Assembly: GCF_947259025.1 (NCBI RefSeq)
Contig: NZ_CAMYKO010000002.1
Location: forward strand, 124,001 to 188,000
DNA: 64,000 nucleotides
Direction: 5' to 3'
Origin: an uncultured Methylophaga sp.
Lineage (GTDB): Bacteria > Pseudomonadota > Gammaproteobacteria > Nitrosococcales > Methylophagaceae
The notes below the pieces were generated by a model, which ran no database searches, had not been told where the DNA came from, and saw only the letters and a list, made by a program, of their open reading frames with translations. Positions 1-64,000 of the stretch are shown piece after piece. Positions within the stretch are counted from its first letter, which is position 1, and every line of letters begins with the position of its first letter. Both the position numbers and the translations under genes were made by a program.

Positions 1-397
1 TCGCCTGGATATTAGCCAATGAGCTGATATCGGCAATGAATTGACTCATCTGATCAAAATTACCGGTTTCCAGCGTCAGTTGCTGTGAGACCTGCCAGGA
101 GCTGATGTTGCCGTTTTTGTATATAGGGCGGGTGTTATAACTGGAGGTCTCGGCTTCGATATCTTTGAAGTTTTTGACGGCGTCCAGCACCAGCGCGGTT
201 TTCTGGTTGACCAAGTCAGTGAGCTGTGCCGGGTCACGGCCATCTTCAATCACCTGCAGGCGGGTGACCAGTTCATCATTGTCGACATCCTGACTGGCAC
301 TGGCATCAAGATTGACGATGCCTAGCTGCATTTGCTGATCAGCCACAGCCAGCGGGGACAACAGAAATAGGGTGAGAAAGGCGAGGGTGGGTTTCAT
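1..397 (-). CDS. SIMPL (DUF541) domain periplasmic protein, 3' end cut by window
   Basis: Reading the minus strand from an ATG at 397 gives 132 codons running off the left edge. The first 19 residues form a signal peptide (MKPTLAFLTLFLLSPLAVA) with a likely cut after AVA. The mature part begins with a line about dependence on 'LVTRLQV' and contains an ALVLDAVKNF segment and a NGNISSWQVSQQL segment, which is the pattern of SIMPL/DUF541 proteins: an early strand, a long helix, then a strand of the type 'a-Q-x-L-x-L'. These proteins are secreted or periplasmic and of general unknown role. An AAGGA ribosome binding site lies 6 bases before the ATG. The gene diverges from pgl across 160 bp. The family call is from memory of the pattern, not a search. 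Confidence 0.7.
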   Translation of the reverse strand, partial: MKPTLAFLTLFLLSPLAVADQQMQLGIVNLDASASQDVDNDELVTRLQVIEDGRDPAQLTDLVNQKTALVLDAVKNFKDIEAETSSYNTRPIYKNGNISSWQVSQQLTLETGNFDQMSQFIADISSLANIQA

Positions 398-557
398 AAG
401 CAATCCTTGTTCAGAGCGGAGGCGGGTGTTAAGACAAACTCAATTAGGGTAAGTTTTCATATATCATGCTGACAACGCAAGCACGAAGCTTGGCTAATTC
501 GGCCTTTTCGTGAAACGCATTCAATTTACCTGACTTAATCTTTAACAGAGGACTTAC

Positions 558-1268
558 ATGAAAGCAGAACAAAAGATCCTGCCTGATTCAGCCAAGCTGA
601 TTGAAGCGGCTGCCGAGCATTTTGTCGCCACAGCCCGCGCCGCCATTGCCAAGCGCGGTGTGTTTTATGTGGCTTTGGCTGGTGGTTCCACACCCAAAGG
701 GCTGTATCAGAAGCTGGCGACTTCACCTTATACCGAGCAGATCGACTGGTCCCGCGTACACCTGTTTTTCGGTGATGAACGCTGTGTTCCGCCGACCCAT
801 GATGACAGTAACTTCAAGATGGCCCGTCATGCCCTGATTGATCATGTGCCTATCCCGGCCGAAAACGTGCACCGCATGCCCACGGAAACCGTCGATGCAC
901 AGGCGGTGGCCGAGCAATATGCCGAGACCATGGCAGAGGTGATGGACGGCGCACCCTTTGATTTGCTTTTGCTGGGCCTGGGTCCGGATGGGCATATCGC
1001 TTCTTTATTCCCGGAAACGCTGGCGCTGGATGTCACCGACACGCTGACCACCAGTCTGTTTGTGGAAAAATTTGAATCCTGGCGGGTCACCATGACCTAC
1101 CCGGTCATTAATGCCGCCCGTCAGGTGATTGTCTTTATTTCCGGCGAAGCCAAAGCTGCCATCGTCAAAGACATCACCAGTGAGGCGGTCACAGGATTGC
1201 CGGTACAGCGACTGGCGCCAGAAAACGACTACTTCTGGTTTATGGACGAGGCGGCCGCCGGGCAGTAA
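558..1268 (+). CDS. pgl: 6-phosphogluconolactonase
   Basis: This 236-residue cytoplasmic enzyme hydrolyses 6-phosphogluconolactone to 6-phosphogluconate, the step after Zwf (encoded at 31.9 kb here). The DevB/Pgl signature blocks are visible: GGSTPKGLYQKLA near residue 43, FFGDERCVPPTHDDSN near 70, and LLLGLGPDGHIASLFP near 137. Length is normal for the bacterial DevB type. The ATG at 558 follows AGAGGA at 6-7 bases. It is the first gene of a tight operon: glk starts 2 bases after its stop, and apaG follows. The pairing of lactonase and glucokinase suggests co-control of glucose entry into the Entner-Doudoroff or pentose phosphate route, which is inference. Confidence 0.96.
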   Translation: MKAEQKILPDSAKLIEAAAEHFVATARAAIAKRGVFYVALAGGSTPKGLYQKLATSPYTEQIDWSRVHLFFGDERCVPPTHDDSNFKMARHALIDHVPIPAENVHRMPTETVDAQAVAEQYAETMAEVMDGAPFDLLLLGLGPDGHIASLFPETLALDVTDTLTTSLFVEKFESWRVTMTYPVINAARQVIVFISGEAKAAIVKDITSEAVTGLPVQRLAPENDYFWFMDEAAAGQ

Positions 1269-1270
1269 GC

Positions 1271-2251
1271 ATGGGGCATTTGCTCGCAGCCGATATCGGC
1301 GGGACCAAAACCCTGTTGCAATTAACAAGGGCAGACGGGGAGGTGGTCTCGCGGCAGCGCTTTAACAGCGGTGACTATGACGACTTCGGGCAGCTGCTGT
1401 CAGCCTTTCTGGCAGCGCTGGATGCGGCTTATCCGATCGATATTGCCTGTCTGGCAGTTGCCGGGCCGGTGTCAGAGCGCAGTGCCAGAGTGACCAATCT
1501 GCCCTGGCAGCTTCACGCTGATGAGCTCGAGACTCAGCATGGCATCAGCCGGGTTATTCTGTGCAATGATTTTGAAGCGGTGGGTCACGGTATTGCCGCT
1601 TTGAAGGATGAAGATCTGCTGATCCTGCAAGCAGGGCAGGAATCAGCCGGGCCCCGCGCTGTGATTGGCGCTGGAACCGGGCTGGGGCAGGCCTACCTGA
1701 TTGAACAGGGCCCGGGCTGGCTGGTCTATGCCACCGAAGGCGGGCACAGCGATTTTGCGCCACTGGACCGAACTCAGGTGCGCTTACTGGAAAATCTGCT
1801 GGAGCGCTTCGGTCATGTCTCCTATGAGCGGCTGCTGTCGGGCGAAGGACTGGTTACGATCTACAATTTCCTGCGCGATTACCGGCAGCTGGACGAGGAT
1901 GCCGAATGCAGACTGGCGATGGTCAATCAGGATGCGGCGCAAGCTATCAGTGATTATGCCCGCCGCGGAGACAGGCTGGCGTCAGAAGCCCTGGCTTTGT
2001 TTTTTGAGATCTATGGCGCCCAGGCCGGAAACCTGGCATTAACTTTGATGCCGCGCGCTGGTCTCTATATCGCCGGTGGTATTGCCGCTAAAAACCTGCC
2101 GCAACTGGAGCAGTCAGGCTTTATGCGGGCTTTTTGTGGCAAAGGACGCATGCAGGATTTGATGCAGCAAATTCCGGTTAAAGTGATTCTGGCCGAGGAT
2201 GTCGGATTACAAGGCGCCTGCTTGCTGGCAGCCAAAGCCATGTATAATTGA
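1271..2251 (+). CDS. glk: Glucokinase (Glk family)
   Basis: This 326-residue ATP-dependent hexokinase phosphorylates glucose to glucose 6-phosphate in the cytoplasm. The N-terminal phosphate-binding loop is LLAADIGGTKTLLQL, and the sugar-binding and catalytic block VILCNDFEAVGHGIAAL carries the catalytic Asp. A second phosphate motif, VIGAGTGLGQAYL, follows, then the conserved EGGHSDFAP and the C-terminal LYIAGGIAAKNL adenosine-binding segment. Architecture and length match the E. coli-type Glk family (PF02685) rather than ROK kinases, as no zinc-binding ROK motif is present. It starts 2 bases after the pgl stop and is probably translationally linked to it. Confidence 0.95.
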   Translation: MGHLLAADIGGTKTLLQLTRADGEVVSRQRFNSGDYDDFGQLLSAFLAALDAAYPIDIACLAVAGPVSERSARVTNLPWQLHADELETQHGISRVILCNDFEAVGHGIAALKDEDLLILQAGQESAGPRAVIGAGTGLGQAYLIEQGPGWLVYATEGGHSDFAPLDRTQVRLLENLLERFGHVSYERLLSGEGLVTIYNFLRDYRQLDEDAECRLAMVNQDAAQAISDYARRGDRLASEALALFFEIYGAQAGNLALTLMPRAGLYIAGGIAAKNLPQLEQSGFMRAFCGKGRMQDLMQQIPVKVILAEDVGLQGACLLAAKAMYN

Positions 2252-2254
2252 GCC

Positions 2255-2635
2255 ATGAGCGAACACAATAATCATATTCTGGTTGACGTTGAAGCAACCT
2301 ACCTCGATCAGGAGTCCGATCCTGATAAAGCCCGTTATCTGTTTGCCTACACCATCACTATTACTAACAACAGTGAAGCGGCTGCCCGCCTGTTGTCACG
2401 CTACTGGAAAATTACCGGTGGCGATGGCCATGAGCAGGAAGTAGAGGGCGATGGTGTGGTCGGTCTGCACCCGTATCTGGCGCCGGAACAGGAGTTCACC
2501 TATACCAGCGCCGCCATGCTCGATACCCCGGTGGGCATGATGCAGGGTCATTACAAAATGATGGATGATGACGGCAAACAGTTCGAAGTCGATATTCCTG
2601 CCTTTACCCTGGCCGTGCCACGCACTTTGCATTAG
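2255..2635 (+). CDS. apaG: ApaG domain protein
   Basis: A 126-residue single-domain protein of the ApaG/DUF525 family, a fibronectin-III-like beta sandwich. The family hallmarks are present: an alternating-strand core YLFAYTITITNNS near residue 28, RLLSRYWKITGGDG near 46, and GVVGLHPYLAPEQEFTYTSA near 69. ApaG proteins are linked to divalent metal resistance and to regulation of ApaH in enterobacteria, but their biochemical role is not settled. In E. coli apaG sits with apaH and ksgA. Here it is instead the third gene of the pgl-glk operon, 3 bases after the glk stop. It converges on the pentapeptide-repeat gene with only 39 bp between them and no clear terminator. Confidence 0.93.
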   Translation: MSEHNNHILVDVEATYLDQESDPDKARYLFAYTITITNNSEAAARLLSRYWKITGGDGHEQEVEGDGVVGLHPYLAPEQEFTYTSAAMLDTPVGMMQGHYKMMDDDGKQFEVDIPAFTLAVPRTLH

Positions 2636-2674
2636 TACTGATATTCTCAAAGCCAGACTGGGCTAATAGGCGGT

Positions 2675-3556
2675 TTAGTTCTCTGAGAAGCGGCACTCGC
2701 CAGTTGAACCCTGAGCACAGATCCGGCCATCCAGCCAGATGGCATTATCCAGTCGTGCGCCACTCAGTTCACTGCCGCCCAGTCGCGCATTACTGAGATC
2801 GGCATAAGCCAGATCGGCATCTCGCAGATCGGCGTAGGACAGATCCGCCTCACTGAGGTTACTGCCAAACAGGCTGGCACCCTGCAGATCGGCATAGCTG
2901 AGATTGGCATAACGCAGATTGGCATATGCCAGATCCGCATTGACCAGCAGTGTGTTCATCATGCTGGCAGCGCCCAACTGACTGTTTCTCAGCCCGGCAC
3001 CACTCAAATCTGTCTGACTCAGATCCGCCTGGGATTTGAGACAGTTATTCCAGTTCACGCCCGGCGCCGCTGGGGCCGCGCAGTTGGGAAGCGGGGTAGG
3101 GATAGTAGTCGGAAACAGCACCGCCATAATTGTGATAAGCACTAACAATACAAAGGTCGATAGCAAGGGCCACATATTGCGTTCATGGCGTTCACGAAAG
3201 CGCTGCATCAACTGCCAGCGCAAAGCCCGTCTGTCCTGCTCGGATGCCGGCTCACCGGCGCGTCTCTCGCCGCGGCGCTGTTTAGCTTCGGGCGGAAGCA
3301 CGCGCTGTTGCTGGCGGCGATCCTGGCCGGTTCGCTCATCCAGGTGTCGCCTGGCTTTGTCATCATCAGCGGTGTCGGGGTGTAAGGTGGTTTGCTCTGC
3401 CAGTGGCAGCCAGTGTTGCTGATCAGCCGATACTTCATCACGCATGCTCAGCCGGCCCACAATCAGGTGATTCATGATCACCGAGCCGTTAAACGGGCCG
3501 GTCACCTCTCCTGCACTTCGTATGTACCACTGTTGATGCTTGTTTGTCATTGCCAT
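2675..3556 (-). CDS. Membrane protein with GYF_2 domain and pentapeptide repeats
   Basis: About 293 residues with three parts. Residues 8-60 resemble the GYF_2 domain (QWYIRSAGEVTGPF, later LIVGRLSMRDEVS and a W-L-P-L end), thought to bind peptides. A basic, highly charged stretch (RRHLDERTGQDRRQQQR and similar) leads to one membrane helix (WPLLSTFVLLVLITIMAVLF). After it come about 20 consecutive pentapeptides of the A[DN]L-x-x type, which should fold as a right-handed square beta helix on the far side of the membrane. The longest reading frame begins at a TTG at 3568; I prefer the ATG at 3556 (or 3550), though no start has a good ribosome binding site. No function can be assigned. It diverges from fliK. 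Confidence 0.8.
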   Translation of the reverse strand: MAMTNKHQQWYIRSAGEVTGPFNGSVIMNHLIVGRLSMRDEVSADQQHWLPLAEQTTLHPDTADDDKARRHLDERTGQDRRQQQRVLPPEAKQRRGERRAGEPASEQDRRALRWQLMQRFRERHERNMWPLLSTFVLLVLITIMAVLFPTTIPTPLPNCAAPAAPGVNWNNCLKSQADLSQTDLSGAGLRNSQLGAASMMNTLLVNADLAYANLRYANLSYADLQGASLFGSNLSEADLSYADLRDADLAYADLSNARLGGSELSGARLDNAIWLDGRICAQGSTGECRFSEN

Positions 3557-3615
3557 TGCTCTGTGCAATCACCCCATTGCTATACTAGCACCATGTCACT
3601 GTTTACGTTGCGATC

Positions 3616-5265
3616 ATGCAAATAAATTCATCAGCGCAAGCCCAGGCAGAGGTGGTTCGTGAGGTGCCGGCCCGTTTGCTGGCCAGCCTGTCCCAGGGGC
3701 GGCCAGTAGAGGCGACGGTGTTGTCCCGGCCCAGTGCTGACAGTGTGCGTTTGCAGGTTGGTGATACGGTTGTACAACTGAACAGCCGTCTGGCGCTGCA
3801 GCCCGGTCAGCAGGTACAACTGGAACGTGCTGTGGAAAATGGCCGCCCGGTAGTCCGTATCAGCACAGAAGCGCTGGATAAAGCGCTGCCTCCACTCCTG
3901 CTCAGGCAGGGGCAGCAGGTGGCTGTGGAAGTCGTTAAGCTGCTGGCAGAAAACCGTTTACTGGTCACGCCGCGCTTATTAAATAGTAATCAGCCCGCCG
4001 CCGCAGGCCGGCTGCCGGCGCAGATCGAAGTCGATATCCGTGCGCTGCAGCAAACGTTCACTCCGGGGCAGCGACTGGCGCTGGAGGTTTTGCGCGAACA
4101 ACCGTTGTCGGTTGGACTACGAACTGACAGCCCGTCCCGTGCTGAGCTGATCCAGCGCTACCAGCGCGCATTGTTGCCCCAGTTCACACAGGTAGCGACG
4201 CAGCCCTTACAGTCCCTGAATCAATTGGCGTCCAGCACACCAGTCGCTGCGCCAGTAAGACAGGCAGCCAGTCAGTTATTGCAGGCGCTGGCAGATAGTA
4301 GCAGCCTGCAGCGTGCCGATGGCCTGCGACAGGCTTTAGGTAACAGCGGCCTGTTTCTGGAAAACAACCTAAGAAATGCGAATCCAGCGCCAGCAGCACA
4401 GGATTTAAAAGCCAATCTGCTGCAATTGGCACAGGTGCTCAAAACAGAACTGGTCCAGTCCGGTTCGGCCCGGCTACTGGATAACCCGGCTTTGCTGCAG
4501 AAAATGCCGGCAGAGGTGCAGACTGCGCTGCGTCAGTTAGTTAGCACACCGCAACAATTGAGCCAGTTACCGGCCCAGGTGCCACCGGCGCTGGCCAGCC
4601 GCGGCCAGACACCCATGCAATTGTTGCTCAGTCTGCTGGCCGGACTTAGTTCCGGTCAGCAGAGCACGCCGGGTCAGAATAGCGCCGCGACGCCGTCCCA
4701 GGGACTGACTCATCCTCAGCTCATAGCCGCATCGAGAGAACAGCCCGCTGCACAGAATCAACCCGCAATCCGGGCGATGGAATGGCAGCTCATGCGCGAT
4801 TTGCTGCGTGAGGTCGAGTCGGCGACCGCCAGAATTCAGTACAACCAGCTATCGATGCTGCGGGAAGCGGATACCACGGCCAATAATAATATCTGGCTGT
4901 TCGATCTGCCGGTAAAGGACAAGCAGCAGCTACAAATGCTGCAAATGCGGCTTGAGCAGCATTCAGCGGCATTGACCGATGACGAGGACGCTATCTGGCA
5001 GGTGCAGCTGAATCTGGAAACCCGCAACCTGGGACCGATGCAGGCACGTATCAGTCTGCATCAACAGGATGTCAAAGTGGTGTTACTGGCAGAGCGTGAA
5101 CACAGCGCGGCGATGCTGTCGAGCCATATTGATGATTTGAACCGCCGTCTTCAGAAACTCGATATCAATGTCAGTCATCTCAGTTGCCGGCAGGCGCCGG
5201 TCAAACCGCTGACGGCTGAGGCCGATCTGGTTAAGGCGCAACATTTGCTGGATATTTCGGTATGA
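3616..5265 (+). CDS. fliK: Flagellar hook-length control protein FliK
   Basis: FliK is a secreted ruler that measures the hook and makes FlhB switch export from hook to filament subunits. The 549-residue protein has a long Gln/Ala/Leu/Pro-rich, low-complexity body and a compact C-terminal Flg_hook domain from about residue 440 (IWQVQLNLETRNLGPMQARI and VVLLAEREHSAAML, ending in LDINVSHLSCRQAP), which is the part that contacts FlhB. Low sequence complexity before a conserved end is typical. It is separated from the main fli cluster by about 2.5 kb and lies on the other strand, as in several polar flagellates. No clear ribosome binding site precedes the ATG. The next gene, an FlhB-like protein, overlaps its stop by 4 bases (ATGA). 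Confidence 0.9.
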   Translation: MQINSSAQAQAEVVREVPARLLASLSQGRPVEATVLSRPSADSVRLQVGDTVVQLNSRLALQPGQQVQLERAVENGRPVVRISTEALDKALPPLLLRQGQQVAVEVVKLLAENRLLVTPRLLNSNQPAAAGRLPAQIEVDIRALQQTFTPGQRLALEVLREQPLSVGLRTDSPSRAELIQRYQRALLPQFTQVATQPLQSLNQLASSTPVAAPVRQAASQLLQALADSSSLQRADGLRQALGNSGLFLENNLRNANPAPAAQDLKANLLQLAQVLKTELVQSGSARLLDNPALLQKMPAEVQTALRQLVSTPQQLSQLPAQVPPALASRGQTPMQLLLSLLAGLSSGQQSTPGQNSAATPSQGLTHPQLIAASREQPAAQNQPAIRAMEWQLMRDLLREVESATARIQYNQLSMLREADTTANNNIWLFDLPVKDKQQLQMLQMRLEQHSAALTDDEDAIWQVQLNLETRNLGPMQARISLHQQDVKVVLLAEREHSAAMLSSHIDDLNRRLQKLDINVSHLSCRQAPVKPLTAEADLVKAQHLLDISV

Positions 5266-5546
5266 ATGAGCAAGATGATATTTTACGCGCCATTGCCCTG
5301 CAGTATGACGGTGAAAACGCGCCGACGGTCACGGCCAGCGGCGAGGGGGAGATTGCCGAGGAGATCCTTCGTATCGCCCGTGAACACCACATTCCACTCA
5401 GGGAAGATGCGCTGCTGGCCGAACTGTTGAGCGAACTCAACCTGGGCGAAGAGATTCCGCCCATGCTTTACCGGGTAATTGCTGAAGTGATTGCCTATGC
5501 TTACCTGGTTTCGGGAAAAGTGCCTGTAAATAAAAAGGAAAATTAG
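5262..5546 (+). CDS. FlhB C-terminal-domain-like export protein (FhlB family)
   Basis: A 94-residue soluble protein that aligns with the cytoplasmic tail of FlhB. Compare RAIALQYDGENAPTVTASGEG here with the AVAIKYDQTSDGAPVVVAKG segment of the full FlhB at 21.2 kb; then IAREHHIPLREDALLAELL against VADNNEVPILAAPPLTRAV. It lacks the four membrane helices and the NPTH self-cleavage motif. Such stand-alone proteins (FhlB, YlqH) follow fliK in many bacteria and can stand in for the cleaved FlhB C-terminal piece during substrate switching, which is known for some homologues. The start codon overlaps the fliK stop by 4 bases, so the two should be translated together. Product identity is firm; role is inferred from family. 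Confidence 0.9.
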   Translation: MNEQDDILRAIALQYDGENAPTVTASGEGEIAEEILRIAREHHIPLREDALLAELLSELNLGEEIPPMLYRVIAEVIAYAYLVSGKVPVNKKEN

Positions 5547-5621
5547 CCTGACTGAGGCCGGGAAAGGCAAAAGTTGTGCTGGAAAAGCCGGTTATCTCAT
5601 CTGAAACCTTATAAAAAACAT

Positions 5622-5653
5622 TATGAAAATCACATTAAGTGTTGATTTTCATA
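5622..5653. promoter_or_regulatory. Perfect 11-bp inverted repeat, candidate operator
   Basis: TATGAAAATCA and TGATTTTCATA face each other around a 10-base spacer, 64 bp before the GGDEF/EAL gene. Centre-to-centre distance of the half-sites is 21 bp, two DNA turns, as expected for a dimeric regulator. It is too AT-rich and too far apart to be a good terminator for the preceding gene. Assignment as an operator is inference. Confidence 0.4.
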
Positions 5654-5716
5654 TATAAAACCGATATCGTCGAATTCATATCAATCTTGGTCCTACCGAT
5701 GTAGCGCGATATTCAG

Positions 5717-7570
5717 ATGAATTCAAAAATCAAGGAACGTCTGCCGTCTCTGACAAAAGCAGACCAGACAGTCAGCGAACCGGCCTCCAGTGCTGCTGCC
5801 GCTGATCTCCTTGATGCCAAAATCATTATCGGTGGCAGTCGCGTCGCCGAAACCGCTTTCACCGAAACCTTGCTGCAAGTCAGTGGCTTCAGCCGTCTCA
5901 CTACCGCCAGTCATGGTGATCAAGTGCTGCAACTGCTGCGTGAAGGCATTTATAACGATGTCTGCGATGTCGACTTGCTGATTGTCGATGATGATCTCCC
6001 CGGCTTTGATCCTGTGGCCACCCGCCTGATGATGGATCAGTTTGATGAGTGGCGACTGATACCGATTATCCGGCTGTGCAAAGAATCACAATGGGATCAT
6101 GCTCAGGTGCTGACCGATCTGGGTCACGGCGTCACCTCAATGCTGTACCACCCCTTGACTGCTGAATCCCTGCCGCCGGCGATTATGACGGCGCTGGCGG
6201 TCAAGCGAGAACGTGATGTCAGTTTCCATAAACAACGCGATCTGGAAGATGAACTGGCCAATCTCAAAGTGATGGAGGCCAGGCTGCAGTTTTCTGTCAG
6301 CCATGATGATCTGACGGGGCTTGCCAACCGTCGCCGGCTGGAGCAGGCGCTTGATCTCAGCCTCAGCCAGGTGCGTAATTTTATGAGCACCAGTGCGCTG
6401 TTTTATATCGATCTGGACAGTTTCAAGGTGCTCAATGATGCCGAGGGTCATGAAGCCGGTGACACCTTGCTGATACAGGTCGCCAATACCCTGCGCCGCT
6501 ATTTCCGGGTCAACGATACCCTGGTGCGGATAGGCTCTGATGAATTTGCAGTGCTGGTAGATAACACTGATGAAACCAGCATCAACAAACAGGCACAGGG
6601 CCTGAAAGATCTGTTTGATGGCTACAGCTTTGAACATCACGGCCATCACTATCACCTCTCAGCCAGTATCGGCATCAAACAGATTAAACCTGATGAAGTG
6701 ACGACGGTGGGTGAGATTCTGTCGCATGCCAACCAGGCCTGCTTCACCGCCAAAAAGCGGGGCCGTAACCGGCTGCATTTTTACAACCCGGATGACCGCG
6801 AAATGCATACCCTCCGCCATAGCGTCGAGTGGGCACCAAGGATCCGGGCGGCGTTACGCGATGGCAGTTTCATGCTGGAGTTTCAGCCTATTTATGCGCT
6901 CGACAGTGGTGAAGTCAATCACTACGAGTGCTTGATCAGGATGCGCGGTGAGGCCGGGGTGCTGTATCACCCCAAAGAGTTTATCCCGGTTGCCGAGGCG
7001 ATGGGTCTGATCCACCAGATAGATTTCTGGGTGGTGGACAGAGCCTTTGATTTGTTGCGCGGTATGCCCGAGGACATCTCATTTGCAATTAACCTGTCGG
7101 TTAATGTGTTTCTGGATGAAAACCTTTACCAACTGGTAGCAGAAAAACTCAAGCAAACGGCGATTGACCCATCACGGGTGGTGTTTGAAATTACCGAAAC
7201 CTCGGCGATCTCCAACTATGAAAAAACCAAAAGAATGGTGGTCAATCTGCGTGCACTGGGTTGCCGTTTTGCGCTGGATGATTTCGGTGCCGGCTTCAAT
7301 TCCTATAGTTACCTGAAACATTTCCCGGTTGATATTCTGAAAATAGATGGCGGTTTTATCACCGATCTGGATAACGACCCGGTGGATCAATTACTGGTCA
7401 AATCGATGATTGATATTGCCCACAGCCTGGGCAAAAAAACGGTAGCAGAGTTTGTTGAACGGCAATCTACCTTGGACTTACTGCGCAGCTATGGCGTCGA
7501 TTTTGTCCAGGGCTACCTGGTGGGTAAACCGCAGCCCAATATCGCTATCAAGTCCAGGCCCGCAAACTAG
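5717..7570 (+). CDS. Diguanylate cyclase/phosphodiesterase with degenerate receiver (REC-GGDEF-EAL)
   Basis: A 617-residue soluble c-di-GMP enzyme. Residues 33-160 look like a receiver domain with the phospho-acceptor region LLIVDDDLPGFD but without the usual N-terminal acidic pair. The GGDEF domain (about 195-355) carries GSDEF in place of GGDEF, with a well-placed RxxD inhibitory site (RVND, five residues upstream). The EAL domain (about 370-610) has ECLIRM for EALLR, and keeps the other metal and general-base residues: NLS, EITET, DDFGAG, KIDG, VAEFVE and QGYLVGKPQP. Phosphodiesterase activity is therefore likely and cyclase activity doubtful. It sits between flagellar genes and probably tunes motility. 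Its stop overlaps the stop of the convergent gene at 7567. Confidence 0.92.
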   Translation: MNSKIKERLPSLTKADQTVSEPASSAAAADLLDAKIIIGGSRVAETAFTETLLQVSGFSRLTTASHGDQVLQLLREGIYNDVCDVDLLIVDDDLPGFDPVATRLMMDQFDEWRLIPIIRLCKESQWDHAQVLTDLGHGVTSMLYHPLTAESLPPAIMTALAVKRERDVSFHKQRDLEDELANLKVMEARLQFSVSHDDLTGLANRRRLEQALDLSLSQVRNFMSTSALFYIDLDSFKVLNDAEGHEAGDTLLIQVANTLRRYFRVNDTLVRIGSDEFAVLVDNTDETSINKQAQGLKDLFDGYSFEHHGHHYHLSASIGIKQIKPDEVTTVGEILSHANQACFTAKKRGRNRLHFYNPDDREMHTLRHSVEWAPRIRAALRDGSFMLEFQPIYALDSGEVNHYECLIRMRGEAGVLYHPKEFIPVAEAMGLIHQIDFWVVDRAFDLLRGMPEDISFAINLSVNVFLDENLYQLVAEKLKQTAIDPSRVVFEITETSAISNYEKTKRMVVNLRALGCRFALDDFGAGFNSYSYLKHFPVDILKIDGGFITDLDNDPVDQLLVKSMIDIAHSLGKKTVAEFVERQSTLDLLRSYGVDFVQGYLVGKPQPNIAIKSRPAN

Positions 7571-7956
7571 TGCATTTCAACCTGACTGCCACCACGCTGG
7601 CCGTGCAGGCGGCTGATCAGGTGGGCTTCCTCATCACTGAGATTGCAGTTATCAATTAACTGCGCGATACCCGCGCCTTTACGCGCCAGTCTTATCGCAT
7701 GATCGTATGACGGCTGACTGCTGTTGGCGGTCAGATCGATGGCATGCTGGTGATCACGCAGTTTGTTCAGCGTCTGCTCAAAGCGCAGGATACGATCATC
7801 GGTGCCTGCCGCACCCTCACACAAAGCTGAAAGCTGATTCTTCAGTGCATGAATCTGTTCTGCCTGGCGCTGATGCATTTTCAACAAGCGCATAGCGGCC
7901 AACCCGGTGATCAGAAACACAGCACTCATTACAGTTATCACAAGGACTAAAGTCAT
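7567..7956 (-). CDS. DUF2802 membrane-anchored protein
   Basis: A 129-residue protein with one N-terminal membrane helix (LVITVMSAVFLITGLAAM), a coiled region of about 50 residues (HQRQAEQIHALKNQLSAL), and a C-terminal helix-turn-helix-like block DHAIRLARKGAGIAQLIDNCNLSDEEAHLI that is typical of the DUF2802 family. Homologues in Pseudomonas and related genera sit, as here, at the downstream end of the flagellar/chemotaxis operon after cheW. Its function is not known. It is separated from cheW by 157 bp holding a strong hairpin, so it may be expressed at a different level from the genes upstream. Its stop codon overlaps that of the convergent GGDEF/EAL gene within CTAG. Confidence 0.8.
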   Translation of the reverse strand: MTLVLVITVMSAVFLITGLAAMRLLKMHQRQAEQIHALKNQLSALCEGAAGTDDRILRFEQTLNKLRDHQHAIDLTANSSQPSYDHAIRLARKGAGIAQLIDNCNLSDEEAHLISRLHGQRGGSQVEMH

Positions 7957-8034
7957 CAGTGGCTCCTCACGCCTAAATGGCGCAATTAAACAAAATCAGG
8001 ATTCCAACTTAACAAGGCCCGGGCCTGTCGCTCA

Positions 8035-8071
8035 CCCTTGTCAGCCGGCGGGGGAGGCCGGCTGACAAGGG
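8035..8071. repeat. Strong hairpin: 15-bp perfect stem, 7-base loop
   Basis: Positions 8035-8049 (CCCTTGTCAGCCGGC) pair perfectly with 8057-8071 around GGGGGAG. No T-run follows on the minus strand, so it is not a standard intrinsic terminator. A 12-bp palindrome AGGCCCGGGCCT at 8015-8026 lies just downstream in the direction of the operon. It may limit read-through from cheW or protect the 3' end of the upstream mRNA. Confidence 0.6.
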
Positions 8072-8113
8072 CGATGGCAAGCCGCTGCAGATAGCATCAG
8101 CAGCAGGGGGAAG

Positions 8114-8587
8114 TCAGTGTCCAGAAATATCAGAGATCTCCTCTTCGCTCAGCAGCTTGTTCACATCAACCAGAATCAGCAGATAGCGCTCGCGTTTGCT
8201 GACACCCTGAATAAAGCGGGAACTGTCATCGCTGATGTTGGGCGCGGTATCAATATCGGACTGATGCAGATAGACCACCTCGGTCACACTGTCGACCAGC
8301 ATACCGATAACGTGACCGGCGACTTCCGCCACAATAATTCGCGACTCTTCGCTGGCATCTCTGAGCGGCAGGCCGAAACGTGAACGACCATCAATGACGG
8401 TAACCACATTCCCGCGAAGATTGATAATCCCCAGCACATAGGATGGCGCGCCCGGCACCGGGGCGATTTCTGTCAGCCGCAGCACTTCCTGCACCTGCAT
8501 CACATTGATGCCGTAAACTTCATCTTCAAGCTGGAAGGTGACCCATTGCAGTACCGGATCTTCCGCCAGGTTTTCTTTTTCGCTCAT
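8114..8587 (-). CDS. cheW: Chemotaxis coupling protein CheW
   Basis: CheW links chemoreceptors to the kinase CheA in the polar signalling array. The 157-residue protein is one CheW domain after a short acidic leader: LQWVTFQLEDEVYGINVMQV at about residue 14, VPGAPSYVLGIINLRGNVV at about 43, VIGMLVDSVTEVVYL, and a closing LILVDVNKLL. These cover both SH3-like lobes and the conserved NLRG turn that contacts receptors. It is the last of the chemotaxis genes proper, preceded by a longer CheW-like gene across an 80-bp gap. Length and domain order are normal. Confidence 0.96.
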   Translation of the reverse strand: MSEKENLAEDPVLQWVTFQLEDEVYGINVMQVQEVLRLTEIAPVPGAPSYVLGIINLRGNVVTVIDGRSRFGLPLRDASEESRIIVAEVAGHVIGMLVDSVTEVVYLHQSDIDTAPNISDDSSRFIQGVSKRERYLLILVDVNKLLSEEEISDISGH

Positions 8588-8667
8588 TAACCGTACCTTT
8601 CTGGTTGAGCTGTCAGTTTTCTGACAGCCTGCGCAATGCGCTAAGGTTGTTGAATATTAAGCAGACT

Positions 8668-9300
8668 TCATGCCATGTCCCTGGCATCAAGGGATGTCAG
8701 CAATGCCGGCAAATCAATCAATGTATGCATGGATTCAGAAAGTAGCCCCTTAAACCAGCTGCGCGGATCATTGTCCTCGCGCCAGTGGACAGCGTCAGTT
8801 TCAAGGCTGGCTATTTCTTCAATGGCCTCACAAGCGATCCCGAGGCGACGGCCATCGACCAGCAGGATATAGCGTGGCCGGACTTGTTGCTCACCGGCCG
8901 TAGCTTGTAGCGCCGCGCCGATATCGATCACTTCAATTTGCTGGCCACGATCGGACAGCAGGCCCAGTTGCCAATCTGCCTGATCCGGAAACTGAGTCAG
9001 GCCCTGCTGCGGCCAGTGCACGATATTGTTGAGCTCAGACACCGGTAACGCCACTTTGATGCCGGCTATCTGGCACAAAAATAAACGCAGCGGGCTCTCC
9101 GATGCCTTGGGTTCTGTCTGTCTTTTTTCCGCTGTGGACTCAGCCTGCAGTGACGGCTTATTAGTTGACTCTGGTGTGATTTCGGGTGGTGCTGGGCTTT
9201 TAGCAGCAATATTTCGGGGGCTTTTTCGCGGTTCAGCGAGCATATCGTGGAAATACACCGATAAGGCGTCTTTTTGCTGATAAATCTGCGTCTTAGCCAT
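8668..9300 (-). CDS. Second CheW-domain protein with long N-terminal extension
   Basis: This 210-residue protein has a CheW-like domain in residues 90-205 (LRLFLCQIAGIKVALPVSEL, then VRPRYILLVDGRRLGIACEAI). It is preceded by about 85 residues rich in Lys, Pro, Ser and Glu that look disordered. The N-terminal segment QKDALSVYFHDMLAEP may be a short docking helix. In Pseudomonas a similar extended CheW-like gene lies between the ParA-family gene and cheW, and is thought to help tie the ParC system to the array. That link is inferred from gene order. The ATG at 9300 overlaps the stop of the ParA-like gene by 8 bases, indicating coupled translation. It is more divergent than the cheW downstream. 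Confidence 0.88.
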   Translation of the reverse strand: MAKTQIYQQKDALSVYFHDMLAEPRKSPRNIAAKSPAPPEITPESTNKPSLQAESTAEKRQTEPKASESPLRLFLCQIAGIKVALPVSELNNIVHWPQQGLTQFPDQADWQLGLLSDRGQQIEVIDIGAALQATAGEQQVRPRYILLVDGRRLGIACEAIEEIASLETDAVHWREDNDPRSWFKGLLSESMHTLIDLPALLTSLDARDMA

Positions 9301-10081
9301 GCGAGCGCTGCGCCTCGGTATGCGTTAATACCTCCAGAAGCCGTTCATAGGCCAGACTGCCAGCGGCCTGCGGGTTCATTGCCGGTAAAGGCTGACCCAG
9401 CTTGCTGGCTTCACGGAAGGCATTATCGACCGGAATCATATCGTTCCAGACCTGCTGGCCGTATTTTTCCCGTAATTGTTGCAGGATGTCATGGGCAGCT
9501 TGTGAATTCGGATCATGCATGGTGGGCACGATAAAATAAGGCAATGAGCTGTGTCGTGAGTGATTAATCATCGCCACGGTATGCAGCATATGCTCCAGCC
9601 CCTTCATAGACAGAAACTCGGTTTGTACCGGAATCAGCAGCCGGTCACAGGCTGCCAGCGCATTGATCATCAAAACGCCCAGCATTGGCGGGCAGTCAAT
9701 AAACACGTGCTGGAAGCGGTCTTTGAAAAAGCTCAGTGTCTTACGGATCACCAGGCCTTTTCCCTGCTGGGCGCCCAGTTGCCGATCCAGCGTCGCCATC
9801 GCAGTCGAGGCCGGTAACAGGAAAATATTGTCGTGCTGAGTTTTTTTCAGGCTCTGGAAAATCGCCCCTTTAGGCGTCTCATCGAGCTTTTGAAACAAGG
9901 TGTAAATGCTGGTTTCAATGGCATCAGGATCGTAACCCAGATAGGTGGTCAGAGAGCCATGCGGATCCAGATCCAGAATTAAAGTCGATTCGCCGCGCTG
10001 GGCCAGCAGGCTGGCAAGGGATATCACCGTCGTGGTCTTGGCCACACCGCCTTTCTGGTTACAGACTGCCCAGACACTCAT
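9293..10081 (-). CDS. ParA-family ATPase of the chemotaxis operon (ParC-like)
   Basis: A 262-residue P-loop ATPase of the ParA/Soj type. The deviant Walker A box is NQKGGVAKTT at residues 8-17, the switch region holds LDLDPHGSLT, and the Walker B region is VFIDCPPMLGVLMINAL. Chromosomal ParA copies lie with parB; this one lies between stator genes and two CheW-domain genes. That position is characteristic of ParC proteins, which in Vibrio and Pseudomonas place chemotaxis arrays at the cell pole and share them out at division. The role is inferred from context and family. Its ATG overlaps the motD stop (ATGA) and its stop overlaps the next start. Confidence 0.9.
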   Translation of the reverse strand: MSVWAVCNQKGGVAKTTTVISLASLLAQRGESTLILDLDPHGSLTTYLGYDPDAIETSIYTLFQKLDETPKGAIFQSLKKTQHDNIFLLPASTAMATLDRQLGAQQGKGLVIRKTLSFFKDRFQHVFIDCPPMLGVLMINALAACDRLLIPVQTEFLSMKGLEHMLHTVAMINHSRHSSLPYFIVPTMHDPNSQAAHDILQQLREKYGQQVWNDMIPVDNAFREASKLGQPLPAMNPQAAGSLAYERLLEVLTHTEAQRSHG

Positions 10082-10956
10082 GGTGTGGCCTCACTGTCCG
10101 TGCTGATGTCTTCGCTGCTGACAGCAGGCTGTGGTCGTTCGCCAGTATTGGCGTTAAATACCTCGAGGCTGCGGCGACTGCTGTCCCGACCGAGAATCAC
10201 CAGTACCACCCGGCGGTTTTTCTGGCGTCCGGCTTCGGTGCTGTTGTCAGCGATCGCTTTGTATTCGCCGTAGCCGGTCGCTGACATCCGGTCGGGTTGG
10301 ATGCCATAGCGATCCAGCAGATGCACGACACTGGCGGCGCGGGCCGCAGAGAGTTCCCAGTTGGACGGAAAGCGCGGGGTGTTAATCGGCTGATTATCGG
10401 TAAAGCCTTCCACCTGGATCGGGTTGGCCGAGGTTTGCAGAATATCGGCAATTTCACCGATGACCGGGACTGCAGCCCGGGCAAGGCGGGCATCACCACT
10501 TTGGAACAGCACCCGCGACTTGATTTCCAGCTCCAGCCAGTCTTCACCCTGTTTAATGATGACATCCTCTGAATCGATCATCTCTGATAAAGCGGAGCTC
10601 AGTTGCTGCGATAAGTTATCAATGGTTTTCACATCTTCGGCTGAAGCGGCAGGTGGCCTTTGCGGGACTTCCGGCAGTTCAATCTGGAAAGTCGGTTTAA
10701 GTGGGTCGCTCGGTGTCGAGGTCTCCTGGCCTTCTCCACGGCTGATTTCACCCAATTGGATCGGATTGGCACTGCGTACCGGCTGTGAGAACACGGCTTC
10801 CAGTGTTTCCGACAATACCCGATACTTGCCTTCATTGACTGAAGAAATCGAGTACATCACCACAAAGAACGCAAACAACAGGGTAATAAAGTCCGCGTAG
10901 GAGACCAGCCAGCGCTCATGGTTTTCGGGTTCTTCGTGTTTTTTGCGGCGTGCCAT
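10078..10956 (-). CDS. motD: Flagellar stator protein MotD (MotB family)
   Basis: MotB-type stator subunit that anchors the proton channel to peptidoglycan. The 292-residue protein has a positively charged start (MARRKKHEEP) and one membrane helix (DFITLLFAFFVVMYSI) whose Asp22 is the conserved proton-carrying residue. A linker follows, then an OmpA-like peptidoglycan-binding domain at about 145-260 with FTDNQPI, SNWELSAARAASVVHLL and RMSATGYGEY. Its position after motC and before a ParA-family gene is that of the second stator set MotCD in Pseudomonas. The assignment of MotD rather than MotB rests on this context, as no other stator pair is in the window. The ATG at 10956 starts 7 bases after the motC stop. 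Confidence 0.92.
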   Translation of the reverse strand: MARRKKHEEPENHERWLVSYADFITLLFAFFVVMYSISSVNEGKYRVLSETLEAVFSQPVRSANPIQLGEISRGEGQETSTPSDPLKPTFQIELPEVPQRPPAASAEDVKTIDNLSQQLSSALSEMIDSEDVIIKQGEDWLELEIKSRVLFQSGDARLARAAVPVIGEIADILQTSANPIQVEGFTDNQPINTPRFPSNWELSAARAASVVHLLDRYGIQPDRMSATGYGEYKAIADNSTEAGRQKNRRVVLVILGRDSSRRSLEVFNANTGERPQPAVSSEDISTDSEATP

Positions 10957-10963
10957 AGCGACC

Positions 10964-11704
10964 TCAGTTCAGGTAAGCTTGCAGTCGACTTTCGATATTA
11001 CGCGGGTTGTCGCCGTCAGCGACACCGATCAGCCCCTCGATCAGCATCATTCGTATCCGGGTTCTCTGCGCCACCACCGCCTTCATCTTGTTACCGATAG
11101 GTAAAAACAGCAGATTGGCGAGGCCCACACCGTAAATGGTGGCAACAAAGGCCACCGCAATACCGGAACCCAAAGAGGACGGGTCAGCGAGGTTGCCCAT
11201 CACGTGGATCAGGCCCATCACCGCGCCGATAATACCGATTGTGGGGGAATAGCCGCCCATGGCTTCATAAACCTTGGCCGCCTGGGTGTCATCTTCTTCT
11301 TCCAGATCCAGGTCATTTTCCAGCACTTCGCGGATCAGCTCCGGCTCGGCACCGTCAGCGATCAGTTGCAGGCCTTTCTGCACAAACAGATCGGTCTCAT
11401 CCATTGCCATGGATTCCAGTCTGACCAGCCCCTCACGACGGGCTACCTGGTTCCATTCGAGGATTTTTTCCAGCAGGACGTCCGCTTCCATTTTAGGTGG
11501 CACAAAAACCCAGGAAGATCGACGCATGGCGCGCAGGAAGGTGTTCATTGGCGTTTGCAGCATCACCGCGCCAAGCGTACCGCCCAGCACAATCAGCAGG
11601 GCGACGGCGTTGAGGATGGTGTCGATATGGCCGCCTTCCAGGTACTGGCCCACCAGGATGGCACCGAAACCGACAATCAGGCCCAGAATGCTGAGTATGT
11701 CCAT
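10964..11704 (-). CDS. motC: Flagellar stator protein MotC (MotA family)
   Basis: MotA-type stator subunit, 246 residues, forming the ion channel ring around MotD. Four membrane helices are visible: ILSILGLIVGFGAILVG, IDTILNAVALLIVLGGTLG, then the pair GIIGAVMGLIHVMGNLA and IAVAFVATIYGVGLANLLFL. The large cytoplasmic loop between the second and third contains the charged stretch ESMAMDETDLFVQKGLQL that should meet FliG. A conserved Pro (SPTIGIIGA) precedes the third helix. No sodium-type features are obvious, but the ion cannot be settled by eye. The start shares one base with the cheB stop (TAATG), so translation is likely coupled. Confidence 0.93.
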   Translation of the reverse strand: MDILSILGLIVGFGAILVGQYLEGGHIDTILNAVALLIVLGGTLGAVMLQTPMNTFLRAMRRSSWVFVPPKMEADVLLEKILEWNQVARREGLVRLESMAMDETDLFVQKGLQLIADGAEPELIREVLENDLDLEEEDDTQAAKVYEAMGGYSPTIGIIGAVMGLIHVMGNLADPSSLGSGIAVAFVATIYGVGLANLLFLPIGNKMKAVVAQRTRIRMMLIEGLIGVADGDNPRNIESRLQAYLN

Positions 11705-12750
11705 TAATGCATCTCCGCCAGTTGCCGGCCGATTTCGCTAACATCGAGAATTTTATCGGTGAGTCCCGCTTTGGCAACCGCCATCGGCATACCGTAAATG
11801 GTGCTGCTTTGCTGATCCTGGGCCCAGATACTGCCGCCGATTTTTTTAATTGCCTGGCAGCCTTCACGGCCATCACTGCCCATGCCGGTCAGAATGATGC
11901 CCAGGGTCTGCTGACCGCAGAGGCGGGCGATGGAATTGAATGTCAGATCGACACAGGGTTTGTAAGTCTGATCGGCTTCTCCGTCCTCAATATGCAGATA
12001 AAAACGGCCGGGACGGCCTTTCAGTAACATTTGCTGACCGCCCGGAGCCAGGTAAGCGGTACCGGCTTGCAGGGATTCCCCATTCTCGCCCTGCTTGACC
12101 CGGATCCGGCATTGGGCATCGAGCCGCTCGGCAAAGGACGGGGTGAAAGTGGCGGGCATATGCTGCACCATCAGAATCGGGCAGGGAAAGTTGGCAGGTA
12201 GCTGGGTTAAAACCTTCTGCAGGGCAATTGGCCCGCCGGTGGAGGTACCGATTGCGACCAGCTCCGGTGCCTTAAGCTGCTGGACTTGACGCCCGGCCGG
12301 AGCCGCCAGGGTAGCCTGTTGCTGCAGTGGTTTTTCCAGGCTGGCATGGAAGCCACTGGCCAGTTGATAGATCCGCTGGCACAGGGTTTTCTGCGCTTCA
12401 CTGCGGTCAGAGGACAGGTCCTCGAAGCGTTTGGGCAGGAAGTCAGTGGCACCGGCCTCCAGTGCATCCAGTGTTGATTTGGCACCCTCAGTGGTCCAGG
12501 TGGAGAGCATTAGTACCGGCGTCTGGCGTAAAGCCTTGATTTTGCGCACGGCGGTGATGCCATCCATCACCGGCATTTCCAGATCCATGGTGACCACATC
12601 GGGCTTTAAGGTCTGTACTTGTTCAACGGCTTCCTGACCATTGCTGGCCGTGGCCACTACCTGTAGCCGCGGATCTGCGTTGATGATTTCAGTCAGTCGC
12701 TTACGGAAGAAACTCGAATCATCCACTATCAGGACTTTTACGCTCACCAT
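11704..12750 (-). CDS. cheB: Chemotaxis protein-glutamate methylesterase CheB
   Basis: CheB removes methyl groups from chemoreceptors, giving sensory adaptation, and is switched on by phosphate from CheA. In the 348-residue protein, the receiver domain (1-120) has the acidic VDDSS start and phospho-acceptor Asp56 (VVTMDLEMPVMDG). The C-terminal esterase domain (from about 162) has the catalytic triad Ser170 (GTSTGGP), His197 (MVQHMP) and Asp293 (LTGMGSDGREG). All key residues are present. No cheR occurs in the window; its partner methyltransferase must be encoded elsewhere. It lies 6 bases after the cheA stop. Confidence 0.96.
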   Translation of the reverse strand: MVSVKVLIVDDSSFFRKRLTEIINADPRLQVVATASNGQEAVEQVQTLKPDVVTMDLEMPVMDGITAVRKIKALRQTPVLMLSTWTTEGAKSTLDALEAGATDFLPKRFEDLSSDRSEAQKTLCQRIYQLASGFHASLEKPLQQQATLAAPAGRQVQQLKAPELVAIGTSTGGPIALQKVLTQLPANFPCPILMVQHMPATFTPSFAERLDAQCRIRVKQGENGESLQAGTAYLAPGGQQMLLKGRPGRFYLHIEDGEADQTYKPCVDLTFNSIARLCGQQTLGIILTGMGSDGREGCQAIKKIGGSIWAQDQQSSTIYGMPMAVAKAGLTDKILDVSEIGRQLAEMH

Positions 12751-12756
12751 CGCCTC

Positions 12757-14793
12757 CTAGTAACCGCGATTGGCGTAGGCGTTCATCAATTCGGGGAAGT
12801 CCAGAATCAGGGCAATACGACCATCACCAGTAATGGTGGCTCCGGCCAGTCCCTTGGTGCCTTGCAGCAGCGCGCCCAGAGGTTTGATTACGACTTCTTC
12901 CTGTCCCAGTAGCTGGTCGACCACGAAGCCGACACGCTGGGTGCCGACATTAACCACCACCACATGTTCGATTTCAGCTTCCTCAGACGGGTTGTAATGT
13001 TTCACCAGCCATTTGCGCAGGTAGAACAGAGGCAAAGCTTTATTGCGAACCATAATGGTTTGCTGCCCATCGACCACATTGGTTTTGTCCAGATCAAGAT
13101 GAAAGATTTCATTCACACTGACCAGCGGCAGGGCAAAAATCTGGTCGCCGAGCATGATCATCAAAGTCGGCATGATAGCCAGCGTCAGCGGGACTTTAAT
13201 TGACAGGGTCGTGCCCACGCCCATTTCCGACTTGATATCGATCACGCCGTTAAGCTTGGATATGCTGTTTTTGACCACATCCATGCCGACGCCGCGACCG
13301 GAAATATCGGTGATTTCCTGTTTCATTGAAAAGCCGGGGGAGAAGATCAACGAAAAACATTCTGATTCGGTCAGCCGGGCGGCGGTGTCTTCATCCATCA
13401 TGCCTTTTTCCACCGCTTTGCGGCGCAGCACTTCGGGGTTCATACCTGCACCGTCATCGGCAATGGTCAGCAGGATATGGTCACCCTCCTGGGCGGCGGA
13501 GAGCACGATATTGCCCTGGCGCGGTTTGCCATTGGCTTCACGGGTTTCCGGCATTTCAACGCCATGATCAACAGCGTTACGCACCAGATGCACTAGCGGA
13601 TCGGCCAACGCTTCCACCAGGTTCTTGTCCAGATCGGTCTCTTCACCGTGCAGTTCCAGGTTAATATCTTTTTTCAGGCTGCGCGCCAGATCCCGTACCA
13701 CCCGAGGGAATCGGCCGAAGACTTTCTTGATGGGCTGCATCCGTGTTTTCATCACGGCAGTCTGTAAATCGCCGGTGACCACGGTCAGGTTATTGACGGC
13801 CTTGGCCATCTCTTCATTTTCGAAAGCAGCCTCCAGCGTGCTGATTCGGTTACGCACCAGTACCAGTTCGCCCACCATATTCATGATGTCATCCAGGCGA
13901 CTGGTATCGACCCTGACACTGGTTTCAGCCGGTTTGGCGGCAGGTGGTTTGGGCGGTGCTGCTTCAGCTTTGGCAGGTTCCGGTGTGGCAGGCTGTGCTG
14001 CTTTGCTTTCTGCTGATTGCGATGTTGGCGAATCAGCAGCTTGTTTAGCTGTCGGTTCTGCGGATGGCTGCGATTTAGTCTCTGCAGGGGCTTGTGCCTG
14101 TTGCTTTGTTTGTTGGCCCTGTCCAGCCGACTGTTTTTTGCCCTGAAGCTGGTCCAGCAGCGCTTCAAATTCTTCTTCAGTGATATCGTCATCACCTGCT
14201 TTTGACTCAGATACTGCTTGCTGGGCAGGCTGCGACTCTCCGCTACTGCTGCCTGGTGCGGCATTGCCATGTAGTTGATCCAGCAGATCCTCAAATTCAT
14301 CGTCGGTGATTTCGTCATCAGCGACATGATCATTATCGGCTTCCGGCTGTGGTGCTGGTTCGGGCTCTGGTTCAGGCTCGGGCGTTGCGGCGACGGGTGC
14401 ATTGTCGCCACTGAGATAGGCGGCCAGTTGATCCAAGATCGCCGGGTCAGCCGGAGTAGGGTGCTGGCCGGATTTGATTTCATCGAACATGGTGTTGAGG
14501 GTATCGAGCACTTTGAGGAAGGTATCCATCATATCGGCATCGACAAAGCGTTCGCCCTGGCGTAGCAGGTTGAACACATCCTCGCCTTTGTGGCAAAGGT
14601 TGACCATGGCATCCAGACTGAGGAAGCCGGCACCCCCTTTGATGGTGTGAAAACCCCGGAAAATGGCATTGAGCAGATCGCTGTCCTGCGGGCTGTTTTC
14701 CAGCTCGACCAACTGCTCGTTCAGGCCTTCCAGGATCTCCTCGGCCTCAACCAGAAAGTCCTGCAAAATCTCATCATCGGTATCCAGCGTCAT
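12757..14793 (-). CDS. cheA: Chemotaxis histidine kinase CheA
   Basis: CheA phosphorylates CheY and CheB in response to receptors. The 678-residue protein starts with an Hpt domain whose phospho-accepting His49 lies in FHTIKGGAGF. Residues 130-300 are a low-complexity Pro/Glu/Gln/Ala linker in place of a recognisable P2 domain, with two copies of an acidic motif (ITDDEFEDLLDQLHG at about 162 and ITEEEFEALLDQLQG at about 204). The dimerisation helices begin at SRLDDIMNMVGELVLVRNR. The ATPase domain shows LVRNAVDHGVE (N box), IADDGAGMNPE (G1) and SGRGVGMDVV (G2). The C-terminal CheW-like domain ends in ILDFPELMNAYANRGY. The kinase looks complete. Confidence 0.96.
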   Translation of the reverse strand: MTLDTDDEILQDFLVEAEEILEGLNEQLVELENSPQDSDLLNAIFRGFHTIKGGAGFLSLDAMVNLCHKGEDVFNLLRQGERFVDADMMDTFLKVLDTLNTMFDEIKSGQHPTPADPAILDQLAAYLSGDNAPVAATPEPEPEPEPAPQPEADNDHVADDEITDDEFEDLLDQLHGNAAPGSSSGESQPAQQAVSESKAGDDDITEEEFEALLDQLQGKKQSAGQGQQTKQQAQAPAETKSQPSAEPTAKQAADSPTSQSAESKAAQPATPEPAKAEAAPPKPPAAKPAETSVRVDTSRLDDIMNMVGELVLVRNRISTLEAAFENEEMAKAVNNLTVVTGDLQTAVMKTRMQPIKKVFGRFPRVVRDLARSLKKDINLELHGEETDLDKNLVEALADPLVHLVRNAVDHGVEMPETREANGKPRQGNIVLSAAQEGDHILLTIADDGAGMNPEVLRRKAVEKGMMDEDTAARLTESECFSLIFSPGFSMKQEITDISGRGVGMDVVKNSISKLNGVIDIKSEMGVGTTLSIKVPLTLAIMPTLMIMLGDQIFALPLVSVNEIFHLDLDKTNVVDGQQTIMVRNKALPLFYLRKWLVKHYNPSEEAEIEHVVVVNVGTQRVGFVVDQLLGQEEVVIKPLGALLQGTKGLAGATITGDGRIALILDFPELMNAYANRGY

Positions 14794-14804
14794 GCATTGT
14801 TTCC

Positions 14805-15539
14805 TCAGAAGCCGAGGCTAGATAACAAGTCATCCACATCGTCCTGATCATTCATCACGTCAGGATTGTTTTTGGCGTTTATCTGCGGGCCTTCGGCTTT
14901 AATCGGGTCAGTCTGTTTTTGGGTTTTGTTATCCTGCTGATGTTTCCCGGCCACTTTGACCAGTTGCACCAGACTGTCTTCCACTTCTTCCACCAGGCTG
15001 ATGACCTGACGAATTACCTGTCCGGTCAAGTCCTGAAAACCTTGTGCCAACATCATTTCCGACAGGTTGGCATGCACCTGATCGGCATGGCTTTTGACGG
15101 CAGGCAGGTACGCCTCAATCTCCTTGACCAGTTGGCGAAATTCCTCAGCCGTCATTTCCTTTTTTCGGAAACGTTGCCAGCTCTCATCTATCTTTTCGGC
15201 AGTCTGACGGAGTTCTTGAGCCAGAGGCATTGTTTGATCGATGTGACCCAGGGTTTTGTGGGCGGCGTCTTCGGTGGTGGTAATGACGTAGTTCAGACGG
15301 TCGCGGGTGTTAGGGATATCGTTTTCAGTGAGGTCAATCAGGCGCGAGTCAACGTTGAAGTTGCTCAGCGCTTCATGCAATTCACGGGTAAGCTTGCCCA
15401 CCTCCTGAAAAAGCTCACTCTCGTGTGACTGGGTGAGAATAGCCAACTGTTTATTGATGGCGTTGTCATCATCGTTTTCCAGCGCAGTCAGCAGACTGCG
15501 GGCAGCATCGAGCTGAATCTCTTTGTTAAGCGGGGCCAT
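14805..15539 (-). CDS. cheZ: Chemotaxis CheY-phosphatase CheZ
   Basis: CheZ speeds dephosphorylation of CheY-P and so ends the turning signal. The 244-residue protein is mostly helical, with the long hairpin of the dimer core. The catalytic region MLAQGFQDLTGQVIRQVISL carries the conserved Asp and Gln (D-L-T-G-Q) that act on CheY. A disordered linker rich in Lys, Gln and Asp follows, and the last residues DVDDLLSSLGF form the CheY-binding tail helix. The gene lies 15 bases after cheY and 11 bases before cheA, all on the minus strand. CheZ is typical of beta- and gammaproteobacteria, supporting the taxonomic call. Confidence 0.96.
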   Translation of the reverse strand: MAPLNKEIQLDAARSLLTALENDDDNAINKQLAILTQSHESELFQEVGKLTRELHEALSNFNVDSRLIDLTENDIPNTRDRLNYVITTTEDAAHKTLGHIDQTMPLAQELRQTAEKIDESWQRFRKKEMTAEEFRQLVKEIEAYLPAVKSHADQVHANLSEMMLAQGFQDLTGQVIRQVISLVEEVEDSLVQLVKVAGKHQQDNKTQKQTDPIKAEGPQINAKNNPDVMNDQDDVDDLLSSLGF

Positions 15540-15554
15540 GAGCGTCAGCGCTCC

Positions 15555-15944
15555 TTATTGTGCGTTGATCCGTTCAAAAATCTTTTCGATTTTGTCCTTG
15601 AGGGTAGCAGCAGTGAACGGTTTGACGATATAACCGTTGACACCGGCCTGAGCGGCTTCGATGATTTGCTCGCGTTTAGTTTCAGCGGTGACCATCAGTA
15701 CCGGCAGTGTTGCCAGATTGTCGTCGGCACGAACTGCTTTCAGCAGGTCAATACCCTGCATTCCAGGCATGTTCCAGTCAGTGATCAGAAAGTCGATGCC
15801 CCCGGCCTGGAGAATAGGAAGCGCAGTGGTACCATCGTCGGCTTCCTGGGTATTATTGAAGCCCAAATCGCGCAGCAGGTTTTTGATAATCCGTCGCATT
15901 GTGGAGAAATCATCCACAATCAGGATCTTCATATTCTTATCCAA
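15555..15944 (-). CDS. cheY: Chemotaxis response regulator CheY
   Basis: CheY-P binds the flagellar switch to reverse rotation. It is a single receiver domain: acidic pair in [14 protein letters not shown], phospho-acceptor Asp in [13 protein letters not shown], conserved Thr/Ser in [11 protein letters not shown] and Lys in [12 protein letters not shown] place the start at a TTG at 15944, giving a protein beginning [10 protein letters not shown], because a GGAGG ribosome binding site lies 5 bases before it. The next ATG at 15932 is 17 bases from that site, and the upstream TTG at 15956 overlaps it. From memory, many related gammaproteobacterial CheY proteins share this [10 protein letters not shown] beginning. 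It follows fliA. Confidence 0.93.
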
Positions 15945-15959
15945 AACAACCTCCAATCA

Positions 15960-16682
15960 TTACATTATCCAGTCACGAAGTTTGGAACGGAGCCGCAGCA
16001 CGGTCTGGCTGTGGATCTGGCTGACACGGGATTCACTCACGCCCAGCACTTCTCCGATCTCCTTCAAATTCAGCTCATCATTATAGTACAGGCTCATCAG
16101 CAGCCGCTCGCGGTCAGGCAGGGTTTCTATAGCCTGCGCCAGCGCTGACTGAAAACTGTCATCCTGTACTTCGTCGTCCGGGGAAGCGGGTCTGGCCGAT
16201 AGCGGACTGGCCTGGGTTTCATCATTGTCAGTGAAATCATCCAGACTGAATAGTTGGTGACCGGTCGAGTCCTGCAGGAGCTGATGATAGTCGTTTATGT
16301 CCAGCCCCAGTGCCGCGGCCACTTCGCTGTCGGTGGCATCACGACCTTTCTGCTGGGCGATTTGCTGCATTTTTTCCGAGATATCGCGGGCTTTTTTGTG
16401 CACCGAACGTGGCGCCCAGTCATTACGGCGGATTTCATCCAGCATGGCACCACGGATGCGGATGCCGGCGTAGGTTTCGAAGCTGGCACCCTGCGACGCA
16501 TTGAACTGATGAGAAGCATCAAGTAGCCCGATCATGCCGGCCTGAATCAGATCTTCCGCTTCTACCGAAGGTGGCAGGCGCGCAATTAAGTGGTAGGCGA
16601 TACGTTTGACCAGTGCGGCATGCTGTTCAACCAGTTCTGATTTGGATTGACCTGATGAATACATGGCAGCTCTGCTGTTCAT
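15960..16682 (-). CDS. fliA: Flagellar sigma factor FliA (sigma-28)
   Basis: FliA directs RNA polymerase to late flagellar and chemotaxis promoters. The 240-residue protein shows region 2 (HLIARLPPSVEAEDLIQAGM, GASFETYAGIRIRGAML DEIRR core), region 3 (VHKKARDISEKMQQIAQQ) and region 4 (ALAQAIETLPDRERLLMSLYY, then GEVLGVSESRVSQIHSQTV as the helix-turn-helix). All match the sigma-28 subgroup, which lacks region 1. Its ATG lies inside the end of fleN (ACATGAAC), so the two are translationally coupled. The flhF-fleN-fliA-cheY order is that of polar flagellates. No sigma-28 promoter was convincingly found in this window. Confidence 0.97.
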   Translation of the reverse strand: MNSRAAMYSSGQSKSELVEQHAALVKRIAYHLIARLPPSVEAEDLIQAGMIGLLDASHQFNASQGASFETYAGIRIRGAMLDEIRRNDWAPRSVHKKARDISEKMQQIAQQKGRDATDSEVAAALGLDINDYHQLLQDSTGHQLFSLDDFTDNDETQASPLSARPASPDDEVQDDSFQSALAQAIETLPDRERLLMSLYYNDELNLKEIGEVLGVSESRVSQIHSQTVLRLRSKLRDWIM

Positions 16683-17551
16683 GTCATTTCCATACTTGCC
16701 TGAATCAGTCGCTCAACAAAAAACTCCATATGGCCGCGCGGTTGTTTTTGCACCGGCCAGTATTCGATTTTTTTGGCCAGATGCGCAAAAGCGGTGGCCG
16801 CCTTGCTGCGGGGGAAAGCATCGACCACACTGCGCTGCTTTTTGACCGCACGGCGCAAATCGTCATCAAAAGGGACAATACCCATAAAATCGAGCGTGAC
16901 ATCAAGAAAACGGTCGCAGACCAATGAAATTTTATCAAACAGCTCGCGACCTTCCTGCACATTGCGGCTCATATTGGCAATGATATGGAAGCGTTCGACG
17001 CCATGTTCGCGGCTGAGCAGTTTGATCAGGGCATAGGCATCGGTAATGGAAGCCGGCTCATCGCAGACCACCACGATGACTTCCTGCGCCGCTTTGCTGA
17101 AACTGACCACGCTGTCGGCGATACCGGCAGCACTGTCGATCAGTAAGACATCGATATGCTGATCCATTTCACTGAATGCCTGGATCATGCCGGCATGTTC
17201 AGCCGTGCTCAGCTCGGCCATTTTCTGTACGCCCGAGGCGGCTGGGATGATTTTCAGTCCGGCAGGACCCTCAACAATGATATCGCTGAGCGTTTTGCTG
17301 CCGTCCAGCACGTGCAACAGGTTGAACTGCGGGTGCAGACCCAGCATCACGTCAATGTTGGCAAGACCCAGGTCAGCATCCAGCAGCACCACCTCTTTGC
17401 CTTGTGACGCCATTGCCACCCCGAGGTTGACGGTGACATTGGTCTTGCCGACGCCGCCCTTGCCACTGGCAATGGCAATGACCTTAACCGGCCGTGGCGG
17501 GTTGACCTGACGTCGCAGGCCGGCAGCCTGATCCTGAGAATTTTCAGCCAT
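16679..17551 (-). CDS. fleN: Flagellar number regulator FleN/FlhG (MinD-like ATPase)
   Basis: FleN (FlhG) limits polar flagella to one, partly by restraining the activator FleQ. The 290-residue MinD-like ATPase has a deviant Walker A box IASGKGGVGKTNVTVNLG, a Walker A-linked switch VVLLDADLGLANIDVMLGLH, and Walker B-type VLLIDSAAGIADSVVSF. The C-terminal region FVERLIQASMEMT is the membrane-targeting helix position. The longest frame starts at a TTG (17560), but the ATG at 17551 sits 11 bases from GGAGG in the flhF tail and gives the usual MAEN-type start. The gene overlaps flhF by 8 bases and fliA by 4. Confidence 0.93.
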   Translation of the reverse strand: MAENSQDQAAGLRRQVNPPRPVKVIAIASGKGGVGKTNVTVNLGVAMASQGKEVVLLDADLGLANIDVMLGLHPQFNLLHVLDGSKTLSDIIVEGPAGLKIIPAASGVQKMAELSTAEHAGMIQAFSEMDQHIDVLLIDSAAGIADSVVSFSKAAQEVIVVVCDEPASITDAYALIKLLSREHGVERFHIIANMSRNVQEGRELFDKISLVCDRFLDVTLDFMGIVPFDDDLRRAVKKQRSVVDAFPRSKAATAFAHLAKKIEYWPVQKQPRGHMEFFVERLIQASMEMT

Positions 17552-18743
17552 AGGCGGCAAAACCTCCGTAGCTGGACAAGGTTTGCGGGTCCAGTTGTTG
17601 TTCTTCGTTCATTAATTCACTGGCCTGGTTAACCAGGCTGTTGGGACGGGCCAGGCTCAGGTCTTCCGGCACCTGCTGGCCATTGGCCAGATAAGCCAGC
17701 GGCATGTTGTGGCGAATCATGGCGGAGATCGCGCCGCCCAGACTACTGGCCTCATCGGTCTTGGTTAATATACAGCCGCTTAAAGCCAGGTGCGAGAATG
17801 CTTTTATGGTGTCGTCCATGGCGCTGGCCTGAGTGTTGGCTGACAGGGTCAGGTAGGTTCTGACTCTGGGTGACTGCTGTTTGAGCAGAGCAAATTTTTC
17901 ACTCAGTTGCATATCACGCTGATTCATTCCAGCAGTATCTATCAGGATAAAACGGCGATCAAGCAAATCGCCCAGAGTTTCGGCCAGTTCCGAGTGATCT
18001 CTGGCGACGCGGATCGGTACACCCAGGATGCGGGCATAGCTGCGAAGCTGTTCCTGACCGCCGATGCGGTAACAGTCGGTGGTAACCAGCGCGACTTGGC
18101 GGGCACCGTGTTTCAAGGCGCAGCGGGCGGCGAGCTTGGCGATGGTGGTGGTTTTGCCGACACCGGTAGGGCCGACCAGAGCGTAGATGCCTCCCTGCGA
18201 CAGAAAGTCTTGCTCTGCCAGCGGGATTTGGGCGGCAAGACGGCCCATGGACTGCCGCCAGGCAGTTTCCAGATCATCGATACCGGCCATCTGCGCAGTG
18301 ATGGTTTTGGCAATCTCTACATCCACGCCCATGTGCAGGAAGCGTTTAAGTAACTGCATCTGGGTGGGGCTCTGGCGTTCCATATCTTTCCAGGTCAGAT
18401 CGGAAAGCTGGTTCTGCAGCATATCGCGGAGGCTGGCGATTTCGCGGCGCATCTGAACCAGGGTAGGTTCCTGTGACCAGATATTTTCACGTGGCGCGGC
18501 GGCAGCCGGCACGTCGCGTTCCAATGTTGAAGGATTGATTTCCACCCGGGGTTGTTCCGGTGCCGCCGCTGTCGGTTGTGCCTGGCGGCGGAACTGGCTT
18601 TCGTCATAGTCAGTAGCGGCGACAATTTCGATACCGCCGTCAACCCGGGTGTTGGACAGGATTACGGCATCGGGGCCCAGCACATCCCGGACTTCACGAA
18701 TCGCCTGACGAACATCAGCAGCCTGGAATCGTTTGATTTTCAT
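17544..18743 (-). CDS. flhF: Flagellar polar-placement GTPase FlhF
   Basis: FlhF is an SRP-type GTPase that marks the cell pole where the flagellum is built, acting with FleN. The 399-residue protein has the basic N-terminal B domain (MKIKRFQAADVRQAIREVRD), a variable middle region, and the NG domain: G1 LVGPTGVGKTTTIAKLAARC, the DCYRIGGQEQL motif, G3 FILIDTAGMNQRD, G4 LTKTDEASSLG, and the closing GQQVPEDLSLARP. All GTP-binding motifs appear intact. Position between flhA and fleN is conserved in Vibrio and Pseudomonas. A 31-bp gap separates it from flhA. Confidence 0.97.
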   Translation of the reverse strand: MKIKRFQAADVRQAIREVRDVLGPDAVILSNTRVDGGIEIVAATDYDESQFRRQAQPTAAAPEQPRVEINPSTLERDVPAAAAPRENIWSQEPTLVQMRREIASLRDMLQNQLSDLTWKDMERQSPTQMQLLKRFLHMGVDVEIAKTITAQMAGIDDLETAWRQSMGRLAAQIPLAEQDFLSQGGIYALVGPTGVGKTTTIAKLAARCALKHGARQVALVTTDCYRIGGQEQLRSYARILGVPIRVARDHSELAETLGDLLDRRFILIDTAGMNQRDMQLSEKFALLKQQSPRVRTYLTLSANTQASAMDDTIKAFSHLALSGCILTKTDEASSLGGAISAMIRHNMPLAYLANGQQVPEDLSLARPNSLVNQASELMNEEQQLDPQTLSSYGGFAAYG

Positions 18744-18774
18744 AATTCAGCTCTTCCTCACATAAGCCTAATCA

Positions 18775-20859
18775 TCAGCGGCCGACATTGGCCACAATCC
18801 TGATTTGCTTGTTGTCCGGTATCTCGTTGTAGGACAACACGTTCAGGCCCGGAATCGAGTGGCGGATAAAGCGCGAAATCCAACTGCGCAACCCTGCCTG
18901 TACCACCAGAATGGCGGCATCGCCTGTCATTTCCTGTCTTTGCGTCACTTCCTGCAGATTCTTATGCATGTTCTCCGCCAGACCGGGTTCCAGACTTGCG
19001 CCACCTTCACCGGATGCCTGCAGAGTTTTCAGCAATATCTGTTCCAGTTCAGGATCGAGGGTAATGATGGGCAGTTCATGATTGGTGCCATTGATGTGCT
19101 GGATGATGGAGTGACTCAATGCCATCCTTACAGCTGCGGTAATGGCCTCCGGGTCTGGATTACGCGCCGCCTGTTCAGAGATGGATTCGGTAATGGTGCG
19201 GATGTCGCGGATCGGAATATTTTCTTCCAGCAGGTTCTGCAGGACTTTCTGCACTGTGCCCAGTGGCACGGTGTCGGGCACCAGGCCTTCCACCAGCTTG
19301 GGCGCCGTTTTGGCCAGGTTATCCAGCAGGTGCTGGACTTCCTCGCGGCCCAGCAGATCCTGGGCGTGGTTATTGAGGATTTTGCTCAGATGCGTGGCAA
19401 TCACGGTATCGACATCAACCACGGTATAGCCCTGTGCCTGGGCATGTTCACGCTGTCCGGTTTCAATCCAGACGGCATCAAGACCGAAGGCCGGATCTTC
19501 GGTTTTCACCCCGTCCAGGTCGCCAAAAACTTGACCCGGATTGATCGCAAGCATGCGGTCGGGATAGATCTCGGCCTCACCGAAAGTCACGCCAAACAGG
19601 GTAATTTGATAGGCCGTGGGTGCCAGATCCAGATTGTCGCGGATATGTACCGGCGGGATAAGAAACCCCATTTCCTGCGAGATTTTTTTACGTATACCTT
19701 TGATTCGATTCATTAACTGACCGCCCTGGTTTTTATCCACCAATGGAATCAGACGGTAGCCGACTTCAAGGCCGATGGGATCGACGGGGCTCAGATCATC
19801 CCAGCTCAGCTCACGCTGTTCCTGGCGGTTCTCCGCCTGTGGCTGCTGGGCGGCGACTTCGGCTGCAGCGGCAGCTTTTTGACGTTGGTATGACAGCCAC
19901 GCCACGGTGCCGCCGATAGCAGCGAGAATCAGAAAGGGCAGATTGGGCATACCCGGGACCAGACCCAGTCCGCCGAGGATGGCGGAAGTGATGGCCAAGG
20001 TTTTGTGGTTGCTCATTAACTGGCCGATGATCTGTTCGCCCATATCCTGCTCTTTGGTAGAGCGGGTGACCAGCAGGCCGGCGGCTGAGGCCAGTAACAA
20101 AGAAGGAATCTGTGCCACCAGGCCGTCACCGATGGTGAGCAGGGTGTAATACTGTGCGGCTTGGGCAAAGCTCAAATCATGCTGGGCCACGCCGATAATA
20201 AAGCCGCCCAGAATATTGATCACCAGGATCAGAATACCGGCGATGGCGTCACCGCGTACAAATTTACTGGCACCGTCCATGGAGCCGTAGAAGTCGGATT
20301 CCTGCATGATCTCTTCACGGCGGCGGCGGGCTTCGTCCTGATCAATCAGGCCGGCATTGAGATCGGCATCGATCGCCATCTGTTTACCGGGCATGGAATC
20401 GAGGGTAAAGCGGGCACTGACTTCGGCAATCCGAGTCGCGCCTTTGGTGACCACTACAAAGTTGATGATGACCAGGATCGCAAACACTACGAAACCGACC
20501 GCGTAGTTACCACCGATCACGAATTCACCAAAGGCTTCAATCACATTACCGGCGGCAGCGGTGCCGGTATGGCCTTCCAGCAAGATGATGCGGGTAGAAG
20601 CGACGTTCAGCGCCAGCCGCAGCAGGGTGGCAATCAGCAAAATGCTGGGAAAGGCAGCAAAATGCAGCGGCTTGAGCATGTAGATACTGGCGAGGACAAT
20701 CACCAGCGACAGGGCGATATTGAAGCTGAACAGCATGTCCAGCATAAACGCTGGCAGCGGCAGGATTACCATTGCCAGCAGGGCAACCAGTAACATCGGG
20801 GTGGCCAGGTGGCCGTTCACCACGGATTTGAAACGGGCGGCCAAAACGTTATTTTCCAT
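18775..20859 (-). CDS. flhA: Flagellar export gate protein FlhA
   Basis: FlhA forms the nine-fold export gate that receives subunits and chaperones. The 694-residue protein has eight predicted membrane helices in its first half (for example LLVALLAMVILPLPAFMLDM and NIALSLVIVLASIYML). The conserved FHIPEP region between helices 4 and 5 reads VSARFTLDSMPGKQMAIDAD followed by LNAGLIDQDEARRRREEI. The cytoplasmic C-terminal domain begins near GLEVGYRLIPLVDKNQGG. It is separated from flhB by 52 bp that include a small imperfect hairpin (AAAGCGC-CGCA-GCGCCTTT on the plus strand). Confidence 0.97.
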   Translation of the reverse strand: MENNVLAARFKSVVNGHLATPMLLVALLAMVILPLPAFMLDMLFSFNIALSLVIVLASIYMLKPLHFAAFPSILLIATLLRLALNVASTRIILLEGHTGTAAAGNVIEAFGEFVIGGNYAVGFVVFAILVIINFVVVTKGATRIAEVSARFTLDSMPGKQMAIDADLNAGLIDQDEARRRREEIMQESDFYGSMDGASKFVRGDAIAGILILVINILGGFIIGVAQHDLSFAQAAQYYTLLTIGDGLVAQIPSLLLASAAGLLVTRSTKEQDMGEQIIGQLMSNHKTLAITSAILGGLGLVPGMPNLPFLILAAIGGTVAWLSYQRQKAAAAAEVAAQQPQAENRQEQRELSWDDLSPVDPIGLEVGYRLIPLVDKNQGGQLMNRIKGIRKKISQEMGFLIPPVHIRDNLDLAPTAYQITLFGVTFGEAEIYPDRMLAINPGQVFGDLDGVKTEDPAFGLDAVWIETGQREHAQAQGYTVVDVDTVIATHLSKILNNHAQDLLGREEVQHLLDNLAKTAPKLVEGLVPDTVPLGTVQKVLQNLLEENIPIRDIRTITESISEQAARNPDPEAITAAVRMALSHSIIQHINGTNHELPIITLDPELEQILLKTLQASGEGGASLEPGLAENMHKNLQEVTQRQEMTGDAAILVVQAGLRSWISRFIRHSIPGLNVLSYNEIPDNKQIRIVANVGR

Positions 20860-20911
20860 CTACAATCCTTAACCGTAATAAGTTGTTGCTAAAGCGCCGC
20901 AGCGCCTTTTA

Positions 20912-22048
20912 TTACGAATCTCGCTTCAGTTCATCAGGTATCGGCAGGTCTTCCGGGTTCAAGCGCGGTTTGTTGCCACCCTGTTTGTGGTAACGCCGCA
21001 ACTGGAACACAAAAGCCAGCACCTGAGCTACTGCAATATACAGACCAGATGGAATCTCATCGCCGATTTCGGTTGAGTAATAGACTGCCCGGGTCAACGG
21101 CGGCGCAGCCAGAATCGGCACTTCGTTATTGTCGGCGACCAGACGGATTTGCTGGGAAATCAGATCCGCGCCTTTGGCGACCACCACCGGCGCCCCATCG
21201 CTGGTCTGGTCATATTTGATGGCAACCGCATAATGTGTCGGGTTAGTGATAACAACATCTGCGGACGGAATATCCTCCATCATCCGCTGCTGCGATAACT
21301 GCACCTGCAGGCGACGGATGCGGCCTTTCACCTCCGGATTACCATCGGTGTCTTTCATCTCGTCTTTGACTTCCTGCTTGGTCATGCGCAGCTGGCGGGC
21401 ATGGTTCCAGATCTGAAACGGCACATCGATCAACGCAATCAGAATCAGGCTGGCGGTGATCGCCAGAAATACCCACAAGGTCAGATAACCCAGATCAGCC
21501 ATGGCGACTTCGACTTCCTGTCGGCCGAGTGTCAATAATTGGTCACGGATTCCCCACAAAATCGCGGTGGCAAAAGCACCGACCAAAATAAACTTACCCA
21601 AAGCTTTCGCGAGTTCTATCAATCCCTGCGGGCCGAAGATACGTTTCAGGCCTTTGAGTGGGTCCAGCCTCTCTCCTTTGGGGGCCATAGCCTGGCCGGA
21701 AAAATTCCAGCCGCCGATGAGGGCCGGAGCGGCCAGTGCTGCTACCACGGTTACGGCCATGAAGATCCCCAGATCGAAAGCCATGATTTCAATGCCCTGG
21801 ATAAAGGTATTGACCATGGCATCGGTATCAAACAGCTGCTTACGGGTGAGGCTGAATGAGAGGGTCATGACTTCACCCAGGTCGGCAATAATGTTTTCGC
21901 CCACAAAGAACAGGGCGATCGCACTGAGGATCATCACCAGCACCGTGGTCAGCTCACGGGATCGCGGAACCTGGCCTTTTTCCCGCGCCTCTTCCAGGCG
22001 CTTGGCCGTGGGTTCTTCTGTTTTTTCCTGACCGCTCTCTTCAGCCAT
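20912..22048 (-). CDS. flhB: Flagellar export switch protein FlhB
   Basis: FlhB controls the order of export and cuts itself between Asn and Pro when the hook is done. The 378-residue protein opens with the charged EKTEEPTAKRLEEAREKGQV segment, has four membrane helices (such as TTVLVMILSAIALFFVGENI), and a cytoplasmic domain with the self-cleavage motif ADVVITNPTHYAVAIKYD. The C-terminal tail is short and basic. Its ATG overlaps the fliR stop by 8 bases. The small FlhB-like protein after fliK at 5262 looks like a second copy of the cleaved domain of this protein. Confidence 0.97.
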   Translation of the reverse strand: MAEESGQEKTEEPTAKRLEEAREKGQVPRSRELTTVLVMILSAIALFFVGENIIADLGEVMTLSFSLTRKQLFDTDAMVNTFIQGIEIMAFDLGIFMAVTVVAALAAPALIGGWNFSGQAMAPKGERLDPLKGLKRIFGPQGLIELAKALGKFILVGAFATAILWGIRDQLLTLGRQEVEVAMADLGYLTLWVFLAITASLILIALIDVPFQIWNHARQLRMTKQEVKDEMKDTDGNPEVKGRIRRLQVQLSQQRMMEDIPSADVVITNPTHYAVAIKYDQTSDGAPVVVAKGADLISQQIRLVADNNEVPILAAPPLTRAVYYSTEIGDEIPSGLYIAVAQVLAFVFQLRRYHKQGGNKPRLNPEDLPIPDELKRDS

Positions 22049-22823
22049 CGCGTGTTACCAGCAGGCGTGCCATTTGCAGCATATGGTCGCTCATATTCAC
22101 CAGGTGCTCACCAACCAGCGGCAGCGTTACCATAATGATCACAAACCCGGTAATGATGGTCATTGGGAAGCCGATAGTGAACGGACTGATTTGCGGTGCT
22201 GCCCGCGACAGAATACCGAACGACAGATTGACCATCATCAGGGAACCTATCGCCGGTAATGCAATAATGACACCAGCCGCATACATCCAGCTTGCCTGGG
22301 CCACCACGTCACGAAAATCATTGGCGATTAGCCCTTTTGCCGCCACCGGCATGGTGGTGAAACTCTCATTGATGACCTGAATCATGATCAGGTGGCCGTC
22401 AATCGTGACGAATAATAAGGTCACCATGATCAGGTAAAGCTGACTGATCACCGGCACCATCACGCCATTCTGTGGATCCACCATGGAGGCAAAACCCAGG
22501 CCCATCTGCATGGCAACGATCTGACCGGCCACAATAAACGCATTGAATAACAGCTGCAGCATAAAGCCCATGCAGGCACCAATCAGAATCTGATGGGCAA
22601 TAATCAGCAGGCCGCTGGCACTGAGTGGTGCGACTTGCGGCATTTCGCTGGGGATGGTGGGAATAATGACCATGCTCGCTGCCAACGCAATCAATAGCCG
22701 GGCTCGGGCACTGACAAAATTACTGCTGAAAATCGGCGCGACCATGATCATGGCGGTAATACGGAAAAACGGCCACAGATAACTGCCCAGAGCGCCGGTG
22801 ATCTCAGCGATGCTGAATTCCAT
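22041..22823 (-). CDS. fliR: Flagellar export channel protein FliR
   Basis: FliR is part of the FliPQR core of the export channel. The 260-residue protein is almost wholly membrane-embedded, with five to six hydrophobic segments (LWPFFRITAMIMVAPIF, ARARLLIALAASMVII, LLIIAHQILIGACMGFML, QIVAMQMGLGFASMVDPQNG and VITGFVIIMVTLPLV). The conserved GLGFASMVDPQNG loop is typical of the family. It sits 5 bases after fliQ and overlaps flhB. Gene order fliO-P-Q-R-flhB is the usual one. Confidence 0.96.
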   Translation of the reverse strand: MEFSIAEITGALGSYLWPFFRITAMIMVAPIFSSNFVSARARLLIALAASMVIIPTIPSEMPQVAPLSASGLLIIAHQILIGACMGFMLQLLFNAFIVAGQIVAMQMGLGFASMVDPQNGVMVPVISQLYLIMVTLLFVTIDGHLIMIQVINESFTTMPVAAKGLIANDFRDVVAQASWMYAAGVIIALPAIGSLMMVNLSFGILSRAAPQISPFTIGFPMTIITGFVIIMVTLPLVGEHLVNMSDHMLQMARLLVTRDG

Positions 22824-22828
22824 CGCCT

Positions 22829-23098
22829 TTAACCAATCAGGAACGGAATATCTTCAAACAGGCGACGGGCGAAATTGATTAGCATGCCCAGCATCCACGG
22901 GCCCGCCACCATCAACACCAGCAGGGTGGTGAACAGTTTGGGAATGAAGGTCAGTGTCTGTTCGTTAATCGACGTTGCCGCCTGGAACATGCTCACTAAC
23001 AGGCCGATGCCCAGTGCCGGTAACAAAATGGCCGCTATCAAGAGGGTAATGATCTCCAGCGTCTGTTGCATCACGGTGAGTACGGTTTCGGGCGTCAT
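22829..23098 (-). CDS. fliQ: Flagellar export channel protein FliQ
   Basis: FliQ is a small two-helix subunit of the FliPQR export channel, four copies of which wrap the outside. At 89 residues it has normal length. The helices are LEIITLLIAAILLPALGIGLL and FTTLLVLMVAGPWMLGMLINF, joined by the conserved loop VSMFQAATSINEQTLTFIPK. It starts 3 bases after the fliP stop and ends 5 bases before fliR. Confidence 0.96.
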   Translation of the reverse strand: MTPETVLTVMQQTLEIITLLIAAILLPALGIGLLVSMFQAATSINEQTLTFIPKLFTTLLVLMVAGPWMLGMLINFARRLFEDIPFLIG

Positions 23099-23101
23099 GG
23101 C

Positions 23102-23839
23102 TTATATATAAAAACTCGAGGCCAAAGTGCCCATCAACAGGGCCCAGCCATCTATCAACACGAACAGCATGAGTTTGAACGGCAGTGATATCAGCATCGG
23201 TGACAGCATCATCATACCCATGGCCATTAATACACTGGCGACCACCAGATCGATGATCAGAAACGGAATAAAGATTAGAAAGCCAATCTGAAAAGCCGTT
23301 TTCAGTTCGCTGGTGACAAAGGAAGGCAGCAGCAGGCTGTAGGGAATATCATCCGGGGTTTCCATGGCCTCGTAACCACCGATGGATGCAAACAGTTCGA
23401 TATCACTCTCGCGGGTCTGGGCCAGCATAAACTCGCGGAATGGCGCCCCGCCCCGTTCAAATGCTGTAGTAAATTCTATTTCACCATCCATATAAGGCAC
23501 CACCGCATCGTCGTATGCCTGGCCGAACACCGGGTGCATAAGAAAAATGGTTAGAAACAAAGCCAGGCCAATCAGGATCTGGTTGGATGGGGTGGACTGC
23601 ACGCCCATCGCCTGGCGCAGAATGGCCAGCACGATGATGATACGCGTGAATGAGGTCATCATCATCAGCCCTGCCGGCAACAGGGTTAGCACCGTCATCA
23701 GTGCCAGGATCTGCAAGGTGATGCTATAGCTCTGGCCACCTTCGTCCTCTGTCATGGTAATCGCCGGGATACCCTGTTCGGCACCGAAAGCAAGCAGCGG
23801 CGACAACATCAGGGCCAACATCAGCAACCAACGCATCAT
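23102..23839 (-). CDS. fliP: Flagellar export channel protein FliP
   Basis: FliP makes the central pore of the flagellar export channel. The 245-residue protein has a cleavable signal peptide ([19 protein letters not shown]), as is usual for FliP, and then hydrophobic helices such as [20 protein letters not shown] and [20 protein letters not shown]. The conserved [20 protein letters not shown] and [19 protein letters not shown] stretches are present, as is a periplasmic domain around [20 protein letters not shown]. Its ATG overlaps the fliO stop (ATGA). Confidence 0.97.
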
Positions 23840-24261
23840 TGCTTACCCCGTTGCTGCATGATCTGGCGTAGTTTGCCGGCAAAGTCGCCGTTGTTAGAGC
23901 TATCGACTTCCAGCGGTGTAGCCAGTTTGTGTAACAAGTTGATTTGTTGTGGCGTGACGCCCAGCAATAACTGTTCATCACCGATCTGAACCAGCACTGC
24001 CCGTTCGCGGGTGCCGAGAGGCAGGCCGGCAATGACTTTCATCTTGCCACTAGCGGCAGTGTGAAAACTATTGCTGCGCTTAAGCAGCCAGGCCACCAAA
24101 GCAATGCAGACCAGTACCAGGATCAAGCCCAGTAAAGTTTGCAACAGGCTGGATGCTGATACCGGCGACTCGCCCAGTGTTCGAGCAGTATTGGCCTGTT
24201 CAGCGGCATAAAGGGGCAGGGCCAGCAGCCACAGGCTGCAGAATGACAGGATCTGTTTCAT
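23836..24261 (-). CDS. fliO: Flagellar protein FliO
   Basis: FliO is a membrane protein that helps FliP assemble into the export channel. The 141-residue protein has an N-terminal hydrophobic segment that may be a signal peptide ([18 protein letters not shown]), a single membrane helix ([18 protein letters not shown]) and a cytoplasmic domain with [20 protein letters not shown] and [17 protein letters not shown], the conserved FliO core. FliO is the least conserved member of the set, but position between fliN and fliP makes the call firm. It begins 2 bases after the fliN stop. Confidence 0.93.
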
Positions 24262-24263
24262 TA

Positions 24264-24731
24264 TCAGCGCAGTTTTTTGATGCGCTCGGCAGCGCTGATA
24301 ACATCAGTCAGGCGGATGCCGAACTTGTCATTGACCACCACCACTTCGCCGTGGGCAATCAGGGTGTCATTGACCAGTACGTCCATTGGTTCACCGGCCA
24401 GTCGATCCAGTTCTACCACCGAGCCCTGACTCAGTTGCAACAGATTGCGGATACTGATTTTGGTGCGGCCGATTTCCATGGAAATGGTGACCGGGATGTC
24501 CATCACCATATCCAGATCCACATCTTTGCCCGGCTTGCCATCATCATCCAGTTGCGCCACCGGTGCCGGATTGGCCTGCTGTTGCTTACCTTCGGCTTCT
24601 GCCTGTTCCTCCAGTGCTTCCGCCCAAGGGTCACTGGCATCGTCGCTTTCCGGTTCGTCGGCCTGTTCTTCCAGCGCCGCCGCCCATTCGTCAGCCAGTT
24701 CCTGATCTTTTTGTTGGGTGTCGTCACTCAT
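24264..24731 (-). CDS. fliN: Flagellar motor switch protein FliN
   Basis: FliN forms the lower part of the C-ring that docks export substrates and CheY. The 155-residue protein has an unusually long, strongly acidic N-terminal region (residues 1-75, rich in Glu, Asp, Ala and Gln) before the conserved SpoA domain: MDIPVTISMEIGRTKISIRN, then LSQGSVVELDRLAGEPMDV and a closing FGIRLTDVISAAERIKKL. The acidic region contains two related segments, DEWAAALEEQADEPE and DPWAEALEEQAEAEG, that look like an internal repeat. The start overlaps the fliM stop (ATGA). Confidence 0.95.
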   Translation of the reverse strand: MSDDTQQKDQELADEWAAALEEQADEPESDDASDPWAEALEEQAEAEGKQQQANPAPVAQLDDDGKPGKDVDLDMVMDIPVTISMEIGRTKISIRNLLQLSQGSVVELDRLAGEPMDVLVNDTLIAHGEVVVVNDKFGIRLTDVISAAERIKKLR

Positions 24732-25750
24732 TTTTTCTTACCTTTTCGGAGTTGGTAGGTCGGTGTGTAATCGATAGGATGTTCGATGACTTCCTGTATT
24801 TTCAATGCTGCTTTTTCGTTGTGTTCACCATAGCTGGCACGAAACATCGGTACATCTTCCACCATGGTCACCACCTGCTTGGGCATGTCGATGGGGATAA
24901 TGTCGCCGGCCTTGAGCTTGATGATCTGTTCCAGGCTGAGGGTGGCCTCGGCCAGATGTGACCATAGCTCAACCTCGGCGATCTTGATTTCTTCACGCAG
25001 TGCTTTGCCCCAGCGGCCGTCATCCATGGAGCGGTCACTCTGCAGACCGGTATCCAGCAGTTCACGGATAGGTTCCAGCATGGAGTAAGGGAAGGTGACA
25101 TGAATATCGCCGCCGCCACCGTCGAGCTCGATATGAAAGGTGGAAATCACCACCACTTCACTGGGGCTGACGATATTGGCGAACTGCGGGTTGACCTCGT
25201 GGTTTACAAACTCAAAATCGACTTCCATCACCGGCGACCAGGCTTGAGTCAGATCGCGGAAACACAAAGTCAGCACCATGTTGATGACGCGAAGTTCAGT
25301 GGCAGTAAATTCACGACCTTCAATACGGGCCTGGAAACGGCCTTCGCCACCAAAATAGTTATCCAGAATGGTAAATACCAGCTTGGGTTCCAGCACAATC
25401 AGCCCGGTACCGCGCAGGGGGTGGAGATGAATCAGGTTGAGACTGGTGGGCACAAACAGCGTGTGCATATATTCGGAGAACTTCATCACCTGTACGCCGC
25501 CTACCGATATCTCCGCTGAGCGACGCAGCATGTTGAACAAGCTGATCCGCAGGTAACGGCCAAAGCGCTCATTGATCATTTCCAGGGTCGGCATGCGACC
25601 ACGGATAATGCGCTCCTCATTACCGAAGTCGTAAGAGCGGGCGGTACCGCTATCTTCATCCGGCTGGTCGTTAGTCTCCAGCTCGCCGTCGCCCATGCCA
25701 TTCAGCAAGGCATCGACTTCGTCTTGTGACAATATATCGTGGACAGCCAT
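24728..25750 (-). CDS. fliM: Flagellar motor switch protein FliM
   Basis: FliM is the C-ring subunit that binds CheY-P and sets rotation direction. The 340-residue protein begins with the CheY-binding peptide DILSQDEVDALLNG, followed by the middle CheC-like domain (IRGRMPTLEMINERFGRYLR, SEYMHTLFVPTSLNLIHLHP, the GGEGRFQ motif near LDNYF) and the C-terminal SpoA-like domain (VELWSHLAEATLSLEQIIKL). It ends in a basic tail. The gene starts 2 bases after the fliL stop and overlaps fliN. Confidence 0.97.
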   Translation of the reverse strand: MAVHDILSQDEVDALLNGMGDGELETNDQPDEDSGTARSYDFGNEERIIRGRMPTLEMINERFGRYLRISLFNMLRRSAEISVGGVQVMKFSEYMHTLFVPTSLNLIHLHPLRGTGLIVLEPKLVFTILDNYFGGEGRFQARIEGREFTATELRVINMVLTLCFRDLTQAWSPVMEVDFEFVNHEVNPQFANIVSPSEVVVISTFHIELDGGGGDIHVTFPYSMLEPIRELLDTGLQSDRSMDDGRWGKALREEIKIAEVELWSHLAEATLSLEQIIKLKAGDIIPIDMPKQVVTMVEDVPMFRASYGEHNEKAALKIQEVIEHPIDYTPTYQLRKGKKK

Positions 25751-25752
25751 GG

Positions 25753-26253
25753 TTATTGCATGATGAAGCTGGTGAAGTACACCGCTTCCAACTCATCCTC
25801 CAAAGAAGTCTCGGATTTCAAAATCCGGTTTATGGTTTCCAGGCAGGCCTGTTGCAGTACCTGAGAACCCTCGCTGGTCTGCAAGTCGTCATATTTTTGA
25901 CTGTAGAGCAACATCAGCAATTCATGCTGGATGGCAGGCAGGTGAACCTTGACGCTATCAATCACAGCCTGGCTGCGCGCCATCACTTTCATTTTGACTT
26001 GCATATAACGTACCTGCTCATCGCTCTGCTCGGAAAAGTTCACGATAAACGGGTCATCAATGCTGTAATAAATCGGCGCCTGCTTTGCGCTGCTCTGCTC
26101 TGTTGCCGGATCAGCCTCGCCATTTCCCATTAGCATGAATACGCCCAGCCCGATTACTGCCAGCAATAACACCGCGATAAGACCTATCAACAGTTTGATG
26201 GTTTTGTTATTCGCCGGCTCGGCGACGTCAATATCGTCTTTTTGTTCTGCCAT
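25753..26253 (-). CDS. fliL: Flagellar basal body protein FliL
   Basis: FliL surrounds the stator and supports torque. The 166-residue protein has one membrane helix near the N-terminus (LLIGLIAVLLLAVIGLGVFML) and a periplasmic domain with the family pattern: YSIDDPFIVNFSEQSDEQVR, then YMQVKMKVMARSQAVIDSVK and a C-terminal FTSFIMQ. It starts 48 bp after a shorter FliL-like gene. A -24/-12 type promoter sits in that gap, so this gene probably heads the fliLMNOPQR-flhB transcript. The normal single FliL role is likely filled by this copy. Confidence 0.94.
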   Translation of the reverse strand: MAEQKDDIDVAEPANNKTIKLLIGLIAVLLLAVIGLGVFMLMGNGEADPATEQSSAKQAPIYYSIDDPFIVNFSEQSDEQVRYMQVKMKVMARSQAVIDSVKVHLPAIQHELLMLLYSQKYDDLQTSEGSQVLQQACLETINRILKSETSLEDELEAVYFTSFIMQ

Positions 26254-26285
26254 AAAAGCTATCCACGTCGGGTTTATTGATTATT

Positions 26286-26301
26286 AGCAAGGAGTGTGCC
26301 G
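26286..26301 (-). promoter_or_regulatory. Candidate sigma-54 (-24/-12) promoter for fliL
   Basis: On the minus strand the sequence reads CGGCAC-ACTCC-TTGCT, against the consensus TGGCAC-N5-TTGC[AT]. The GG and GC elements have the exact 10-base separation that sigma-54 needs; only the first T is changed to C. It begins right after the stop of the preceding gene and predicts a start near 26275, about 22 bases before the fliL ATG. In Pseudomonas and Vibrio the fliL operon is known to depend on sigma-54 and a FleQ/FlrC activator. Confidence 0.65.
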
Positions 26302-26718
26302 TTACTGCAGGATAAAGCGGGTAAAGTAGACTGCTTCCAGGCCATCGCTACCGGTTTCCCGCTCCAGAATTTGGCTGATTTTCTCCAGCGCTGCCTGCTG
26401 AAGTTGTTCACGGCCTGTCACGGTGCTGACTGTCTGGTAGTCCTGATCGGTAAACAATACCCGCAAGGCATCCTGAATCATCGGCAGGTTCATTTCAGCA
26501 TTATTGATGATGGCCGGATCATCCGATTTCAGCGCCACACTGATCTGCAGGTAACGCATTTTCTCCTGGCTTTGGTTGAGAAAGTTGATAGTGAACGGCT
26601 CTTCTATCTCGAAGTAAGGTTTAGGGCCTTCGGCACCGGATGTCGGCTCGGCCGCCTGCAATGGCAGGGATAGCATGATGCACAGCGCCAGTAGGATGGA
26701 GATGAGGGATCGAATCAT
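26302..26718 (-). CDS. Second FliL-domain protein with signal peptide
   Basis: This 138-residue protein matches the periplasmic part of FliL: YFEIEEPFTINFLNQSQEKM, then RYLQISVALKSDDPAIINNA, LPMIQDALRVLFTDQDYQTV and the closing VYFTRFILQ, which mirrors VYFTSFIMQ in the next gene. In place of a membrane anchor with a cytoplasmic stub it has a short hydrophobic start (ISILLALCIMLSLPLQAAE) that looks like a cleavable signal peptide, with AQA-like cut site QAA. It would then be a free periplasmic FliL-like protein. It lies immediately upstream of fliL and may have its own promoter, as the sigma-54 element lies after it. Its role beside true FliL is unknown. Confidence 0.85.
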   Translation of the reverse strand: MIRSLISILLALCIMLSLPLQAAEPTSGAEGPKPYFEIEEPFTINFLNQSQEKMRYLQISVALKSDDPAIINNAEMNLPMIQDALRVLFTDQDYQTVSTVTGREQLQQAALEKISQILERETGSDGLEAVYFTRFILQ

Positions 26719-26815
26719 AGCTTGCTATACTCCCGCTTGTTATTACAGTTGATGTCGGCAATGGTGTTGATTATGACAAGCTTGCACGACAGGTTAAAGA
26801 GGAGCCCCGGTAGCA

Positions 26816-27694
26816 GTGAATTCAGAAAACAACAATAACAGGCCATGCAGCATGATGGATAAATGGCTGACGCTACCGCAGTATGTGCTGCCACAGCATC
26901 TGCTGTCGGTCTGTATGCACCGCCTCACTCGCAGTGAGGTCCGTTGGTTTAAAAATGCCTTTATTCGCTTTATCTGCTGGAAGTTTAAAGTTGATATCAG
27001 CGAGGCGGCTTCTGCCGATCTGGCCGATTACCCGAGTTTTAATGCGTTTTTTACCCGCCGCCTGCGTGATGGCATCCGCCCGCTGGCGGAGGGTAACAAG
27101 GTCGTGTCGCCGGTGGACGGTGCGGTCAGTCAACTGGGCCTGATTAGCGATGGGCGGATTATTCAGGCCAAAGGTCGAGATTATTCCGTGACCGAGCTGC
27201 TCGGCGGGGACCAAAAATTGGCAGCGCAGTTTGAAGCCGGGCAGTTCGCCACTATTTACCTTTCACCCAGAGATTATCACCGCATTCATATGCCGCTTAG
27301 CGGCCAGCTTCAATCAATGCGCTATGTGCCGGGTAAACTGTTTTCAGTCAATCCCCGCACTGCCAGAGCAGTACCGGCTTTGTTTGCCCGCAATGAACGG
27401 GTGGTGACGGTGTTTGAAACCGAGTTCGGCCCGCTGGTGCAGGTGCTGGTTGGCGCGATATTTGTGGGCAGCATGGAAACCGTCTGGGCCGGGCAGATTA
27501 CACCACCTTATGGTAAGTCTATGCAGGAATGGACTTATGTCGGTGATGAGAGACTCAGGCTGGATAAAGGCCAGGAAATGGGCCGCTTCAATATGGGCTC
27601 AACCGTGGTCATGCTGCTGCCGCCCGGCATGCCGGCTTTCAGTGATAACTGGCAACCCGGCGGCAAAATACAGCTGGGCCAAGCGATGAACTGA
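26816..27694 (+). CDS. psd: Phosphatidylserine decarboxylase
   Basis: Psd converts phosphatidylserine to phosphatidylethanolamine at the inner membrane, and makes its own pyruvoyl group by self-cutting. The 292-residue frame has FNAFFTRRLRDGIRPLA, the SPVDGAVSQLG block, YLSPRDYHRIHMPLSG with the conserved His residues, and the cleavage site FNMGSTVVMLLPPG, where Gly-Ser is cut (the usual first residue Leu is Met here). The GTG at 26816 follows AGAGGAG by 12 bases; ATG codons at 26852 and 26855 would give the more usual family start (MDKWLTLPQYVLPQH) and are a real alternative. It diverges from the flagellar run, and the P-type ATPase starts 1 base after its stop. Confidence 0.95.
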   Translation: MNSENNNNRPCSMMDKWLTLPQYVLPQHLLSVCMHRLTRSEVRWFKNAFIRFICWKFKVDISEAASADLADYPSFNAFFTRRLRDGIRPLAEGNKVVSPVDGAVSQLGLISDGRIIQAKGRDYSVTELLGGDQKLAAQFEAGQFATIYLSPRDYHRIHMPLSGQLQSMRYVPGKLFSVNPRTARAVPALFARNERVVTVFETEFGPLVQVLVGAIFVGSMETVWAGQITPPYGKSMQEWTYVGDERLRLDKGQEMGRFNMGSTVVMLLPPGMPAFSDNWQPGGKIQLGQAMN

Positions 27695-27695
27695 T

Positions 27696-30407
27696 ATGCT
27701 TTCGCCATCGCCAACCCAATCCGCTGAACAACTCGCCAGACAGCCCGCCTGGCATGCAGTGGAGCAAGCTGAGGTGTTGGCGCAGCTGGACACGACTGAA
27801 CAGGGACTATCAAGTGAACAGGCCAGAGTAAGGCTGGCTGAGTATGGGCCGAACCGGCTTCCCGATACGGTCAAACGCGGGCTTTGGCAGCGCTTTCTGG
27901 CGCAGTGCAACAATGTGCTGATCCTGGTGCTGGCGGTTGCCGCCGGTATTGTGTTGCTGTTGGGACACTGGGTGGATGGCCTTGTTATCAGCGCCGTGAT
28001 TCTGATCAACGCCTTGATTGGCATGGTGCAGGAGGGCAAAGCCGAGGATGCCATCGCTGCACTGGGAAGAATGCTGAGCACCAGTGCCGTGGTCAAACGT
28101 AACAACAGCAAAATTACTGTGTCTGCGGACGAGCTGGTGTCCGGCGATTTGGTGTTTTTTCAGGCCGGTGACAAAGTACCGGCTGATGTGCGTCTGCTGT
28201 GGGCGAAGAATCTGCAATTACAGGAAGCAGTGCTGACCGGAGAATCGATGCCGGTGGCTAAAACGCCGGAGGCAGTCGCGCAAGCGACCGAGCTTGCAGA
28301 CCGCCAGTGTATGCTTTATTCAGGCACGCTGGTGACATACGGTCAGGCCCGCGGCGTGGTCGTGGCTACCGGCACTGATACCGAGTTAGGCAGAATCAGC
28401 AGTCTGTTGTCTGACGTCCAGACCATCGCCACTCCCTTACTGACTCAGATAGCCTTATTCAGCCGCCAGCTCAGTGTCATGATCGTGTTGATCGCGATAC
28501 TAACCCTGCTGGTGGGCATCATCGTGCATCAGTTTACCTTGAGCAGTATGTTTATCGCCGCAGTCAGTGTAGCGGTGGCAGCCATCCCTGAAGGATTGCC
28601 TGCCATTATGACGATTACACTGGCAATCGGTGTGCAGAAGATGGCGGCCAGGAAAGCCATTATCCGCAACTTGCCGGCTGTCGAGACACTGGGCTCGGTG
28701 ACGGTCATCTGTACCGATAAAACCGGCACCCTGACCCGTAACGAAATGACTGTCACAGCAATGTGGAGCGCCGATGAGCATGAATTACGGGTGACCGGCA
28801 GCGGCTATGATCCGCATGGCGATATCATGCAGGGAGAGAGCCCGGTTGGTATCGAGCAGACACCCATGCTGCAGGATCTGATTCGTGCTGGCTTGCTATG
28901 CAACGATGCCCGTTTGCTCAACAAAGACGGGCACTGGCTTTGTGAAGGCGATCCGACAGAGGGCGCGTTGCTGAGTCTGGCTGCCAAGGCGGGTCTGCAA
29001 ATTGAATTTGAAAAAGCCGCTTTGCCGCGCATTGATGTTATTCCGTTTGAATCCGAACACCAGTTTATGGCCACACTGCATCATGACCATCAGGGAAGGC
29101 ATTTCTGTTACCTCAAGGGCGCACCGGAGCGAGTGCTGGAAAAGTGTCATTTTCAGCAGGATGGCAAAGCTTTGGATTTACAGCACTGGCAGCGTTGTAT
29201 CAAACAACTCGCTTCGCAGGGGCAGAGAGTGCTGGCGCTCGCCAGACTGGATTTTGACGGTAGCCAGAGTGAGCTGAATTTTACTGATGTAGAGAATGGC
29301 CTGACCTTGCTGGGTCTGGTGGCAATGATGGATCCGCCGCGTGAGGATGCGATACAAGCCATCCGCCTGTGTCAGGATGCCGGTATCGAAATCAAGATGA
29401 TCACCGGTGATCACAGCGATACCGCGGCAGCGATAGCTGGCAGGATGGGCATGAACCCGGCGGTGATCAGCGGCAGCGAGATCGAACAACTGGATGAGAG
29501 TGCTTTGCGCCGGATCGTGAATGAAAAATCCGTGTTTGCCCGGGCAACCCCTGAACACAAGCTGAAACTGGTGAAAGCCCTGCAACAGAATGAAGAAGTC
29601 GTGGCGATGACCGGTGATGGGGTGAACGATGCGCCGGCGCTGAAACGTGCTGATATCGGTACAGCCATGGGCATCAATGGCACCGAGGTGGCGCGCGATG
29701 CTGCCGACATGGTGCTCGCTGATGATAACTTTGCCTCGATTGTCGATGCGGTGGAAGAGGGCAGGACGGTCTACGATAATCTGACCAAAGCTATCCTGTT
29801 TATTTTGCCAACCAGTGCTGGTGAAGCACTGATCATCATTGCTGCCATTGTGATGGGTGTGATGCTCCCCATTACCCCGGTGCAAATTCTCTGGATCAAT
29901 ATGATCACTGCAGTGACGCTGGGGCTTGCGCTCGCTTTCGAACCGGTTGAGCCAGGGGTGATGGCACGGCGTCCACGAGAGAGGAAGACGCCGCTATTGA
30001 CGGCGCAACTGATTCGCCGGATTGCTTTTGTCTCGGTAGTGATGATGCTGGGCAGTTTCGGTTTGTTTTTGTGGCATATCGAAGCAGGCCACAGTCTTGA
30101 GGTCAGTCGCACCGTGGCCGTCAATACGCTGGTGATGTTTGAGGTTTTCTATCTGTTCAACACCCGCTTTTTGAATGCGCCGGTTCTCAACAGTCGGGGC
30201 TTACTGGGCAACCGTATTGCGCTGCTGGCGGTTATAGTTTTGTTGATCTTCCAGTCAGGCTTTACCTATTTTCCGGTCATGCAGTTTCTGTTTGGCAGCG
30301 CCGCAATCAGCGGATTCAGTTGGTTATTGATCGTGATGACAGCGTCACTCATCTTGTGGCTGGTGGAATTGGAGAAATGGATATTAGGACGGCATCAGCG
30401 CACATAA
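27696..30407 (+). CDS. P-type cation-transporting ATPase (P2 group, Pma1/Ca-ATPase-like)
   Basis: A 903-residue ion pump of the P2 group with ten expected membrane helices. Visible motifs: actuator-domain [11 protein letters not shown]4 motif [16 protein letters not shown], phosphorylation site [15 protein letters not shown], nucleotide-site segment [13 protein letters not shown], and hinge [20 protein letters not shown]. In M6 the sequence is [18 protein letters not shown], so the Asp of the classic Ca-pump motif (N-x-x-T-D-G) is replaced by Ala. Site geometry for calcium is therefore doubtful; relatives such as cyanobacterial Pma1 have been linked to other cations. The substrate is unknown. 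It follows psd by 1 base and ends at a strong terminator. Confidence 0.93.
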
Positions 30408-30436
30408 AAAAAGCCGGCTAAAGGGCCGGCTTTTTT
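30406..30436. terminator. Bidirectional intrinsic terminator
   Basis: An 11-bp or longer perfect stem AAAAAGCCGGC/GCCGGCTTTTT with loop TAAAGG sits between the convergent stops of the P-type ATPase and zwf. The A-run on one side and T-run on the other make it work in both directions. It overlaps the last base(s) of the ATPase stop codon region. Confidence 0.93.
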
Positions 30437-30455
30437 GATTCAGGCCTGACTGCGA

Positions 30456-31922
30456 TCAGGCTTTGTTACGCCAGGCGTGGCAGGAGTCATCCTGCAAGCG
30501 ACTGACTTCTTCCGGCCCCCAGGTGCCGGCCGGGTAGGTGTGGACAAAGCTTTTATCCTTGGCCCATTTGTTGAGCACGGGATCGACCACTTTCCAGGCC
30601 AGGTTGACTTCGTCCGAGCGCAGGAACAGCGAACGGTCGCCCTGTATGGCATCCAGGATCAGCGCCTCATAGGCATCCAGACGGTGCTTGGTTTCGTCGT
30701 TATCCACCGTTTCCAAGCCCACAGTGTGGCTCTTGAGCTCAAGACCGGGTTGTTTCGACTGCAGTTCAATGCGCAGGGTGTTATCCGGTTGCAGACCCAT
30801 CACAATCCAGTTGGCGTGACTGTCACCAATATGCGTGTCTTTGAACAGTTCCTGAGGCGGCTTTTTGAAGCGAATCGCGATCATCGCCTTGGATTCCGGC
30901 ATGCATTTACCGGTGCGCAGGTAGAACGGCACACCGCGCCAGCGCCAGTTATCGATGTAAATCTTCATCGCCGCATAGGTTTCGGTGACGCTGTCGTTAG
31001 GTACTTCTTCGTCTTCCAGGTAACCCGGTTCCGGTTTACCGTTCACTTCACCGGCTGAATACTGGCCGCGGAAAGCATGCTCATCGACGATATCTTCGGT
31101 GATGGGGCGAATCGCTTTCAGCACTTTCACCTTCTCATCGCGCAGTGATTCATCGTCCAGATCGGCAGGTGGCTCCATCGCGACCAGTGCCATGACCTGC
31201 AACAGGTGACTCTGAATCATGTCACGCAAAGCACCGGAGTCATTGTAGTAACCGGCGCGGCCACCGACGCCCTGTTCTTCGGCATGGGTTATTTGCACGT
31301 GGTCGATGTAATTACGGTTCCACAGTGGCTCCAGCAGCAGGTTGGCAAAACGGAAGACAAAAATATTCTGAACCGTGCCTTTACCCAGGTAGTGATCGAT
31401 ACGGTAAGTCTGTTCTTCGGTGAAGTTTTTGCGCAGTACGCCTTCCAGTGCTTCTGCACTTTTCTGGTCGAAACCAAAGGGTTTTTCCACCACCAAGTGA
31501 CGCCAGCCGTCATCTTCCTTGTTCATGCCCACGGCGGCCAGTTGATCGCCAACGGTGCCAAACAAGGCCGGGCTGATGGAGAGATAGAAAACGATATTTT
31601 GCGGGAAGCCGTTTTCTTCACTGATCAGCTTTTTCAGCTCGTGGTAGCTGAAGGCATCATTGATATCGCATTTAAAGTAGTGAACGCGATCCAGAAACTT
31701 CGCCAGTAAATCGTTATCGACGCCGCCACGCGCTTTGGGTGTGACAAACTCGGTGACTTGCTGTTTCCAGTCATCCTGCTCACAATCACGACGACCCATG
31801 CAGATAATGCGGGTATCGTCGGTGAGTCTTTTCTCGGCATCGAGGTGATACAGAGCTGGCAGCAATTTTTTCTTTGACAAGTCGCCGGTGGCGCCAAAAA
31901 TAACAATTGTACAAGGTTGCAT
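30456..31922 (-). CDS. zwf: Glucose-6-phosphate 1-dehydrogenase
   Basis: Zwf oxidises glucose 6-phosphate to 6-phosphogluconolactone, making NADPH, and feeds Pgl (558). The 488-residue enzyme has the N-terminal dinucleotide fold [20 protein letters not shown], the substrate-site motif [20 protein letters not shown] with the catalytic His nearby, and the VVEKPFGFD loop. Length and motif order are normal for bacterial Zwf. No gnd or edd is visible nearby, so whether the product enters the Entner-Doudoroff or pentose phosphate route cannot be told here. It is divergent from glgA, with an 79-bp AT-rich gap that should hold both promoters; a TATAAT at 31964-31969 points towards glgA. Confidence 0.97.
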
Positions 31923-32001
31923 GATTTCTCCCGTTGCAGGCTATGACTCAGCCTTTGACCGTATATAATTTGCAGGATTGTACAATTTTTGGGAGATTCG
32001 C

Positions 32002-33465
32002 GTGCGAAAAATTCTCTTTGCCAGTAGTGAAGTGCACCCGCTAATGAAGACCGGCGGCCTGGCTGATGTGTCTGCCAGCCTGCCTATTGCACTGCGCGAA
32101 CATGGCCAGGATGTGCGCATTATCATGCCTGCTTACCGCCAGAGTTTGCAGCATCTGGAGCAACTTGAAACCGTCGCCACGATAAAGCTGGATGGCTATC
32201 ATTCCGCGGTCGATATTCTGCAGACGACGTTGCCGGACAGCGATGTCGTCCTGTGGCTGCTGGACTCACCCCATCATTATGACCGCGATGGGGGCCCTTA
32301 CAGCGATCCGACAGGACAGGACTGGGCGGATAATGCCGCCCGCTTTGCGCTGTTATCGCGCGCCGCAGTGAAAATTGCGCTCAACGAGGCCGGGCTCGAC
32401 TGGCAGCCGGATATTCTGCACTGTAACGACTGGCAGACCGGCCTGGCACCGGCGTTACTGGCAACGCGCAAGCAGCGTCCGCAAACCGTGTTTACCATTC
32501 ACAACCTGGCTTACCAGGGCTTGTTTAGCGAAGACGTGTTCCAGGCGCTGGATCTGCCGGATTCGCTGTGGCAAATGGAAGGCCTGGAGTTTTACGGCAT
32601 GATGTCGTTTATGAAAGGCGGGCTGATTTTTGCCGATCAGATCACCACAGTCAGCCCGACTTATGCCCGCGAAATCTGTACGCATGAATTTGGCTACGGG
32701 CTGGAAGGCTTATTGTCCTACCGGCTGCAGCAGGGCAGGCTCAGCGGCATTCTCAACGGCATTGATTCGCATATCTGGGACCCGCAGCAGGATGCGTTTA
32801 TTACCAAAAAATACAGCAGTAAAACGGTGCGCAATAAGGCGCTGAATAAAACGGCGCTACAGCAGCATTTTCTGTTGCCGGAAAATAAAGACAGTCTGCT
32901 GATTGGCCTGATAAGCCGCCTGGTATCTCAGAAAGGCATTGATCTGGCTGTTGAAGCCATGGAGCGGGTGCTGAAGGTCGGCCATGATGTGCAACTAGTG
33001 TGCCTGGGCAGTGGTGAGGCGGAACTGGAGCAGGCATTGCGCGTATTGCGCGCCCGCTACCCAGACCGCGTTGGTATTACCATTGGCTATGATGAAGCGT
33101 TATCGCATCAAATCGAGGCGGGCGCTGATGTGTTTCTGATGCCGTCGCGGTTCGAGCCCTGCGGGCTGAACCAGATGTACAGTCTGCGCTATGGCACGCT
33201 GCCGATAGTGCGGAATACCGGCGGCCTTGCCGATACGGTAGTTGACGCCAGCGATGAAAACCGCAAAGCTGGTATTGCTAACGGTTTCAGTTTTGATGAG
33301 CCAGCCACTGCGGCTCTGGAACAAACCCTGTTACGCGCCGTCGCCTTGTTTGCGCGACCGCGGATCTGGCGCAGCATGATGCTCGTTGCAATGCAGCACG
33401 ACTTCAGTTGGGAAAACAGCGCCATCGCCTATATCGAACTCTACCACCACATTGTTAACCGGTAA
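32002..33465 (+). CDS. glgA: Glycogen synthase GlgA
   Basis: GlgA adds glucose from ADP-glucose to growing glycogen. The GT5-family signature ILFASSEVHPLMKTGGLADV lies at the very N-terminus, with the KTGGL ADP-glucose motif, and the C-terminal lobe has LIGLISRLVSQKGIDL and MPSRFEPCGLNQMYSLRYG followed by a second TGGL (VRNTGGLADTV). I set the start at GTG 32002, giving 487 residues, since GGGAGA lies 5 bases before it and the protein then begins VRKILFASSEV as in the family; the longer frame opens with a TTG at 31978 without a ribosome binding site. glgA is followed 3 bases later by ppc. No other glg genes are in the window. Confidence 0.95.
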   Translation: MRKILFASSEVHPLMKTGGLADVSASLPIALREHGQDVRIIMPAYRQSLQHLEQLETVATIKLDGYHSAVDILQTTLPDSDVVLWLLDSPHHYDRDGGPYSDPTGQDWADNAARFALLSRAAVKIALNEAGLDWQPDILHCNDWQTGLAPALLATRKQRPQTVFTIHNLAYQGLFSEDVFQALDLPDSLWQMEGLEFYGMMSFMKGGLIFADQITTVSPTYAREICTHEFGYGLEGLLSYRLQQGRLSGILNGIDSHIWDPQQDAFITKKYSSKTVRNKALNKTALQQHFLLPENKDSLLIGLISRLVSQKGIDLAVEAMERVLKVGHDVQLVCLGSGEAELEQALRVLRARYPDRVGITIGYDEALSHQIEAGADVFLMPSRFEPCGLNQMYSLRYGTLPIVRNTGGLADTVVDASDENRKAGIANGFSFDEPATAALEQTLLRAVALFARPRIWRSMMLVAMQHDFSWENSAIAYIELYHHIVNR

Positions 33466-33468
33466 CTT

Positions 33469-36312
33469 ATGACTGATTATCAGCCTGTACTGAGCACAGT
33501 TGAAAAACTGGCTTTGCTTGACGACAAAGATTTACGCCAGCATGTCCGCTTTTTGGGGCACATTCTGGGTGAAGTGATTGATGAACGCGCCGGACGCCAG
33601 GTGTTCGACATTGTCGAGCATTTGCGCCAGGGCTTTATCAAGCTACGCAAGGGTGATGATGCGACATTGCGCACCGAGCTCCTCAGTTATTTGAATACGC
33701 TCGATGAGACGACACTGCATGCGGTCATCCGCGCCTTTAATCTGTATTTCAGCCTGCTCAATACGGCAGAAGAAGCCTTCAATTACCACAACCGCATGTT
33801 GCAGCTGCGTAATGGCGGTGATTTGTGGGAAGGGTCTTATCTCGATACCCTGCGCCAGTTCAAGGCTGCCGGGGTCACGCTGGCCCAGTTACAGCCCTTG
33901 CTGGATTCCCTAACCTATATGCCGGTTTTCACCGCGCATCCGACTGAGTCCAAGCGTCGAACGGTGATGGAAATTCTGCGTCGCATCTTTCTGCTGGATG
34001 AGACGCTGACCCATCAGCCTTTAACCCCGTTTGATGAAGAGCGTACCCGCAAGGAAATCAAGAAACAGGTACAGCTGCTGTGGAGCACGGATGAGGTCCG
34101 CGCCATCAAACCGACTGTGCGTGATGAAATCAAAAACGGTCTCTTTTATTTCAATGTTAGCCTGTTTGACGCGGTGCCCAGAACCTACCGCAATCTGGAA
34201 AATGCGATTCGCCGGGTTTACAGCGATGAAATTGAAGCTGGTCAGGATTTCAAGGTGCCGGGGCTGGTCAAATTCGGTTCCTGGATTGGCGGTGACCGCG
34301 ATGGCAATCCTTTTGTCACCGCTGAAACCACTGAAATGGCAATCCAGTTGCAAAAGCGCACGGTGATTCGCCGTTACCTGGAAGACATTACCAAGCTCAG
34401 CTATATCCTGACTCACTCGCAGCCCTTGTGTCAGATCAGTGAGGCCCTGGCCGAAGACATGGCAGAGAGCGAACAGCGCTACGCCGGCGCGTTTCTGGCC
34501 AAGCATGATCGCTTTGTCAATGAGCCATACCGGCGCAAACTCTATATGATGCGCCACCGGCTGCAGGATAATCTTAACCTGCTGCAGCAGTATTTCCGTC
34601 CCGATCTGGAGCCGACTACGCTGGGCGTGGCTTATGCCAATGAAGATGAATTACTGGCCGATCTGCACCTGATTTTCGATTCGCTGGTGGAAAACGGCGA
34701 CAGCGACATCGCCGGTGGTGAGCTCAATGATCTGATCCGGCTGGTGGAAACCTTCGGCTTTTATCTCTATCACCTGGATATCCGCCAGGAATCGACCCGT
34801 CACACTGAGACGCTGGCAGAAGTATTAAAGGCCAGCGGTGTGCATGACGATTACCTGCAGCTGGATGAAAAAGCGCGGCAGGCGTTACTGACCGGTCTGT
34901 TATCACAACAGTCTGTGCCTGCTATGCCGGCGCTCGACAGTGACAATCAGGAAGTGCTGAATGTCTTCTCTTTGATGAGCCGTCTGCACAAAGAAGTCAG
35001 CCCCCGCGCCTTCGGCAGTTATGTCATTTCGATGACGCACCAGGCCAGTCATATTCTCGAGGTGCTGACTCTGGGACGCTTTGCAGGTCTCTGTGGCTAT
35101 GATGACAATGGTGAGACCTACTGTCATCTGCGGGTGGCGCCATTGTTTGAAACCATTGAAGATCTCAGCCATATCGACCCGGTGATGTCGGCACTGATGG
35201 AAAATGCCGATTATCGCCGGCTACTGGCGGCTTCCGGGAATTTACAGGAAGTCATGTTGGGCTATTCCGACTCCTGTAAAGATGGCGGCATCCTGGCTTC
35301 CGGCTGGAATCTGTTCAAAGCCCAGAAAGCCATTACCCGCCTGACCAAGAAGCATGCGCTGGAATGCCGTATGTTCCATGGCCGTGGCGGCACCATCGGT
35401 CGCGGTGGCGGCCCCACTCACGATGCCATCCTGTCGCAACCCATGGGCACCGTGCAGGGACAAATCAAGTTCACCGAGCAGGGTGAGGTGCTGTCCTTTA
35501 AATACGGCAATATCGAAACCGCCGCCTACGAGCTGGGCATGGGCGTTTCCGGCCTGATCAAAGCCTCACGCAGCCTGGTTACAGAAATTGGCGAAGTGGA
35601 GCCAGCTTATCTGGATATCATACATGAGCTGACCCAGACCGGCGAAGCCAGTTATCGCAAACTCACCGAAGATACCCCCGGTTTCCTCGACTATTTCTAC
35701 GAAGTCTGTCCGGTCACCGAAATCGGCATGATGAATATCGGCTCACGGCCTTCCCACCGCAAACCCGGTGACCGCTCCAAGTCTTCGGTCAGGGCCATCG
35801 GCTGGGTCTTCTCATGGGCGCAGTCCCGGCATACCTTGCCTGCCTGGTATGGCATCGGCACCGCGCTGGAAGCCTGGCATCAGGGAGAGGAAGACAAGAT
35901 CGCCATTTTGCGGCAAATGGTCAGGCAGTGGCCGTTTTTCCGTGCTCTGCTCAGTAACACCCAGATGTCTCTTTCCAAGGCCGATATGAATATCGCCCGC
36001 CGCTATGCCGCGCTGTGCGAGGATGCCTTCCAGGGACAGCAGGTGTTTGAACTGATTCAGGCCGAGTACTGGAAAACCCTGGAGCAGGTGTTGCTGGTGG
36101 TCGAAGCCGACAGCCTGATGGCCGACCTGCCGGCACTGAAAATGTCTTTGCGTCGGCGTGAGGCTTATCTGGATCCGATTAACTATATTCAGATCCTGTT
36201 GCTGCAGCGTTATCGGGATACTTCGGTAGATGAGGCTGAGCGCCAGCGTTGGTTGGATCCCTTGTTGCGGACGATTAGTGCGATTTCTTCTGGGATGAGG
36301 AATACAGGCTAA
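33469..36312 (+). CDS. ppc: Phosphoenolpyruvate carboxylase
   Basis: Ppc makes oxaloacetate from phosphoenolpyruvate and bicarbonate, refilling the TCA cycle. The 947-residue enzyme has the catalytic motifs MPVFTAHPTESKRRTV (catalytic His), ECRMFHGRGGTIGRGGGPTH, a MLGYSDSCKDGGILASGW block, and FTEQGEVLSFKYG, ending close to the family-typical ...RNTG. The PEP-site loop near residue 755 reads MNIGSRPSHRKPGDRSKSS and then RAIGWVFSWAQSRHTLPAWY, which differs from the E. coli [20 protein letters not shown]; this points to a separate Ppc subgroup, perhaps with different allosteric control. It lies 3 bases after glgA, suggesting one transcript. A hairpin terminator follows at 36329. Confidence 0.96.
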   Translation: MTDYQPVLSTVEKLALLDDKDLRQHVRFLGHILGEVIDERAGRQVFDIVEHLRQGFIKLRKGDDATLRTELLSYLNTLDETTLHAVIRAFNLYFSLLNTAEEAFNYHNRMLQLRNGGDLWEGSYLDTLRQFKAAGVTLAQLQPLLDSLTYMPVFTAHPTESKRRTVMEILRRIFLLDETLTHQPLTPFDEERTRKEIKKQVQLLWSTDEVRAIKPTVRDEIKNGLFYFNVSLFDAVPRTYRNLENAIRRVYSDEIEAGQDFKVPGLVKFGSWIGGDRDGNPFVTAETTEMAIQLQKRTVIRRYLEDITKLSYILTHSQPLCQISEALAEDMAESEQRYAGAFLAKHDRFVNEPYRRKLYMMRHRLQDNLNLLQQYFRPDLEPTTLGVAYANEDELLADLHLIFDSLVENGDSDIAGGELNDLIRLVETFGFYLYHLDIRQESTRHTETLAEVLKASGVHDDYLQLDEKARQALLTGLLSQQSVPAMPALDSDNQEVLNVFSLMSRLHKEVSPRAFGSYVISMTHQASHILEVLTLGRFAGLCGYDDNGETYCHLRVAPLFETIEDLSHIDPVMSALMENADYRRLLAASGNLQEVMLGYSDSCKDGGILASGWNLFKAQKAITRLTKKHALECRMFHGRGGTIGRGGGPTHDAILSQPMGTVQGQIKFTEQGEVLSFKYGNIETAAYELGMGVSGLIKASRSLVTEIGEVEPAYLDIIHELTQTGEASYRKLTEDTPGFLDYFYEVCPVTEIGMMNIGSRPSHRKPGDRSKSSVRAIGWVFSWAQSRHTLPAWYGIGTALEAWHQGEEDKIAILRQMVRQWPFFRALLSNTQMSLSKADMNIARRYAALCEDAFQGQQVFELIQAEYWKTLEQVLLVVEADSLMADLPALKMSLRRREAYLDPINYIQILLLQRYRDTSVDEAERQRWLDPLLRTISAISSGMRNTG

Positions 36313-36328
36313 TTTCTTTTAATGAGTT

Positions 36329-36359
36329 AATTGCCACGCCGATGGGTGTGGCAATTTCT
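36329..36359 (+). terminator. Probable terminator of glgA-ppc
   Basis: Stem AATTGCCACGCC (36329-36340) pairs with GGTGTGGCAATT (36345-36356) around loop GATG with one G-T pair, followed by TCTC. The T-run is short, so efficiency is uncertain. Confidence 0.6.
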
Positions 36360-36401
36360 CAGAATTGATTTACATCAAAACTCTGGACGCTGCCGCGGGG
36401 C

Positions 36402-36836
36402 GTTCATTTATTTTGCATGCCCAAAATAAACGAACCAAACAAAAGGGCAGCCCACAGCTTGCCCTAACGGGTTCCCTGCGCTTCTCAATCAGTTTGGACA
36501 CGACGAAAACTCGCTACGCTCAGACACTCGTCGTGTTTGATCCAAACTGATTTGCGATGCTCGGCTGCGCTGAAGGGCGGGCAGTGTTTGGTTCGTGGCA
36601 TCCCTGCCACTCACCCTTCGGGCGCCGCAGGCCAGCACAGAGGGGAGTTTGTGAGCCCCTTTTCCCGTTATAGTGCCGCCAAAAATTAAACCGGGTTGAT
36701 GGGAGAAGTGGTCGAGTGTGTGAGCGCAGCGAGTTTTCGGCCACGCCATCAACCCGGTTTAATTTTTGGAAATAAGGCAATATCGGGTGCCTTTTTGTTT
36801 GGTTCCGTTTATTTTGGGCAAACAAAATAAATGAAC
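36402..36836. repeat. 435-bp element with 48-bp terminal inverted repeats and nested palindromes
   Basis: The left end (36402-36449, GTTCATTTATTTTG...) and right end (36788-36836) are near-perfect inverted repeats of about 48 bp, differing at only a few positions. Inside are a perfect 22-bp inverted repeat (36681-36702 against 36746-36767, core AACCCGGTTTAATTTTT), and an imperfect one of about 20 bp (36487-36506 against 36529-36552) with a 5-base bulge. The smaller palindrome of 36708-36745 has GTGGTCGA against TCGGCCAC. Thus one strand could fold as a long stem bearing several arms. No transposase lies inside or nearby, and the longest reading frames on both strands (87-101 codons) span the palindromes and look non-coding. 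Base composition differs from the neighbours. It could be a MITE-like mobile repeat or a structured-RNA element. Together with 36313-36401 and 36837-36893 this fills the 580-bp gap between ppc and the PqiA-like gene. Confidence 0.85.
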
Positions 36837-36893
36837 TCGCCTTTCAGGCGAAATAAAACGCTATGAAAAATAGAGGTTCACTGAAGGTGAAAC

Positions 36894-37412
36894 TCAGCTT
36901 TGAGCAGAACCATTTGAATCAGATTGTTGATTCTCCAAAAGCCTCACCGTTGACTGCGTCGTCAACATAATCAACAACACCGCCGCACCAAACACATACA
37001 AACCCGGATGGATCTGAATACTGGCAATGGCGCCCATCTTGACGGTGACAATCAGCATGGCGACCACCATGACATCGAGCATGGCCCAGCGGCCATAATC
37101 ATGCATCAGCCTGAGCAGTTTCATTTTGATCGGGTGCGGTTTGTTATCGCTTTGCAGTAGTTTGAACAGCAAGGCAACCTTGGCCATCGGCACCACAACG
37201 CTGAAGCAGCCAATCACCACAAACAACACATACTGACCGGCTTTCCATAACTCGCTGATACCGGAAATGACGGAAAACTCATTACGGATCACCACAAACT
37301 GGCTGATGGTCAGCATCGGCAGAAACAGCCCGGCCAGCAGCAGGACGCTGCTGATTATCAGTAGCCAGCGCAGTTGCAGCAGTTTGCGATGGGGGCGATA
37401 AGCTTCAGGCAC
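36894..37412 (-). CDS. PqiA-family membrane protein
   Basis: A 172-residue integral membrane protein with four hydrophobic segments: LRWLLIISSVLLLAGLFLPM, YVLFVVIGCFSVVVPMAKVA, then DVMVVAMLIVTVKMGAIASI and LYVFGAAVLLIMLTTQSTV. The conserved paraquat-inducible protein A pattern is visible in LMHDYGRWAMLDVMVV (in E. coli GRWSMVDVFVV) and in VVVPMAKVALLF. PqiA proteins help lipid traffic between membranes, usually with a PqiB MCE partner; none is present here. It is one half-length PqiA domain. The start overlaps the stop of the DEAD-box helicase by 8 bases, and it is the last gene of a minus-strand run. Confidence 0.85.
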   Translation of the reverse strand: MPEAYRPHRKLLQLRWLLIISSVLLLAGLFLPMLTISQFVVIRNEFSVISGISELWKAGQYVLFVVIGCFSVVVPMAKVALLFKLLQSDNKPHPIKMKLLRLMHDYGRWAMLDVMVVAMLIVTVKMGAIASIQIHPGLYVFGAAVLLIMLTTQSTVRLLENQQSDSNGSAQS

Positions 37413-38610
37413 GATCTTTTTTGGCGATATAGCGCGGCTTGTCTTTGTTTTTGCTTTTCTTTTTATTGCTCTTGGCTTTGGGTGCCAGGCCTTTCATCTT
37501 ACGCACCGGCAGGCTTTGGCCGATATGGTGCTCAATACGCTTGAGGTTGCTTTGATCATTGGGCTCAACCAGGTTGATGGCATTACCCGGCTGACCGGCG
37601 CGACCGGTGCGTCCTACGCGGTGAATATAGATATCGCCGCGAAACGGTACATCATAGTTAATCACATGGCTGACCTGCGGCAGATCCAGGCCGCGGGCAG
37701 CGACATCGGTCGCCACCAGTACCTTGATTCTGCCCTGGCGGAATTTACGGGTACGCTCACGGCGGTCGGCTTGGGAATAATCGCCGTGAATCACCTGGGC
37801 TGACAGGTTCTGCGACTGCAGGTAGTCTGCGACTTCCTCGGCCCGTTCTTTCTTATTGCAGAACACCAGTGCGCTCTGGCATTCGGGCAGCGTAATCACG
37901 GCTTTCATCAGTGCCTGTTTGTGTTCGCGGTTATCGGCGAGATACACGGTCTGACTGACTTGTTCGGCGTACTGATTGGCGGCATTGACCTCAACGCGCT
38001 GGGCATCGGGCAGCAGGGCATTGGCAAACAGTTCCACCCCGGCACCAGCCAGCGTCGCTGAAAACAGCGAGGTCTGAAATGCGGTGGTGATATGTGACAG
38101 CACATTAGCAACATCCGGACCCTGGCCCATATCCAGCATGCGGTCGGCTTCATCAATAACGACATATTCTACAGCCGATAAATCAGCCTGATTCTGCTCC
38201 AGTAACTGCAGCATCCGGCCCGGGGTGGCAATGATAATATCGCAGCCATCGTCCAGATACTGCACCTGTGCCGCCGGGGACTGACCACCGGTGATCATCG
38301 CCACACGGAGCTTGATGAGCGAGTCGAAGCTGTGAATCACATGCTGGGTCTGGAAGGCGATTTCACGGGTTGGCGCCAGTAGCAGTGCACTGGCTTGCTT
38401 GCCCGCGCTGGGCTCATCCATCAGTTTCTGCAACAGCGGCAGCACAAAAGCCAGCGTTTTACCACTGCCGGTGGCGGCGCAGGCGAGTACATCTTCACCG
38501 GCCATCAGCAAAGGAATGGTTTCCTGCTGCACCGCGGTCGGGGTTAACAGGTTTTGTTCAGCCAGCCTCTCAAGCAGGGGCTGATCCAGCATTAAGTCGT
38601 CAAAGGTCAT
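37405..38610 (-). CDS. DEAD-box RNA helicase (SrmB-like)
   Basis: A 401-residue ATP-dependent RNA helicase. Motifs in order: Q motif region LLTPTAVQQETIPLL, I AATGSGKTLAF, Ia LAPTREIA, Ib TPGRML, II VIDEADRML, III SATLAG, IV ALVFCNKKERAEEV, V VATDVAARGLDLP, and VI YIHRVGRTGRAG. The C-terminal 30 residues are strongly basic (KSNKKKSKNKDKPR), as in SrmB and RhlE relatives that act in ribosome assembly or cold adaptation. Which of these it matches cannot be settled by eye. It is separate from rhlB at 45.1 kb. The start overlaps the stop of the SMP-30-like gene (ATGA). Confidence 0.92.
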   Translation of the reverse strand: MTFDDLMLDQPLLERLAEQNLLTPTAVQQETIPLLMAGEDVLACAATGSGKTLAFVLPLLQKLMDEPSAGKQASALLLAPTREIAFQTQHVIHSFDSLIKLRVAMITGGQSPAAQVQYLDDGCDIIIATPGRMLQLLEQNQADLSAVEYVVIDEADRMLDMGQGPDVANVLSHITTAFQTSLFSATLAGAGVELFANALLPDAQRVEVNAANQYAEQVSQTVYLADNREHKQALMKAVITLPECQSALVFCNKKERAEEVADYLQSQNLSAQVIHGDYSQADRRERTRKFRQGRIKVLVATDVAARGLDLPQVSHVINYDVPFRGDIYIHRVGRTGRAGQPGNAINLVEPNDQSNLKRIEHHIGQSLPVRKMKGLAPKAKSNKKKSKNKDKPRYIAKKDRA

Positions 38611-39479
38611 TGATAGGAGATCCGGAAGGCTGAGACCTGGTTTTCCATCATCATCGGTACGATCACCAGATTTTTCTCCGGCATCACCGTGTGATCGGCG
38701 CTGCCCTGTTCAAACTCGATCAAGGTCTGGCTGCTGCCGGTCTTGGTGATTAACAGCAAACGTCCCTTCATCCAGTCAGTCACCAGATAATTACCCTTGC
38801 CGTCAGCTTCCACGCCATCGAGATTACCAACGGGTGAGCCGTCCCCCAGACTCTCAATAGCACGGGTTTCCAGGTCGATAACTTTGAGGTGGCCGGGCAC
38901 ATCGGTGGCAAAGCCATCAACCATATTGCCCCAACTGCCCACGATCAGTTTATTGTTCTCTACCAACAGACCATTGGGCGCTTCCAGATTCGGATCATCC
39001 ATCCAGAGCTTGAATTCACCGTCAATGAGACGGTAAATGCGGTTGGTCATCATATCGCTGACATAGACGCCGCCCTGGCGGTCCAGGCTGACATCGTTGA
39101 GAAATTTGGCACCGTCAGCGGGGTAACGCTTGACCACGGATTTTTGCTTGATATTAATCTCAACCAGTTCATTCAGATCTGCGACAAACAGTGTATCGTC
39201 TTTTATCGCCAGGCCTTTGGGTGCATTGAGGCCATCCAGCCAGTGCAGCGTTTGAATCTCGCCTTCATCCGACAGGCGGCTGATAAAACCATTGCCATCA
39301 GCCGCATCCGGACTGCCGTTGACGTTGGAGACAAACAGCGCGTCACTGCCGGGATGGTAAATCACCGACTCAGGGTTTTTCAGATCGGCACTGGTTTTCC
39401 AGGCCGGACTGAGCGTGGGCTCAGCCTGCGCGGTGGCAGTAAAAATAAAGCTGGCAAAAAAGACGGGAAGAAATTTCAT
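38607..39479 (-). CDS. Secreted SMP-30/gluconolactonase-like beta-propeller protein
   Basis: A 290-residue protein with a signal peptide (MKFLPVFFASFIFTATAQA) and a six-bladed beta-propeller pattern: SVIYHPGSDALFVSNVNGSP, GLAIKDDTLFVADLNELVE, FLNDVSLDRQGGVYVSDMM, GLLVENNKLIVGSWGNM, LDGVEADGKGNYLVTDWMKG. The NDV and DGVEAD positions resemble the metal-binding residues of the SMP-30/strictosidine-synthase group, which include lactonases and esterases. Activity and substrate are unknown. Its product should be periplasmic. A 45-bp gap separates it from the EamA-like transporter upstream. Confidence 0.82.
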   Translation of the reverse strand: MKFLPVFFASFIFTATAQAEPTLSPAWKTSADLKNPESVIYHPGSDALFVSNVNGSPDAADGNGFISRLSDEGEIQTLHWLDGLNAPKGLAIKDDTLFVADLNELVEINIKQKSVVKRYPADGAKFLNDVSLDRQGGVYVSDMMTNRIYRLIDGEFKLWMDDPNLEAPNGLLVENNKLIVGSWGNMVDGFATDVPGHLKVIDLETRAIESLGDGSPVGNLDGVEADGKGNYLVTDWMKGRLLLITKTGSSQTLIEFEQGSADHTVMPEKNLVIVPMMMENQVSAFRISYQ

Positions 39480-39524
39480 TGCACCCTCCGAGGTTTGATA
39501 GGCAAATGATAACAGGCCTGCGCC

Positions 39525-40391
39525 TCAGGCGTTGAGTACCAGCAGACTGCCTGCCACCATGACCAGGCAGGCAGCGAGCCGCCTGAGGATATGTTTTTCA
39601 TTAAAAATCCGGTAACCGAGAAAAACCTGCAGCACCATGCTCAGTTGAAACAGCGCCAGAGAATACGCGACCAGCAGCTGAGAAAATACCAACATGGTCA
39701 TAAACTGCATCAAAAAGATCAGACAGCCCAGGTAGACAATCGGGTAGATCTGGTTTTTGGCCAGCGCCATATCGGCTTTGAAGTTGTCATGCACAAACAG
39801 CAATTGCGCGAGCCCGGCCAGCGGCAGGCCCAGCAGACACCAGAACACGGTAGTGGGCAGCGCGCCGCCATCAACCACGGCATTTTTCAATGGCAGGGTA
39901 CCGACGGAAAATAGCAGGATCGACAGGAAACGAAACTGCACACCACGCTGTAAAAACAAGTGCCAGATGCGGCCCTGACTGGCTTTGGGTGGAAACAGAA
40001 AGTAACTGCCGGCAACGATCACAAAGACGCCAATAAAACCCTGCAGACTGGGGATCTCACCCAGAAACACAAGCGCCAGCAGCATTGAAATCACCACTTT
40101 GTAGGCATTGAGCGGACCGAATACCGACAGATCGGTTTTCGATAAAGACATCACCAGGGACAGGGTGCCGGCCATATCCAGTAGGGCAGCGAAAAAGATA
40201 TTAATCCAGAAGTGGCTGCTTAACTGAGACGGATTGAAAGTCCAGAGCAAAGGCAGGCAGATAACAGCCAGCACCACATAGGATGCAAACACGATAAAAA
40301 ACGGGTGCAGGCCACGATGGGTCAGTTGTTTCTGAAAAACGTTGGAGAACGCCGAGAACAGCAGGCGTCCCAGCACCACAAGCATTTCCAC
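39525..40391 (-). CDS. EamA/DMT-family transporter
   Basis: A 288-residue membrane protein with about ten hydrophobic helices arranged as two EamA halves (for example VLGRLLFSAFSNVFQKQL and AYKVVISMLLALVFLGEIPS, then FSVGTLPLKNAVVDGG). Conserved DMT-style endings of each half, LGEIPSLQGFIGVFVIVAG and FLGYRIFNEKHILRRLAACL, are visible. Drug/metabolite transporters of this group export amino acids, nucleotides or other small molecules; the substrate here is unknown. The ATG at 40391 lies 6 bases after the stop of the DUF411 gene. Confidence 0.85.
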   Translation of the reverse strand: MEMLVVLGRLLFSAFSNVFQKQLTHRGLHPFFIVFASYVVLAVICLPLLWTFNPSQLSSHFWINIFFAALLDMAGTLSLVMSLSKTDLSVFGPLNAYKVVISMLLALVFLGEIPSLQGFIGVFVIVAGSYFLFPPKASQGRIWHLFLQRGVQFRFLSILLFSVGTLPLKNAVVDGGALPTTVFWCLLGLPLAGLAQLLFVHDNFKADMALAKNQIYPIVYLGCLIFLMQFMTMLVFSQLLVAYSLALFQLSMVLQVFLGYRIFNEKHILRRLAACLVMVAGSLLVLNA

Positions 40392-40397
40392 CGGTAT

Positions 40398-40907
40398 TTA
40401 TTCCCCGTTGGAAACGGTGTGATATTGCTGATCCGGACCCACCTGATAACGGTTGAAGACCCGGAACTGCTGATCCTTATCAAAGCTGATAACGTTGAAG
40501 TCGTCTTTTTTGGGGCCCATTTCCATACCCGGCGTGCCCACCGGCATCCGCGGTACTGACAAGCCGACAATATCGGGTTTTTGCTGCAGCAACTGCTTGA
40601 TATCGCCAGCAGGCACATGACCTTCAATCAGGTAACCGCCGACTTCGGCGGTATGGCAGGAGCGCATTACATTGGGAACATCCTGACGCGCCGGCACTGC
40701 AGCCAGATTATGAGTGACCTGGTCAATCACCGTAAAACCGTGTTTTTCTAGGTGCTTGATCCACTTGTGACAGCAGCTGCAGTCGGGACTACGGTTCACG
40801 ATAATCTCGGTTTTTTCCTGCAAGGCAGTCTCAACCTGGTCCCATTCGCTCTCAGCAGCAACGGGCAGGCTCAGCAACATCAGTAAAGAAAGAAATAATC
40901 TCATCAC
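40398..40907 (-). CDS. DUF411 metal-binding protein
   Basis: A 169-residue secreted protein with signal peptide MRLFLSLLMLLSLPVAAES. The DUF411 core is clear: VNRSPDCSCCHKWIKHLEKH with a CxCC cysteine group, a later SCHTAEVGGYLIEGHVP with Cys and His, and PRMPVGTPGMEMG with Met residues that could bind copper. DUF411 proteins occur in copper-resistance and multicopper-oxidase neighbourhoods, which points to soft-metal binding in the periplasm. No other copper gene is next to it here. Its ATG overlaps the stop of the 83-residue gene (ATGA). Confidence 0.88.
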   Translation of the reverse strand: MMRLFLSLLMLLSLPVAAESEWDQVETALQEKTEIIVNRSPDCSCCHKWIKHLEKHGFTVIDQVTHNLAAVPARQDVPNVMRSCHTAEVGGYLIEGHVPAGDIKQLLQQKPDIVGLSVPRMPVGTPGMEMGPKKDDFNVISFDKDQQFRVFNRYQVGPDQQYHTVSNGE

Positions 40908-41155
40908 AAATACTCGACGAATATCGCCTTGTCCTGGCTGTGTTGTTCAACAAAAGTGAGTGCGGCCATCACCGCTTTCTCATCACTGGCATCGACCTGG
41001 TAGGGCAGGGAATAAATGTCGATGCCGGCTTTTTCAAACACCGTTAAGTCAGACTCGGATTTCAACGCCGGGTTCAGCCACAGGCCGGCTTGATGTGCCA
41101 ACACTTCCGGCTCGGCCTCGGCCAGGCCTTCAGCGGTGAAGATCAGAAACAGCAT
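40904..41155 (-). CDS. Unrecognised 83-residue protein
   Basis: I do not recognise this protein. It begins with a short hydrophobic stretch (MLFLIFTAEGLAEAE) that could be a weak signal peptide with the cut after ALA/EAE, then a mixed acidic part, DLTVFEKAGIDIYSLPYQVD, and ends AIFVEYL. It has no Cys and no His beyond two. The start shares one base with the TRAP binding-protein stop (TGATG) and the stop overlaps the DUF411 start, so it is sewn into a dctP-83aa-DUF411 unit. The tight overlaps on both sides and a plausible translation argue that it is real. Confidence 0.65.
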   Translation of the reverse strand: MLFLIFTAEGLAEAEPEVLAHQAGLWLNPALKSESDLTVFEKAGIDIYSLPYQVDASDEKAVMAALTFVEQHSQDKAIFVEYL

Positions 41156-42258
41156 CAGTCCCGCTCAATACTGAGATAGGAGCGTTCTGAGACTGCCGTC
41201 CACTCGTCATCCTTGGCGCGAAATGCCTGATAAGCTTCGTAGATGCGTTTGAATTCGGGATCGGCAGCGGCCTCTTCATCCAGCGTTTCTTCGGTCATCG
41301 CCTGCAGCCTTGCCAGCACATCATCAGGGAAACGCTGGATTTCAATATCATCACGTGCCTGCAGATCTTTGAGCGCCATCAGGTTTTTCTGTTCCATTTC
41401 CGACAGCATCAGCATGTTTTCTGATTCCGCGGCATGAGTGATGATGGCCTGCAAGTCGGCCGGGAGACTGTCCCAGGCGCGTTTGTTGACAGTCAACTCC
41501 AGAACGGTGCCGGGCTCGTGCCAGCCGGGATAGTAGTAGTGTTTGGCTGCGCGGTACAGGCCCAGTCGTTGATCATGGAACGGGCCAATCCATTCCGTGG
41601 CATCAATATTATTGCGATCCAGCGAGGTGTAGACTTCACTACCGGCTAACAGCACAGGTGTGCCACCAGCTTTAGCAAAGACTTTACCGCCCAAGCCTGG
41701 AATACGCATTTTAAGGCCATCCAGGTCTTCTACCGAATTAATTTCCTTGTTGAACCAGCCGCCCATCTGCACACCGGTATTACCCAGCGGGAAGGGCACC
41801 ACGTGGAAGGGTTCATAGACTTCACGCCATAACTCCAGACCACCACCATGATAGAGCCAGGCATTCATGCCGCGCGGCGTCATACCGAAAGGCACGGTAG
41901 AGAAAAACTGCGCTTCCGGCACTTTGCCGGCCCAGTAGTAGGCACTGCCATGGCCCATTTCCACTGTGCCCTGAGACACGGCATCAAAAGTCTGCAGGGC
42001 CGGAATCAGCTCACCACCGGCATAGACCTTAATATCAATCCGGCCATTGGACATGGCTCTGACATTTTCAGCAAAGCGCTCAGCGCCTTCCTGTAACACC
42101 GGGAAACCGGGCGGCCAGGTAGTGACCATCTTCCAGTTATAGGTTTTGCCGCTGCCTGCCGTGGCACCCGGGCCGGCCTCATTCTCAGGGCCACAGGCGG
42201 TCAGCGTGATGAGCAGCAGGCCGGCAAGCCAGAATCGCAGATTTGCAGACTTCAACAT
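41155..42258 (-). CDS. TRAP transporter substrate-binding lipoprotein (DctP family)
   Basis: A 367-residue binding protein for a tripartite (TRAP) transporter. The signal peptide ends in a lipobox LLITLTAC with Cys22 as the lipid site. The family pattern follows: WKMVTTWPPGFPVLQEGAER, IDIKVYAGGELIPALQTFDA, GTVEMGHGSAYYWAGK, LDGLKMRIPGLGGKVFAKAG with the conserved ligand-binding Arg, and DATEWIGPFHDQRLG. This version resembles the group that binds 2-oxo acids, lactate or mannitol/chloroaromatics. No DctQ or DctM membrane genes lie next to it, which is odd. It follows uvrD by 13 bases. Confidence 0.92.
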   Translation of the reverse strand: MLKSANLRFWLAGLLLITLTACGPENEAGPGATAGSGKTYNWKMVTTWPPGFPVLQEGAERFAENVRAMSNGRIDIKVYAGGELIPALQTFDAVSQGTVEMGHGSAYYWAGKVPEAQFFSTVPFGMTPRGMNAWLYHGGGLELWREVYEPFHVVPFPLGNTGVQMGGWFNKEINSVEDLDGLKMRIPGLGGKVFAKAGGTPVLLAGSEVYTSLDRNNIDATEWIGPFHDQRLGLYRAAKHYYYPGWHEPGTVLELTVNKRAWDSLPADLQAIITHAAESENMLMLSEMEQKNLMALKDLQARDDIEIQRFPDDVLARLQAMTEETLDEEAAADPEFKRIYEAYQAFRAKDDEWTAVSERSYLSIERD

Positions 42259-42271
42259 GGTTGTTCCTTCG

Positions 42272-44443
42272 TTATAAGACTTCTAAGTTAGCATAAGCCA
42301 TGACCAGCCATTTGCTGCCGGCATGTTTGAAGTTGACCTGAACCCGGGCATTTTTACCGGCGCCCTCGGTATCGATCACCGTGCCGGGCCCGAATTTTTT
42401 ATGCAGCACCTGCTGACCGGTTTTGAGGCCGCTCTCATTGAGCTCGATTTGACCCTGACCGCGCAGGCTGCCCAGCGAGGGAGCAATCTGATTATTGCGG
42501 GCACGGACCTGCTCCACGCATTCCGGCGGCAGTTCGCTTAAAAAGCGTGACGGCCTTTGTATCATTTCCTGACCATAAAGGAAGCGCTGCTCAGTATAAA
42601 GCAAGTAGAGTGTCTGGCGGGCACGGGTCATGCCCACATAGCAAAGCCGACGCTCCTCGGCCAGACGAAGCGGGTCATCGCTGGAGCGCTGACCGGGAAA
42701 CAGGCCTTCTTCCATGCCCACCATAAACACCACGGGAAATTCCAGCCCCTTGGCCGAATGCAAGGTCATCAGCTGCACACAGTCTTCCCACTGATCGCCC
42801 TGGTTTTCACCGGCTTCCAGGGCCGCATGAGAGAGAAAGGCATCCAGATCGGACATGTCTTCGGTTTCATCATCCTGCGGTCTGACAAACTGGCGGGTAG
42901 CGGTGATCAGTTCATCCAGGTTTTCGATCCTGCCTTGGCCTTTTTCCGACTTGTCCTTGGCAAAGTGCGCGCGCAGACCGCTCTCGTCAATCACCAGCTG
43001 CGTCAGTTCATGCAAAGGCATATCACTGTCTTCTGGCGTCAATGAATCGATCAGCGTAATAAAGGCAGCCAGCGCATTACCGGCGCGGGCGGAGAAGGCT
43101 TTGGCATCGAGCATTTCCAGCGCGCTGTGCCACATCGACAGGTTGCGCTCGCGGGCATACTGACGCAGCTGGGTCAGGGTGGCCGCGCCGATTCCGCGGG
43201 TCGGGGTATTCACAATCCGTTCAAAAGCGGCATCATCACGGCGGTTTGCAATCAAACGCTGGTAGGACAGCACATCTTTGATTTCGGCACGTTCGAAGAA
43301 GCGCAGGCCACCATAAACGCGGTAGGGCATGCTGGCTTGCAGCAGGGCTTCCTCTATCACCCGTGACTGGGCATTGGAGCGGTAGAGTACGGCACAGTCC
43401 TGACGTTGGCCATTCTCATCGACCCATTTACGTATTTGTTCGACCAGGTAGGAGGCTTCATCGCGTTCATTGAATGCGTTGTAGACCTGTATCGGATCGC
43501 CATCATCGTCTTCAGTCCACAGCTCTTTGCCCAGTCGTTCGCTGTTATTGGCAATAACACTGTTGGCTGCTTTGAGTATGTTGCCGGTTGAGCGGTAATT
43601 CTGCTCAAGCCGGACGGTGGCACTACCCTGGTAATCCTGATCGAACTGTTGAATATTTTCGATACGGGCACCGCGCCAGCCGTAAATAGACTGATCATCA
43701 TCGCCGACAATAAACAGGTGGCCGCTGTGACCGGTTAACAGACGTAGCCAGGCATATTGCAGGGTGTTGGTATCCTGAAACTCATCCACCAGGATCTGCC
43801 GGAAGCGTTGCTGGTACTGGGCCAGAATATCGGGACGTTTAAGCCAGAGCTCATGCGAACGCAGCAGGATTTCGGCAAAGTCGATGACCCCGGCGCGCTG
43901 ACAGGCCTGTTCGTAGGCCTGGTAAATGGCCAGCATTTTCTGCGAGTAGGGATCATTGCCTGCCTGAATATCCTTGGCGCGCAGGCCTTCGTCTTTCTGG
44001 CCGTTGATATACCACTGTGCCTGCTTGGGTGGCCATTGTGCCTCGTCCAGTTCCATGCCGCGGATGATGCGTTTGAGCATGCGCAACTGATCATCGCTGT
44101 CGAGGATTTGAAAGCTTTGCGGCAGTTCGGCATCTTTCCAGTGCGCACGCAAAAGACGATGTGCCAGGCCATGGAAGGTGCCCACCCACATGCCGCCGGG
44201 CGGATAGCCCAGCATCTCCTCGATACGGCCACGCATTTCGGCCGCCGCTTTATTGGTGAAGGTCACCGCCAGGATATTGGCCGGTGAAAAGCCTTCTGCC
44301 TGAATCAGCCAGGCAATCCGGTGCACCAGCACCCGGGTTTTGCCACTGCCGGCACCGGCCAGAATTCGGGCATGACCCAGCGGCGCGGCCACGGCTTCGC
44401 GCTGGGGCTTGTTCAGATCGTTGAGTATCTCGGATACATCCAT
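42272..44443 (-). CDS. uvrD: DNA helicase II UvrD
   Basis: UvrD unwinds DNA in nucleotide-excision and mismatch repair. The 723-residue superfamily-1 helicase shows Walker A ILAGAGSGKTRVLVHRI (residues 27-43), LAVTFTNKAAAEMRGRIEE (Ia), LVDEFQDTNTLQYAWL (II), VGDDDQSIYGWRGARIEN (III), LEQNYRSTGNIL (IV), LMTLHSAKGLEFPVVF (V) and YVGMTRARQTLYLL (VI). The C-terminal end VLHKKFGPGTVIDTEG is the Tudor-like domain that contacts RNA polymerase. Motifs and length are typical. The gene heads the following minus-strand run to PqiA. Confidence 0.97.
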   Translation of the reverse strand: MDVSEILNDLNKPQREAVAAPLGHARILAGAGSGKTRVLVHRIAWLIQAEGFSPANILAVTFTNKAAAEMRGRIEEMLGYPPGGMWVGTFHGLAHRLLRAHWKDAELPQSFQILDSDDQLRMLKRIIRGMELDEAQWPPKQAQWYINGQKDEGLRAKDIQAGNDPYSQKMLAIYQAYEQACQRAGVIDFAEILLRSHELWLKRPDILAQYQQRFRQILVDEFQDTNTLQYAWLRLLTGHSGHLFIVGDDDQSIYGWRGARIENIQQFDQDYQGSATVRLEQNYRSTGNILKAANSVIANNSERLGKELWTEDDDGDPIQVYNAFNERDEASYLVEQIRKWVDENGQRQDCAVLYRSNAQSRVIEEALLQASMPYRVYGGLRFFERAEIKDVLSYQRLIANRRDDAAFERIVNTPTRGIGAATLTQLRQYARERNLSMWHSALEMLDAKAFSARAGNALAAFITLIDSLTPEDSDMPLHELTQLVIDESGLRAHFAKDKSEKGQGRIENLDELITATRQFVRPQDDETEDMSDLDAFLSHAALEAGENQGDQWEDCVQLMTLHSAKGLEFPVVFMVGMEEGLFPGQRSSDDPLRLAEERRLCYVGMTRARQTLYLLYTEQRFLYGQEMIQRPSRFLSELPPECVEQVRARNNQIAPSLGSLRGQGQIELNESGLKTGQQVLHKKFGPGTVIDTEGAGKNARVQVNFKHAGSKWLVMAYANLEVL

Positions 44444-44564
44444 TCTTAGATTTGCTGTTGAATTAGACTGCCAGTTTGCCTGTTAAATGACAGACAGGCG
44501 GTGAGAAGTCAAAAGCGCAGACAAGCGGGGGTTGCGCGCGAGGGGACGGCTTGTTGCAGGACGG

Positions 44565-44586
44565 CCCCACACCCGCAGGTGTGGGG
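44565..44586. repeat. GC-rich hairpin downstream of trxA
   Basis: CCCCACACC (44565-44573) and GGTGTGGGG (44578-44586) pair perfectly around CGCA. It lies 14 bases after the trxA stop on the minus strand and no T-run follows. It may be a weak terminator or a 3'-end stabiliser. Confidence 0.5.
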
Positions 44587-44599
44587 GCAGGCAAACTGC

Positions 44600-44926
44600 T
44601 TACAGGTTGCTGTCCAGGAACGCTGACAATTGTGACTTGGTCAGCGCACCGACTTTAGTTGCTTCAACTTCGCCGTCTTTAAAGAGCATCAAAGTCGGGA
44701 TACCACGGATGCCATAACGAGGCGGTGTGTCCTGGTTCTCGTCGATGTTCAGCTTGGCGATTTTCAGTTTGCCGGCATATTCACTGCCGATTTCTTCCAG
44801 AACAGGCGCGATCATTTTGCAGGGACCACACCATTCCGCCCAGTAATCAACCAGGACGGGAACGTCGGATTGCAATACTTGGCTATCAAAGTCGCCATCG
44901 GTCACGTTGGTGACGTTTTCGCTCAT
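44600..44926 (-). CDS. trxA: Thioredoxin 1
   Basis: Thioredoxin reduces disulphides in the cytoplasm with electrons from thioredoxin reductase. The 108-residue protein has the active site [11 protein letters not shown] with Cys33 and Cys36, the cis-Pro loop [15 protein letters not shown], and a C-terminal [13 protein letters not shown] helix. Length is exact for TrxA. It is divergent from rhlB across 156 bp, the same arrangement as rhlB-trxA in enterobacteria and Pseudomonas. Two candidate promoter-like stretches occur in the gap but none has good spacing. Confidence 0.98.
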
Positions 44927-45082
44927 GTTTTATCTCCAGTGGTATATAAAGTATCGTTGGAGCTTACCCTTGCAACTAAAGTTCAGGCTTTGACCTGACA
45001 TCTGCAAGCTACTTGGGTATATACTCCCATGCGATAGAGCCTAACATTTTTTCCTATCATCGAACCTAATGCAAATATTTCT

Positions 45083-46396
45083 ATGAGTGCACATCTAACT
45101 GACCAGGCCTTTAAAACCCTGCCCTTGAATCCCGCGCTGCAGGCAGGCCTGGCACAGGCGGGCTTTGAATTCTGTACCCCGATTCAGGCGCAGGCGCTGC
45201 CGCCACTGCTAAGAGGCGAAGACGTCGCCGGCCAGGCCCAGACCGGCACCGGTAAAACCATTGCCTTCCTGTTGGCGACATTTCAACGTTTGCTGGAAAA
45301 GCCCGCTCCAGACAACTGGGACGGCAAACAACCGCGCGCGCTGATTCTGGCCCCGACGCGGGAACTGGCGATCCAGATCATGAAGGATGCCAAACTGCTC
45401 AACACCGAAGCCGGCCTGCGCATTACCATTGCCCACGGCGGTAAGGATTATCAGAAACAACGTGATGCCATCAGTGAAGGCTGCGATGTGCTGGTGGGCA
45501 CCCCGGGCCGCCTGCTGGATTACCATAAACAGCGCGTGTTCAGCCTCAAATATGTTGACGCCATGGTGCTGGACGAGGCCGATCGCATGTTTGATCTGGG
45601 CTTTATCAAAGATGTGCGGTACTTCCTGCGCCGCATTCCCAAACCGGAACAACGCCTGGGCATGCTGTTCTCGGCAACGCTGAGTTACAAGGTCAGTGAA
45701 CTCGCCTATGAGCACATGAATAATCCGCAGAAAGTGCAGATCGCGCCGGAAAAAATGATGGGCGATCGCATCGAGGAGTCGGTGTATTACCCGGCCAACG
45801 AAGAAAAGATTCCGCTGCTGCTGGCGCTGATCAAGCGCCTGCAGCCGGAGCGCAGCATTATTTTCGTTAATACCAAGCAGGCTGCAGACCAGGTCTGGGG
45901 CTATCTGGAAGGCAATGAGCACAAAGCGGCATTACTGTCAGGCGATGTGCCACAGAAAAAACGCGAACGTTTGCTGCAGCATTTCCAGGATGGTGATTTT
46001 CCGTTTCTGGTGGCCACCGACGTGGCGGCGCGGGGCTTACATATCCCTGCTGTGAGTCATGTGTTCAACTTTGACCTGCCTCAGGATGTCGAAGATTATG
46101 TACACCGTACAGGAAGAACGGCCCGTGCCGGTGCCAGCGGTGTGGCCATCAGTTTTGCCTGCGAGGAGTTTGTGTTTTCTCTGCCGGATATAGAAGCGTT
46201 CATCAAGCATAAACTGCCTGTTGCTTCTACCACTGATGAGACCCTGGTCGAACCCCAGCCACCTGTGAAGCGGCAGAAGAAACCGGCGCATAACCGTAAC
46301 CGGAATGATGGCGGCAAACGCAGTCGTCCGCGGCGTAACCGCAGCGGGCAGAAACGGTCGCCGGCCACAATGAACGCCCATGCAAATAAACAATAA
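45083..46396 (+). CDS. rhlB: ATP-dependent RNA helicase RhlB
   Basis: RhlB is the helicase partner of RNase E in the RNA degradosome. The 437-residue protein has a Q motif (FEFCTPIQAQALPPLL), AQTGTGKTIAF, LILAPTRELAIQI, VGTPGRLLDY, VLDEADRMFDLGF, SATLSYK, IIFVNTKQAADQVW, ATDVAARGLHIP and DYVHRTGRTARAGASG, in DEAD-box order. The spacing FKTLPLNPALQAGL at the start and the basic C-terminal tail (KRQKKPAHNRNRNDGGKRSR) match RhlB; the trxA neighbour confirms it. The next gene begins 16 bases before its stop. Confidence 0.95.
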   Translation: MSAHLTDQAFKTLPLNPALQAGLAQAGFEFCTPIQAQALPPLLRGEDVAGQAQTGTGKTIAFLLATFQRLLEKPAPDNWDGKQPRALILAPTRELAIQIMKDAKLLNTEAGLRITIAHGGKDYQKQRDAISEGCDVLVGTPGRLLDYHKQRVFSLKYVDAMVLDEADRMFDLGFIKDVRYFLRRIPKPEQRLGMLFSATLSYKVSELAYEHMNNPQKVQIAPEKMMGDRIEESVYYPANEEKIPLLLALIKRLQPERSIIFVNTKQAADQVWGYLEGNEHKAALLSGDVPQKKRERLLQHFQDGDFPFLVATDVAARGLHIPAVSHVFNFDLPQDVEDYVHRTGRTARAGASGVAISFACEEFVFSLPDIEAFIKHKLPVASTTDETLVEPQPPVKRQKKPAHNRNRNDGGKRSRPRRNRSGQKRSPATMNAHANKQ

Positions 46397-46721
46397 CCGA
46401 CCGGCTGATTTTTATCCTTTAGTTCCGGCAGACAACCGGAACAACAGCCGTCTGCCGGCGGTTTTCGACAATACTCAGGCGCTGGCGCCGGTCAATCGCG
46501 AGCGCAATGACAACACCACGGTGGTGCTCCCAGCTACCCGAAGTGAAGATGGTCAGCAGGCCCGGTTTGTCAGAAATTTTATCAGCAGTGACCGCCGCTT
46601 TGATGGCGACAATGCCCAGCCGGGCTTCTTACCACGAGCGGTGCAGCAGTATCTTTATATCAACGACTTAGCCAATCAAACCACAACACAACAGGGACAG
46701 TTGCTGGATGAGATGGTCTAG
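46380..46721 (+). CDS. Unrecognised 113-residue protein
   Basis: I do not recognise this protein. It is polar and Asn/Gln/Arg-rich (MQINNNRPADFYPLVPADNR, then NDNTTVVLPATRSEDG and a QFVRNFISSDRR-like middle: QARFVRNFISSDRRFDGD). It ends YLYINDLANQTTTQQGQLLD. There is no signal peptide, membrane helix or cysteine. The composition resembles a small surface-layer or RNA-binding-type disordered protein, but that is a guess. It overlaps the rhlB end by 17 bases and the lipoprotein start by 14, which suggests one transcript and favours a real gene. Confidence 0.65.
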   Translation: MQINNNRPADFYPLVPADNRNNSRLPAVFDNTQALAPVNRERNDNTTVVLPATRSEDGQQARFVRNFISSDRRFDGDNAQPGFLPRAVQQYLYINDLANQTTTQQGQLLDEMV

Positions 46722-47391
46722 TCTGCTGCTTGCCGCTGTGCTGATGCTCACTGCCTGTGCCGGTAACAGCCAGGGCGGCGGCATCGATCGGCTGGCGAAA
46801 AGTGATATTGATGAAGTCATTGAACTGCATCAGCAGGCAGTAATGCGGGATTTAAAAAAGCTGATGATCAAGCTTTACAAACGCAATCCCGATCAGCGCT
46901 ATGACCGTGACGAAAGAGACATACGCGCCAGCGTGGAACTGACTTTCTCCAGACCGGCCAATTTCCGTTATGCCAATTACCAGCATCTCAATAAGCCTAC
47001 TGATATTGTGCGGCTGGCTCTGGATCAGGATTATCAGGGCGACCGGGTGCTGGCTTTTATTGTCGGCCTGCAGCAGATGCTGATGGCTTCTTATGGCAAC
47101 AAGACCGAGTTTTTTTACCTGACTGCCATTGATCAGCAAAAACTCTATAACAGTGCCCGTAATATCGAGATTGCTGCCTGGATCCTGGCAAACAGTTATG
47201 ATGCTGAGGGCAGACCATTGTTACTCAGCGACAGCCTGGCCGGGGAAAAGCGTAATCTCAGTTACCAACGCCTTATCGGCCGTATGATAGCGACGCAGGA
47301 TAACCTGGCTCAGATCATTTCACAGAAGACCGGTCGCATCATCAAAACCGTGGTGGTTCGTGCAGCGACCATGGTGTTCCTACCAATTTAA
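46708..47391 (+). CDS. Putative lipoprotein of unknown function
   Basis: A 227-residue protein with signal peptide MRWSSLLLAAVLMLTAC; Cys17 is in a good lipobox (LTAC), and the next residues are Ala and Gly, which favour the outer membrane under the usual sorting rule. The rest is helical: LAKSDIDEVIELHQQAVMRD, LMIKLYKRNPDQRYDRDERD, then ALDQDYQGDRVLAFIVGLQQ. The final helix has a hydrophobic end (VVVRAATMVFLPI). I do not know the family. It begins within the last 14 bases of the preceding gene, so both probably share a transcript with rhlB. It converges on the DUF502 gene 12 bases away. Confidence 0.78.
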   Translation: MRWSSLLLAAVLMLTACAGNSQGGGIDRLAKSDIDEVIELHQQAVMRDLKKLMIKLYKRNPDQRYDRDERDIRASVELTFSRPANFRYANYQHLNKPTDIVRLALDQDYQGDRVLAFIVGLQQMLMASYGNKTEFFYLTAIDQQKLYNSARNIEIAAWILANSYDAEGRPLLLSDSLAGEKRNLSYQRLIGRMIATQDNLAQIISQKTGRIIKTVVVRAATMVFLPI

Positions 47392-47402
47392 GCAGATAAG
47401 CA

Positions 47403-48002
47403 TTAGTCCTTATCACCATTACTGGCCACACCCGCTGTCAGCACAAAGCGCATCGCCTGTTCCATGCTCATGTCAATGGGACGCAAGCGGCTCGTTGGCA
47501 TCATGATCGGATAGCCACCGATGTTGTAGCTCATCGGCAGATAAACGAGTACCTTCTCCTGTTGTTCATCCTCGGCTAGCGGCAGCGAGGCAGAGGAGTC
47601 CAGGGTAACGAAACCGATAAGCTCCATATCATTGCCCATATCCACGGCGACCACTTGCTGAAACTCGGTCTGGCGGCTGGGAGAAAAATACTGGAAAAAA
47701 TCGCGAATCGCACCATAGACCGACTTGATCAACGGCATGTGATAAAGCAGATCCTCGATTTTATTGAATAATGCTTTAACCACATAAAGCTGCATCAGCA
47801 TGCCGATAACAAACACCAGCAGTAGCGCGGCAACAAAGCCCATGCCGGGCCAGTAAAGCACATCTGGCAGAATAAATTTGATGACGCCGCCCAGCGCTTT
47901 TTCAGTAGACACCACAAACCAGTAGATGAGGTATAAAGTCAGCATCACCGGCAAAATGGTGATGAGACCGGTCAGAATCTGGCGGGTGATAAAACGAAAC
48001 AT
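47403..48002 (-). CDS. DUF502 membrane protein
   Basis: A 199-residue inner-membrane protein with two helices near the start (QILTGLITILPVMLTLYLIY and WPGMGFVAALLLVFVIGMLM) and a soluble C-terminal domain. The DUF502 hallmarks are IEDLLYHMPLIKSVYGAIRD and VLVYLPMSYNIGGYPIMMPT, the latter matching the family's conserved F-x-P-T-x-P-N-P-T-x-G type region in a relaxed form. Homologues occur widely in bacteria and plants; no function is settled. It converges on the lipoprotein gene with no terminator seen. Confidence 0.88.
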   Translation of the reverse strand: MFRFITRQILTGLITILPVMLTLYLIYWFVVSTEKALGGVIKFILPDVLYWPGMGFVAALLLVFVIGMLMQLYVVKALFNKIEDLLYHMPLIKSVYGAIRDFFQYFSPSRQTEFQQVVAVDMGNDMELIGFVTLDSSASLPLAEDEQQEKVLVYLPMSYNIGGYPIMMPTSRLRPIDMSMEQAMRFVLTAGVASNGDKD

Positions 48003-48091
48003 CAGCGATCTCCGGGCAAAATAATGCAGCCAGTATTAGCGACAAATGCGGAGCGGTCAATCTGTGGCTGTGACCGTATCCTCATTTCAGG

Positions 48092-49303
48092 CTATTCGTT
48101 ATGTTGACGCTGACTGAGCGGTGGCCGGGCGAAGCTGCGGCTGGCAGCCTGATGCATAAACAGATTTTTCAGCCAGCGACTGCGATTGACGCCGCGAAGT
48201 CCACTGCGGCGTAGCCACTTGAACGGCGGCAATGGGCTGCTGAACACCCTTTTGAACATATCCATACTGAATTGCATTAGCAGATTATCGGCGTGACGCT
48301 GGCGTTGATATTTCTGCAGCGTATGCAGGCTGCCGATATCACGGCCATGGTGGTGGGCATGATGAACAACCTCAGTGAGCGCAGCGGCATCAAGCAGGCC
48401 GATATTGACGCCCTGACCGGCCAGCGGATGAATAATGTGTGCCGCGTCACCAACCAGCGCCAGTCCGGGGCGGATATAGCTGTCAGTGTGTTTGAGTTGC
48501 AGAGGAAAGGCCGCGCGTTCACTGATGGCGGTGATGTTACCCGGCTTTTGCTGACAGGCCTGGTTCAATTCCTCGATAAAGACCTGCTCACTCAGTGACA
48601 GCAGTCGATCGGCACTGTCGCTATTCAGCGACCAGACGATAGAACATTGGTGGGTGTCATGCAGGGGAAGAAGTGCCAGTGGCCCCTCTGGCAAAAAACG
48701 CTGCCAAGCCGTGTGCTGGTGGCTGTGATCGGTGGTGACTGTGCAGACCAGCCCTTTCTGTCGGTAGGACCAGCCTTTTAGCTTGATACCGGCCCATTCC
48801 CGAAGCGGTGACTGGGCACCGTCAGCCGCCACGATCAGACGGGCGCTGAGGCTGTCACCGTTATCCAGGGTCAACTGCCGGGGTTCATAGTTTACCGGGG
48901 TGGCCGGGGTGAGCAGGGTGATATTGGGCATTTGCCGGCATTGTTGCAGGCAGCTTAGCTGTAACAGGCGGTTTTCCAGCAAATGGCCCAGCCAGGGTTC
49001 GCCCATATCGGCCGCATTGAAATGCAGTTCATCCTCGCTGTTCTCCCATACCCGCATATCGGTGAAAGCAGAGAGTCGCTCGGCCGGTAGCTGAGACCAT
49101 ATGCCCAGTTTTTCCAGCATGACTTCACTGCTGCGGGTAAGCGCACTGACTCTGAGATCATAGGGAGAGTGGGGGGGCAGGGGATCCGGCTGCCGGGCTT
49201 CCACCACTGCAATCTGCAAAGCTTCCTGCTGTGCCAAAGCCACGGCCAGGCTGGCCCCGACCATGCCGCCACCGACAATCACAACATCATAATGCTGTTT
49301 CAC
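48092..49303 (-). CDS. ubiI: UbiH/UbiF/VisC-family hydroxylase, probably UbiI
   Basis: A 403-residue FAD-dependent monooxygenase of ubiquinone synthesis. It has the FAD-binding start YDVVIVGGGMVGASLAVALA, a SARLIVAADGAQSPLREWAG DG motif, and the second FAD motif LALVGDAAHIIHPLAGQGVN followed by IGLLDAAALTEV. The UbiI enzyme adds the hydroxyl at C5 of the ring. The ubiI-ubiH-pepP-ygfB order is that of E. coli, which is the basis for calling this copy ubiI. Its start overlaps the ubiH stop (ATGA), so the two are coupled. A 6-bp inverted repeat CGGTCA/TGACCG lies in the 89-bp gap downstream. Confidence 0.85.
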   Translation of the reverse strand: MKQHYDVVIVGGGMVGASLAVALAQQEALQIAVVEARQPDPLPPHSPYDLRVSALTRSSEVMLEKLGIWSQLPAERLSAFTDMRVWENSEDELHFNAADMGEPWLGHLLENRLLQLSCLQQCRQMPNITLLTPATPVNYEPRQLTLDNGDSLSARLIVAADGAQSPLREWAGIKLKGWSYRQKGLVCTVTTDHSHQHTAWQRFLPEGPLALLPLHDTHQCSIVWSLNSDSADRLLSLSEQVFIEELNQACQQKPGNITAISERAAFPLQLKHTDSYIRPGLALVGDAAHIIHPLAGQGVNIGLLDAAALTEVVHHAHHHGRDIGSLHTLQKYQRQRHADNLLMQFSMDMFKRVFSSPLPPFKWLRRSGLRGVNRSRWLKNLFMHQAASRSFARPPLSQRQHNE

Positions 49304-50532
49304 AGTCCGATACCTCGTCCCAGTCTGGGTTGAGTCTGAGCCAATCCCATACTGCGCTGTGCCAACCAGTTTTTCAGTGGTGGCAAGGTATCAAGCGCTG
49401 CCAGTCCGGCCCCGCGAAGATGTCCCAGCAGGCTGATATTGTTACTGAATAGTTGCACCAGGTGGTGGGTGGCGCGAACCAGTTGATCCTGATCTTTCTG
49501 CCGCCATTGCTGATAGTTGTGCAGTATTGCTGCGTGACCACAGTCTTCGCCTGCATCAGTTAATAGCTCGGCTAACACCGCGACATCACGCAGCCCCAGA
49601 TTGAAACCCTGACCTGCAATTGGATGCAGGCTGTGGGCCGCATTGCCAATCAGAACGCAACGGGGCTGGACAGGCATATCTGCCTGCATCAGGGTGAGCG
49701 GATGACTGCTGCGCTGGCCGACCTGGATGAAACGGCCGGCGCGGTAACCGAAGCGTTGCTGAAGTTGATCCAGAAAAACCGTATCAGGCGCATCGAGCAG
49801 TGCCTTTTCCTGCCCTTCGCTGACAGTCCAGATCAGGCTGCTGCGGTTGTCCGACATCGGTAGCAAAGCCATTGGCCCGCTATCGGTAAAACGCTCGAAA
49901 GCCCGACCATTGTGAGCCTGATCGGTGCTGATATTGGCGGTGATGGCAATCTGCTGGTATTGCTGCTCACGGGCATCAAGGCCCACCAGGCGGCGAATCG
50001 TCGAATCCCGGCCATCGGCTGCGACCAGCAGTTTAGCACTGAGCTTCTGGCCATTATCCAGACTGACTTCAATGCGGTCATCAAGCTTTGACAGTGATGA
50101 CACCTGTGCCGGACAGAACAGGCTGAGTTGTGTCATCTGCTGCAAATGCCGGTTCAGATGCTGTCCCAGATCGCGCGCAGTCAGCACCTGTCCCAAAGCC
50201 GGGACTTGCTGCTTTTCCGCCGACAAGCGGGTGACGCCAAAACGGCCGCGGTCGGAGATATGAATATGTTTGATGGCAGTCGCACAAGGCGCAATATCAG
50301 GCCACAGGCCCATGCTTTGGAATATGGTCTGAGAGCCATAGCTGAGGGCAATACCGCGGTCATCATAGCTGGGCTGGCTGTTATTAGCCAGCGAACGGGC
50401 TTCGATCAGGCCGATATTGAGCGCACTGTTTTTCAGCGCAATGGCGAGGCTGGCGCCCACCATGCCGCCGCCCACAATCAGCAGATCGAACTGTGTTTTT
50501 TGCTGCTTTTGGTGCGCGTCCGCTAGGTTCAT
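49300..50532 (-). CDS. ubiH: 2-octaprenyl-6-methoxyphenol hydroxylase UbiH
   Basis: A flavin monooxygenase acting at C1 of the ubiquinone ring. About 410 residues with QFDLLIVGGGMVGASLAIAL, SAKLLVAADGRDSTIRRLVG and CVLIGNAAHSLHPIAGQGFN. A conserved GLIEARSLANN segment follows the first fold. I use ATG 50532, which gives MNLADAHQKQ and follows the pepP stop by 20 bases; the longest frame starts at 50565 inside pepP with no ribosome binding site. It is adjacent to the related ubiI and matches the E. coli order. Confidence 0.88.
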   Translation of the reverse strand: MNLADAHQKQQKTQFDLLIVGGGMVGASLAIALKNSALNIGLIEARSLANNSQPSYDDRGIALSYGSQTIFQSMGLWPDIAPCATAIKHIHISDRGRFGVTRLSAEKQQVPALGQVLTARDLGQHLNRHLQQMTQLSLFCPAQVSSLSKLDDRIEVSLDNGQKLSAKLLVAADGRDSTIRRLVGLDAREQQYQQIAITANISTDQAHNGRAFERFTDSGPMALLPMSDNRSSLIWTVSEGQEKALLDAPDTVFLDQLQQRFGYRAGRFIQVGQRSSHPLTLMQADMPVQPRCVLIGNAAHSLHPIAGQGFNLGLRDVAVLAELLTDAGEDCGHAAILHNYQQWRQKDQDQLVRATHHLVQLFSNNISLLGHLRGAGLAALDTLPPLKNWLAQRSMGLAQTQPRLGRGIGL

Positions 50533-50552
50533 CTTTTTTCTCTGTCGATGTA

Positions 50553-51866
50553 TCAGTGACGGCATTCGGCCATTAATGCTTCGATGTCATCAATTTCTTT
50601 GGGCGCGCCCTCGGATAGCACTTCGCAGCCATCTTTGGTGACCAGTACATCGTCTTCTATGCGAATCCCGGTGAAGTGCCATTTTTTATCAATATGCCCG
50701 GGGTCGCGGATATAGAGACCCGGTTCCACCGTCAGTACCATGCCCGGTTCCAGCAGTCGCCACTGCTCATCGATTTTGTAGTCACCGACATCGTGCACGT
50801 CCATACCCAGCCAGTGGCCGGTGCGATGCATAAAAAACTCACGGTAGGCCTGGTCAGCAATCAATTGATCGCGCTCGCCTTTAAGCAGGCCCAAATCAAT
50901 GAGCCCCTGGGTTAATACCCCGACGGCCGCTTCGTGCGGCTGATTCCAGTGATTACCGGGTCTGACGGCGGCAATGGCCGCTTTCTGGGCGTCCAGTACC
51001 ACTTGATATAACTGACGCTGGGCCTGGGTGAACTTGCCATTGACCGGAAAGGTGCGGGTAATGTCGGCGGCGTAGCACTGATATTCAGCGCCGGCATCAA
51101 TCAGCAACAGATCATTGTTTTTGAGTTTGCTGCTGTTTTCAATGTAGTGCAGGATGCAGCCGTTTTCACCGCCACCCACAATGGAGGGGTAGGCCGGAGA
51201 ACGACAGCCGTTTTTCATAAACTCATGGATCAGTTCGGCTTCGACTTCGTATTCCCACTTGCCGGGCTTGGTGAATTGCATGGCGCGGATATGCGCCTGT
51301 GCTGAAGCCTCGGCAGCGTAGCGCATGGCTTTGATTTCAGCGCTGGATTTGAACAGCCGCAACTCATTCAGGCTGTGTTCCAGGTCGATGATCTCATGCG
51401 GTGAGTGCTTGCCGGCTCTGGATGCCTGGCGCAGGTGGTTGAGCCAGTTAACCATATGCTGATCAAAGCCGGGCTGATTGCCCATGGTGTAAAACACTTT
51501 CTGCTTGCCTTCCAGCAGGCCGGGCAGAATGTCATCCAGATCGGTAATCGGGTAGGAGTCATCAGCGCCATACTGAGTCACAGCGCCATCCTGGCCGGCA
51601 CGGTAACCATCCCAGATTTCCTTATCCAGATCGCGTTCCCGGCAGAACAGGATAAATTCACCATGTTCCCGGCCCGGAATCAGCACCATAACCGACTCCG
51701 GTTCATCAAAACCGGTCAGGTAGTGAAAATGACTGTCACTGCGATAAGGATAATCGACATCGCGGTTGCGGTTGGCAACCGGTGCGTTGGGTAACACGGC
51801 GACACTGTCGTTGCCCATCAACTCCATCAGGCGCTGGCGGCGTTTGGCAAGTTCTTTTTTCAGCAT
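50553..51866 (-). CDS. pepP: Xaa-Pro aminopeptidase PepP
   Basis: PepP removes an N-terminal residue before proline. The 437-residue enzyme has an N-terminal domain (RRQRLMELMGNDSVAVLPNA) and a C-terminal pita-bread fold with the dinuclear-metal ligands: LLLIDAGAEYQCYAADITRT (two Asp), FMHRTGHWLGMDVHDVGDY (His), MVLTVEPGLYI (Glu) and TGIRIEDDVLVTKDG (Glu). Length and motif order match E. coli PepP. It follows the ygfB-like gene by 7 bases. Confidence 0.95.
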   Translation of the reverse strand: MLKKELAKRRQRLMELMGNDSVAVLPNAPVANRNRDVDYPYRSDSHFHYLTGFDEPESVMVLIPGREHGEFILFCRERDLDKEIWDGYRAGQDGAVTQYGADDSYPITDLDDILPGLLEGKQKVFYTMGNQPGFDQHMVNWLNHLRQASRAGKHSPHEIIDLEHSLNELRLFKSSAEIKAMRYAAEASAQAHIRAMQFTKPGKWEYEVEAELIHEFMKNGCRSPAYPSIVGGGENGCILHYIENSSKLKNNDLLLIDAGAEYQCYAADITRTFPVNGKFTQAQRQLYQVVLDAQKAAIAAVRPGNHWNQPHEAAVGVLTQGLIDLGLLKGERDQLIADQAYREFFMHRTGHWLGMDVHDVGDYKIDEQWRLLEPGMVLTVEPGLYIRDPGHIDKKWHFTGIRIEDDVLVTKDGCEVLSEGAPKEIDDIEALMAECRH

Positions 51867-51873
51867 ATTTCAG

Positions 51874-52422
51874 TTAGTGTTCGGTATTTTCCTGGGTCGG
51901 GTCTTCAGGCTGCATCTCACCATAGAGCAAAAACAGGCCCATACGCAGATACTCGACCAGTTCTTCAAAATTGGCTTGTTCGTCTTCGCTGTCTTCAATG
52001 CCCTCAAAGCTGACCTGGCTGATCTTGATCACATCGGTGACAAACTCCTGACAATCATCAGACAAATCGGTTTCATTGGTCATGCCCGAAGTGCCCAGGC
52101 CGAAAACCAGCCCCTGGCACCAGTCGGCCATGGCAGAAAGCTTGGAGCTGAGCGGCGCATCGTCGGCCGGTAATTCCATCTGAAAGTCGAAATCAAGGCT
52201 GTTCAGCGACTGAATGGTATTGTCGAACAGGTGAACCAGATCCAGTTGTTCTTCTTCTCCGGGCTGGAAGTCTTCAAACAGCTTTTTATACCAGTTTGTG
52301 CGATCGGCCATGGAATCCATACATAGCAGGCCGCATAATGCGCCTTGTAATTCGGCCAGAGTGGCCGGACCGTCACCGGTTTGCTTGTCTGGTGACAGCG
52401 AGGGGAAGTAAAGTTGTGACAT
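51874..52422 (-). CDS. YgfB/YecA (UPF0149) family protein
   Basis: A 182-residue acidic helical protein of the UPF0149 family. It contains LAELQGALCGLLCMDSMADR at about residue 22, LVHLFDNTIQSLNSLDFDFQ, MADWCQGLVFGLGTSGM at about 92 and VEYLRMGLFLLYGEM at the end, which match E. coli YgfB in order and length. The family is of uncertain role; in Pseudomonas a YgfB protein has been linked to regulation of beta-lactam resistance. The neighbours pepP, ubiH and zapA are the E. coli ones, giving the name support. It diverges from the ZapB-like gene across 150 bp with a good promoter for the latter. Confidence 0.9.
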   Translation of the reverse strand: MSQLYFPSLSPDKQTGDGPATLAELQGALCGLLCMDSMADRTNWYKKLFEDFQPGEEEQLDLVHLFDNTIQSLNSLDFDFQMELPADDAPLSSKLSAMADWCQGLVFGLGTSGMTNETDLSDDCQEFVTDVIKISQVSFEGIEDSEDEQANFEELVEYLRMGLFLLYGEMQPEDPTQENTEH

Positions 52423-52506
52423 AAAACTTGAACCTGAATTAAAAATTTCAACTGGGCCGACCGAAATGCAGCGATGCGGCCACGAGAGCCACTATTATGA
52501 CAGTTG

Positions 52507-52536
52507 TTGACCCGGTCGGCAGGGCACGTCTATAGT
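52507..52536 (+). promoter_or_regulatory. Candidate sigma-70 promoter for the ZapB-like gene/zapA/6S RNA
   Basis: TTGACC at 52507 and TATAGT at 52531 are separated by 18 bases. The predicted start lies near 52543, giving a leader of about 30 bases to the ATG at 52573. This matches the consensus at 9 or 10 of 12 positions. Confidence 0.6.
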
Positions 52537-52572
52537 TAGGCATCATTCTCGCATAGCCAAGAACTCATATTA

Positions 52573-52782
52573 ATGGATAAAAACGCGATTCAACAATTGG
52601 AACAGCAAGTTGATGAACTGCTTCGTACCAGTCGCCGTTTGCGGGAAGAAAATATGTTGCTCAAATCTCAGCAGGCAGCCTGGCTGAGTGAGCGTGCCCA
52701 GTTGATTGAAAAAACCGATGTGGCGCGCAACCGTATTGAAAAAATGGTCAGCCGTCTGAAAGAATTGGATAACGAAATATGA
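52573..52782 (+). CDS. Small coiled-coil protein of TIGR02449/ZapB-like type
   Basis: A 69-residue protein made of one continuous helix with heptad repeats: MDKNAIQQLEQQVDELLRTS, RRLREENMLLKSQQAAWLSE and RNRIEKMVSRLKELDNEI. This matches the short coiled-coil proteins found directly upstream of zapA in gammaproteobacteria (TIGR02449), thought to link to the FtsZ ring; they are ZapB-like in build but a separate gene. It overlaps the zapA start by 4 bases. Action in division is inferred from the zapA context. Confidence 0.85.
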   Translation: MDKNAIQQLEQQVDELLRTSRRLREENMLLKSQQAAWLSERAQLIEKTDVARNRIEKMVSRLKELDNEI

Positions 52783-53084
52783 GTTCACCGGTTACTGTTA
52801 ACATCCTCGGCAAGGAATACCAGATAGCCTGTCCGGAAGAGGAAAAAGAAGCGCTGATTGCTTCTGCCGGGATGGTGCATGACAACATGGAAAAGATCCG
52901 CCAATCCGGCAAAGTCGTGGGCGTGGATCGCATTGCTGTGATGGCGGCTCTGAATATTGCGCACGAACTGATTCAGTTCCAGCATGATGAAGGCCATGAC
53001 CTGGAAAAAATCAACAACAAGATTTCTCAGCTCAAAGAGCGGGTTAGTGCTTTTCTGGACGAGGATCGCCAACTCGAACTCTAA
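52779..53084 (+). CDS. zapA: Cell division protein ZapA
   Basis: ZapA cross-links FtsZ filaments at the division site. The 101-residue protein has an N-terminal globular head (VTVNILGKEYQIACPEEEKE), a conserved segment VDRIAVMAALNIAHELIQF, and a C-terminal coiled coil (LEKINNKISQLKERVSAFLD). Normal length. The ATG overlaps the end of the preceding coiled-coil gene. The 6S RNA follows about 45 bp downstream, as in other gammaproteobacteria. Confidence 0.95.
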   Translation: MSSPVTVNILGKEYQIACPEEEKEALIASAGMVHDNMEKIRQSGKVVGVDRIAVMAALNIAHELIQFQHDEGHDLEKINNKISQLKERVSAFLDEDRQLEL

Positions 53085-53127
53085 AAAAATCTGGGCTTCA
53101 CGGCGCAATATTGCGTATCATTCAGTT

Positions 53128-53310
53128 ATGTCCCTGCGGTGCTCGACAGCGACACTGTGTGTCTTGAGCCGATAAGCAAATGCTTAGGAAACCAAAATCT
53201 CGGAGTCGAAAAACAAGCCCGCTACGACGGGAAGTTTGCCGGCTTCATGCGGTTTCCCTCTTGGACCCGATGGTTCAAGAACCCCCGTCGCATCGACACT
53301 GTGGGGCTAC
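53128..53310 (+). ncRNA. ssrS: 6S RNA
   Basis: About 183 bases directly after zapA, the usual place of ssrS. The ends pair: 5' CCCTGCGGTG (from 53132) with 3' CACTGTGGGG (ending 53306) using G-U pairs. The 5' inner strand carries TTGAGCCGATAAGC at 53164 as in E. coli CTGAGCCGATA, and the 3' side has the small hairpin TTGGACC-CGA-TGGTTCAA at 53261-53278 that corresponds to TTGAACC-AAG-GGTTCAA. These give the closed stem, central bulge and terminal-loop design that binds RNA polymerase holoenzyme. Exact ends are estimated. The usual downstream gene ygfA is not present here. Confidence 0.88.
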
Positions 53311-53671
53311 TTTTCCCCTTTATCCTCATTCACTGTGAAAGCAGTCATTGCTGCATGGTGAAGAGGCTATCGTCTTTCTTCGCAGAGCTATCCATTTGAG
53401 TGCGATGGGCACCATTACCTCACTCGGTTATCAACAGTAGCTGGCCGTTCTCCCGACTTTCTCACCAAAAGCCATAATACTCTCCTGAATCCGTCAAGCG
53501 TCAGAGCTAGTTGCAGATAAAGATTATATTTGACATCCCGGTGCTTGTTTTCAGCCTGTTTCTTTTAAATATGCTTTCCCTAACATATTGATTTAATCAG
53601 GGATTTTGGTTTACTGATAAGCCAAGCTAGCTTTTAAAATCTGAATAGCCTGATTACAGAGAGGTATGTCG
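53311..53671. other. Non-coding gap between 6S RNA and the permease
   Basis: About 360 bases without a convincing gene. Short open frames lie here and across the 6S RNA, but they have no ribosome binding site and non-protein-like composition. A loose promoter-like pair, TTTACT at 53610 and TAAAAT at 53635 with 19-base spacing, may serve the permease. I see no strong terminator for 6S RNA; it is probably trimmed from a longer transcript. Confidence 0.6.
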
Positions 53672-55414
53672 ATGTCATTGCTCGGTCAATTGTCCACCAA
53701 GCTGGGTAAGAAACACATTGTTGCAGGGCCCCGCTTCAACCGTTGGTTGATTGCGCCAGCTGCACTCGCCATACATCTCTGTATCGGTTCTGTTTATGCC
53801 TGGAGTATTTTTAATCCGGCGTTAACCAAACATTTCGGTGTTGTCGCTGGATCAGCTGATGACTGGAGCTTCTCAGCAGTAGTATGGATTTTCTCTACCG
53901 CGATTGTATTTTTGGGCCTCGCCGCTGCTGTCGGCGGTAAATGGCTGGAAGAAGTGGGTCCCCGGGCGACAGGATTTCTGGCGGCATGCCTCTGGGGCGG
54001 TGGATTTCTGATAGGCAGTATCGGTATTGCCACCCATCAGCTCTGGCTCATTTATCTCGGGTATGGCGCCATTGGTGGTTGTGGACTGGGTCTGGCTTAT
54101 GTGACGCCGGTGAGTACGCTCATTCGCTGGTTCCCGGATCGGCGTGGCATGGCGACTGGTATTGCGATTATGGGGTTTGGTGGTGGTGCGATGATTGGGG
54201 CGCCGCTCAAAACCTACCTGCTCAGCTTCTATTACCAAGCACCGGAGTATCTCGGTAAGGTCAGTGACGTGAATCTTGTCACCGAAGCGGGCCGCCGCTA
54301 TGCCGAGGTGGCCGGACAGCAGCTGGAAGTTGTTATAGCTTCAGCTTCGGATATGCTGAAAGCACCGGTGCCGGGACCGGAAGGTGTTTATGTGGTTGGT
54401 ACCGGTGACACTGGCGCAACTGGGGTGTTTATCACGCTGGGTATTGTTTATCTTATTGTTATGACCATTGCTGCGTTCAGCTTCCGGGTACCAGCAAAAG
54501 ACTGGAAACCCGAAGGCTGGGAGCCCAAACCCGTTGAGAAAGGTAAGGGCAAAAACGCGCTTATTAGCGACAACCATGTACACATTGATCAGGCGCTCAG
54601 GACACCACAGTTTTATCAGCTTTGGCTCATGCTCTGCCTTAACGTAACCGCTGGTATCGGCGTGATCGGTGTCGCCAAAACCATGATCAGTGATATTTTC
54701 AGTCCCAATCTGCCATCTATCGTTGATGCCAGCTTTGCGGCTACTTATGTGCTGATGATCAGTGTTTTTAACATGTCAGGACGTTTTCTGTGGTCCTCAG
54801 CTTCTGACTATATCGGCCGTAAAAATACCTATCACTGCTTTTTTGTGCTGGGGGCGATTTTGTATATGTCGATTCCATTTATCGCTACCCAGGCTACAGT
54901 CAGTCCCGGCGTGACTGCACTGGTGATGTTTTACGCAGTGACAATGATTATTTTCACCATGTACGGTGGCGGTTTTGCGACGATTCCTGCTTATCTTGCC
55001 GATATCTTCGGCACCCTGCACGTTGGTGGCATCCATGGACGACTGTTAACCGCCTGGAGCACAGCCGGTATTCTGGGCCCATTTGCGATTACATATTTGC
55101 GTGAGCATTCAATGAACAAGGTCTTACACGAACTGGCATCCAAGGTGGATCCGGCCGCCTTTATGCAGAAGTTCGGTGACAGCGTCAGCAACCTGGATCA
55201 GTTGATTGCTGCTAAAACAGTAACGATTTCACAGTTGATGGAAATTGCACCTGCCGGCACGATGGATCCGACACCAAGCCTTTACAACACGACAATGTTT
55301 GCGATGGCTGGTTTGCTGATGATAGCGTTTCTGGCTAACCTGACTATGCGCCCTGTGCACGAGAAACATCATGTGCAGCATACTCATCCCGAACTCGCGA
55401 TGGATGTAAAATAA
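53672..55414 (+). CDS. OFA-family (oxalate/formate antiporter-like) MFS permease
   Basis: A 12-helix major facilitator of about 580 residues, longer than the usual 420-450. The N-terminal half has WLIAPAALAIHLCIGSVYAW and VSTLIRWFPDRRGMATGIAI, and GFGGGAMIGAPL; the C-terminal half carries GRFLWSSASDYIGRKNTYH and YGGGFATIPAYLADIFGTLH, all typical of the OFA family. Extra length comes from a loop after helix 6 (residues about 190-245) and a C-terminal insert. ATG 53672 is preferred over 53666, because GAGAGG lies 7 bases before it and only 1 base before the other. OFA members carry oxalate, formate or other monocarboxylates; the substrate is unknown. A small membrane gene starts 3 bases after its stop. 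Confidence 0.9.
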   Translation: MSLLGQLSTKLGKKHIVAGPRFNRWLIAPAALAIHLCIGSVYAWSIFNPALTKHFGVVAGSADDWSFSAVVWIFSTAIVFLGLAAAVGGKWLEEVGPRATGFLAACLWGGGFLIGSIGIATHQLWLIYLGYGAIGGCGLGLAYVTPVSTLIRWFPDRRGMATGIAIMGFGGGAMIGAPLKTYLLSFYYQAPEYLGKVSDVNLVTEAGRRYAEVAGQQLEVVIASASDMLKAPVPGPEGVYVVGTGDTGATGVFITLGIVYLIVMTIAAFSFRVPAKDWKPEGWEPKPVEKGKGKNALISDNHVHIDQALRTPQFYQLWLMLCLNVTAGIGVIGVAKTMISDIFSPNLPSIVDASFAATYVLMISVFNMSGRFLWSSASDYIGRKNTYHCFFVLGAILYMSIPFIATQATVSPGVTALVMFYAVTMIIFTMYGGGFATIPAYLADIFGTLHVGGIHGRLLTAWSTAGILGPFAITYLREHSMNKVLHELASKVDPAAFMQKFGDSVSNLDQLIAAKTVTISQLMEIAPAGTMDPTPSLYNTTMFAMAGLLMIAFLANLTMRPVHEKHHVQHTHPELAMDVK

Positions 55415-55417
55415 AGT

Positions 55418-55645
55418 TTGGACTATTTGCTGTTTAAGTTGCTCAAGATTGCGCTCATAGCTGCAGTATTAGTGGCCATTTTCTGCCTGGCAAGACAATC
55501 ATTGAGCTCCACTGTTAAGGGCTTTGCAGCATGGTATATCAGGGTCGCCAGACAATGTAACGGTGACATACTTTGGGGATTATTTGCGTTGCTGATTCTG
55601 GCGATAGTCGCCATCACTTTGGCAGATTATGCCAACTGGCTGTGA
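55418..55645 (+). CDS. Small two-helix membrane protein after the permease
   Basis: A 75-residue protein with two hydrophobic helices (LLKIALIAAVLVAIFCLA and ILWGLFALLILAIVAITLA) separated by a basic loop with one Cys. It starts at a TTG at 55418, 3 bases after the permease stop, with only a weak ribosome binding site. I do not recognise a family. Some OFA-type permeases have a short partner membrane protein, so it may be a subunit; that is inference. Convergent with aroE, 7 bases beyond. Confidence 0.55.
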   Translation: MDYLLFKLLKIALIAAVLVAIFCLARQSLSSTVKGFAAWYIRVARQCNGDILWGLFALLILAIVAITLADYANWL

Positions 55646-55652
55646 GTTGGCT

Positions 55653-56477
55653 TTAAGGTGTAGGGTTTCGAAGATGTTGAATCACTCTGCTGGTATCAGG
55701 TTTTATCCCCCGCCAGAGGCGAAACGCTTCCGCCGCCTGTTCGACCAGCATACCCAGACCATCAATCGATTTAGCGGCCTGATGCTGCTTCGCCCAGCCA
55801 ATAAAGGCCGTATCCTTATCGCTATACATCATGTCGTAGCAGGCGGCATTGTCGCTGAGCAGATCATCGGGTAGCGGCGGGACTTCGCCCTGCAGGCTGG
55901 CTGCGGTGGCATTGATCACCACATCGAATGGCGGTTTGATGTCTTCAAAGCCGCCACCACGAATATGACCCAGATCACTGAACAGGTCAGCCAGCGCGTG
56001 GGCTTTACTGGCGGTGCGGTTGGCGACAAACAGTTCAAGCGGTGAGTGATTCAACAGCGGTTCAATCACGCCCCGTGCCGCGCCGCCGGCACCCAGCAGC
56101 AAAATGCGTTTGCCGCGAAGTTCAATGCCGTTGTTGTCAGTCAGATCCCGACACAGACCGATACCGTCAGTGTTGTCGCCAAACATCGAGCCATCATCAT
56201 TAAACACCAGGGTATTAATGGCACCGGCCCGTTTGGCACGGGTTGACTGGTTTTGCACCAATTGCCAGGCCTGTTCCTTGAATGGCACAGTGATGTTGAT
56301 GCCTTTGAATTTGAGGATATCGCGCAGTTGGCCGAGGCTGCTTTCCAGTCCATCCTGTGGCACTTCAATCGCGGTATATTCCAGTTCCTGCTCGGTTTGT
56401 CTGGCAAATTCGCTATGGATCAGCGGTGATTTACTGTGGCTGATCGGGTTACCGATCACGGCATATTTATCGGACAT
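55653..56477 (-). CDS. aroE: Shikimate dehydrogenase
   Basis: AroE reduces 3-dehydroshikimate to shikimate with NADPH in aromatic amino acid synthesis. The 274-residue protein has the substrate-binding start YAVIGNPISHSKSPLIHSEF, the catalytic NITVPFKEQAWQLV region (conserved Lys), NTDGIGLCRDL, and the NADP fold ILLLGAGGAARGVIEPLLNH, with AFVANRTASKAHAL-type VANRTASKA as the NADPH-selective motif. It ends with DGLGMLVEQAAEAFRLWRG. It lies 5 bases after the hemB stop, in one unit with hemB. Confidence 0.96.
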   Translation of the reverse strand: MSDKYAVIGNPISHSKSPLIHSEFARQTEQELEYTAIEVPQDGLESSLGQLRDILKFKGINITVPFKEQAWQLVQNQSTRAKRAGAINTLVFNDDGSMFGDNTDGIGLCRDLTDNNGIELRGKRILLLGAGGAARGVIEPLLNHSPLELFVANRTASKAHALADLFSDLGHIRGGGFEDIKPPFDVVINATAASLQGEVPPLPDDLLSDNAACYDMMYSDKDTAFIGWAKQHQAAKSIDGLGMLVEQAAEAFRLWRGIKPDTSRVIQHLRNPTP

Positions 56478-56482
56478 AAAAT

Positions 56483-57508
<1,026 letters not shown>

Positions 57509-57513
57509 TTATT

Positions 57514-57528
57514 TGATAATGATTAACG
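57514..57528. promoter_or_regulatory. Fur-box-like sequence before hemB
   Basis: TGATAATGATTAACG matches the 15-base 7-1-7 Fur consensus TGATAATnATTATCA at 13 positions (13 of 19 against the 19-base form). It lies 15-29 bases upstream of the hemB ATG, where a bound repressor would block transcription. Fur control of heme genes is known in several bacteria. The match is by eye. Confidence 0.5.
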
Positions 57529-57572
57529 TATTAATGGTACCGTTGCCACTTGAGAATGTCATCGTTTAAGCG

Positions 57573-57602
57573 TGGACGAGACAGGCCAAGATGAGATAAA
57601 AT
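57573..57602 (+). promoter_or_regulatory. Candidate carAB promoter
   Basis: TGGACG at 57573 and TAAAAT at 57597 lie 18 bases apart, matching sigma-70 at 4 of 6 and 5 of 6 positions. A start near 57609 would make a leader of about 58 bases containing the hairpin at 57619. Confidence 0.4.
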
Positions 57603-57618
57603 TGCAAAGATTTTGTCT

Positions 57619-57651
57619 GGGATGAACGTCATGTTCGTCCCTTTATTATAT
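57619..57651 (+). promoter_or_regulatory. Hairpin plus T-rich tract in the carA leader, possible attenuator
   Basis: GGGATGAAC (57619-57627) pairs with GTTCGTCCC (57633-57641) with one G-T pair and loop GTCAT, followed by TTTATTATAT. The ribosome binding site GGAGG is only 4 bases beyond, at 57656. Shape resembles a terminator, so it may set read-through into carAB. No leader peptide was found. Confidence 0.4.
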
Positions 57652-57667
57652 CTGGTGGAGGTCTCCC

Positions 57668-58798
57668 TTGCGCACGAGTGCATTACTTGCTCTTGAAGAC
57701 GGCACGGTGTATCACGGCGAATCGATTGGCGCTGTTGGTCAATCGGTCGGTGAAGTCGTGTTTAATACGTCGATGACTGGCTATCAGGAAATCCTAACCG
57801 ATCCTTCCTACTGTCGTCAGATTGTGACTTTGACCTATCCGCATATCGGCAATGTCGGTGTCAATGCGGAAGATGAAGAGTCGGATAATGTTTTTGCGAG
57901 TGGCCTGATTATCCGCGACTTGTCGCCGGTGGTCAGTAACTGGCGCAGTGAAGAGTCGCTGGATGCCTACCTGAGCCGTCACAATGTGGTCGGCCTGGCC
58001 GGTATCGATACCCGCGCCCTGACGCGCCGCTTGCGCGAAAAAGGTGCGATGAAAGGCTGCATTATCGCCGGTGACAACATCGATGTGAATGCAGCGATTG
58101 AGGCAGCCAAAGGTTTTGAAGGTCTGAAAGGCATGGATCTGGCCAAAGTGGTCAGCACCAAGGAAAGCTACGAATGGACGGATGGCTGCTGGCATTTGGA
58201 TGGTTCCTCGCAAGCCGCCGAGCCCAAATACCATGTAGTGGCCTACGACTTCGGCGCCAAGAAAAACATCCTGCGCATGCTGGTGGAACGCGGCTGCAAA
58301 CTGACCGTGGTGCCGGCGCAGACGTCTGCCGAAGAGGTGCTGGCGCTGAATCCGGATGGCGTGTTCTTATCCAACGGTCCCGGCGATCCCGAGCCCTGTG
58401 ATTACGCGATTAAAGCGATTCAGACCTTGCTGGAAAAAGACATGCCGATATTCGGTATCTGCCTGGGTCACCAGTTGCTGGGCCTCGCCTGCGGTGCCAA
58501 CAGCGTCAAGATGAAGTTCGGCCATCACGGTGCCAACCATCCGGTGCAGGAACTGCTGGCCGGCCTGGTGATGATCACCAGTCAGAACCACGGCTTTGCG
58601 ATTGAAGAAGAAAGCCTGCCGGAGACGCTGGAAGCGACCCACCGCTCTTTGTTTGATGGCACCCTTCAGGGCATCCATCACACCAGCAAGCCGGCTTTCA
58701 GCTTCCAGGGTCACCCCGAAGCCAGCCCCGGCCCGCAAGACGCGGCGCCGCTTTTTGATCACTTTATCGATTTACTCGAACAAGCGACAGGTAAATAA
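57668..58798 (+). CDS. carA: Carbamoyl-phosphate synthase small subunit
   Basis: CarA is the glutamine-hydrolysing subunit that hands ammonia to CarB for arginine and pyrimidine synthesis. The 376-residue protein starts at a TTG preceded by GGAGG 7 bases upstream, giving [20 protein letters not shown]. The N-terminal domain has [20 protein letters not shown], and the class-I amidotransferase domain has [12 protein letters not shown], the nucleophile in [15 protein letters not shown], and the catalytic His/Glu in [15 protein letters not shown]. Normal length. carB begins 6 bases after its stop. Confidence 0.97.
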
Positions 58799-58804
58799 CT
58801 TACG

Positions 58805-61800
58805 ATGGCGAAACGTACTGATATTCAAAGTATTCTGATTCTGGGCGCGGGTCCGATTGTGATCGGCCAGGCCTGCGAATTCGACTATTCCGGTGCTCAG
58901 GCATGTAAAGCCCTCAAAGAAGAAGGTTATCGTGTCATCCTGGTCAATTCGAACCCGGCCACCATCATGACCGACCCCAATATGGCCGATGCCACCTACA
59001 TCGAGCCGATTACCTGGCAGGCGGTACAGAAGGTCATTGAAGCCGAGCGTCCTGATGCGGTTCTGCCTACCATGGGTGGCCAGACGGCACTGAACTGTGC
59101 GCTGGATCTGGAGAAACACGGCGTGCTGGAACAGTTCGGCGTGGAGATGATTGGCGCTGACAGCGAAGCCATTAATAAAGCCGAAGATCGTGACCTGTTC
59201 CGTGCCGCTATGCACAAGATTGGTCTCGATATGCCCAAGTCTGACATCGCGCATACTTTGGATGAGGCACTGGCTGTTCAGGAAAAATTTGGTTTTCCGG
59301 TCATTATCCGTCCGTCATTCACTATGGGTGGCAGCGGCGGTGGTATTGCCTATAACAAAGAAGACTTCATTGATATCTGTCAGCGGGGGCTGTACCTGAG
59401 CCCGACCTCGGAACTGCTGATTGATGAGTCCATCATCGGCTGGAAAGAGTATGAGATGGAAGTGGTGCGTGATCGCAATGACAATGCGATTATCATCTGC
59501 TCTATCGAAAACTTCGATCCGATGGGTGTGCATACCGGTGACTCGATTACCGTCGCACCGGCACAGACCCTCACCGACAAAGAATACCAAATCATGCGTA
59601 ACGCCTCTCTGGCGGTACTGCGCGAGATTGGTGTCGAAACCGGTGGTTCGAATGTTCAGTTTGCGGTGCATCCAGACACCGGTCGACTGATCATCATTGA
59701 AATGAACCCACGGGTCTCACGTTCCTCGGCACTGGCTTCCAAAGCCACTGGCTTCCCGATTGCCAAGGTCGCTGCCAAACTGGCGGTGGGTTATACCCTG
59801 GATGAACTGCAGAATGAAATCACCGGTAATGCGACTCCGGCGTCATTCGAGCCGACCATCGACTACGTGGTCACCAAGGTGCCGCGCTTTACCTTTGAAA
59901 AATTCCCGCAGGCTGACAATCGCCTCAGCACCCAGATGAAATCCGTGGGTGAAGTCATGGCGATCGGTCGCAGCTTCCAGGAATCCCTGCAGAAAGCCCT
60001 GCGCGGCCTGGAGATCGACAAGGATGGTCTCAATGAAATCCTTGAGCCCAATGCCAAGGATGTTGAAGCCACGCTGCGTCGTGAACTGAGCCTGCCGGGC
60101 TCGGATCGTCTGTGGTATGTGGCCGATGCCTTCCGTCATGGTTTCAGCTTTGATGAGGTGCACAGACTGTCACATATCGATCCGTGGTTCCTGATTCAGG
60201 TTCAGGAGATCGTCGAGATTGAGCAGGATCTGAAAGAGCGTTCCCTGAACGATCTGGATCAGAACGAGATGTTCCGCCTCAAGCGCAAGGGTTTCGCTGA
60301 CTCGCGACTGGCCAAGCTTTTGCAGAAAACCGAAAAGCAGGTGCGTGAATACCGTCAGGCGATGAATGTTCGGCCTGTCTACAAACGCGTCGATACCTGT
60401 GCCGCTGAGTTTTCGACCAGCACTGCCTATATGTACTCAAGCTACGATATCGAGTGCGAAGCCAATACCAGTGACCGTGACAAGATCATGATCCTGGGCG
60501 GCGGTCCCAACCGTATCGGCCAGGGTATCGAGTTTGACTACTGCTGTGTGCATGCCGCACTGGCGCTGCGTGATGATGGTTTTGAAACCATTATGGTCAA
60601 TTGTAACCCGGAAACCGTCTCCACTGACTACGACACTTCTGATCGTCTCTACTTTGAATCATTGACGCTGGAAGACGTACTGGAAATCGTCGACCTGGAA
60701 AAACCCAAAGGTGTGATTGTCCAGTTCGGTGGTCAGACGCCGTTGAAGCTGGCCCGTGCTTTGGAAGCTAACGGTGTGCCCATTATCGGTACGTCGCCGG
60801 ATGCGATTGACCATGCCGAAGACCGTGAGCGCTTCCAGCAAATGGTCGACAAACTGGGCCTGCTGCAACCGCCAAACCGTCTGGCTCACTCAATTGATAA
60901 TGCGGTGAACCTGGCGGCGGAAATCGGCTATCCGCTGGTGGTGCGTCCGTCTTATGTACTCGGCGGCCGGGCAATGGAAATCGTCTACAACGAGGAAGAA
61001 CTGCAGCGTTATATGATGAACGCGGTGAAAGTCTCCAATGACTCACCGGTGTTGCTGGACCGCTTCCTGGATGATGCTATCGAAGTCGATGTCGATGCCA
61101 TTTGTGACGGCAAGAACGTGCTGATCGGCGGCATTATGGAACATATTGAACAGGCCGGTGTGCATTCGGGTGACTCGGCCTGTGCGATTCCGCCCTACAG
61201 CCTGAGTAATTCGGTACAGGACAAAATGCGTGAGCAGGTGCGTCAGATGGCGCTGGAACTGGGCGTAAAAGGCCTGATGAATACCCAGTTTGCCATCAAA
61301 GGCGAAGAAATCTTTATCCTGGAAGTGAACCCGCGTGCGTCACGGACCGTGCCGTATGTGTCGAAATCCATTGGTGTGCCGCTGGCGAAAGTCGCGGCCC
61401 GGGTGATGTCCGGTCGCTCGCTGGAAGATCAGGATGTCACCAAGGAAGTGATTCCGTCTTACTACTCGGTGAAAGAAGCCGTCTTCCCGTTCATCAAGTT
61501 CCAGAACGTGGATCCGATTCTCGGTCCGGAAATGAAGTCCACCGGTGAAGTGATGGGCGTGGGCCGCACTTTCGGTGAAGCGTTTGCCAAATCACAGCTG
61601 GCGGCATCCGTGGTTCTGCCGACACAGGGTAAGGCCTTTATTAGTGTCCGGGAGGCTGATAAAGTCAGCGTTATTGAAATTGCCAGAGACTTGGCTTCAC
61701 TGGGCTTCTCCCTGCTTGCAACCCGAGGTACTCAGAAAACACTGGCTGAGGCCGGTGTGGCTTGTGAGCCGGTCAACAAGGTGGCTGAAGGTCAGCCGCA

Positions 61801-62023
61801 CATTGTTGATATGATCAAAAACGACGAAATCGATCTGATCGTCAACACCACCGAAGGTCGTCAATCGGTTGCCGACTCGCGGGAGATTCGTCGTGCCGCC
61901 TTGCAGCACCAGGTCAATTACACCACGACCCTGGCCGCGGCGCGAGCCACCATACAAGCTCTCAATAGTGAAGACATTGTTTCTGTGAACAGACTGCAAT
62001 CTTTGCATGGAGAATTACGCTAA
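58805..62023 (+). CDS. carB: Carbamoyl-phosphate synthase large subunit
   Basis: CarB makes carbamoyl phosphate from bicarbonate, ammonia and two ATP. The 1072-residue protein has the two-fold repeat: first ATP-grasp half with [20 protein letters not shown] and [20 protein letters not shown], then second half with [20 protein letters not shown] and [22 protein letters not shown]-terminal MGS-like allosteric domain follows from about residue 937 ([29 protein letters not shown]). Full length, no defects. The greA start shares one base with its stop (TAATG). Confidence 0.97.
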
Positions 62024-62499
62024 TGGCAGTACCCATTACCTTGCGCGGTGCGGAAGCACTGAAGGACGAACTGAAACAGCTGAAAACCGTGGCCCGGCCC
62101 GAGGTTGTAGCGGCGATCGCGGAAGCCCGTGAACACGGCGATTTGAAAGAAAACGCCGAGTATCATGCGGCACGCGAGCAACAGAGCTTTATCGAAGGCC
62201 GTATCCAGGAGTTGGAAGGCACGCTGTCTGAGTCACAGATCATCGATCCGGCGACCTTGCCGCAGGATGGTCGGGTTGTGTTTGGTGTGACTGTGACCTT
62301 GCTCAATATTGATAACGATGCCGAGGTTCAATATCAGATAGTCGGTGACTATGAGTCTGATATTAAACTGAACCGGATTTCGGTGTCGTCACCGATTGCC
62401 CGTGCTTTGATCGGCAAGGAAATTGATGATGTGGTCACGGTGCAGGCGCCGGGCGGCAACATTGAATACGAAGTTGTTGAAATCACTTACCAGGGCTAA
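62023..62499 (+). CDS. greA: Transcription elongation factor GreA
   Basis: GreA rescues backtracked RNA polymerase by making it cut the transcript. The 158-residue protein has the N-terminal coiled coil ([20 protein letters not shown]), the acidic tip in [20 protein letters not shown] with conserved Asp and Glu, and the C-terminal FKBP-like domain ([30 protein letters not shown]). Exact family length. GGAGAA lies 9 bases before the ATG. Confidence 0.97.
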
Positions 62500-62507
62500 G
62501 CGAACTG

Positions 62508-62960
62508 ATGTTTTCCGGTTACAGCGGTGAACGGCTGATTTTAACGCTCTGGGTAGGCAGCTTATGGGCTATTGGCTATCTTGCCGTACCCATGGCCTTT
62601 GCTACTCTGGAGTTACAAGTTGCCGGCGCTTATGCCGGCAAACTGTTTTATGCGGTCAATATTCTGGGTGTGGTATCGGCCGTGATTTTGCTGATCAGCC
62701 GTTTATTTGTGTTCGGCCTGGCTCACTTTCATCGCTATTGGCGTAGTTGGATGTTGCTGTTGATGTTGGCGATCAGTCTGGCTTTTATTGGTTTTATCCA
62801 GCCGGAAATGCAGGCACTCAAGGCGCAGGGCGAGCAAAATGCTGCCCGCTTTGGAGATTGGCACAAACTCAGTGAAAACCTGTATCTGCTGCTCAGCCTG
62901 TTCGGTCTGATGCTGGTTCTGACCACGGATAAGCGTGCAGAAGCCGGAGGCGAAAGCTGA
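62508..62960 (+). CDS. DUF4149 membrane protein
   Basis: A 150-residue protein with four hydrophobic helices ([60 protein letters not shown] and [15 protein letters not shown]). The pattern [18 protein letters not shown] and [12 protein letters not shown] match DUF4149 proteins, which sit between greA/carB and rlmE in many gammaproteobacteria. The function is not known. Starts 8 bases after greA. Confidence 0.85.
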
Positions 62961-62962
62961 TT

Positions 62963-63580
62963 ATGGCCAAGAGCAAATCCAGTCAGAACTGGCTCAAGGA
63001 ACACTTTGATGACCAGTATGTCAAAAAAGCCCAACAAGCCGGCCATCGCTCACGGGCGACCTTCAAGCTGGATGAAATCGACAAGAAAGACAAGTTGATC
63101 CGGCCCGGTATGAGCGTGGTTGATCTGGGCGCGGCTCCCGGTGGCTGGTCCGATTACGCGCTGAGCAAAGTCGGTGAAAAGGGCACCGTGGTGGCGCTGG
63201 ATATTCTACCGATGACGCCACTGACCGGTGTGCATTTTATTGAGGGGGACTTCCGCGAAGATGTGGTGCTGGAAGAACTCGAACAAATTCTGGACGGTCG
63301 ACAGATAGACCTTGTTTTATCGGATATGGCCCCCAATATGACAGGTGTAGGGTCGATTGATCAGCCCGCCAGTATGCATCTGGTGGAACTGGCCCTGGAT
63401 TTTGCCGTCACTAACCTGAGTAAACAGGGGAGTTTGCTGGTCAAAGTTTTCCAGGGCGAGGGCTTTGATGAATTTCTGAAGGCCATGCGTGACAGCTTTA
63501 ACAAAGTGGTCACCCGTAAACCGGACGCCTCGCGAGCCAGGAGTCGTGAAGTCTACCTGCTCGGGCGCGGCCTCAAATAG
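62963..63580 (+). CDS. rlmE: 23S rRNA U2552 2'-O-methyltransferase RlmE (FtsJ/RrmJ)
   Basis: RlmE methylates a uridine in the A-loop of 23S rRNA. The 205-residue enzyme has the SAM-binding motif [16 protein letters not shown] and the Lys-Asp-Lys-Glu catalytic set: [14 protein letters not shown] (Lys), [14 protein letters not shown] (Asp), [15 protein letters not shown] (Lys) and [10 protein letters not shown] (Glu). Length as E. coli. It is the gene before ftsH, the usual rrmJ-ftsH pair. ATG 62963 is 2 bases after the DUF4149 stop. Confidence 0.97.
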
Positions 63581-63609
63581 TATATAGTGGTAACCAGAGG
63601 TACCAAACA

Positions 63610-64000
63610 TTGAATGACATGATGAAGAATATCGTTTTGTGGGTAGTCATCGCCGTCGTGCTGATGTCCGTGTTCAACAATTTCGGCCCGCAGAACTCAA
63701 CATCAAACGAGATGGATTACTCGACCTTTATTAGCAACGTCAAAAATGGCGGTGTGTCTAATGTCGAAATTCAGGGTCGAACCATCGAAGGTAAATTGAC
63801 CAACGGTGACAAGTTCACCACCTACAGCCCCGAATATGATCCGGGTCTGATTGGTGACCTGCTCGATAATGGTGTCTCCATCCAAGCCGAGCCGGTTGAG
63901 AAAACCAGCCTGCTGATGCAGATTTTCATTTCCTGGTTCCCGATGCTGCTGCTGATCGCCGTATGGATTTTCTTCATGCGTCAGATGCAGGGCGGTGGCG
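63610..64000 (+). CDS. ftsH: ATP-dependent zinc metalloprotease FtsH, 3' end cut by window
   Basis: FtsH is a membrane-bound AAA protease that removes damaged or unneeded proteins, including the heat-shock sigma factor and LpxC in enterobacteria. Only the first 130 codons are seen: an N-terminal membrane helix (NIVLWVVIAVVLMSVFNNFG), the periplasmic domain with MDYSTFISNVKNGGVSNVEI and the second helix LLMQIFISWFPMLLLIAVWI, ending in FFMRQMQGGG. I take TTG 63610 as the start, with AGAGG 8 bases before; it gives MNDMMKNIVLW, which lines up with E. coli MSDMAKNLILW. ATG codons at 63619 and 63622 are alternatives. The AAA and protease parts lie beyond the window. Confidence 0.95.
   Translation, partial: MNDMMKNIVLWVVIAVVLMSVFNNFGPQNSTSNEMDYSTFISNVKNGGVSNVEIQGRTIEGKLTNGDKFTTYSPEYDPGLIGDLLDNGVSIQAEPVEKTSLLMQIFISWFPMLLLIAVWIFFMRQMQGGG

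Follow-up and report, generated by a model that had tools for sequence, protein, structure and literature searches.

What is the folded stretch of intergenic DNA that an uncultured Methylophaga sp. carries between ppc and a PqiA-like gene, and does it fold as DNA or as RNA? Within the window, a stretch of 64,000 nucleotides (contig NZ_CAMYKO010000002.1, positions 124,001 to 188,000), a first-pass annotation had described a 435-bp element with 48-bp terminal inverted repeats and proposed either a non-autonomous mobile element moved in trans or a long structured RNA. The element had been picked out correctly, while its limits turned out to be wider than 36402-36836: judged by the ends common to other copies, it extends from ~36388 to ~36853 (left hairpin start 36387/36388, right hairpin end 36851-36853) and comprises ~470 bases. 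As placed before, it lies between the two genes: it follows the ppc stop at a distance of 75 bp, and the PqiA-like gene, which is convergent, has its stop 40 bp beyond the element. Its small frames had been called implausible, and the two that were tested gave no NCBIfam or Pfam family match.

The inverted repeats were largely as described. The terminal arms (36397-36444/36794-36841) span 48 nt with 81% complementarity, the inner repeat is perfect and covers 24 instead of 22 nt, and the third, bulged pair is present, its shorter stem being read from the sequence (Table 1). A further pair had been missed (36504-36530/36713-36739, 27 nt, 93%); it represents the apical loop common to both halves together with its closing stem. 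When the whole window was scanned for inverted repeats with a minimum length of 20 nt and a maximum distance of 500 nt, which gave a list of 14 pairs, the three longest pairs at ≥79% and the sole perfect one all fell into the element. That it is more ordered than chance is likewise borne out: folded as DNA, 36388-36856 reaches -134 kcal/mol, which none of 100 shuffles attained (mean -74.9, sd 4.4, z -13.4), and the halves folded singly give z -5.2 and -7.7 (0/200 shuffles each). Elsewhere in the window, a 6S RNA gene is found at 53128-53311 on the plus strand.

The copy consists of a half A (36388-36578) and an inverted half C (36664-36853) with the wreck of a B half in between. Consequently, the picture of a simple terminal inverted repeat is incomplete: the ends do pair, and they do so because both bear the same pseudoknot module.

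Table 1. Features of the element copy between ppc and the PqiA-like gene (window positions)
Feature	Position	Strand	Basis
Whole element	36388-36853		Copies in own genome and relatives; z -13.4
Left end hairpin ACGC..GCGT, CGCTGCCGCGGGGCG type	36387-36403		Same end at C3:66807, C1:67982, C4:480019 and in relatives
Half A pseudoknot stem S2, 36402-36415/36422-36435, loop 36416-36421	36402-36435	-	Covariation, 19 A halves
Half A linker CAAACAAAA, mirror of S2 strand AAAATAAA; proposed third strand of a triplex	36436-36444	-	Mirror analysis
Half A pseudoknot strand GGGCA, pairs with loop TGCCC (36418-36422)	36445-36449	-	Pairing, 19 A halves
Half A P4 (36461-36465/36574-36578) around long hairpin	36461-36578	-	Alignment of A halves
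Half A long hairpin, stems 36487-36498/36541-36552 and 36499-36506/36528-36535	36487-36552	-	Covariation
Half A conserved apical loop; minus strand GTGTCTGAGCGTAGCGAGTTT, GNA mini-hairpin GAGC-GTA-GCGAG	36507-36527	-	Motif comparison
Remnant of a separate ~70-bp mini-element (TTCGTGGCATCC...GGGCGCC)	36592-36626		Site with vs. without: L288 vs. L283
B half remnant GCAGGCCAGCACAGAGGGGAG	36627-36647		By-eye comparison with B halves
Half C P4 strands flanking long hairpin	36664-36787	+	18 C halves
Half C perfect 24-bp hairpin 36679-36702/36746-36769 and inner stem	36679-36769	+	Covariation, 18 C halves
Half C apical GNA mini-hairpin GAGCGCAGCGAG	36722-36733	+	Sequence and motif comparison
Half C pseudoknot TGCC 36788-36791, linker TTTTTGTTTGG 36792-36802	36788-36836	+	Covariation and sequence
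Half C S2 36803-36816/36823-36836, loop GGCAAA 36817-36822	36788-36836	+	Covariation and sequence
Right end hairpin TCGCC-TTTCA-GGCGA, then AA	36837-36853		End type seen in other copies

The element is not confined to this site. Its own genome harbors it at 8 places (30 partial matches), with an identity of up to 97% among A halves. Matches were obtained in 34 of the 58 genomes searched, the own genome included, and nearly all belong to the family: 23/24 genomes of the genus (own included) and 10/11 of the rest of the family, compared to 0/6 in the order's other family and a single weak match in 17 genomes elsewhere in the class. Named records with these family types include Methylophaga species as well as MAGs. 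The plasmid and phage collections gave no match to the window element, and a half from Variovorax matched just 2 plasmid records. Full copies comprise two unlike halves face to face, as A-B, C-B or A-C, and solo halves occur too. In addition, hybrid halves were found in which an A end is joined to a B body, so that modules evidently reassort.

Other repeats are found in and around the copies. In B halves, the apical loop accommodates a folded mini-element of ~70 bp (TTCGTGGCATCC...TTTGTGA); it is flanked by TGA on one side and GCGNAGCGAG on the other, and TGA occurs at each of its ends. In one orthologous pair it is present at one site (L288 in genome G014, 1099-1167) and absent from the other (L283 in G023, 1191); further examples are L273, L278, L281, L286, L289, and L290, and a relative of the mini-element splits the pseudoknot loop of an own-genome copy (L035, ~3050-3130; C2:51.6 kb). 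A hairpin repeat of another kind, CCCTCACCCCAGCCCTCTCCC, is often located in the spacer between halves, as in the own-genome copies at C3, C4:195 kb, C2:51.7 kb, and C1:67.9 kb. Furthermore, REP repeats of the GTAGGTTGGGTTGA type, which belong to a RAYT system, are scattered among copies of the element (L236-L237, L040-L043), and at L042/L043 the element apparently splits them.

The fold of each half comprises three parts, namely an end hairpin, an H-type pseudoknot and a long hairpin that bears one conserved loop, and the paired positions covary. From 39, 33, and 39 full-length hits, 21, 17, and 19 non-redundant A, B, and C halves were obtained; two A/B hybrids, one misassigned B and one misassigned C half were excluded, and the remaining 19 A, 16 B, and 18 C halves were aligned by sequence homology. 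Helices were named from one reference half per kind, and the shuffles used for comparison ignore relatedness. Covariation was found in S2, in the pseudoknot and in the hairpins. In the A pseudoknot all cells of the four core pairs are paired (100% vs. 87% on average in shuffles), double changes occur in 8 cells vs. 2.6, and just one of the four core columns varies on both sides. For B, 95% of cells are paired vs. 83% when shuffled, with 12 double-change cells vs. 4.3, and for C 94% vs. 88%, both partners being changed in 3 pairs vs. 0.3. Counted as pairs with a double change, A (1 vs. 0.98) and B (2 vs. 1.67) do not rise above shuffle level, since few pseudoknot columns vary. The P4 of A equals its shuffles, and as this helix hardly varies, it says little. 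In the long hairpins, double-change cells number 30 vs. 8.6 and 19 vs. 4.5 in the two stems of A, 27 vs. 6.8 in B and 53 vs. 15.5 in C. A pseudoknot finder scored ≥20 in 52/122 real and 4/122 shuffled sequences; it presupposes pairing and was used just for this comparison and for the linker statistics, while the pairing itself rests on covariation.

Mismatches in the long hairpins identify the strand that is structured. The apical loop has the sequence TGAGCGNAGCGAGT on this strand, which corresponds to a GC-GNA-GC mini-hairpin standing on G.A pairs. Both d(GCGNAGC) and GNNA loops are known for their stability in DNA hairpins, and a stability order of mismatches is known as well. With arms aligned on Watson-Crick pairs alone, 89 of 112 non-redundant hairpins were usable (284 had been collected; the rest align poorly). 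The GNA strand showed G.T 81 times vs. A.C 32 times and G.A 115 times vs. C.T 18 times; among same-base mismatches, G.G was counted 30 times vs. 8 for C.C, and A.A 37 vs. 34 for T.T. A G/A internal loop at a distance of 31-40 nt from the apical loop accounts for many of the G.A mismatches. Closer in, up to 30 nt from the apical loop, G.T to A.C is 47:8 and G.A to C.T is 50:8, while beyond 40 nt the asymmetry fades (G.T 17 vs. A.C 15). Such asymmetry would be absent if both strands formed a cruciform; thus one defined strand is structured.

Another regularity concerns the linker between pseudoknot strand and stem, which mirrors one strand of the stem. Within the family, AAAATAAA goes with AAACAAAA, AAAAGAAA with AAAGAAAA, and AAAAAA with AAAAAA; outside of it, AAGAGAAAG goes with CAAAGAGAA and TAGAAAAG with CAAAAGAT. 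Over 60 non-redundant cases the mean mirror identity is 0.754 vs. 0.648 for direct comparison (mirror better in 37, direct in 5), and none of 2000 sets of permuted linkers came as high (mean 0.579, maximum 0.638). One linker, TTTTCTTT with AAACAAAA, breaks the rule. In the G-tract stems of type B and Halopseudomonas, the linkers are G tracts as well and run antiparallel to the G strand, and this type mirrors weakly (0.668 vs. 0.623 direct, 10 cases). A triple helix would need a linker mirrored in this way. On the structured strand, the bases would give T.A-T, C.G-C and, at a T-A step, G.T-A triples, which is the code of the parallel pyrimidine triplex, and we propose on the grounds of these sequences that the linker may serve as its third strand. 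The H-type pseudoknot of telomerase, which has T/U.A-T/U triples, is the nearest likeness: there too, loop 1 runs along stem 2, parallel to the purine strand, with matches to T.A-T, C.G-C, and G.T-A. In contrast to the telomerase pseudoknot, the present one occurs in bacterial repeats and has a G-tract variant.

Does the strand fold as DNA or as RNA? A structured RNA that spread as a repeat, with the GNA strand transcribed and pseudoknot and loop acting as RNA, perhaps by binding a conserved protein, would account for a fold conserved by covariation and for G.T exceeding A.C on one strand, and H-type pseudoknots with major-groove triples are known from RNAs. Since the G.T excess and the covariation would suit an RNA too, we count them against the reading as a mobile DNA element. 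However, other results fit RNA poorly. Rfam gave no match above gathering at the element, nor at the motif in the 18 loci that were searched out of 116 others, and the sub-threshold matches alone were mostly miRNA families on the perfect hairpin. Solo hairpins show hardly any preference for the sense strand: in relation to neighboring genes, 29 lie in sense, 25 in antisense, 31 in convergent and 10 in divergent gaps (95 used out of 203 hairpins, after leaving out 11 duplicates, 62 less than 500 bases apart, 10 in long frames and 25 without neighbor). Four-base loops in the family are GTTA or GCTA in 7 of 10 cases and not GNRA, the triples needed by the G-tract linkers would be of the purine motif, a kind poorly formed by RNA strands, and the two halves sit on opposite strands. 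Based on triplex code, loop variants and the lack of gene-strand bias, in our judgment single-stranded DNA is clearly ahead of RNA as the form of the structured strand, and we regard a spreading structured RNA as unlikely. Of the long structured RNA once suggested, the strong and conserved fold thus stands, while the RNA itself has lost ground.

The apical loop extends far beyond the family. Scanning 257 billion bases of species genomes for AAACTCGCTNCGCTCARACAC gave at least 116 stretches where simple arithmetic expects ~1 by chance. Among the matches listed are Variovorax, Undibacterium, Herminiimonas, Marinobacter, Halopseudomonas, and Thiomicrorhabdus, furthermore Nitrospirota, MAGs of Desulfuromonadales and Desulfobacterales, Clostridium, Lachnospiraceae, Phascolarctobacterium, Fusobacterium gastrosuis, Parabacteroides, and Saprospiraceae. 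Beside the loop, a stem of ≥6 bp is present at 105/129 sites vs. 90/2000 random positions; of 17 named loci re-checked, the Marinobacter pair (L161) and Phascolarctobacterium (L111) are without a 6-bp stem right beside the loop. Counted in 29 carriers, loop matches number 1 to 33 per genome, and those of the reversed pattern 0. Within the window's phylum, 22 of 398 genomes have the loop, all of them in the window's own class and some with more than 25 copies, such as G519 with 36 loop matches (reversed control: 1 match). Its occurrence in the phylum is therefore patchy and class-biased, though remote phyla have the same loop. Viral contigs gave just 2 loop matches, with no stem visible around either. 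Variovorax and Cellulosilyticum (L100) have a long basal stem in place of the pseudoknot, and what stays constant is therefore the hairpin together with its loop. In the family motifs the two stem bases covary (n = 47: GC/GC 41, CC/GG 3, GG/CC 1, AT/AT 1, mismatch 1), in a search that presupposes a G..A loop of 3-4 bases. Outside the family the uniform loop proves nothing, because that set was collected by the loop pattern.

At one Parabacteroides locus (L312, 5094-17181), five loops lie among MNT/HEPN-like and capsule genes in a stretch of 12 kb, all of them on one strand. An integron-like array was considered, and the intervening genes did not support it.

Occupied and bare sites, copy number and patchy occurrence support the view that the element is mobile. 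The PqiA-like ortholog with its ppc side was located in 9 relatives, and the gap between the genes is bare in 5 of them (L071, L074-L077); of the other four, L070 contains a lone C element, L069 and L072 show pieces near a contig end and L073 other foreign DNA. Variovorax J2P1-59 (G074) has two copies with 97% identity over 475 bp and different flanks. At an orthologous site, 515 bp in G074 correspond to 28 bp in G087; a second Variovorax site gives 22 bp vs. 572 bp with an added loss on the right side, and a third turned out to be an internal deletion between two CCGGT copies. None of the sites compared showed a clean, base-exact target duplication, the Variovorax comparisons not being base-exact; at L042, a single case, ACAAGG stands on either side of the element as a possible duplication. 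Many family sites are common to several species, and movement in the family is therefore infrequent. Variovorax J2P1-59 also carries six near-complete copies (L292-L297) with two giant hairpins and a conserved spacer of ~90 bp, and the ends of several of them resemble GTTGGGG..CCCCAAC inverted repeats.

Which of the known systems comes closest? REP/REPIN sequences with their RAYT (TnpA_REP; PMC3733652, PMC6006769) are likewise folded, head-to-head, intergenic repeats with copies throughout the genome and without a gene of their own, and inverted unit pairs occur here as A-B, C-B, and A-C as well as in Variovorax. In contrast to REPs of 20-40 bp, the units of the element measure ~190 nt and have a pseudoknot and a constant GNA loop. 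The tetranucleotides GTAG/GTGG or CGTC of the REP tag occur just inside the element, none of them at the foot of the end hairpin or of the S2 stem. The TIR repeats associated with TIRYT (Di Nocera, 2013; PMC3733652) also form families with long terminal inverted repeats, single or dimeric; unlike these, the element lacks GGGGWSAS (4 matches in the window, 0 in the element), and no tyrosine transposase was seen between or beside copies. With non-autonomous IS200/IS605 derivatives the element would share the principle that the ends are recognized as folded single-stranded DNA. However, IS605 ends are in direct orientation, while those of the element are inverted, alike in fold and equipped with a pseudoknot. 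With MITEs it shares shortness, inverted ends, the lack of coding capacity and sites without the element, yet its ends are unlike in sequence and the same in fold, and neither a parental transposon nor a clean target duplication was found among the copies and sites compared. The attC boxes of integrons, GTTRRRY/RYYYAAC, had no match on either strand of the element. The literature searched by loop sequence, topic and translated loop, a set that leaves out most subscription papers, yielded no description of the element; the one match by loop sequence and the matches by translated loop were unrelated.

Given these likenesses, the element might be a REP/REPIN-like satellite of a Y1 transposase (RAYT or TIRYT) that was since lost from its genome. 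Its inverted, folded intergenic units, seldom found in divergent gaps (10/95), do resemble REPs (PMC3733652). In addition, a Y1 protein is present in 23/28 carriers of other groups, and since PMC6006769 gives Y1 in 42.8% of 1354 species, this speaks for such an origin; among family carriers the share is 21/34. The search for the gene itself points the other way. At E ≤ 0.001, PF01797 was detected neither in the own genome (99.9% complete) nor in 12 further of the 34 family carriers (8 of these 13 are ≥94% complete, the own genome included; G007 keeps a RAYT fragment), and it went undetected in 5/28 carriers elsewhere. The motif was absent around the Y1 gene at all 26 loci inspected (15 in carriers of the family; 2.1-6.5 kb per locus, covering part of the carriers' Y1 genes), and no RAYT stood beside the element. 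Both RAYT genes that were inspected are surrounded by GTAGGTTGGG repeats of a different family, and the element has neither a GTAG-tagged end hairpin nor GGGGWSAS. Hence we consider a Y1 satellite of this kind quite improbable. Other partners did not emerge either: the Y2 transposase PF04986 is absent from the own genome and present in 6/31 carriers, clustering of ORFs from 116 loci and then 40 further stretches gave just repeat-derived frames and common gene types, and no autonomous parent with the same ends was among the copies fetched, which are a part of all copies. That the element is immobile, an old regulatory or chromosome-structuring palindrome duplicated by ordinary recombination and gene conversion, would agree with the swapped modules and the many sites common to species of one clade, yet is highly improbable in view of its patchy distribution (22/398 genomes, some with >25 copies), the bare orthologous sites and the same loop in remote phyla.

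Taken together, the element is a real, family-wide, two-ended structured repeat and, by loop and fold, part of a much wider class. It works like a REPIN-type satellite, yet fails the REP, TIRYT, attC, and Rfam tests. We favor as probable that it is a non-autonomous, REPIN-like interspersed element, defined by structure over sequence and moved in trans as single-stranded DNA. This is close to the first of the two proposals made before: further copies, bare orthologous gaps, reassorted halves and the lack of a recognizable gene of its own all agree with it, and neither a single copy nor unconserved pairing, two of the three outcomes that were named as leaving a chance or decayed repeat, was found.

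One might envision its mobilization as follows. Each end would be a module of ~190 nt that folds in one strand into end hairpin, H-type pseudoknot and long hairpin; the linker would lie along the pseudoknot stem as third strand, and a GNA mini-hairpin loop would cap the long hairpin. Placing two unlike modules face to face may avoid a perfect long palindrome. The structured strand would act as single-stranded DNA, for example when exposed at the replication fork, where an enzyme provided in trans could recognize the folded ends and the constant loop, and recombination would presumably reassort the modules. More tentatively, such elements may form a mobile class found throughout bacteria that is recognized by its single-stranded DNA fold, a triple-helix pseudoknot at each end plus the conserved GNA mini-hairpin, and moved by an enzyme that has so far been connected with no repeat family.

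Hairpins with one and the same 21-nt loop are found in Proteobacteria, Bacillota, Bacteroidota, Fusobacteriota, and Nitrospirota, which implies that the recognizer is widely shared or travels. If the pseudoknot triplex is real, the alignments represent a natural experiment on the base rules of triple helices in DNA. Furthermore, the copies make it testable, with defined substrates, how small bacterial repeats without a transposase of their own spread.
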